Assembly (NCBI GenBank): GCA_028718375.1
Contig: JAQULZ010000012.1
Span: 1 to 34,646, forward strand
Direction: 5' to 3'
DNA length: 34,646 bases
Origin: Victivallaceae bacterium
GTDB lineage: Bacteria > Verrucomicrobiota > Lentisphaeria > Victivallales > Victivallaceae
Part shown: positions 1 to 34,646 of the stretch, in pieces
How positions within the stretch are numbered: the first letter of the stretch is position 1
Layout: every line of letters starts with the position of its first letter
Notes under the pieces: generated by a model
Seen by the model: the letters and a program-made list of their open reading frames with translations, nothing else
Database searches by the model: none
Told to the model about the DNA's origin: nothing
Program-made: the position numbers and the translations under genes

Positions 1-122
1 CTTTCCTATGGCATGACATGGCTCGTTACCTCACTATGCCCATAGTTCCGTTCCGGGCTGGCGGCTAACCTTTACCCGGGCTGGATTGTCCAGCTTGCAA
101 ATGCCAGCTTTGCTTGGCGCAC
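1..122 (-). other. Possible 5' end of a group II intron (ribozyme domain I start), truncated by window edge
   Basis: Minus strand begins GTGCGCCAAGC... (GUGYG-like 5' end at 122). It is followed by non-coding, hairpin-rich sequence (GCTGGACAATCCAGC; ACTATGGGCATAGT; GTGAGGTAACGAG) with no sustained ORF. Confidence 0.4.
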
Positions 123-150
123 TCATAACTCTCTCCTCCCTGCGGTTTTC

Positions 151-600
151 CTAATCCTTTTCCGCCTCGCAAAAGTGAGTATTAATGTAATTGCACGCCT
201 CCTCGAGCGAAGCGAGGATTTTGGTGCAGTAACGCACCATCCACGGACTGCATTCCTGAAATTCAAAAGGCGAAAAGGCCACGACGAATTTGCCGAGATC
301 ATGAGACGCGTAGAATATTTCCATGCTTGTCCCGATGCTCGGCTTATTGTAGTTGACCAGAACGATGTCCGCCGCGCGGACATCCTGCAAGTCAAATTCG
401 ACGATCTCATTGGCGCTGTCGACCCGGCGGTCGGTAAACTGCCGCCGCATCGGATCCAGAGTCTTGAACTGCGAATCCAGCAGTTTTTTGGCGGTTTCGC
501 GCCATTCGCGGGCGTGACCGGCGTGTTCGTCCATAATCGGACCGCTTAAATAGATGATTTTGGTTTTGTCACAAGTCATAAAAAAGTCATTTCCCTGCAC
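151..600 (-). CDS. Nucleoside 2-deoxyribosyltransferase-like protein
   Basis: IIYLSGPIMDEHAGHAREWRE..., ...VRAADIVLVNYNKPSIGTSMEIFYA pattern typical of nucleoside 2-deoxyribosyltransferase-like proteins; start probably at the internal MTCDKTK. Confidence 0.7.
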   Translation of the reverse strand: MQGNDFFMTCDKTKIIYLSGPIMDEHAGHAREWRETAKKLLDSQFKTLDPMRRQFTDRRVDSANEIVEFDLQDVRAADIVLVNYNKPSIGTSMEIFYASHDLGKFVVAFSPFEFQECSPWMVRYCTKILASLEEACNYINTHFCEAEKD

Positions 601-716
601 TGACGGCTTATACTATATTATTATGGTTTGGACGTTAATGCAAGCGGAATTGACCGAATCTTCGCAAATAAGCGTAACCGAAAGCAAGCGGGAAAACCGC
701 GGAAGGAGGAAATAGA

Positions 717-959
717 TCAGAAATTCAGGAAGTCTTTTCCTGAATAAGCCCCGGTATATTTCGCAACCCAGCTCTGAACTATGGGTTCCAGAATAAAATC
801 TTCCAACTCGCCGGTCTGAGGCAGAGGTTTGTTGCAAAACGGGCAGTTGCGGAAAATTTCGATATCCGCGTACATCAGATGCTCATTGCAGTTCGGGCAG
901 ACCAGCACCCGGGTATTGGTATCTTCGTTTTTCCTGAATTCATATTGCATATCAGTCAC
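717..959 (-). CDS. Small zinc-ribbon protein
   Basis: Two CxxC knuckles (CPNCNEHL, CPFCNKPL) in an 80-aa ORF. Confidence 0.55.
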   Translation of the reverse strand: MTDMQYEFRKNEDTNTRVLVCPNCNEHLMYADIEIFRNCPFCNKPLPQTGELEDFILEPIVQSWVAKYTGAYSGKDFLNF

Positions 960-1136
960 CTGATAGTTATATTTCTACTAATAGTATACACTCTGAAACC
1001 GAAAAATAAACCGCCGAAACTGATATTTTACGACATAAATTGGAAACTCAAGTGGACAAATGAGCCTAACCGTCATATAATAGTACCGTCCCGATTTTAA
1101 CTGATTGCAACAGGAATTACCCAGTATATTAGCAAG

Positions 1137-2012
1137 ATGCAGCAACGTCCGAAATTACCGCCTTGGATTAGGGTAAAAGTGAATTGCGGCAAGAACCGCA
1201 GCGCTGTGGCGCACCTCCTGGACGAACTCCGGCTGCATTCCGTCTGCGCCAGCGCCCAATGTCCCAATTTAGGCGAGTGCTGGCATCGCGGTACCGCCGC
1301 CTTCATGATTCTCGGCGACGAGTGTACCCGCAACTGCAAATTCTGCGCGGTCAGGCATAATCCGCATCCCGCTCCCCCCGATCCGGCGGAAGTGCCGAAT
1401 CTGATTGAAGCGGTCGAACGCCTGCAGCTTAAATATGTCGTCGTCACCTGCGTCACCCGGGACGACCTGCCGGACGGCGGCGCCGGGCAGTTCGCGGCGG
1501 TAATCGACGCTCTCCGCCGGGAAGTTCCCGGGACGGAAATCGAGGTGTTGACTTCCGATTTCAACGGCAATATCAGGGCTCTGAAAACCGTGCTCGACGC
1601 GCGCCCGACCGTCTTTAACCATAACGTCGAAACCGTCCGGCGTCTGGCGGAACCGATCCGCGGCAAGGCTACCTATGACCGATCGCTCGAAGTGCTCGGC
1701 CGGGCTTTTGAATTGACTGAAGGTTCGATCCCGGTGAAATCCGGACTTATGGTCGGTTTGGGGGAAAAGGATGAGGAAGTACATGAGACCATCCGGGAAT
1801 TACGGGAGCGTAAAGTGAGTATATTGACTATCGGCCAGTATCTGCCGCCTTCCGCTGCCCATTGGCCGCTGGACCGCTACGTCGAGCCGGAAAAATTTGC
1901 GGAATGGGGAAAATTCGCCCGGGAAACCGGTTTCGATTTCGTCGCCAGCGCACCGTTGGTTCGCAGTTCATATCACGCGGAAGAACTGTTTTCCGCAACA
2001 AATAAGGGGTGA
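1137..2012 (+). CDS. lipA: Lipoyl synthase (radical SAM)
   Basis: CASAQCPNLGECW and CTRNCKFCAV cysteine motifs; FNHNVETV; KSGLMVGLGE; LTIGQYLPPS. Confidence 0.95.
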   Translation: MQQRPKLPPWIRVKVNCGKNRSAVAHLLDELRLHSVCASAQCPNLGECWHRGTAAFMILGDECTRNCKFCAVRHNPHPAPPDPAEVPNLIEAVERLQLKYVVVTCVTRDDLPDGGAGQFAAVIDALRREVPGTEIEVLTSDFNGNIRALKTVLDARPTVFNHNVETVRRLAEPIRGKATYDRSLEVLGRAFELTEGSIPVKSGLMVGLGEKDEEVHETIRELRERKVSILTIGQYLPPSAAHWPLDRYVEPEKFAEWGKFARETGFDFVASAPLVRSSYHAEELFSATNKG

Positions 2013-2021
2013 ACTTCAAAA

Positions 2022-3596
2022 ATGGAAATCGTTCTGTTAATCTTATTGTCGGTGATACTTGCGATCGTTATTGTTATCCTGAGGACCAAGCTGATCGTAA
2101 CCCGGCGCATTTCCGCCAGCCTGGTTAAGGGCATTACCAAGGAACGCAATGCGACTGCGGATATTCTGGGTTTGTCCCGGCGGATTATTGCTTCCCAAAG
2201 CAAGGAAAAAGAATTTCTGCCTTACTTCATCAAGTATACCATCCGGTCGTTGAAAGCCAGCGGCGGAGCGATATTACTGTGCGGGAAGGACGATTATTTT
2301 TACGGCTGTGCGGTCGCCGGCACTTTCCCCCCGCTGAAGGAAGTGGGACCGCAGATCGAAAGTCAGCTGCTGGCCCATGAAAAACGCCACACTGAATTTA
2401 TCCGCGGGTTCAAAACGAAATTTATGGCGAATGAACTCGCCCAACTTTGCGATGCCAAAGGTTTCGTCTTTTTCCATCATGACGCGCCGGAATCCTTTCC
2501 GAAAACCTTCATCAACGAAGCCCCGCTTTCCCTGATCGCCCCGATCAAACTCGATGATAAAATCTACGGCTGCATCATCGTCACTTCGAAGGATGACTTT
2601 GATTCCCACCGTTTATCCCGCAACGACGGGCTGTATCTGATCCGCCTGGCGGAAATAGCGGCGCTGTGTATTGAGGTCATTAAGGATTTCAGGAAACGGC
2701 AGGAATATGAACAGCAGCTCCAGGCAGCCAGGGAAGAAGGCATGACCCAGGTATCTTCCGGAATCATTCACAATATCGGTAACGCCATCACGATTGCCAA
2801 ACTTGCCGTCAACAGCCTGATCGAAAGTTTTAACCTCAAATCCGAAGACCGCCCGGAAAATCTGATGCTGGATACGATTCTGCCGCGGCTGGAACAGGCG
2901 CTTGCCAAGGGTAACCTGACTGAATTTCTCCGAGATGATCCTCAGGGCAAGGAATATTTGCCGGCGCTGAAGGAACTGCTCGGTCATATCAGGGTTACCA
3001 ACAACGAAGCCATGATGATGCTCAAGTCATTGTCCGACAAGTTGTTTCATATCAGCGAGATTATCGAATTACAGCAGCGTTTCGTGGGCGAGCTGGGCAC
3101 TGAAAACATGACCCGGCTAAGCAAGGTTGTCACCGCCTCGGTAACTATTTTTGACGAATCATTCAATAAGCGCGGCTATAAAATCAATACCGATCTGGAT
3201 GAGAAGGTTCCCGAGGTTCTGGTCGATCCGTCCATGCTGACTCAGGTATTCATTAACCTTATCAAAAACGCCATCGAGGCGATGGAGGCGGAGAATGACC
3301 CCAAGAAAAAGTATGCCCTGAATATCAGTTTGAAATCCGCGCAGCGGGGCGATAAGAACTATGCTGCCGTGACGGTCGATGACAACGGTCCCGGCATTCC
3401 GGACGAAATCAAGGAGAAAATGTTCAACTTCGGGTTTTCCACCAAAATGGAAAAGAACAGCAGCAGCCGCGGCATCGGGCTGCATTTCTGTGTAGACTGT
3501 CTCAAAAAATACGGCGGGTTCATCGAAGCGAACACCGAAGTCGGAAAGGGCTCGAGTTTTATCGTTTATCTGCCGGTCTCCGGACAGAGCTTATAG
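2022..3596 (+). CDS. Sensor histidine kinase with GAF-like N-terminal region
   Basis: H-box-like SSGIIHNIGNAI, N-box LINLIKNAIEAM, G1 VDDNGPGIP, G2 SRGIGLHFC. Confidence 0.88.
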   Translation: MEIVLLILLSVILAIVIVILRTKLIVTRRISASLVKGITKERNATADILGLSRRIIASQSKEKEFLPYFIKYTIRSLKASGGAILLCGKDDYFYGCAVAGTFPPLKEVGPQIESQLLAHEKRHTEFIRGFKTKFMANELAQLCDAKGFVFFHHDAPESFPKTFINEAPLSLIAPIKLDDKIYGCIIVTSKDDFDSHRLSRNDGLYLIRLAEIAALCIEVIKDFRKRQEYEQQLQAAREEGMTQVSSGIIHNIGNAITIAKLAVNSLIESFNLKSEDRPENLMLDTILPRLEQALAKGNLTEFLRDDPQGKEYLPALKELLGHIRVTNNEAMMMLKSLSDKLFHISEIIELQQRFVGELGTENMTRLSKVVTASVTIFDESFNKRGYKINTDLDEKVPEVLVDPSMLTQVFINLIKNAIEAMEAENDPKKKYALNISLKSAQRGDKNYAAVTVDDNGPGIPDEIKEKMFNFGFSTKMEKNSSSRGIGLHFCVDCLKKYGGFIEANTEVGKGSSFIVYLPVSGQSL

Positions 3597-3619
3597 AGAG
3601 GCCTGCATCACAGCTTCCG

Positions 3620-4735
3620 CTATTGGCCGAGGTCGTTTTCCCGGTTGGCTGTTTCCAGGCAATTGTCGACTTTCTGAACCAATGATTTCACGGTCTGGTC
3701 GGAATCATATTTCTTCTGCAATTGCCGCACATCGGAACGGATTCCATTGATGATCGCCACCAGATTGCGCGTCCTGGTGGAAGCAGAATCCTTTTTCGCC
3801 TTGATCGAGGCGTTTTCCAATCCCTCAAGCGAGGTCATCACCAGCAGATTAAGCAGCTTATACCATTCCGGGTCGGTCTGGGGCCGGGCGTCGCAAATCC
3901 CGATTATCACCGAAAAATCATTACTTTTAAGCGGAATGACATAAACCTCGTCAATATTGTTCCGGACGGCGTTGCTTCCCTGTAACCGTTTGGAATTCCT
4001 GGCAAAAAAGTCGGCCGCGAAGTCATCTTCAACCCCTTTTACCGCCTGCAATATCCATTTCCCCTGACTTTCATTCCATTCCGCCGCCATGCCCTTCGGC
4101 GCATTCAGGAAAAAAAGGAAAGAATTAAGCGTAGCCAGGTAAGGATTGTCTGCCGTGTTGGCGTTATGTCTCGCGGTACGCATACAGACCAGCGTTTTTT
4201 CGAGCCAGGCGCGCCGCAGCCGTTCAAGGCATTCGGCGTTCCATTTGGCGGTCAGCGACAGGGCGAGCTGGAAGATTTCTTCGGCCTGGAACGGTTTTTT
4301 GATATAAAGCAGTTTTTCCGGCATGCCTACTTCCTCGGCAATGGTACTCTGATTATGATCGGCATAAGCGGTCATGATTACGATCTCAATATTCTTATCT
4401 ATTTCCCGGATCTTTTTGGCGGTAGTGAGACCGTCCCAACCCGGCGGCATGCGCATGTCCGTGAACATGACGGCGTAAGGAGCTTTGTTGTTGAGCGCCG
4501 CCTTCACCATTTCGAAGGCTTCTTCTCCCTGGCCCGCAGTATCGATGTCATAGCGGGGTGCAGTTCTCAAGGGTGGATTCTGCTTTTCCGGTTCGATTCC
4601 CATCAGCCGGGCGCGCATACTTTGGACCAGCGAACTCGTTTTGTTTGGTTGACCGCTGTTGACCAGTAACTTCCCCAGTTGTTCACGCAGGTCTTCCTGA
4701 TCGTCTACAATTAGAATCCTGTTATTTTTAACCAT
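3620..4735 (-). CDS. Response regulator (REC with insertion, C-terminal GAF-like region, no recognisable DNA-binding domain)
   Basis: ILIVDDQEDLREQ, FTDMRMPPGWDG, IVIMTAYAD, YIKKPFQAEEI REC motifs; convergent with the adjacent histidine kinase. Confidence 0.82.
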   Translation of the reverse strand: MVKNNRILIVDDQEDLREQLGKLLVNSGQPNKTSSLVQSMRARLMGIEPEKQNPPLRTAPRYDIDTAGQGEEAFEMVKAALNNKAPYAVMFTDMRMPPGWDGLTTAKKIREIDKNIEIVIMTAYADHNQSTIAEEVGMPEKLLYIKKPFQAEEIFQLALSLTAKWNAECLERLRRAWLEKTLVCMRTARHNANTADNPYLATLNSFLFFLNAPKGMAAEWNESQGKWILQAVKGVEDDFAADFFARNSKRLQGSNAVRNNIDEVYVIPLKSNDFSVIIGICDARPQTDPEWYKLLNLLVMTSLEGLENASIKAKKDSASTRTRNLVAIINGIRSDVRQLQKKYDSDQTVKSLVQKVDNCLETANRENDLGQ

Positions 4736-4845
4736 ATCTCGCTAATCCGAATTTACCGGTGTCGGCTGTACCAAAGCATCAGACCATTTCAGAAGATACA
4801 CCTTATGGCTGAAAGTATCAAGAGTCCGGGAAGAAAAATTACCGT

Positions 4846-4892
4846 AAAAACACCCGCAGTGATGATTAGTCAATTCAGCCGCGGGCGTTTTA
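4846..4892 (-). terminator. Possible intrinsic terminator of lpdA
   Basis: Minus strand AAAACGCCCGC...GCGGGTGTTTTT stem with T-tract directly after the lpdA stop; the loop is large. Confidence 0.4.
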
Positions 4893-4898
4893 ATGGAT

Positions 4899-6299
4899 TT
4901 ATTTACCCTGCTTACGGATGGGGATATGGGCGCACTCCCCGTGGACGGCGTGAGCGGCTTCCATCATGGCTTCGCCGAGGGTCGGATGGGCATGGACAGC
5001 CCGGCCGAGTTCCCGGGCGGTGATTTCGAGCCGCATTGCCGGGACCGCTTCGGCAATAAGGTCAGTAGCGTGCGTGCCGACGATATGAACTCCCAGTACC
5101 TGATCCGTTTTACGGTCGGCAATGATTTTGACCATACCGCCGGTTTCTTCAACGGCCATTGCCTTGCCTAATGCCGCGAACGGGAATTTACCGGCGGTAT
5201 AATCGATATTTTGTGCTTTGCACTGTTCTTCGCTCAGGCCGACGGTACCGATTTCGGGATGAGTGAAAATACACCCCGGTACCAGGTCGTAACTGAAAGC
5301 GGTACGGCGGCCGCAAATGTTGTTCACGGCGCAAACCCCCATCGCACTGGCCAGATGGGCCAGCCAGATTCTGCCGGCGATGTCACCGATGGCGTAAATA
5401 TTGGGAACATTGGTCTTGCAGTGTTCATTGACCGGAATCCAGCCGCGGTCATCGGTTTTCACTCCGGCGGCGGGCAGATTCAAAGCGGCGGAAACCGCTT
5501 TGCGGCCGACGGAAACCAGCAGATAATCGGCCTGCAAAGTCTGGCCGCCGACCTTGCCGCTGACGCCGTGGGCAGTCGCTTTTATATCGGACATCGGCGT
5601 TCCGGTCAGAATCTCAATGCCGAGTTTTTTCATGGCGGCGGCGGTGACGCGGGCGATTTCCCGGTCGACCAGCGGCAGAGCCTGCGGCAGCATTTCGACC
5701 ACGGTAACTTTGGTGCCGAGTTCGGCGAACAGACAGGCGAATTCGCAGCCGATCACTCCGCCGCCCAGAATAAGCAGGCTTTCGGGTATTTTTTCAATAG
5801 CCAGCAGTTCGGTCGAAGTCAGCACTCGCGGGGACTCGGGGATGAATCCGGGCACTAAAGATTCCGAACCGCTGGCGATGATGAAATTGTCCGCGGTGAT
5901 TTTCGCGCCGTTGTCTTCCCCGCCGCTGACGACCACGCTTTTCCGGTCGAGAAAAGCGGCGGCGCCGTTAAACGTTCTGACTCCGGCGGCTTTCAGTAAA
6001 CCGGCGATGCCCTGGCGCAGCTTGGCGACGACTTGGTCTTTGCGGAGCTGCATCCGATTCCAGTCAGGAGTTATTTCGCCGCTGATGTCAATGCCGAAAT
6101 CGGCCGCGCGGCGCGCCTGACGGAGCACTTCCACGCTCGCGATTAAAGTTTTGGTCGGGATACAGCCGGTATTCAGGCAGGTGCCGCCGAAATACGCTTT
6201 TTCAATCAAGGCTACATTCAGGCCTTTTTGGCCGGCATGAATGGCCGCGACATAGCCTCCGGGTCCGGCGCCGATAACGCACAAATCGAATTTTTCCAT
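4899..6299 (-). CDS. lpdA: Dihydrolipoyl dehydrogenase
   Basis: FDLCVIGAGPGGYVAAIHAGQKGL, GGTCLNTGCIPTK redox motif, YAIGDIAG, HAHPTLGEAMMEAAH; start taken at MEKFDLC rather than the longer ORF start. Confidence 0.94.
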   Translation of the reverse strand: MEKFDLCVIGAGPGGYVAAIHAGQKGLNVALIEKAYFGGTCLNTGCIPTKTLIASVEVLRQARRAADFGIDISGEITPDWNRMQLRKDQVVAKLRQGIAGLLKAAGVRTFNGAAAFLDRKSVVVSGGEDNGAKITADNFIIASGSESLVPGFIPESPRVLTSTELLAIEKIPESLLILGGGVIGCEFACLFAELGTKVTVVEMLPQALPLVDREIARVTAAAMKKLGIEILTGTPMSDIKATAHGVSGKVGGQTLQADYLLVSVGRKAVSAALNLPAAGVKTDDRGWIPVNEHCKTNVPNIYAIGDIAGRIWLAHLASAMGVCAVNNICGRRTAFSYDLVPGCIFTHPEIGTVGLSEEQCKAQNIDYTAGKFPFAALGKAMAVEETGGMVKIIADRKTDQVLGVHIVGTHATDLIAEAVPAMRLEITARELGRAVHAHPTLGEAMMEAAHAVHGECAHIPIRKQGK

Positions 6300-6797
6300 T
6301 TTGCATTCCTTCGCTGCAGGTTTTATCATAAGACCGGTTGCGGGAAAACCTGTTTCCCGCTCCGGAAACCTTCGAACCCTTCCTACATTAGTCCGATTTG
6401 CCGAAGATACAAGCTTCCGTCAAAAGTTGCATGAAAAAAATGAAAAGTAAAAAACATCGCTTTTCGAGAAAGGTATTGATCAACTTATTCTTTTTATGGG
6501 TCTTCACCGAAATTTGTGGGTCAAAGGTAATACCGCGGAACCCCTGCGGCGTCAAGTTTTTTCCGGCATAACGACTTCGCCGCCCCGGCAAGCCGGGGAC
6601 TTATACGGAAAAATACTTGACTCCTTCGGGAACCCGCTGTTCATACCGATTTGCAATCTAAGAGCAAGTAAAAATCGGAATTATTGCGGATGCCGGAAGC
6701 GTTAAAACGAACTGGGCGCTACCGGGGTAGCGACGGTTCGTTTTGACGCAAAACGGCGCCGCAAGAATCCGACCGTACACGGCAGCATGCTTTTGGG

Positions 6798-7058
6798 CTA
6801 GTTCACCAGCAAAAAGAATACTGCGATATACCTATCGCTCATTATTTTTGCCGGCAACTCAGGCTCAAAATCAAAGCTGTTTTTACTAGCTCTTATGCAA
6901 TTCGGTATTAATAACGGAATCAGACGCATTCTGAATTTCTGGAACGTAAAGTCCCAATGCGCATGAGATATGAGATGCATTACCACCGGTCGGCTGTTTT
7001 TCGGCTGCCCGGGGATGTCCTTGCCGCCGGCCGCCAAATATTCCATCGCCGCTGTCAC
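6798..7058 (-). pseudogene. Degenerate N-terminal fragment of a GH38-like alpha-mannosidase
   Basis: Translation VVMHLISHAHWD--FTFQKFRMRLIPLL resembles the GH38 N-terminus (HLISHTHWDREWYLPFEQFRMRL) with the REWY segment missing; the rest is degenerate. Confidence 0.5.
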
Positions 7059-7125
7059 TTTTTCGTGCTCTATAACGATTAAGTTAATAATTGAGCCTGA
7101 CTCCGGCTATCATTACAGTAATTAG

Positions 7126-7218
7126 TGTAGTGTCTCTTAAGTTCTATCGCATAGGTTTTCTCATTTAACGAGGCTATATGCAATAGTTTCCACTTAACAT
7201 ATTTTGAGAGACACTACA
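7126..7218. mobile_element. MITE-like non-autonomous element, 93 bp
   Basis: Terminal inverted repeats TGTAGTGTCTCT / AGAGACACTACA, inner imperfect IR CTATCGCATAG / CTATATGCAATAG, flanked by direct TTAG (7122-7125 and 7219-7222); non-coding. Confidence 0.65.
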
Positions 7219-7242
7219 TTAGATAATTTTTCAGTAAACTTG

Positions 7243-7270
7243 TTGACAATATTCAAATGTACACTATAAT
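7243..7270 (+). promoter_or_regulatory. Consensus sigma70-type promoter of the DegT gene
   Basis: TTGACA (7243-7248), 16-nt spacer, TATAAT (7265-7270), about 45 bp upstream of ATG 7315. Confidence 0.7.
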
Positions 7271-7314
7271 TATAATATTGAATACGAAAACGTTTAAGAA
7301 AGCTGAGGTGACTT

Positions 7315-8538
7315 ATGGGAATTGACTGGCCCTATGAATTTCCCGGTGTCTACTGGGTTGGGAAAGAGGAAGAAGAAGCCGTTCTGGAGGTATTGAGAAA
7401 CGGCTCGATGTTCAGGTATTACGGATTGAAGAAGCCGTTTTATGTTGATAGGTTCGAGGAGTCCGCGAGAAATTTTTACGGCGTTAACTATGCGCTTGGC
7501 CTCAACAGCGGAACCGGCGCCTTGATTTGTTCGCTGGCCGCGTTGGGAATAGGGCCGGGGTGTGAAGTTGTTATCCCGTCTTTTTTATGGGTTGCCACGG
7601 TCGGCGCGGTGGTGCAGTGCGGGGCGATTCCGGTGATTTGTGAGGTCAACGACAGTTTTAATATCGACCCGGAGGATTTGGAAAGGAAAATAACCGCTAA
7701 AACCAAACTTATTGTTCCGGTTCACATGGCGGGTGCGCCTTGTGAAATGGATAAAATAATGGAAATTGCCGACCGGCACGGAATTCCGGTCCTTGAAGAC
7801 TGCGCCCAATGCAACGGCGGTTCTTTCAAAGGGAAAAAGGTCGGCACCTTCGGCAGGATGGGAATATTCAGTTTGCAGCTCAACAAAAATATAACCTGCG
7901 GAGAAGGCGGACTTATTATTACCGGTGACGAAAGGCTCTACAACCGGGCTTTTTCGGCGCATGACATGGGAATGATAAGAAAGAACGGACGGCTGGCGCT
8001 TCCCGACGATTACGCGGTCATGTGGGGAAACGGGCGCAGAATGAATGAAATGTGCGGGGCGGTGGCGAATGTCCAATTAAGTAAACTTCCCGATATAACG
8101 GGCAAAATGCATTCCTCTAAAAAACGCATTAAGGAAATGCTTCAAGATACGAGAGGGCTTGAATTCAGAAGACTGGCAGATGAAGCCGGGGACAGCGGGC
8201 CTTTTCTGGTAATAATCCTGGAAGATGAAAAAACAACTCTTGCCGCCGTGGAAAAAATGAAAAGGAACGGCTTGCACAACATTTTCAGGATCGCCGATTA
8301 CGGTCTTCATATATACTTTAACATTCCCGCGCTGGTGAATAAAACCCCGCTTTCGCCGTCGGGCAATCCCTGGAATTTATGCGCCAATAAGGATAGTGAT
8401 TATGATTATTCGAAAGGAGCTTGTCCGCAGAGCGATAAACTTTTCAGCCGTTCAATACTGATTCCGGTCCCATCGTGTTTGACCGCGGAGCAGGAAGAGC
8501 GCGCGGCGCAAATAATAAGCGAAGCTGTTAATTTTTGA
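7315..8538 (+). CDS. DegT/DnrJ/EryC1/StrS family PLP-dependent aminotransferase
   Basis: LNSGTGALICSLAALGIGPGCEVVIPSFLWVAT, EDCAQCNGGSFKGKKVGTFG, FSLQLNKNITCGEGG (PLP lysine). Confidence 0.9.
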   Translation: MGIDWPYEFPGVYWVGKEEEEAVLEVLRNGSMFRYYGLKKPFYVDRFEESARNFYGVNYALGLNSGTGALICSLAALGIGPGCEVVIPSFLWVATVGAVVQCGAIPVICEVNDSFNIDPEDLERKITAKTKLIVPVHMAGAPCEMDKIMEIADRHGIPVLEDCAQCNGGSFKGKKVGTFGRMGIFSLQLNKNITCGEGGLIITGDERLYNRAFSAHDMGMIRKNGRLALPDDYAVMWGNGRRMNEMCGAVANVQLSKLPDITGKMHSSKKRIKEMLQDTRGLEFRRLADEAGDSGPFLVIILEDEKTTLAAVEKMKRNGLHNIFRIADYGLHIYFNIPALVNKTPLSPSGNPWNLCANKDSDYDYSKGACPQSDKLFSRSILIPVPSCLTAEQEERAAQIISEAVNF

Positions 8539-8549
8539 AATAGATTAAG

Positions 8550-8739
8550 GCGGGCTCTGCCCGCAACCCAAATGAGGGTTTGCATGGCAACCCGGTCCAG
8601 CCGTTCGGCTGGTTGTGGTCCAACAGCAAAAGCGTTGGCCGCTTGCAGAGCATGCGGAGCGGTCCGGCAGTTCGCGCCGGGAAGCGAGCAGGATAGTTAT
8701 CCTGCGCCCTTTTATGATAGAAGGGTAAAATAAAGACAC
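8550..8739 (+). promoter_or_regulatory. Highly structured leader region upstream of MttB-like gene
   Basis: Serial hairpins: GCGGGC-TCT-GCCCGC (8550-8564); GGGTTTGC..GCAACCC (8576-8593); CCAGCCG-TT-CGGCTGG (8597-8612); CCAAC..GTTGG arm (about 8615-8643); GCAGGATA-GT-TATCCTGC (8688-8705). Confidence 0.55.
8666..8739 (+). repeat. Copy A of inverted leader repeat (shared with 15628-15738)
   Basis: CGGCAGTTCGCGCCGGGAAGCGAGCAGGATAGTTATCCTGC plus CTTTTATGATAGAAGGGTAAAATAAAGACAC; nearly identical blocks occur in inverse orientation at 15738-15628. Confidence 0.85.
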
Positions 8740-8765
8740 TAAATGGAGTAAAATAAGGATTTCTT

Positions 8766-10202
8766 ATGAAACTTTCTCAATGGAAAACGCTTACCGATGA
8801 TGAAATCAGCCGGATCCACGCGGCTTCCCTGGATATTCTGGAAAATACCGGTTTGCTTTATGAAAGCCGGGAGGTAAGACAAATACTCCTGGCCGGCGGA
8901 GCGTCCTGCACGGGCGAAATGGTTCGTTTTCCCAAGCAACTTGTCGAGGATTGTATTGCCAGGAACAAAAGCACGGTGAATATCTGCAACCGCGAGGGGC
9001 GCGAGCTTTTTGCTATCGGAGACGGTCAAGTAAGATTTGCGGGAGGACACAATGCGGTTTTTGTAATGAGCGATGACAAGGGCTCCAGAAGAAGTTCCGT
9101 TCTGAAGGATGTCGAGGATTTCGCGAAAATCTGCGAAGCCCTGGAGGATATTGATATCGTGGGTGTTCCTCTCAATCCCGGCGATGTTCCGGACCGGATG
9201 ATGCTGGCCCATGCGGTGGCCGCGATTTTGAAGAATTCAAAAAAGCCGGTTTTCTTTTCTTCTGAGAGCAGGGAAGTGAACCGGGCAATTATAGAATTGG
9301 CCCGGCAGACGACCGGGATAAAGGATTTCAGGGAAAAGTCCAGCATGATAAGCCAGCTTTCCTCCACCAGTCCGCTTTACTGGGAACCGGGAGCCGCTGA
9401 ATCAGTGGTTGAATGTGCCCGCGCCGGGATGCCGCTGGCTTTTCTTCCCCAACCCATCGCCGGCATGACGGCGCCGTACACGCTGGCGGGAAACATTACC
9501 GTCCATAATGCGGAAGTTCTTTCCGGAGTCGTACTTGCCCATCTGGTAAATCCCGGCGCTCCCCTGATTTATGCGGCCGCTTGGACGGTCTGCGATATGC
9601 GTTACGGCAATGTGATAATAGGCCGCCCCGAAGCCGCGTTAATGAGAATTGCCGGGGCGCAAATGGCTCGTTTTTATCATATGCCCAGTCACTGCATCGG
9701 TCCGGATTCCGATTCCAATTTATATGACGAACAAATGGGCTGGGAGAAAATGATGAGTCTGCTCGCGGCGGTTTCGGGCGGGAATGACCTGATCGTCAAC
9801 TCCGGAATGTTCGGTACCGGTATGACCGCGACCAATGAACAGCTTCTGCTCGACAACGAAATGAACCGGTTTGCCAGGCGAATGGCCGCAGGAATAAACG
9901 TCAGTTCCGAAAGCATCGCGGCCGAACTTATTAAAAACATCGGGCCGCGAGGAATTTTCCTTGACTCCGAGCATACCCTGATGAATTTGCATTCGGGCGA
10001 ACATGTCGAAAGCCTTGTGATAAAGGGGCTGAATTATGAAAACTGGAAAAATAACGGGGCACTAAGCGCTTCCGCGCTGGCCGATGAAAAAGTTGAGGAA
10101 ATCTTAACGGCGAAAAACGCTTCAGTTCTTGCTGAGGATAACGCACTGGAGCTCGATGAAATCCTGAAAAGATGGGACGAGAATCAGGCGGCACATGAGT
10201 AA
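8766..10202 (+). CDS. Trimethylamine methyltransferase (MttB) superfamily protein, non-pyrrolysine type
   Basis: MttB-family pattern: HAASLDILENTGL, ...GPDSDSNLYDEQMGWEKMMSLLAAVSGGNDLIVNSGMFGTGMTATNEQLLLDNEM, IGPRGIFLDSEHTL; uninterrupted reading frame. Confidence 0.85.
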   Translation: MKLSQWKTLTDDEISRIHAASLDILENTGLLYESREVRQILLAGGASCTGEMVRFPKQLVEDCIARNKSTVNICNREGRELFAIGDGQVRFAGGHNAVFVMSDDKGSRRSSVLKDVEDFAKICEALEDIDIVGVPLNPGDVPDRMMLAHAVAAILKNSKKPVFFSSESREVNRAIIELARQTTGIKDFREKSSMISQLSSTSPLYWEPGAAESVVECARAGMPLAFLPQPIAGMTAPYTLAGNITVHNAEVLSGVVLAHLVNPGAPLIYAAAWTVCDMRYGNVIIGRPEAALMRIAGAQMARFYHMPSHCIGPDSDSNLYDEQMGWEKMMSLLAAVSGGNDLIVNSGMFGTGMTATNEQLLLDNEMNRFARRMAAGINVSSESIAAELIKNIGPRGIFLDSEHTLMNLHSGEHVESLVIKGLNYENWKNNGALSASALADEKVEEILTAKNASVLAEDNALELDEILKRWDENQAAHE

Positions 10203-11532
10203 AAAGAATAAAAAACTGCTTCCCAAAATAGGTGTTGCCGCATTGTCGAGCCCGCTGGAAATCGGAGCTGGACGCGCGCCCGGCGTGGCGGCAGAGTTTA
10301 CGGATAAACTTGCGGCGGCGGGGTGCACGGTTATCAATCTGGGAGCGCTGCAGAATATCCGGGATTCGCGCCGGGCGGGAATGAAGCTTTACGACGAACG
10401 CGCCGCGGCGCTGCTCGCAGTTCCGGTTTCCTGGTACGAGGATTATCTGATCATTGACCTCCTGGAAGAATGGCCGGGCCCCTTGCTGCTCTGGCCCTTG
10501 CCGGGACTCGAGACCGGAGCCTTGTGCGGAGCACAACAGAACATGAGCTTTTTAAAACGCCTGCACCATCCGGCGGAATACGTGTTCGGGGAGCCCAATA
10601 ACCGGCAATGCCTGGAACAGGCCATGAAATTTTTCCGGGCCGCCGCTTTAGCGAAAATAATGCGCCGCGCCAAAATCGGTCTTGCCGGACACCGGGTAAA
10701 CGGCATGACTCATACTTCCCCAAATGAATTCATGCTGAAAAGAGATCTCGGCGTCAGGGTAATCCCCCTCGACCTGCCGGAAATCCTTGCCGGCGCAGAA
10801 TCGCAGTCCGAGCCAACCGCCGCGGAAAAATGGCATGAACTATGTTCCGCCGCCGGTTCCTGCAACGTTTCGGAACCGGAAGGCATCTATTCGGTCAAGA
10901 TGTATTTTGCCCTTAAAAAAGCGGTCGAAGAAAAAGAACTGGATGCGCTTGCGGTCGGATGTTATCCGCAACTGATGGGTAAGGTATGCCTTGCCGCATC
11001 GCTGCTGGCGGACGATGGGGTCCCGCTGGCCTGTGAAGGGGACGTCAACGGCGCTGCCGCCATGCTTATGCTCAATCGGCTGTCCGGGGAAGCGGTGCAC
11101 AATTGCGACTGGCTTGAACCGATAGGACGAGATACGGTACTCTTTACTCATTGCGGTTCAGGCTCCTTCTCGCTGGCGCAAAAGCGGGAAGACATAAACC
11201 TTGCCTCCGTCAGGCTCATGGGACAAGGCGTCTGCGCCCAGTTTCCCTCGAAACCGGGACCGGTCACCCTTCTCAACCTGACTCCGGGCGAAAATGGTTA
11301 TCTGAGCGCGGTGCTTGAAGGTAAAGCGGTCGAAACCGAAATGCTCTTTCCGGGAAACCCGCTGAAAGTCCGCTTTAAAACTCCCCTGAGCGAAATAAAC
11401 GACTGGATTTTCAGCAACGGCCTCGGTCACCATTGGATGGCCGCCTATGGCAATTACTTTCCGGAAATCAAATATTGGAGTCAAATTTCAGGGAAAAATT
11501 TGAACCGGAAAAATATTTTGGCCTTAAATTAA
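10195..11532 (+). CDS. L-fucose/L-arabinose isomerase-like sugar isomerase family protein
   Basis: DALAVGCYPQLMGKVCLAASLLADDGVPLACEGDVNGAAAMLML and HCGSGSFSLA resemble FucI/AraA-like proteins; ATG overlaps the MttB-like stop (ATGAGTAA). Confidence 0.72.
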   Translation: MSKKNKKLLPKIGVAALSSPLEIGAGRAPGVAAEFTDKLAAAGCTVINLGALQNIRDSRRAGMKLYDERAAALLAVPVSWYEDYLIIDLLEEWPGPLLLWPLPGLETGALCGAQQNMSFLKRLHHPAEYVFGEPNNRQCLEQAMKFFRAAALAKIMRRAKIGLAGHRVNGMTHTSPNEFMLKRDLGVRVIPLDLPEILAGAESQSEPTAAEKWHELCSAAGSCNVSEPEGIYSVKMYFALKKAVEEKELDALAVGCYPQLMGKVCLAASLLADDGVPLACEGDVNGAAAMLMLNRLSGEAVHNCDWLEPIGRDTVLFTHCGSGSFSLAQKREDINLASVRLMGQGVCAQFPSKPGPVTLLNLTPGENGYLSAVLEGKAVETEMLFPGNPLKVRFKTPLSEINDWIFSNGLGHHWMAAYGNYFPEIKYWSQISGKNLNRKNILALN

Positions 11533-11578
11533 AAGCAAACGGCGGGGTTTCAGACTTCCGCAACCGCCAAACCAAGGG

Positions 11579-12277
11579 TTACTGGCCGTAATAAGCGCCG
11601 TTGCCGTGTTTTCGCTCGAAATGTTTTTTGATCAGAGTCTTTTTTATGCGGCTTATCGAACTGTCAAGCTGTTCGGAAAGCAGCGCCATGGTACAGATCT
11701 CTTCCAGCACCTTGGAATGATATACCGCCTGAAACGCATCACGCCCCCAGGTAAACGGGCCATGGGAAGCCACTAACACCATAGGAACATGAGCCGGAGA
11801 AAGCTGATTCGTTTTTAAGGTTTTGATTATCTGGTATCCGGTTTCTTCCTCATAATTTCCGTTAATCGCGCGATCGGACATTTCAGGAGTGCACGGAACA
11901 TCACCCGGCAAATGATCCGCATGGGTGGTTCCGTAAATGGGAACCGGGCGCTTGGCCTGGGCCCAGGCTACCGCATTCGTCGAATGCGTATGAACAATGC
12001 CGCCGATATCCGGAATTTCTCGATATAACACCGCATGAGTAGGGGTATCCGAACTCGGCCTCAGCTTGCCGGACACCTGCCGGTGGTCGAAATCCAGCAC
12101 AATCATGTCCTGCCAGGTCAATTTATCATACGGCACCCCGCTTGGTTTTATGGCAAAAACTCCCGCCTGCCGATCCCCGGCGCTGGCGTTGCCGAAAGTA
12201 TAAAAGACCAGCCCCAGCCGGGGAAGCGCTAAATTGGCCTCAAAACATTGTCTTTTGAGCTCATCGTATTGGTGCAT
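11579..12277 (-). CDS. araD: L-ribulose-5-phosphate 4-epimerase / class II aldolase family
   Basis: TFGNASAGDR, KPSGVPYDKL, DTPTHAVLYREIPDIGGIVHTHSTNAVAWAQA, GTTHADH, VASHGPFTWG. Confidence 0.9.
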   Translation of the reverse strand: MHQYDELKRQCFEANLALPRLGLVFYTFGNASAGDRQAGVFAIKPSGVPYDKLTWQDMIVLDFDHRQVSGKLRPSSDTPTHAVLYREIPDIGGIVHTHSTNAVAWAQAKRPVPIYGTTHADHLPGDVPCTPEMSDRAINGNYEEETGYQIIKTLKTNQLSPAHVPMVLVASHGPFTWGRDAFQAVYHSKVLEEICTMALLSEQLDSSISRIKKTLIKKHFERKHGNGAYYGQ

Positions 12278-13346
12278 GGTTTCCGCTCCCTGTTTTCAGT
12301 TTAACATTGCCGGCAATAATATTCCGGGGGTTTTCCCATACCAGTTTCCGCACCACCTTTTCCGGCAGCCCCAGCTCATAAACCCGGAAGGGCTCCCGGC
12401 TCCGGTTGAACGGCGGATGTTCCTGAACCCCATTGCCGGATAGAAACCGGATATGGGAGGCGAAAAAATCCACTGACGTTTCAATATAACTTGCTTCCGG
12501 ATCAGCACCGTTCAAAGCCACTTCTCCCGGCTGATATAACGACTGGGCTTGTACTCCGGCCGCCACATTCAGGTCATCGTAGATCATATCAGTTCCGAAC
12601 AAAATGCGATCCTGGTACTTGATGATAAATTCCCGGGAATATTCGCTTCTGACTTCCGACTTGCCCATTTCCGGGATCCGCGCCGAAATATCATAGTAAA
12701 GGTTGGGGAAATTATCCAGCGCTTCGGCCGCGGGAATCAATGCGTGTGAAAGGCTGCCGAGATGCGGACAAATGAACTGCGTTTCCGGAAAAAGAGCAAT
12801 TACCTCATCCCGTTCGGCAATCAACTCTTCGAGCGACGGGTAATGCTTCCGGTAATAACTCCACCACGCATATTCGCCGTACAACACCCCATTCCAGAAA
12901 TTAAATTTGTTCACCGGCTGCCAGAAATAAACCGGATCCGCGGTATGAATCAAAACCGGAATCCCCAGCTTGCCGGCGGTCTCCCAAATGGGGTACAATC
13001 CCGGATCGTTAATGCGCCGGAAGGAATTATCTTTGCCGCGATACTCCAGTCCCAATGCCTTGTATATTTTCAATCCGGACATTCCCGCCTTGACATCTGC
13101 AGCCAGTTGTGCCGCGGCTTTCTCGCCGAAATCCGGTTCGTTGATGCGTGAAAAATCCACGTTCCCGAAAATTACGAACCGGCCCGGATAACGCTCGGAA
13201 AGCTCAAGATATTTTCGCAGCCCGGGACCGAATCCGTCATGCCAGGCGAGCAATCCGGCAGTTTCCACGGAACACCTATTCATGACCTTGATCGCCAAGT
13301 CCGCATATTGCGGAAATACGTGAGTGTGAAGATCGATTGTTTTCAT
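12261..13346 (-). CDS. Amidohydrolase family protein (metal-dependent TIM-barrel)
   Basis: MKTIDLHTHVFPQ, GLKIYKALG, PVLIHTADP, FICPHLGS, RILFGTDMIYDD; start set at the internal Met before the DLHTH motif. Confidence 0.82.
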   Translation of the reverse strand: MKTIDLHTHVFPQYADLAIKVMNRCSVETAGLLAWHDGFGPGLRKYLELSERYPGRFVIFGNVDFSRINEPDFGEKAAAQLAADVKAGMSGLKIYKALGLEYRGKDNSFRRINDPGLYPIWETAGKLGIPVLIHTADPVYFWQPVNKFNFWNGVLYGEYAWWSYYRKHYPSLEELIAERDEVIALFPETQFICPHLGSLSHALIPAAEALDNFPNLYYDISARIPEMGKSEVRSEYSREFIIKYQDRILFGTDMIYDDLNVAAGVQAQSLYQPGEVALNGADPEASYIETSVDFFASHIRFLSGNGVQEHPPFNRSREPFRVYELGLPEKVVRKLVWENPRNIIAGNVKLKTGSGNHAPIR

Positions 13347-13356
13347 ATTCTTATGC

Positions 13357-13662
13357 TCACAGATTCTCGTAGAACTCAATTTTGACTTTTTCAAAAAAAC
13401 GCAGTTGTAACGGGCGCAATGCTTCGTGTTCCGCATCTTCTGAGAAAAAATGAAGCGCCGCATGGGCCGCGTTCAAGTCGGGAAACTCGGCTTCCCAGAT
13501 CAGTGAATTGCACGGTTCGGAAGCGGCGAGCGGTTTCATTCTCCGGCCCTGCGGATAATCGGCACGCCGGGATTCCAGTTCGGCAAACTTTTTTTCCAGC
13601 TTCATGAATTCGTCTTCGCAGCGGACATCAAACCTTTGAATTATTCTCATGGTAACACTCAT
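13357..13662 (-). CDS. Small hypothetical protein, possible dimeric alpha-beta barrel
   Basis: ATG overlaps the PfkB stop (ATGA); about 100 aa with MRIIQRFDV..., LIWEAEFPDLNAAHAALHFFSEDAEHEAL. Confidence 0.6.
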   Translation of the reverse strand: MSVTMRIIQRFDVRCEDEFMKLEKKFAELESRRADYPQGRRMKPLAASEPCNSLIWEAEFPDLNAAHAALHFFSEDAEHEALRPLQLRFFEKVKIEFYENL

Positions 13663-14720
13663 GATAAACATCCTTCGTTGTTTTCCGGTTTCAGCTTCAA
13701 CAAACGGCCTAGTGCGGGAGGCAGTTGAGGCTGCTTCAGGGCAAATTCGCTTAAAGCCGTCCGGTCAATACCCTTATGGATACTGTCCGGGACGGTTACC
13801 GACAGAGCAGCGGTTAAAACGGCCAGCACCTGGGCGTCCCGCAGTTCCAGTCCCGCGGTCAACCCCACGATCAGGCCCGAAAGATACGCATCGCCGGCTC
13901 CCGCGGTTCCGACCGCATGAACCGGCACCGGAGCCTGAAAATACATTTTCCCCCGGTCCCATATCCAGCTTCCGGTTTTGCCGGCGGTAATTGAGAGCTG
14001 TAAGCGGGGGTGGACTGCGGAAATTTTCCGGACGCTTTCCGCGACTATTTTATCCGGCGGATTCCGGCTGGAAATTTCCGCCAGACTGGATGCCTCATCG
14101 ATATTGATCGCCAGCAGGTTTACCAGTGACAGCAGATTGTTCTTTCTGACTTCCGGCATCTCTTCCGAAAGAAAAGACGCGATGCGCAAGGCATTGCACC
14201 TGGCCGCCGCTTCCAGCAGCGCTTGCCGGCTGTTCAGCGGAACTTCCGGAACTGCCAGAGCAATGCATTTGCCGCCGTTCTTTTCAAGCACCGGCAAGGC
14301 CGCCGCCACGTCCGCTCCGGAAACCAGCGAACATGCCGATTCGTCAACCGTAAGGTTTCCGCCGCTGCCGTCGGGATAAATGAAACAGATACAACAAAGC
14401 GTCGGTTTTTTATCGGTGATTTTCAGGAAGTCCGTTTTCAAACCGGCCTGCCGCATTTCTTCAATGAGTTCATGTCCGGCCTTATCATCACCAACTTGTC
14501 CTATCGGGTAAACCTGAAATTCGGCCCCCAGCAGCGTTCGGACATAATGGCCGATTATATGCTGCTTGCAATAATCGCGATGCTTCAGAAAATGGCCGCT
14601 TCGGCTCTCCTCCCGGCCGAGAGTATGATTCCCGTTCAACGCGAAAAAGCTGCCGGTGCCGATTCCGCCGGTTGAAACCATCGCCCGATATTTATAAGTG
14701 CCGGTAATGCCGCTGTTCAT
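13659..14720 (-). CDS. PfkB-family carbohydrate kinase
   Basis: C-terminal PfkB signature AVGTAGAGDAYLSGLIVGL; GNLTVDESACS; SITAGKTGSWI. Confidence 0.88.
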   Translation of the reverse strand: MNSGITGTYKYRAMVSTGGIGTGSFFALNGNHTLGREESRSGHFLKHRDYCKQHIIGHYVRTLLGAEFQVYPIGQVGDDKAGHELIEEMRQAGLKTDFLKITDKKPTLCCICFIYPDGSGGNLTVDESACSLVSGADVAAALPVLEKNGGKCIALAVPEVPLNSRQALLEAAARCNALRIASFLSEEMPEVRKNNLLSLVNLLAINIDEASSLAEISSRNPPDKIVAESVRKISAVHPRLQLSITAGKTGSWIWDRGKMYFQAPVPVHAVGTAGAGDAYLSGLIVGLTAGLELRDAQVLAVLTAALSVTVPDSIHKGIDRTALSEFALKQPQLPPALGRLLKLKPENNEGCLS

Positions 14721-14721
14721 G

Positions 14722-15612
14722 CTACGGAACCAGCTCCCATTCCGGATGCAGGCTCACCGGATGCCGGGCGGTTTCGAGAGTGGCCGTGATCAGCGCATCG
14801 GGATGTTCCTGGAGCAGGGTGAGGGGATATTCCGCCGTCAGAGGCCCGAACAAGGCTACCCGCAATGCGGTCTGTTTCCACGCCCCCGTGTCACTGAATA
14901 CCCTTACTTTGCGGGCGGAGAGGCATTCGCTTATGCCTAAGGTAACCGACATCGGGGGAACGAACTGGTATGCGGCGCCGAAACTTCGCTGAGCCAGCGC
15001 TATTATGGTGTCGATATTGTTGTTCTGAAGGCGTACCGTCGAGGCTCGCAGTTCATCCAGGGTTATCGGACTGAACGGCTCCCGCCGGGTTTGATTGTAC
15101 GCCAGGTGTCCGTCCTGACCCCAGCCGCCGTAGGTCAAATCTATGGGAGCTTCTCTGATAGTTTTCCGTATTTCTTCAATATTAGCGGGCATCAGCCATT
15201 TACGGTTCGCCTCCGGCACGGATAATTCCTTTCTTACCGGAGCGTAAAAATGTTCTTCCATGAAACCTCTGAAACTGTAAGGATGCCGGCGGGAAAGTTC
15301 GCGTCCCTGCCAGTCCAGACATTCGTCCATATGGAAAACGATGAAATTGCGCAGTGAAACGTTTTTTTGGTTGACCAAATTCGTAAAAGGCTCGTACCAG
15401 CAGGCGGGGCCGCAGGGAATTATTGCCCGGAATTGACGCCCCTCCCGGTTGGCCAGGTCGATTTCCTTTACCAATTCGTCGGCCATCAGACCGCCCATCG
15501 CACGGCGGTCCCGGCATATTCTGAACGGTACTTTCAGTTGGGGATTTGCTTCCAGTTCCTCGGCCGGGATGCGGCACCAGCCGTATAATTCCCGTTTCGT
15601 AAAATCACTCAT
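14722..15612 (-). CDS. NagB-like (glucosamine-6-phosphate deaminase/isomerase) family protein, divergent
   Basis: IPCGPACWYEPF, FHMDECLDW, GGWGQDGHLAYNQTRREPFSP, MSVTLGISECLSARKV. Confidence 0.8.
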   Translation of the reverse strand: MSDFTKRELYGWCRIPAEELEANPQLKVPFRICRDRRAMGGLMADELVKEIDLANREGRQFRAIIPCGPACWYEPFTNLVNQKNVSLRNFIVFHMDECLDWQGRELSRRHPYSFRGFMEEHFYAPVRKELSVPEANRKWLMPANIEEIRKTIREAPIDLTYGGWGQDGHLAYNQTRREPFSPITLDELRASTVRLQNNNIDTIIALAQRSFGAAYQFVPPMSVTLGISECLSARKVRVFSDTGAWKQTALRVALFGPLTAEYPLTLLQEHPDALITATLETARHPVSLHPEWELVP

Positions 15613-15627
15613 ATTTTACCTCATCTC

Positions 15628-15738
15628 GTGTCTTTGTTTTCCCTTCCATCATAAAAGCGTTTCTAAATCCGGAATTTCCGCCAGGAAATTCTCGGGGGCA
15701 GGATAACTCTCCTGCTCGCTTCCCGGCGCGAACTGCCG
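15628..15738 (-). repeat. Copy B of inverted leader repeat (shared with 8666-8739)
   Basis: Minus strand CGGCAGTTCGCGCCGGGAAGCGAGCAGGAGAGTTATCCTGC ... CTTTTATGATGGAAGGGAAAACAAAGACAC, plus an extra hairpin GAATTTCC-TGGC-GGAAATTC (15672-15691) absent in copy A. Confidence 0.85.
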
Positions 15739-15887
15739 CATTATTTAAGGTTCTCTGTGAAACGCGCCCCTGACATCACAGCAAAAGTACATTAGCAGTA
15801 TTTACGGATTTTGACAAGAAAAACTGTTCGGCATCCGGCGAAAAAATCCGGTTTTTTTCATTATAGAGCAATATGGCAATTAACTGC

Positions 15888-15924
15888 TTGACAATTCGAA
15901 ACATTGCGGATATGGTTACCATAT
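15888..15924 (+). promoter_or_regulatory. Sigma70-like promoter overlapped by a palindromic operator
   Basis: TTGACA (15888-15893), 17 nt, TATGGT (15911-15916); perfect palindrome ATATGGT-T-ACCATAT (15910-15924) over the -10. Confidence 0.6.
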
Positions 15925-15955
15925 TAACTCATTGAAATCAATAAGGAATTAAAAT

Positions 15956-16444
15956 ATGTCGGACCTCAAAAGTGTTTTAGCCAGTGAAATTCGCCGCCTT
16001 GCCAGGAAAGAAGTCAAAGCCGCACTACTGCCGCTTCAGGCCCAGGTTTCCGCACTGAAGAAAACCGTGGTGCTGCAGAATGCGAAAATCAAAGCATTGG
16101 GAAACCGTGTTCCTGCCCAGGCTATACCCGAACCAGAAACCGAATCAGCATCAGTTGCCGACCATCCGGTTCGCATTACTGCTGAAGGCATCGTCAAACT
16201 TCGCCGGAAACTGGGGCTTACCCAGGTTCAGCTCGCCACGTTGTTGGGTGCCAGCAATTTTTCGGTCAGTCATTGGGAATTGGGCAAAACCAAGCCGCGT
16301 GAAATCTGTAAACGAAAAATTGCCGCCTTGCGCAGTCTGGGTAAACGCGAATTGAAACGCCTGCTGACGGAAAAGGGAATTGCCTCAACGGCGGAACCGG
16401 TTGCGGCAAAAACCTCTCCTGCGGCTCGGGGCAGTCGCCGGTAA
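15956..16444 (+). CDS. HTH (XRE/MqsA-like) DNA-binding protein with N-terminal helical region
   Basis: VKLRRKLGLTQVQLATLLGASNFSVSHWELGKTKPR helix-turn-helix; N-terminal QAQVSALKKTVVLQNAKIKALG helical region. Confidence 0.82.
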   Translation: MSDLKSVLASEIRRLARKEVKAALLPLQAQVSALKKTVVLQNAKIKALGNRVPAQAIPEPETESASVADHPVRITAEGIVKLRRKLGLTQVQLATLLGASNFSVSHWELGKTKPREICKRKIAALRSLGKRELKRLLTEKGIASTAEPVAAKTSPAARGSRR

Positions 16445-16606
16445 AAAATTCGCAACGCCCCAAAAACCATTTAACGCGATTATTAAGCGTATTTTTATGA
16501 AGCGGCGGTTGATTTAATGCCGAATTATCTTTCCGCCGGTTAACCAATAAGAACTTCAAAGTACCGCAAATACTGTTTTTCAACAGAACAGGAGGAGCAG
16601 GACATC

Positions 16607-17338
16607 ATGGACAGGACTTACATGCAGCAGAGCGCCCGCTCGGCAATGAGTACGGCCGATCAGGTCAGTGTCACCGCCGGATTCATCAACCGGGTTTACG
16701 GCTGGATGAGCGGGGGGCTGACTCTTACCGGCGTCATCGCTTATCTGATCGGCACGGATCCGGTCATGGCCCGGAAACTGGCCGCCAATCCCGGTTTGCT
16801 GTGGGGCGCGATTATCGGCGAGTTCATTCTGGTGATCGCCATCAGCGCCGGAATCAAGAAAATGTCCGTCGCCGTCGCTTCCGGCTGTTATCTGCTTTAC
16901 TCCGCCTTGACCGGGGTGGTTCTTTCGCTTATTTTCCTGACTTTCACTTTGGAGTCGATCGCGACTACTTTTTTCATTACCGCTCTGACCTTCGGAGCCA
17001 TGAGCATTTACGGCTATGTAACCAAACGCGACCTGACCAGCATCGGCAATTTGTGTTTAATGGCGTTGATCGGGTTGATTATCGCGTCCGTCATCAATAT
17101 TTTCATCGGCAGTTCGGCATTATATTGGGTTGTAACTTATGTCGGGATATTGATTTTTGTCGGGCTGACCGCCTATGATACCCAGAAAATCAAGGAAATG
17201 TCCATTGCCCTGGGGCCTGAATTGTCCGCCGTCGACGCCGGTAAAAAATACGCGATAATGGGCGCGCTTACTCTTTATCTCGACTTCATCAACCTGTTCC
17301 TGCTGTTGCTGCGGATTTTCGGCAACAGCCGCGACTGA
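16607..17338 (+). CDS. Bax inhibitor-1/YccA family membrane protein
   Basis: FINRVYGWMSGGLTLTGVIAYL, seven-TM hydrophobic pattern, VGLTAYDTQKIKEM, GALTLYLDFINLFLLLLRIFG. Confidence 0.95.
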   Translation: MDRTYMQQSARSAMSTADQVSVTAGFINRVYGWMSGGLTLTGVIAYLIGTDPVMARKLAANPGLLWGAIIGEFILVIAISAGIKKMSVAVASGCYLLYSALTGVVLSLIFLTFTLESIATTFFITALTFGAMSIYGYVTKRDLTSIGNLCLMALIGLIIASVINIFIGSSALYWVVTYVGILIFVGLTAYDTQKIKEMSIALGPELSAVDAGKKYAIMGALTLYLDFINLFLLLLRIFGNSRD

Positions 17339-17349
17339 GTCCGGAAAAC

Positions 17350-17964
17350 ATGTCCGGGCGGGCGGATCCGGCGCGGGAAGTAGTCGGGCTGCTGGAGGTT
17401 AATTGTTATTTGGTCCCGGCGGCGGCAAGCCGCCGGCTTTATATCATTGATCCCGGTGCGGAGGCGGCGGCGATTATTGCGGCCGCGCGGAAATTCTCTT
17501 ACGAAGAAGCGGTTATTCTGCTGACGCACGCCCATGTCGATCATATCGGTGCGGTGCGCGAGGTGGCGAAGGCGCTCGGGATCGGCAAAATTTATCTGCA
17601 TCCAAACGATGTCGGCATTTACCGCAGCCGGAACAATCATCTGCTGCCCTATATTCCGCCGGCGGAACAGCTTCCGGAAACTACCCCGGCCATTTCCGGC
17701 AATGATTTTGAGATTCTCGAAATTCCCGGTCATTCGCCCGGCAGCGTAGGGTTTTATTTCAGCCGGCTTCCCGCGCTTTTCGCGGGAGACACGATTTTCA
17801 AAAATTCCATCGGACGCTCCGACCTTCCCGGCGGCAATCCGGAGCAGCTTATCAGTTCAATAAAAAACAAACTCATGACTCTGCCGGACGATCTGAAACT
17901 TTACCCCGGCCACGGCCCGGCAACGACCATCGGCAGCGAAAGGAAATTCAATCCTTATCTCTGA
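17350..17964 (+). CDS. MBL-fold metallo-hydrolase (glyoxalase II-like)
   Basis: LLTHAHVDHIGAV, IPGHSPGSVGFYF, LFAGDTIFKNSIGRSDLPGGN, LYPGHGPATTIG. Confidence 0.92.
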   Translation: MSGRADPAREVVGLLEVNCYLVPAAASRRLYIIDPGAEAAAIIAAARKFSYEEAVILLTHAHVDHIGAVREVAKALGIGKIYLHPNDVGIYRSRNNHLLPYIPPAEQLPETTPAISGNDFEILEIPGHSPGSVGFYFSRLPALFAGDTIFKNSIGRSDLPGGNPEQLISSIKNKLMTLPDDLKLYPGHGPATTIGSERKFNPYL

Positions 17965-17977
17965 GCGTTGAAAAAAG

Positions 17978-19201
17978 CTATACCGCGGAAATAATTAAGC
18001 TGGCGTTTGAACCGCCGAAAGCGAAACTGTTGCTCAGCGCATGTCTGATTTTAGTGTTTTCGCGGGTCTGCAGGACAAAATCCGCCCATTCGAATTCCGT
18101 TTCCGGGTTTTCCAGATTCAGGGACGGGCTGATAAAATTTTTCTCAATCATCAGGCTGGTGAATATCAGTTCGACAGCTCCGGTGGCACCGATCATATGG
18201 CCGGTCTGGGATTTGGTGCTGTTTATGGCCGGGGAGTGGGGAAAAACCGCTTTTATGGCCTGCATTTCGACCGGGTCACCGATCGGAGTTGCGGTACCGT
18301 GGGTATTGATGTAAGCAATATCCTGCGGCTCCAGGCCGGCCGCCGCCAAAGCGCCGCGCATTGCCGCAATACTGGCCTTTACATCCGGCACGACCATATC
18401 AGTAGCATTACTGTTGCCGCAATAACCGGAAATCCGCGACACCGCCTCCACCCGGCGTTGTTTCAGGCTTGCTTCTGATTCCAGCACCATAAAACCGGCA
18501 CCTTCAGCCAGGACGAAACCGTCGCGGTCCGCAGCAAAAGGACGGCTGGCCTGTTGCGGACAGTCATTGTATTTAGTGGCCAGGGCCCGGATGGCAGTAA
18601 ATCCGAGCGCCTGAATCCAATCGCATTGTTCGGCCCCGCCGCAGACGACAATATCATACATTCCGGCCTGGATCATCCGGGTACCCAGAATAACGGCATG
18701 AGCACTGCTGGCGCAGGCCGCGCTGATATCATACGATTCCCCGGTAAAACCAAAAACCAAAGACAGGTTGGCTACCGCTGAAGACGGCATCACGCGCGGT
18801 ACGATGCATGGATTCACTTTGCGCAATTTGTTCGTTGCGGAAAAAATATTGGTGGTTTCGAAAATTTCCTTATAGCAGGTGCCGGCCACGCCGCTGATCA
18901 CGGCAATCCGTCGGTCGGCAATGTCCTCAGGAGTCAATTTCGCTTCAGCCAACGCCTCTTCAACCGCGACGACCGCCATGATTGAGTTAAATGCAGTAAA
19001 GCGCTTATGTTTATTATTCAACCGCGGACATTCCATGTCGGTATTGACAATTCCGGCCACACAACTGGTCAAATTGTGTTCCGCCCATTCGGTAACGAAA
19101 CTAACCCCGGACTTCCCTTCCCGCAATGCTTTTTCATTAACCGCCCGGCCGATTCCCAAGGGCGTAATCAACCCCCGCCCGGTGATAAAAACGTCTTTCA
19201 T
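17978..19201 (-). CDS. Beta-ketoacyl-[ACP] synthase (FabF/KAS II-like)
   Basis: DISAACASSAHAV (active Cys), INTHGTATPIGDPVE, NSTKSQTGHMIGATGAVE, NSFAFGGSNASLI. Confidence 0.9.
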   Translation of the reverse strand: MKDVFITGRGLITPLGIGRAVNEKALREGKSGVSFVTEWAEHNLTSCVAGIVNTDMECPRLNNKHKRFTAFNSIMAVVAVEEALAEAKLTPEDIADRRIAVISGVAGTCYKEIFETTNIFSATNKLRKVNPCIVPRVMPSSAVANLSLVFGFTGESYDISAACASSAHAVILGTRMIQAGMYDIVVCGGAEQCDWIQALGFTAIRALATKYNDCPQQASRPFAADRDGFVLAEGAGFMVLESEASLKQRRVEAVSRISGYCGNSNATDMVVPDVKASIAAMRGALAAAGLEPQDIAYINTHGTATPIGDPVEMQAIKAVFPHSPAINSTKSQTGHMIGATGAVELIFTSLMIEKNFISPSLNLENPETEFEWADFVLQTRENTKIRHALSNSFAFGGSNASLIISAV

Positions 19202-19407
19202 TTACACCTTTATCTTACTTACTCTTTATATTTTTCTGCAATAATCCAAAATCATACCTAACAATAATCATTTTTATCTTAATTTCTACACGAAAAACGA
19301 AAAAAATATGAAATCCGTCATTTTTTCAGGGGGGGTATCCCGGCGGGTAATTATTTTGCCGGGTTACGGGCAAAATTATGCAACTTCCAGAGGTTATTAA
19401 ATCCGGC

Positions 19408-20400
19408 TTATTTGACGGCAGTTATCTTGACCTGCACTTTATCCGGGTAAATGCTTTTGACCGTGACCCGGTCAGCAGAACTGATCCAGCAGGCAATGTT
19501 CACCAGAAACGTCCCTTCGGTATCCAGCAAAGAGGTGTCGATATACGGTTTGACAGAATCATTTTTCAGCAGGTCGATGGTACTTTTCAAACCGCTGAGG
19601 GTTACCGCAACGTGAGGCGAAGACAGCAGTTCCACCTTAAATCTGCCGACTTTGTCCGGCGCTTCAAGAACTTTTATTGCGACATTTTCAATTGTGACGG
19701 TTTTGTACTGGCGGACTATTTTTACCTGCGCATTGACCTTATCGGGGGAAACTGAAATCGACGGGTCCTTTACAATCTTCGTTTCATAATCGAAACTGTC
19801 GGTCAGCCCGGAACTTAACGGGATCGGCGCACTTTTGACGCTGGTTATTTTGTTTAAAATGCTTTCCGGCCCGGTAACCAGCACCTCGGAAGGCTGGAAA
19901 CCGACCTGTTCAACCGCGTAGCCTTCCGGCAAAGCGTCCTGGTTGGCGAAAGTTGCCGCCACGCCGACTTTTTTGGAGGCTTTGCGATCCAGATTAAGCA
20001 ATAAATCGCGCGGTTCAATGCGCAGGATTTTGACCCCCAGCGGCGCGGAAATGTTATTGGGGCTCAGGCGCAGGGTATAAACCTCACCGGGAAGATAATC
20101 GGACAACTGGACCGCCGCGCGGATTTTGAAGGAGGCCCGGTTAATCTGTTTAAGGATGCCGGGACTGCCTTTTATTATCAGGGACACTTTGGGGGAGAGT
20201 TCGCCGATGTTAAGCAGGGTGGTCGGCAAATCAATGTCCACCGGGACGCTGTTTACCTGTTCTTCAATTCCCAGCCGGCTGGTAACCGTAAAGTAAAACA
20301 GCCCGGCAAAAAATAAAGCCGTGGCTTTACGCAGAAAATCATCCCGCAAAAATCCCGGAATCCAGGCCAAACGCGGCGTTTCCCCGACATTTTGACTCAT
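19408..20400 (-). CDS. YbbR-like domain protein (CdaR-like)
   Basis: N-terminal TM segment followed by repeated YbbR-like domains (ITSVKSAPIPLSSGLTDSFD...); overlaps the end of cdaA. Confidence 0.8.
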   Translation of the reverse strand: MSQNVGETPRLAWIPGFLRDDFLRKATALFFAGLFYFTVTSRLGIEEQVNSVPVDIDLPTTLLNIGELSPKVSLIIKGSPGILKQINRASFKIRAAVQLSDYLPGEVYTLRLSPNNISAPLGVKILRIEPRDLLLNLDRKASKKVGVAATFANQDALPEGYAVEQVGFQPSEVLVTGPESILNKITSVKSAPIPLSSGLTDSFDYETKIVKDPSISVSPDKVNAQVKIVRQYKTVTIENVAIKVLEAPDKVGRFKVELLSSPHVAVTLSGLKSTIDLLKNDSVKPYIDTSLLDTEGTFLVNIACWISSADRVTVKSIYPDKVQVKITAVK

Positions 20401-21248
20401 TGCTCGCCTCCCTGGGAAAACCCTTCGGCTTTGTTGCCGGTCTCTTCTATTGAACCGAAAATGCTGATGAATGAATTATCGTCCGAAGCCATCAGCAGCG
20501 CGCTCAGATAACGGAGGAGTTTATCGACTTTCACATCGTAACGGATATTCCCCCGGCAGGCCACGCTGATATTGCCGTTTTCTTCGGAAACCACTACCAC
20601 CACGGCATCGGTTTCCTCGGTTATCCCGACCGCAGCGCGATGCCGGGTGCCGAGCGATCTGGCGAAATTTTCATTCCGGGAGAGCGGCAGGATGGCATGG
20701 GCTGCGATGATCCGGTCGTTTTTAATGATTATCGCCCCGTCATGCAAGGGGGAATTAGGATAGAAAATGGATTCGAGGATCATGGCATTGACTTTAATGT
20801 CCAGTTTTACGGCGTCTTCGACAATCGCCCGCATCCCGATTTTGCGCTCGATGACCATCAAGGCGCCGATCTTCCGGTTCGCCATGTTCAACACGGCGGT
20901 AACGATTTCGGTAATAACTTCCTTTTTGCGGTCTTTCTGGCGGAAAGAAATACTGCCGAGCTGGGCGAAAGCGCGCCTGAGTTCCGGCTGAAAAATGACG
21001 ATCATCGCGGTAGCCAGCAACGTCCACAAGCCGCTGAGCGCCCAACTGAGCACTTCAAACTTCAACAAGTCCGCAGCGGCGGTCAGCAGCATCAGAGCGA
21101 TAATCAAACCGGCCAGGATGGTGGAGCCGCGGGTACCGCGCAGGTAATACAGTATTTTATAAAAAATGAAGGTCAGGATGAGTATTTCCAGCACCGGCTG
21201 CAAGTAACCCCAAGCCGTCGCGAGATACCTCAGGATTTCTGTAATCAT
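20397..21248 (-). CDS. cdaA: Diadenylate cyclase
   Basis: Three TM segments, then SPLHDGAIIIKNDRIIAAHAILPLS (DGA) and LGTRHRAAVGITE (RHR); start set at MITEIL, overlapping the folP stop (ATGA). Confidence 0.93.
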   Translation of the reverse strand: MITEILRYLATAWGYLQPVLEILILTFIFYKILYYLRGTRGSTILAGLIIALMLLTAAADLLKFEVLSWALSGLWTLLATAMIVIFQPELRRAFAQLGSISFRQKDRKKEVITEIVTAVLNMANRKIGALMVIERKIGMRAIVEDAVKLDIKVNAMILESIFYPNSPLHDGAIIIKNDRIIAAHAILPLSRNENFARSLGTRHRAAVGITEETDAVVVVVSEENGNISVACRGNIRYDVKVDKLLRYLSALLMASDDNSFISIFGSIEETGNKAEGFSQGGEQ

Positions 21249-22105
21249 ATTTTCACTCCTTGAGCCGGGGCGCACAAATTGAACATTTTCATGGCGTCCG
21301 CAATCTCTCTGACGTCATGTACCCGCAATATCTCCACTCCCTGCGCCGCGAGACAGAGCGCCGCGCCGACCGTGCCCGCCAGGCGGTCTCCGGCGTTATC
21401 ACGCCCCAATAACCGGCCGATAAACGCCTTGCGCGAAGGCCCGACCATTACGGGATACCCGCCGGCGCGGATTCGGCTGATATTCCGGAGCAGCGCCAGA
21501 TTCTGTTCCGCAGTCTTGGCGAAACCAATGCCGGGATCAAGAATAATATTCTCCCGTTTCACTCCATAGTCAAGGGCTTTTTGCGCGGCCGCGGCCAAAA
21601 AACCGGCAACTTCGTTCACCACGTCCTCATACAGCAGGAACTCCGGATGCTGCATAGTTTCCGGGTTGCCCTGCATATGCATGATGATCAGCCCGGTACG
21701 GCGCTGCGCGGCAAGCGCGGCGATTTCCGGGGAATATTCCAGACCGCTGACGTCATTGATGATCTCGGCTCCGGCGTCCACCGCGGCCGCGGCCACCGCG
21801 GCTTTGCGGGTATCGACGCTGAGAATGATTTCCGGCCGTTGTTGTTTCATGGCGGCGATGACCGGAATGATGCGGCGGATTTCCTCTTCTTCCCGAACTT
21901 CCGGAGCGCCGGGGCGGGTCGATTCGCCGCCGATGTCGATGACGGCAGCGCCATCAGCATAAAGTTCCAGACCATGCCGCACTGCCGCCTCAGTATCGAA
22001 AAACTTTCCGCCGTCGCTGAACGAATCCGGCGTAACATTGACAATACCCATCAGAGCCGGGCGCTCCGTTATTTCCACGGTACGATTCTTAAAGCAAAAC
22101 CGCAT
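21245..22105 (-). CDS. folP: Dihydropteroate synthase
   Basis: MGIVNVTPDSFSDGGKF, IDIGGESTRPGA, INDVSG, LDPGIGFAKT, GPSRKAFIG. Confidence 0.96.
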   Translation of the reverse strand: MRFCFKNRTVEITERPALMGIVNVTPDSFSDGGKFFDTEAAVRHGLELYADGAAVIDIGGESTRPGAPEVREEEEIRRIIPVIAAMKQQRPEIILSVDTRKAAVAAAAVDAGAEIINDVSGLEYSPEIAALAAQRRTGLIIMHMQGNPETMQHPEFLLYEDVVNEVAGFLAAAAQKALDYGVKRENIILDPGIGFAKTAEQNLALLRNISRIRAGGYPVMVGPSRKAFIGRLLGRDNAGDRLAGTVGAALCLAAQGVEILRVHDVREIADAMKMFNLCAPAQGVKI

Positions 22106-22117
22106 AATTCTTTCCGG

Positions 22118-24742
22118 TTATTCAAGCTCTTCGGCATCTTCCGGTAAACCGGTTTCCGGTTCGCTGTCGACCGCCGGTTCGGCGCGGTCAAGCGCCGGAA
22201 CGGAAACTCCGGCGGCGGCGCGCTCCGCAGTGGCGGCGAGCATTTCCTCTTCTTCCTCGACTTTAATGATTTTGGAAACGCCGGTAATGCAGTCGTCGGG
22301 ATTGAGGTTCATGATCCGGACGCCTTTGGAGGCGCGGCCGATAGTGCGGATTTCGTCCACCGGAATGCGCACCAGCTGGCCGCGCTCGGTGGTGAGCAGC
22401 AGTTCGTCGCCCGGGACGATCTGGAGCGCGTCAAGCACCATATCGTCTTCCCGCAGTCTCATGCTGACCACGCCTTTGGCGCCGCGGTTGGTTTTCCGGT
22501 AAGTTTTGACGAAACTGCGTTTGCCCATGCCGAGCTGCGAAACCACCAGCAGTTCGGGACCGCCGGCGGTTTCCTCATCCATGCCCTCTTCAATTTCGCC
22601 GAGGTGCTCGCGGATGACTTCCATGCTGACGATGTGGTCATCCCCGAGCTTGAACCGCATCCCGGTAACGCCGCGGGCCGTCCGGCCCATCGGGCGCAAC
22701 TGGGAATCATTTTGGTCGAAGCGGCAGGCCATGCCTTTCCGGGTGGAAAGAATGATCTCATTGCCGTTTTCACAAATTGCGGCGCCGATGAGATCGTCCC
22801 CGTCCTCGATGCGGAGGGCGCGCAGCCCGGTGCGGCGCAGGTTGCGGAAAGCGCTCAGGTAAGTTTTCTTGATATAGCCGCTTCCCGCACACAGGATGAT
22901 GAATTTATTTTCATCTTCAAAATCCGCCTTGCAGACGGTGAGCATGGCCTTGATTTTCTCGCCGGGCTCGATTTTTATCATATTGACGATGGCTTTGCCT
23001 TTCGACACCCGGGAGCCTTCGGGAATTTCGTAAACATTCAGCCAGTGCATGAACCCTTTGTCCGTAAAGAAGAAAATCAAATCATGACTGTCGGCGTTGA
23101 ACAGGTGCTCGACATGATCTTCGTCCTTGGTTTCCATGCCGATGATGCCCTTGCCGCCGCGATGCTGAGTGCGGTAAGTCACGGCCGGGGTGCGTTTGAT
23201 GTAACCGGTATCGGAAACCGTGATGACGCAGGAATGGCGGGCAATCAGGTCGGCGACATTCAGATCGCTGTCGTCCAGAGTAATCTCGGTGCGGCGCGGA
23301 TTGGCGTGTTTATCGCGGACTTCCACGAGTTCATCCTTGATGACGCCGAGCCGCATTTCCCGGCTGGCCAGGAGGGTCCGGTAGTATTCGATCTGTTTTT
23401 TCAGCTCCGCCAACTCGTTCTCCACGTCTTCGCGCGCCAGCCCGGTCAATTGATGCAGCCGCATTTCCAGGATGGCGTTGGCCTGGATCGGAGTGAAACC
23501 GAACCGCTCCACCAGCGCTTCGCCCGCGGCCTGGCGGGTGCGGGAGGCGCGGATGGTATGAACGACTTCGTCGATATTGTCGAGCGCCTTGAGCAGCCCG
23601 TCGAGAATGTGGGCGCGGGCTTCGGCTTTTTCCAGGTCAAATACAGTCCGGCGGGTGATGACTTCCATCCGGTGATCAATATAAGCCTGCAATACCTGGA
23701 CGAGATTCATGACCCGCGGGCGGTTGTTGTCCACGACCAGCATGGTGTAGCCGTAGGAACTTTCCAGCGGCGTATGGGCGTAAAGCTGATTGAGCACGAC
23801 GCTGCCCATCGCGCCGCGTTTGATGTCGATAACGATCCGGATTCCCTGGCGGCGGCTGGATTCGTCGCGCAGACCGGAAATGCCGACGATATGTTTTTCA
23901 TTGACCAGATCGGCGATTTTCTTGACCATCATTTCCTTGTTCACGGCATAGGGTATTTCGGTAACGATGATCTGTTCGCGGCCTTTGTCGCTTTCCACCA
24001 GCTCAGCGCGGGCGCGGATCCGGACGCTGCCCCGGCCGGTGGCGTAAAAATTGCGGAGACTGGCGACCCCGCGGATGATGGCGCCGGTAGGATAATCCGG
24101 CCCCGGCAGATGCGCCATCAAGTCGTTGACGGCAGCGGTCGGGTTTTCCAGAAGACAGATGGTCGCATTGATCACTTCGCCGAGGTTGTGCGGAGGAATA
24201 TTCGTCGCCATGCCGACTCCGATCCCGGTGGTGCCGTTGACCAGCAGCTGGGGAAAACGCGCCGGCAGTACCGTGGGCTCCAGGGAGGCTTCGTCGAAAG
24301 TCGGGATCATGTCGATGGTGTCTTTATCGATGTCGACCAGCAGTTCTTCCGCGAGCCGTTCCAGCCGGGCTTCCGTATAACGGTAGGCGGCCGGAGCGTC
24401 GCCGTCGATGCTGCCGAAATTGCCCTGCCCATCCACGAGCGGCTCGCGCATCGCAAAATCCTGGGCCAGGCGCACCATCGCGTCATAAATCGAACCGTCG
24501 CCGTGCGGATGGTATTTCGCGATGACTTCTCCGACCACACTGGCGCTCTTTTTGAACGAATGAGATTTAGTCAGGCCGAGCTGTTTCATGGCGTACAGGA
24601 TGCGGCGGTTGACGGGTTTAAGCCCGTCGCGGACGTCGGGAATCGCCCGGCCGACGTTTACGCTGAGGGAATACTGCAAATAGGCCGTATGCATAATATC
24701 TTCAATGCCAACCGGAAAATCGTGCGTGCTGAGTTCAGTCAT
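22118..24742 (-). CDS. gyrA: DNA gyrase subunit A
   Basis: [82 protein letters not shown], repeated C-terminal beta-pinwheel blades. Confidence 0.97.
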
Positions 24743-25021
24743 GGTGGTTTCCTTATATCTTCAATCCGGCCCTGCTGCCGGGTTATCAATAGCTTTACTT
24801 AACATACACCGTTTTAGCAAATTAACAAGCAGCAAAGGAGCTTATTTTAGGCAGAAAAAAAAGGATATTGCCGCAGTCGGCGAAAGTGCGCCGCCGGCAG
24901 CGGTCGCCGGCGGTCGGAATCCCGGATTTTCAGCCGTTATTTTTTTCCGGGCGGCGGCCCGACTTGTTTTCCCGGCCGGGTGTGCTAAGTTACACCATTG
25001 TGAACTTTAACGGAGGCAGCC

Positions 25022-25285
25022 ATGAAAACCGCTTGGGAATTAGCCCTCGAACGCAGCGGCGGAACATTGAATGAACTCGATGACGACCGCAAAAAAGCCA
25101 TCGCGCAAATCGACCGCGCCTGCCAGGCCCGACTGGCGGAAGCGGAACTGGCTTACACTGAAAAATTGAAGCGGACTTCCGACTACCAGGCCATTGAGCA
25201 GCTTAAGGAAGACCTGGCGGTCGAACGCGCTTCGATCCGGTCCAAAGCCGCGCGAGATAAGGAAAAAATCCGTTCCGGAACCTGA
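25022..25285 (+). CDS. Small hypothetical helical protein
   Basis: 87 aa, charged heptad-like sequence; upstream TTAACGGAGGCAGCC ribosome-binding site; followed directly by the 25289 CDS. Confidence 0.6.
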   Translation: MKTAWELALERSGGTLNELDDDRKKAIAQIDRACQARLAEAELAYTEKLKRTSDYQAIEQLKEDLAVERASIRSKAARDKEKIRSGT

Positions 25286-25288
25286 GCC

Positions 25289-26431
25289 ATGGAAGCTGGT
25301 TTGAGCATATATTTCGATAATGCCGCCGCATGCCGGCCGGATCCGAAAATCTGGGGTTATTATTATGCCTGCGCTTCCCGCTTCTACGCCAACCAGGAAG
25401 CGGCGCACGCCCTGGCGGTGCGGGAACGCGGTCAAATCGCCGCCGCCGCCCGGCGGCTTTCCCGGGCTTTGTGCGGCGAAGAAACTTTTGTTCATTGGGG
25501 GCATTCCGGCACCGGGCTCTTCAGTCTGCTGGGCGGTTTTCCCGGCTTTCAGCGCGGCAATATCGTGACCACCGCCCTCGAACATCCGGCGCTGACTGCC
25601 GCGCTCAAGCGCACCGGCGCCGAAATCCGTTTCAGCAGCATAACCGCCGGCCGGGTTGACCTTGAACATCTGGCGGGGGTACTGGATGAAAAAACCGTTT
25701 TAACTGCGGTTTACCAGGTCCAAAGCGAAACCGGGGCGATTCAGGACCCGGTTGAAATCCGCCGGGTACTCGATGCCCGGGCGCCGCAAAGCCTGCTGCT
25801 GACGGACACCATCCAGTCCGCGGGCAAAATTCCGTTTTCCCGGGAAAAAGCCCAACCCGATATCATCAGTGTTTCCGGCCCTAAAATCGGCGCGCCTGCG
25901 GCGGCGGCGCTATTGTTGAACCTCAGCATCCCGCGCGCCCGGGCGCTGGCCGATCATTTGCAGCGCTGCCGCACGGAATATTATACCGCCGGCCGCCCCG
26001 AACCGGCCGCCGTACTGGCCCTGGCGCAGGGCATCCGCAAAAATCTGAACGAACTATCGGAAAATTTCAACAAGGTAAACGCCGTCAACGCCTTCCTGCG
26101 CCGGGAACTGGTAAAGCTGAAACTGATTAACGGGAAAAAACCGCTCCTGACCATCCCCGCCGACCACGCATCTCCCTATATTCTGCACTTTATCGTTCCC
26201 GGCTACCAGAGCGGGGTGCTGGTACGGATGCTTTCGGAAGCGAACGTCTATTTTTCCGCCGGCAGCGCCTGCCGCTCCGAAACGGATCAGCCGAGCGCCG
26301 TCCTTACCGCAATGAATTTCAGCCGCGGTGACGCCTACGCCGGGATCCGGCTGAGTTTCTGCCCGCAAAACACCCTACGGGAAGCCGAAATCTTCCTCGA
26401 AAAATTCCAAAACGCCCTTTTGACTTATTGA
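25289..26431 (+). CDS. Aminotransferase class V / cysteine desulfurase-like protein
   Basis: IYFDNAAACRPDP, TTALEHPALTAAL, YQVQSETGAIQDP, SVSGPKIGAP (PLP lysine), FSAGSACRSE (Cys loop). Confidence 0.85.
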   Translation: MEAGLSIYFDNAAACRPDPKIWGYYYACASRFYANQEAAHALAVRERGQIAAAARRLSRALCGEETFVHWGHSGTGLFSLLGGFPGFQRGNIVTTALEHPALTAALKRTGAEIRFSSITAGRVDLEHLAGVLDEKTVLTAVYQVQSETGAIQDPVEIRRVLDARAPQSLLLTDTIQSAGKIPFSREKAQPDIISVSGPKIGAPAAAALLLNLSIPRARALADHLQRCRTEYYTAGRPEPAAVLALAQGIRKNLNELSENFNKVNAVNAFLRRELVKLKLINGKKPLLTIPADHASPYILHFIVPGYQSGVLVRMLSEANVYFSAGSACRSETDQPSAVLTAMNFSRGDAYAGIRLSFCPQNTLREAEIFLEKFQNALLTY

Positions 26432-27588
26432 CCGCCGTTTGACAGTAACATCAACGGCGCCACCACCCGGTTGTTGGGCAATTGCAGCAGGATTGCGGGA
26501 TCGATTTCGATTCCGGCGGTTCGGGCCCGGTCAATGAATTCCGCAGTGCTGTCCGGGGAGGCTTTCCGGGCTCCGTCCGGCGGCTTCTCAAAATAAAGCA
26601 CTCCCGGCTTCTCAAACACCAGCGGCCGCAAATGATCGACGCCGAGCAGCTCCAGGCGAAAAGATTCCAGCCAGAGGGCTTCCGCCCGGCGGGACGGCAA
26701 CTGCGCCACGTCGAAATAATTGCCGGTCAGCCGGTCCGGAATCGCCGGCGGATCGACCGCAACTCCGGCGCCCGGCATTTTCCGCACCAGAAATTCATGG
26801 TCCGCGGTATTTACCGGCGTTATATATTTGGAATAGTTTTCCAATATCTGCACCCGGCGCTTCGGCCAGTTTTCTTGCGCCCGAGCGGCCCGCAGCGCCA
26901 ACCCCCGCCGCCAAAACTCCCCGGCCGCCGCCGCACTTAATTCGCTCCTGACGCTCCGCAAAAAAGCGCTTCCCTCCGCGTTACTCAATCCCCGGAATAA
27001 TTCCAGAACGATCCGGGAGTGTTCGGTTATTTGCCGGGGAGATAATTTTTTCGGACGCCGGACGCCGTAAACATCCACCAGGGCAAAATTGCCCGACGGC
27101 GCGCAATACAGGAGGTTGCCAAGGTGAAAATCCGGATGGTAAAAGCCCGCAGCAAAAAAAGGGTTTAAAAATTCTGCCAGACCCGTCAGAAATTTCTTCG
27201 GCGTCTCAGGGCCGTAAACAATTTCGCGATGCCAGTATTCCAGCGCCGAGCAGCTTTCCGGCAGCGCCTCGGTCAACAGCATGACGGCGGAACCGCGTTT
27301 CGCCCAGCCCAAATGCCGTACCACCGGAACGCCCGCGGTTGCGAGCGCGCGCCCGGCGGCAAATTCGCGCGCCGCTTTCGGCGCCAACCGGTTACGGGCC
27401 CGGCGCCAGAACCCGGCGGGCTGTTCGATCTTTACATAGAAAAGGTCTTCAACCTTAAAAACCGTGCGCACCGGATTTTGTTTGACGGCGGAGTTCCGGG
27501 CGAAATCTTCCCAGTGGTCGAACCAGCCGTGCAATAACGCGGGAGTTTCGATCATCCACTGCCAGTCGTTTATCCGTATTTTCTGCAT
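26425..27588 (-). CDS. Lipopolysaccharide kinase (WaaP/InaA-like) family protein
   Basis: VKIEQPAGFWRRARNRLAPKAAREFAAGRALATAGVPVVRHLGW, FYHPDFHLGNLLY, FALVDVYGVRRPK. Confidence 0.82.
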   Translation of the reverse strand: MQKIRINDWQWMIETPALLHGWFDHWEDFARNSAVKQNPVRTVFKVEDLFYVKIEQPAGFWRRARNRLAPKAAREFAAGRALATAGVPVVRHLGWAKRGSAVMLLTEALPESCSALEYWHREIVYGPETPKKFLTGLAEFLNPFFAAGFYHPDFHLGNLLYCAPSGNFALVDVYGVRRPKKLSPRQITEHSRIVLELFRGLSNAEGSAFLRSVRSELSAAAAGEFWRRGLALRAARAQENWPKRRVQILENYSKYITPVNTADHEFLVRKMPGAGVAVDPPAIPDRLTGNYFDVAQLPSRRAEALWLESFRLELLGVDHLRPLVFEKPGVLYFEKPPDGARKASPDSTAEFIDRARTAGIEIDPAILLQLPNNRVVAPLMLLSNGGQ

Positions 27589-27639
27589 AAGACGGCTTCT
27601 CTTGCTCGCTTAATTCGGTATGAATACCGCTTTTGCTTT

Positions 27640-28218
27640 TCACCTGTTTTTACTGCCAACCGTCGCAATCAAAAACCGGGTGCCGCCGAATTCGCGAATC
27701 CGGGAATCCGCGGCGGGCGGGTTCATGAATCCGCCCGCCGCGCCGGGGAACGATGGAATTTCCCAAACCAGCCGGCCCCCGGCCGTCCAGTTTACGAACT
27801 CCCTATCCGCCAGCAGCCGGGCGAAAAAAGCCGCAGATTCCGGATAGGGCGGATCGGCAAAAATAAAATCCGGTTCCGGCAGCTGCCGCCGGTAAATTCC
27901 GCTCAAAACATCGGCCCGGATGACTGTTAATTCAGCGCTGACTCCGGCTTTGGCAAGGTTGGCCGCATTCGCCTCGATGACGGCACAATGCGCGGGCAAA
28001 TTCTCCACAAAAATGACCTTTGCGGCGCCGCGGCTGGCGGCTTCCAGTCCGAGCGCTCCGGAGCCCGCAAATAAATCCGCAACTTTTGCGCCCGTAAAAA
28101 TTCCCAAGCTGTCGAACAGCGCCTTGCGCGCCCGTGCCGCGGTCGGACGCACCGCCACACCCGGCGGCACCGTTAATACTATACTTTTAGCGATCCCGGA
28201 AATTATCTTCATTCCCAC
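27640..28218 (-). CDS. rsmD: 16S rRNA (guanine966-N2)-methyltransferase
   Basis: [56 protein letters not shown]. Confidence 0.92.
27709..27742. repeat. 34-bp near-perfect palindrome inside the rsmD coding region
   Basis: CGCGGCGGGCGG-GTTCATGAAT-CCGCCCGCCGCG: 12-bp arms perfectly complementary, TTCATGAA core also palindromic. Confidence 0.9.
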
Positions 28219-29762
28219 TCGATGGTGCCCGGGGGTTTGGAGGTGATATCGTAAACCACGCGGTTGACGCCGCGCACTTCGTTGATGATCCGGTTGGAAA
28301 TGTTTTCGAGCACTTCATAAGGCAGTTTCACCCAGTCCGCGGTCATGCCGTCGGAACTTTCCACGGCGCGTAACGCGATCACGTAATCGTAAGTGCGTTC
28401 GTCGCCCATCACGCCGACCGTTCGGACCGGGAGAAACACCCCGAAGGTCTGCCAGGTTTCATAATACAAACCGGCTTTCTTGATTTCATCGACGATGATT
28501 TCATCGGCGTCGCGGAGGATGTCCAGCGTAGCCGTAGTTACCGCGCCGAGGTGGCGGACCGCCAGCCCCGGCCCTGGAAACGGCTGCCGCATCACTACGT
28601 CTTTGGGCAAACCGAGCTGCCGGCCGACTTCCCGCACTTCATCTTTGAACAGGCGGCTCAGCGGTTCGAGCAGTTTGAATTTCAGGTCTTGCGGCAAACC
28701 GCCGACGTTATGATGGCTTTTGATCATCGCCGCCGGATTGCCGTCAATCGGAACGCTTTCGATCACGTCCGGGTAGGTCGTGCCCTGGGCCAGGAATTCC
28801 GCGCCCTCGATGCCGGCCGCCGCCCGGTCGAAAACCGCGACGAATTCCCGACCGATGATCTTACGTTTGGTTTCCGGATCGTCCACCCCGGCCAGCGCGG
28901 TCATGAACTGGACCGTCGCGTCAACATAAACCAGATCCATCCGGAAATTATCCCCGAACAACTTCCTCACCCGGTCGGCTTCATTCTTGCGAAGCAAGCC
29001 GTTATTGACGAAAATACAGGTGAGCTGCCGGCCGATCGCCTTATGGATCAGCGCCGCCGCGACCGAGGAATCGACGCCGCCGCTCAACCCGAGAATCACC
29101 CGTCTGCCGCCGACATTTTCACGGATTTCCCGCACTGACCGCTCGATGAACGAAGCGATCGTCCAGTTGCCGAAACAACCGCAGATTCTGTGACAGAAGT
29201 TTTTAATTATCCGGTGTCCCTGGGGGGTATGCACCACTTCCGGGTGAAACTGGATGCCGTAAATATCGCGGTTATCGATCTGCACCGCGCCATATTCGGT
29301 GTTGGCGGTGGTCGCCAGAACCTTGAAGCCGCCGGCCGGAGCTTTACTGACTTTGTCGCCGTGCGACATCCAAACCTGAATTTCTCCTTCCAGCCCGGCG
29401 AATAAAGCGCTGGGGCCTGCGATTTTCAGCAGGACCTTGCCGTATTCACGGGCCTTGCCGGGGGAAACTTCGCCGCCAAGCGTGTGAGTGAGCAGCTGTA
29501 AACCGTAACAGATGCCGAGAATCGGAATCCCGGCGCTAAAAATTTCGGGATCGCATTTCGGAGCTCCCGCCTGATAGACGCTGCTGGGGCCGCCGCTGAG
29601 AATAATACCCCGCGGGTGTTCCGCTTTAAGAACCGCGGCGGGAGTATTGAAGGGGAGGATTTTGCTGTAGACGCTGCATTCCCGGATTCTCCGGGCGATT
29701 AACTGGCTGTATTGCGAACCGAAATCCAATACGATAATCGTTTCAGTCTGGTCATGCTTCAT
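28209..29762 (-). CDS. guaA: GMP synthase (glutamine-hydrolysing)
   Basis: [74 protein letters not shown]; start set at MKHDQTET. Confidence 0.97.
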
Positions 29763-29926
29763 GATAAATCTCATAATTGTATTTTGAATTACTAATAGTT
29801 TAAAATAACGATTTTTAAATAGCGGATAAATATTTTTTGCCAAATAACCCTTGCCGCGTATTTCAGTAAAAAAACTGGACAAACCAACAAATAGGGGTTA
29901 TTTTTTACGGTCTCAGGTAAAAATAA

Positions 29927-29993
29927 ACCACAAAATACACGAAACACACGAAAAAAAGAATTTCAAAAAAAGAGCTTTCGTGTATTTCGTGGT
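29927..29993. repeat. Inverted repeat in the guaA-prmA intergenic region
   Basis: ACCACAAAATACACGAAA (29927-29944) vs TTTCGTGTATTTCGTGGT (29976-29993), 17/18 complementary. Confidence 0.8.
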
Positions 29994-30015
29994 TAAAAAA
30001 ATTGATAATTGAAAG

Positions 30016-30942
30016 ATGAACAACGACCTTCTTTACTGCTGTAAACTGACGGACGAGTCCGGGAATCCGGATTTGACCTCGGAATTTTTGAGTGCACGAG
30101 GCTATGATTTCAGTTCCTGGGAAGATTTGGAAAATTGCCGGAGCAGCCATACGCTTTATTTTGAACGGGAAGCCGGCGCCGTTGCGGCTAAGGATGACCT
30201 TGAAGCCCGGCGGGAGGAATGGCGGGAATACGGCATTGAGATCAAGGAAATTGAATTATTTTCCATCCGGCGTGAAGATTGGGCGGAAGTCTGGAAAAAA
30301 TATTTTCCCGTGCTGCCGATTTCCCCGCGGCTGGTCATCAAGCCGAGCTGGCTGGAATATTACCCGCAACCGGGACAGCAGATCGTGGAAATCGACCCCG
30401 GCATGAGTTTCGGCACCGGGCAGCATGCAACTACGGCGTATTGTCTCCGGATGATCGATAAACTGACCGATGCCGGAAATGTCGCCCGGTTACTTGATGC
30501 GGGTTGCGGCTCGGGGATTCTGTCCATCGCCGCCGCCAAACTCGGCTGTCCGGATATCGATGCTTTCGACATCGATCCCGACGCCGTCCGGATTGCCCGG
30601 GAAAACATGGCGCTGAACGGGATCATCCCCGGAAATATCCGGGTCCGGATTGCCGACGCGGCGGAATTCGCTCCGTCCGGCGGAGCTTATGACCTGGTCG
30701 CCGCCAATATCCTGGCCCACGTCCTGGGCGCCAACTGCGGTCAAATCGCGTCCTGGGTAAAACCCGGCGGGAAACTGATCCTGGCCGGGATTCTGACCGG
30801 GGATTTCGACCACACCGCCCGGCAGTTTCGGGACGCGGGATTGGAGCCGCTCGACCGGTTCACGGAAAAAGAATGGACCAGCGGGCTGTTCGGCAAAAAA
30901 GCGCCGACACAGAAATCATGGCCATCTTTTTACAACAGGTAG
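30016..30942 (+). CDS. prmA: Ribosomal protein L11 methyltransferase; extreme C-terminus runs into IS-derived sequence
   Basis: IDPGMSFGTGQHATTAYCLRMI, LLDAGCGSGILSIAAAKLG, DIDPDAV, VAANILAHVL, KEWTSGLFGKKAP. Confidence 0.92.
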   Translation: MNNDLLYCCKLTDESGNPDLTSEFLSARGYDFSSWEDLENCRSSHTLYFEREAGAVAAKDDLEARREEWREYGIEIKEIELFSIRREDWAEVWKKYFPVLPISPRLVIKPSWLEYYPQPGQQIVEIDPGMSFGTGQHATTAYCLRMIDKLTDAGNVARLLDAGCGSGILSIAAAKLGCPDIDAFDIDPDAVRIARENMALNGIIPGNIRVRIADAAEFAPSGGAYDLVAANILAHVLGANCGQIASWVKPGGKLILAGILTGDFDHTARQFRDAGLEPLDRFTEKEWTSGLFGKKAPTQKSWPSFYNR

Positions 30943-31241
30943 CAGAACGCTTCCCCGACGAATTTATTATCATGTTCATGGATAAAGCATCATGGCACAC
31001 TGCTGGTAAGCTCAATATTCCAGATAACATAAAATTGTTGTTTCTGCCGCCATACCGCCCTCAGCTCAATCCAGTTGAACATTTGTGGAAAGAAGTAAGG
31101 GAAAAATATTTTGCAAATGTTGTTTTCAAAAGCATTGATGCCGTGGAAAACAGATTAATGGAAGCGTTAACTTTCATGAATCAAACTCCTGATATTGTAA
31201 AATGTTTTCCAGGTTGTGATTGGATAATTACTAACCTTTAG
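30903..31241 (+). pseudogene. C-terminal fragment of an IS630-family (DDE) transposase, 5' truncated
   Basis: FIIMFMDKASWHTAGKLNIPDNIKLLFLPPYRPQLNPVEHLWKEVREK is typical of the IS630 transposase C-terminal half; the N-terminal part with the first catalytic Asp is missing. Confidence 0.85.
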
Positions 31242-31587
31242 ATCACAAATTGGTATTAATTGATTTTTGAGACTTTTTTCATCATTTTATCTACCAACCA
31301 GTAAACTGCAATGATATATCCTTCGGTGAGCATGTCGGATAATCCTTATAATATTTGAATGTGGTTATCCAAATTTAAAAGGATTAATACCCATAATATG
31401 GATACTTCATGCTCAATTTTCAAACTTTTAGTGTTTTTTCACTCATTAAAAAAAACTTGCACACGGTGTAAATTATGAAATTTTCGCTTTTCCAAAATTG
31501 CAATAATATGTTTCGGAGGCTATATTATTCACTAACATCAGGCAATAGTAGAGCCTCAGGATTTAAATTCTTAAAAGGAGATGAAAG

Positions 31588-31761
31588 ATGGCGGCAATAG
31601 TAGATAAAGATACGTGCACCGGCTGCGAATCATGTGTGGATGCATGTCCGGTAGAAGCTATTTCCATGCAAGAGGGGGTTGCAGAAATCAGCGCTGACGA
31701 TTGCATCGATTGCGGCGCATGTGTCAGTGAATGCCCGGTAGAAGCTATTTCTATGGACTAA
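31588..31761 (+). CDS. 2[4Fe-4S] ferredoxin, 57 aa (below the ORF-track cutoff)
   Basis: MAAIVDKDTCTGCESCVDACPVEAISMQEGVAEISADDCIDCGACVSECPVEAISMD*; AAAGGAG ribosome-binding site upstream; two CxxCxxCxxxCP motifs. Confidence 0.95.
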   Translation: MAAIVDKDTCTGCESCVDACPVEAISMQEGVAEISADDCIDCGACVSECPVEAISMD

Positions 31762-31777
31762 ACCTCCGTTTCCGGAT

Positions 31778-31824
31778 AAAAAACGGGGTTTGGGGTTTTG
31801 ATAAAATCCAAACCCCGTTTTTTG
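31778..31824 (+). terminator. Intrinsic terminator of the ferredoxin gene
   Basis: AAAACGGGGTTTGGggttttgataaaatCCAAACCCCGTTTTTTG strong stem plus T-tract. Confidence 0.92.
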
Positions 31825-31978
31825 TATTCTGGTCGATTTAAAATTGCCGCAAGTTACAGATCATTGATCCGCGCTCCGAAAACCGCAAAAAACTAATGTC
31901 CGAAAGCCCCGACCGTCGCCGACAGAGTAAATACACCGGCGTTATGAATATCAGCGTCCCGACCAACTCCTGAAAAAA

Positions 31979-33547
31979 TCAGTTCGCATTCATCCAGATA
32001 AATGCGACGGTAATCGCTACCGGAGCTACGAACCGAATAAAAATACCCCAGATCGAAGCCAGAGTGAGCACGTGATAACTTTCATTATGACTGGGATCGT
32101 CTTTCAAACCGGCAAGCAGCGCAATCAGGTGCACATCGGCAAAATTGTTCGAACCGCGCCGGATTTCCTCCGCCGCTTTACGCGTACCCCAAATCCAGCC
32201 GACAAATAAGGAAATACCCAGGCCGCTCAACGGCAGAAACCAGTTGGTACATAAATTGTCAATCATATCGAAAAAGTTGGCGGAATCAACATTAAACGCC
32301 GTCACCAGCCAGCAATGCAGCCAGGTAATGCGATCCCAGCTCGCGATACTGACCGCAGACAGAATGCCCAGCAGGGCTATTACGGCCGTGCAAACCCATA
32401 CGGCTTTCGGGCGGTTCCACTTCCGTTCATCCATGAAATAAGAGACCGCGACTTCCAGCAACGCCACCGCCGAGGTCAAAGCGGCAATACACAAAAGCAG
32501 GAAAAACAATCCGCACCACAACCAGCCGTGCGGCATGGCGTTGAATACTGCCGGCAGTACCTGAAAAGCCAGGCCCGCACCTTTGTCCGGTTTGAAATTC
32601 ATAGCGAACACCGCCGGGAAAATCGCCAGGCCCGCCAGAATCGCCACCAGAGTATCTAGGAAGACAATCGATAACGCCGACAGGAATATATTCTGGTCCC
32701 TGGACATGTAACTGCTGAAAGTGATCGTAATGCCCATTCCGAGGCTTAAAGTAAAAAATGCGTGTCCGAGCGCGGTCAGGACACCTTCGGAAGAAAGTTT
32801 GGAAAAGTCCGGCTTCAGAAAAAATTTGACTCCTCCTATGGCTCCGGTCAGGGTCAGACTGCGGAGCATCACCGCCAGCAGCAGAATGAACAGTATCGGC
32901 ATAAGGATTTTCGCCCAACGCTCAATGCCTTTTCTGATCCCGCCGATCACAATCAGTGCACAAAGCAGAGTAAATCCCAGGAACAAACCGATCATCCATC
33001 TGAAGTCGAGTATAAATCCCTCAAACAATTTACCTGCATCCTTTACCGCTCCGACTTGTAATTCCTGAGCAAAACTTTTGTAAATATACCCCAAAGTCCA
33101 GCCGCCGACCACATTATAATAAGATAAAATCGCAAACGGGATAATCACGCACAATATACCGACGATCGTCCAGCCGTAGAAAATCACCAGCAGCCCCGAC
33201 AGCGACAATACCGCCGCCCACCCGAACTGCCGGAAGCACAACAACGCGAGACCGGCGAAAATCAGAGATACGCCGATCAAATTGGCCAGATGTGAATTTC
33301 TGGGGCTGAACTGCCGGAAAGCTCCGATCGGGTTTTTCTGGGTGGCCCTGCCCAGGGTCATTTCGCACAACATCACCGGTATGCCAACCATGACTATACA
33401 CACCAGATAAACGAAAACGAAAGCGCCGCCGCCGTTTTCACCGGCAATATACGGAAATTTCCAGATATTGCCGAGACCGATTGCCGAACCGGCCGCCGCC
33501 AGAATAAAACCTAAACTGCCACTCCAATGTTCTCTTTTTTCATCCAT
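31979..33547 (-). CDS. Sodium-dependent transporter (NSS/SNF family)
   Basis: REHWSGSLGFILAAAGSAIGLGNIWKFPYIAGENGGGAFVFVYL, GIPVMLCEMTLGRAT, FFTLSLGMGITITFSSYMS; start taken at MDEKREHW. Confidence 0.95.
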   Translation of the reverse strand: MDEKREHWSGSLGFILAAAGSAIGLGNIWKFPYIAGENGGGAFVFVYLVCIVMVGIPVMLCEMTLGRATQKNPIGAFRQFSPRNSHLANLIGVSLIFAGLALLCFRQFGWAAVLSLSGLLVIFYGWTIVGILCVIIPFAILSYYNVVGGWTLGYIYKSFAQELQVGAVKDAGKLFEGFILDFRWMIGLFLGFTLLCALIVIGGIRKGIERWAKILMPILFILLLAVMLRSLTLTGAIGGVKFFLKPDFSKLSSEGVLTALGHAFFTLSLGMGITITFSSYMSRDQNIFLSALSIVFLDTLVAILAGLAIFPAVFAMNFKPDKGAGLAFQVLPAVFNAMPHGWLWCGLFFLLLCIAALTSAVALLEVAVSYFMDERKWNRPKAVWVCTAVIALLGILSAVSIASWDRITWLHCWLVTAFNVDSANFFDMIDNLCTNWFLPLSGLGISLFVGWIWGTRKAAEEIRRGSNNFADVHLIALLAGLKDDPSHNESYHVLTLASIWGIFIRFVAPVAITVAFIWMNAN

Positions 33548-33847
33548 AATATCCGTCCATAAACAATTAATGATATTAAACAAATTCGGCCAGAAAACCT
33601 ATGATTTACTATACCCGGCACGCTTATAAAAGCAAATTCCGGCGGTTGCTTATTATTTATTGCGTTTGAGTTAATTGATCCGGTATAGGCAATTCCCATA
33701 GCTCCGCCGCATCAGCAACAAAAAATTGTTTGTAATAATACAGAGAATAGTTAAATTGGAAAAGGAATATAAATTGAAATCTATAAAAAAATATCATAAC
33801 ATGGTATGATGGAATATACCCGTTAAAATTATAAAGAGGGAAATATT

Positions 33848-34351
33848 ATGCAGAAACAAGTAACGGCCGCTGAAGCATGGACCAGAAAATATCCGGAACA
33901 GGTCGTTCTGGCGATCACCAAAAATGAACAAGACCGCATCAATCTGATGGCAATCGGCTGGATTTGTACGGCCTCAGATGAGCCGCCGATGTTTATTATG
34001 GGAATTGATGAACACGCCTATACGCTGGAATTGCTCAAAAAAAATCAAGAATTCGTCATTGCTTACCCGAGTGTAAATATGGCCGAAGAAACCTTGTACC
34101 TTGGTACCACTCACGGCCACGCTATAGATAAAGGAAAAGAGTGCGGCCTGACGTTCTCAGCAGCAAGTAAAGTCAACGTTCCTTTATTATCCGATGCGGT
34201 AGCCAATTTTGAATGCCGCCTGGTTAATATTGTTCGTCCCGGAGATTGCCCGCTGGTCATCGGAGAAATCGTGGCAGCCCATGTCAACACCGATAAATCA
34301 CTCAAACGGCTTTATAATCTTGCCCAAGGTTACAAGCTCGGTGGCCTGTAA
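33848..34351 (+). CDS. Flavin reductase family protein (FMN-binding split barrel)
   Basis: VVLAITKNEQDRINLMAIGWICTASDEPPMFIMGI, FVIAYPS, FECRLVNIVRPGDCPLVIGEIVAAHV. Confidence 0.85.
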   Translation: MQKQVTAAEAWTRKYPEQVVLAITKNEQDRINLMAIGWICTASDEPPMFIMGIDEHAYTLELLKKNQEFVIAYPSVNMAEETLYLGTTHGHAIDKGKECGLTFSAASKVNVPLLSDAVANFECRLVNIVRPGDCPLVIGEIVAAHVNTDKSLKRLYNLAQGYKLGGL

Positions 34352-34377
34352 TTCAGGTAATTCAGGCGAGAGAAACT

Positions 34378-34404
34378 CCCGGCACAAATTATACCCTGCC
34401 GGGT
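34378..34404 (+). terminator. Weak hairpin after flavin reductase gene
   Basis: CCCGGCA...TGCCGGG stem, with an alternative overlapping TATACCC/GGGTATA stem; no strong T-tract. Confidence 0.3.
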
Positions 34405-34646
34405 ATAAATTTGCTTCCAGCCGCCAACAGAACATCCGGCAGCAGAAATCCTGATAGCTTCCGTTTTTTATTGATTAGTCGATACTGAAAAAACCTTTAA
34501 CGGCTTAGGGTTGAGTAACTTAGAGCCTGTCCGTAAAAAGCTAAAGATTTAATAACGAGAGAGATGCTTTATTTTGAAAGCGGTGTAAATTAATCAAAAA
34601 AGATCAATCCAATGAAAATTTACATCTTATAATCAAAAAAAGAACC

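Follow-up and report, generated by a model that had tools for sequence, protein, structure and literature searches.

The two matching leaders that precede an MttB-family methyltransferase gene and a glucosamine-6-phosphate-isomerase-like (NagB-like) gene in the window (the whole 34,646-nucleotide stretch of Victivallaceae DNA that was analysed) are very probably, at about 0.87, copies of an interspersed repeat that is specific to the order and built as a modular array of hairpins. Its palindromes would be short and perfect and stand in a set order (hairpins 1-5), with a conserved tail (...GAAGTGTAAAAYAAAGACACTAA) behind them in this genus. Intergenic sites would have gained and lost the repeat, its spread presumably occurring by copying as DNA or single-stranded DNA. 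If the MttB-like or NagB-like operon is affected at all, this would be a by-product of insertion. The copies are dispersed, keep a fixed module order, have covarying stems, are present or absent at equivalent sites and show no gene specificity. The arrays are an interspersed palindromic repeat of the ordinary kind, and no description of the family was found in Rfam or in the open-access literature, including that on Lentisphaerota/Victivallis-type bacteria.

Modular structure of the two copies

Of all inverted-repeat pairs in the window, that of 8665-8709 and 15694-15738 ranks first, with 96% complementarity over 45 nt (i.e., copy A at 8665-8709 on the forward strand matches copy B at 15738-15694 on the reverse strand at 96% over this length). 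A 28-nt core pattern searched with up to three mismatches matched the window exactly twice, at copies A and B (0 expected, from 100 shuffles), and over the 45-nt block these two copies are each other's closest relatives. A second shared block, CTTTTATGAT.GAAGGG..AAA..AAAGACAC, lies at 8709-8741 (+) in copy A and at 15670-15628 (-) in copy B. The distance from its end to the start codon is 24-25 nt in copy A (ATG at 8766) and 15 nt in copy B (ATG at 15612). Two matching leaders in inverted orientation before both lead genes, as reported in the earlier note, are present at these positions. Both genes lie outside the repeat: the MttB-family gene downstream of copy A occupies 8766-10202 (+; Pfam MTTB, 1.8e-93) and the NagB-like gene downstream of copy B occupies 14722-15612 (-; Pfam Glucosamine_iso, 0.006, below the cut-off). 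For the 445-amino acid protein encoded at 10195-11532 (+), apparently in an operon behind the MttB-like gene, a Pfam scan at E 1 gave no match.

The architecture of the repeat can be read from the C28 copy in the same genome, which is a 163-nt unit. Its hairpins are, in order, TTAAGGCGGGCTTTGCCCGC (hairpin 1), CGCGC-TTT-GCGCG (hairpin 2), CCAGCGGTTCGCCGCTGG (hairpin 3) and CCAGGGCAAGCCCTGG (hairpin 4), and it continues with GAAAATCC-TGT-GGATTTTC (hairpin 5) and a tail ending AAAATAAAGACACT. Judged by its modules, copy B is hairpins 3-4-5 plus the tail. It begins with a hairpin-3-type module, CGGCAGTTCGCGCCG (15724-15738, -), identified from the core pattern, the inverted-repeat pair and the covariance model. 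This is followed by a hairpin-4-type module, GCAGGAGAGTTATCCTGC (15698-15715, -), placed by its hairpin and the covariance model alignment, in which the stem is shortened to 6 bp (GCAGGA-GAGTTA-TCCTGC) because of a T/G change. Next come a perfect 8-bp hairpin-5-type module, GAATTTCC-TGGC-GGAAATTC (15691-15672, -), which elsewhere reads GAAAATCC/GGATTTTC, and a tail module, ATTTAGAAACGCTTTTATGATGGAAGGGAAAACAAAGACAC (15628-15670, -), placed by the tail alignment and a 79% match to C28 that includes hairpin 5. The covariance model of the array aligned with copy B over its whole length, albeit weakly (12.9 bits, E 0.07).

Copy A is a mosaic by the same reading, with hairpins 3-4 and the tail, without hairpin 5, standing behind a start module and a reversed array. 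It reaches upstream to 8545 with extra modules that are absent from copy B. The 5' start module, TTAAGGCGGGCTCTGCCCGCAACCCAA (8545-8571, +), contains hairpin 1 as GCGGGC-TCT-GCCCGC and matches the first 27 positions of the 163-nt element at 96%, and the array of hairpin-2/3/4 type runs in the reverse direction at 8591-8652 (-; covariance model R1, 25.5 bits, E 6e-6 for the window). The hairpin-3-type module, CCGGCAGTTCGCGCCGG (8664-8680, +), belongs to the inverted-repeat pair and recurs at C1:27888-27929, where the hairpin-4-type module that follows, GCAGGATAGTTATCCTGC (8688-8705, +), is found as the variant GTGCAGGATAATATCCTGCAC. In copy A this second module forms an 8-bp hairpin, GCAGGATA-GT-TATCCTGC. 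The conserved tail (8709-8741, +), which ends AAAATAAAGACACT, is an 84% match to the C28 tail and was placed in an alignment of 13 tails.

The earlier description of the hairpins stands for the 8-bp stem in copy A and the perfect 8-bp stem in copy B, but the first stem in copy B is the shortened one of 6 bp. The 37 nt that had been taken as extra in copy B are not extra: other family members carry this hairpin and CGTATTTAGAAACG at the corresponding place, and so copy A appears to have lost hairpin 5, a direction suggested by the majority of copies.

Copies in the same genome and across the order

The host genome is a 206-contig assembly with a completeness of 87, from which 1.42 of 2.85 Mb was read directly. 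A covariance model built from 27 copies, with about 30 candidates scored per genome, recovered at least 28 (28-29) related arrays in this genome. The 45-nt block was found by own-genome search at a third place, C1:27888, and the second block also occurs elsewhere. Modules of hairpin-4/5 type were located at nine places beyond the window copies, with a complete tail in at least four; C28, C4, C6, C184 and C179 have hairpin 5 with the tail, the C179 copy being truncated at a contig end, and C84, C29, C35 and C55 have hairpins 4-5 but lack the full tail. In the alignment of 13 tails, the final ~14 nt hardly vary. The element ends TTAAGG...CACTAA, giving a 3-bp inverted end (TTA/TAA), and its flanks, inspected by eye, have no constant duplication. 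No mobilising enzyme and no clear target duplication were found for the arrays.

Other repeats share this genome. A second dispersed repeat of ~150 nt, ATACCAATTCG.TCTCATTCATAGACATTTCG...GACTGATCGCTCATTAGTAT, occurs at L025 (~11890-12035) and at least 20 other places in the 1.42 Mb read; it is unrelated to the hairpin arrays, and one copy lies directly upstream of the C4 array. The 12-mers of a short repeat, CCACGAAATACACGAAATACACG, occur ~25-31 times in the same 1.42 Mb, on many contigs. Two partial arrays, at L214 (11366-11485) and L208 (10325-10425), have near-duplicates of a gene start or ribosome-binding segment on either side, as though they had broken up gene beginnings duplicated in tandem.

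Across the order, the covariance model matched 49 of 137 genomes, and module order is constant across its families. In a sample of the phylum, 15 genomes were matched, 14 of them in the order and one outside. The suggestion of a genome-wide repeat family present in leaders, which the earlier note had offered as an alternative, is borne out by the 28-29 arrays in this genome and by their spread through the order. The congener G003 carries many full-length copies of 163-165 nt with 88-91% identity, one pair of which is a head-to-tail tandem. We found no array match in plasmid and phage collections; a viral or plasmid origin was rejected on this basis, with a single chance-like viral contig bearing one hairpin.

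Equivalent sites differ in the presence and length of the arrays. A full copy ends 13 nt upstream of frr in G003, and nothing similar lies upstream of frr in this genome, whose protein is 83% identical to that of G003. The C176 copy of G003 is 40 bp from a gene whose counterpart, on C2 of this genome, has no array there. Between the same two genes in another family there are ~970 nt of arrays in G053 and ~46 nt in G078. The G053 locus (L301, 6600-7760) is a long mosaic in which different hairpins are arranged on a tandem unit of ~410 nt; this unit is present twice in G053 and three times in G058 and is absent in G078. The sequences flanking the C6 copy sit on separate contigs in G002 and G003.

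Position relative to genes

Gene context was taken from a simple ORF caller. Most arrays lie within the 14% of sequence that is outside genes. Called ORFs contain 5 of the 28, and at least two of these ORFs are short and probably spurious. The 22 classifiable arrays face the 5' and 3' ends of the downstream neighbour equally (11:11). Among the tail-bearing copies, 6 of 19 end 3-27 nt upstream of a same-strand start (copies A and B, C184, and three in G003). Random intergenic insertion would place 7.3% of copies there, which gives a post hoc P of ~0.002, calculated for a 30-nt window picked after seeing the data, with a crude ORF caller and some neighbours unassignable. The position of copies A and B, both 15-25 nt from a start codon, together with the 6 of 19 tail copies near starts, is more than indifferent insertion predicts. 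We regard a start-codon position bias of the tail-bearing subfamily, without gene specificity, as a lead, and it is what is left of the earlier note's idea. Copies scattered independently of gene starts, which that note had named as grounds for refuting its proposal, are what the family as a whole shows, although its tail-bearing members are found near starts at a rate above that expected.

One explanation of this bias is that arrays with the tail act as a portable 5' leader or promoter that is inserted, or retained, immediately ahead of ribosome-binding sites. The array would then be an order-specific mobile element with its own upstream signal, its tail-bearing branch giving unrelated genes a common upstream signal, and the MttB-like and NagB-like operons would share an input through insertion. 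The start-proximal copies, including that at frr in G003, and the near-invariance of the tail end are consistent with this, as is the finding of no divergent start within 30 nt of the element's other end. However, the remaining tail-bearing copies are 59-438 nt from a gene or face the 3' end of one, a search of the tail for a sigma-70-type promoter gave no match, frr in this genome does without a copy, and the proximity window was set post hoc. We consider this explanation rather unlikely, and favour the interspersed repeat without a dedicated function at these genes.

Palindromes, RNA structure and known repeat systems

Alternatively, the arrays could be REP/BIME elements of the classical type, with a RAYT (Y1) transposase as the mobilising enzyme. 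They are intergenic, palindromic and mosaic, with tandem copies, as described for REPs and BIMEs (PMC2817692, PMC3733652). Y1_Tnp genes do exist here, but none of the ten PF01797 loci examined in this genome and its relatives has a flanking array. The unit is, moreover, an array of four to five hairpins with a tail, and no constant GTAG/CGTC tag was seen at the palindrome foot, as judged by eye on alignment A1; CGTC occurs next to hairpin 4 (reverse strand) in copies from this genus, and the other family members lack it there. An origin through RAYT is therefore improbable.

The stems of the arrays covary. Across 27 copies from several families, 96.9% of cells are paired, with 21 cells changed on both sides versus 7 in shuffles. 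In a second subfamily (~20 copies from this genome), 98.3% of cells pair and both sides have changed in 22 of them; its covariation score is 0.297, with 0.105 in shuffles. None of 500 shuffles reached the covariation score, a control that leaves the shared ancestry of related within-genome copies in place. Hairpin 5, for example, is wholly different between families, changing from GAAAATCC/GGATTTTC to GAAAAATGC/GCATTTTTC, and is perfect in most copies. A lack of covariation, named in the earlier note as grounds for refuting its proposal, is thus not what we observed. RNA helices usually tolerate G-U pairs. In the arrays such pairs make up only 3 of 716 counted cells, as would be expected of DNA palindromes more than of RNA. 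Given this near-absence, the arms are likely to be kept perfect at the DNA level, which may occur by template switching between arms, for example. Strong covariation within one genome, accompanied by almost no G-U pairs, means that covariation by itself is no proof of RNA; the array family instead points to palindrome upkeep at the DNA level.

These data bear on the proposal, also made in the earlier note, that a dedicated riboswitch-like cis-regulatory RNA or operator controls both operons. The like position at both starts, the covarying stems and the stable predicted fold of copy A (z -3.4) speak for it. The predicted fold of copy B, in contrast, barely exceeds that of shuffled sequences (z -1.7) and loses the separate array hairpins, and the scarcity of G-U pairs argues against RNA. 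Rfam gave no gathering-level match in the window and nothing credible either between 8.5 and 15.95 kb or at loci with full copies; EBER1 and mir-5885, which appeared at relaxed thresholds, were rejected as chance-level matches. A constant position upstream of related genes, as would mark a riboswitch, was not found: the element is dispersed through the genome and the order in unrelated contexts, before unrelated genes and at both gene ends alike. None of 78 loci encoding relatives of the NagB-like protein has upstream similarity to the leader, which also led us to reject a leader conserved together with the gene cluster, and frr carries a copy in the congener and none in this genome. Dedicated control of the two operons is very unlikely in light of this evidence. 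Reading the leaders as copies of an interspersed repeat removes the tempting view of two operons under shared regulation, and the same illusion is to be expected at other genes of the order.

The NagB-like gene itself has relatives with up to 74% identity in many phyla and none above ~34% in the sampled relatives, and was therefore probably acquired. It forms a cluster at 11579-15612 (-) with genes for a PfkB kinase, an amidohydrolase and a class II aldolase; L166 (Verrucomicrobia) and L132 have the four genes in the same order, which suggests that this is a transferable sugar-catabolic operon. The inverted orientation of the paired copies around 8.7-15.7 kb, with 96% identity over 45 nt, speaks for an inversion switch of the intervening 7-kb segment. 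Such a switch is nevertheless extremely unlikely, as 45 bp is a short length of homology, the repeat is dispersed, and no recombinase was seen among the neighbouring genes scanned.

The hairpin arrays resemble several known repeat systems in part. REPs include both GTAG/CGTC-tagged (PMC3733652) and RAYT-associated forms (PMC2817692). Like REPs and BIMEs, the arrays are short, dispersed, intergenic palindromes that form mosaics in either orientation and vary in presence between relatives. They differ in being ordered sets of four to five different hairpins with a ~45-nt tail, and in number, with tens of copies detected as opposed to hundreds. The enterobacterial RU repeats are non-autonomous miniature elements of 127 bp (RU-1) and 168 bp (RU-2) (PMC2759123), and the arrays (~163 nt) fall in the same size class and are likewise intergenic and dispersed, with fairly sharp ends. 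Unlike RU-type elements, they were not seen to have terminal inverted repeats other than TTA/TAA or a clear duplication of the target, and we found no related transposon. Compared by description rather than by sequence, the arrays are also similar to the mosaic intergenic repeats of Neisseria (dRS3-type; PMC3733652) in forming interleaved clusters of modules between genes, but they differ from these in keeping one module order across a bacterial order.
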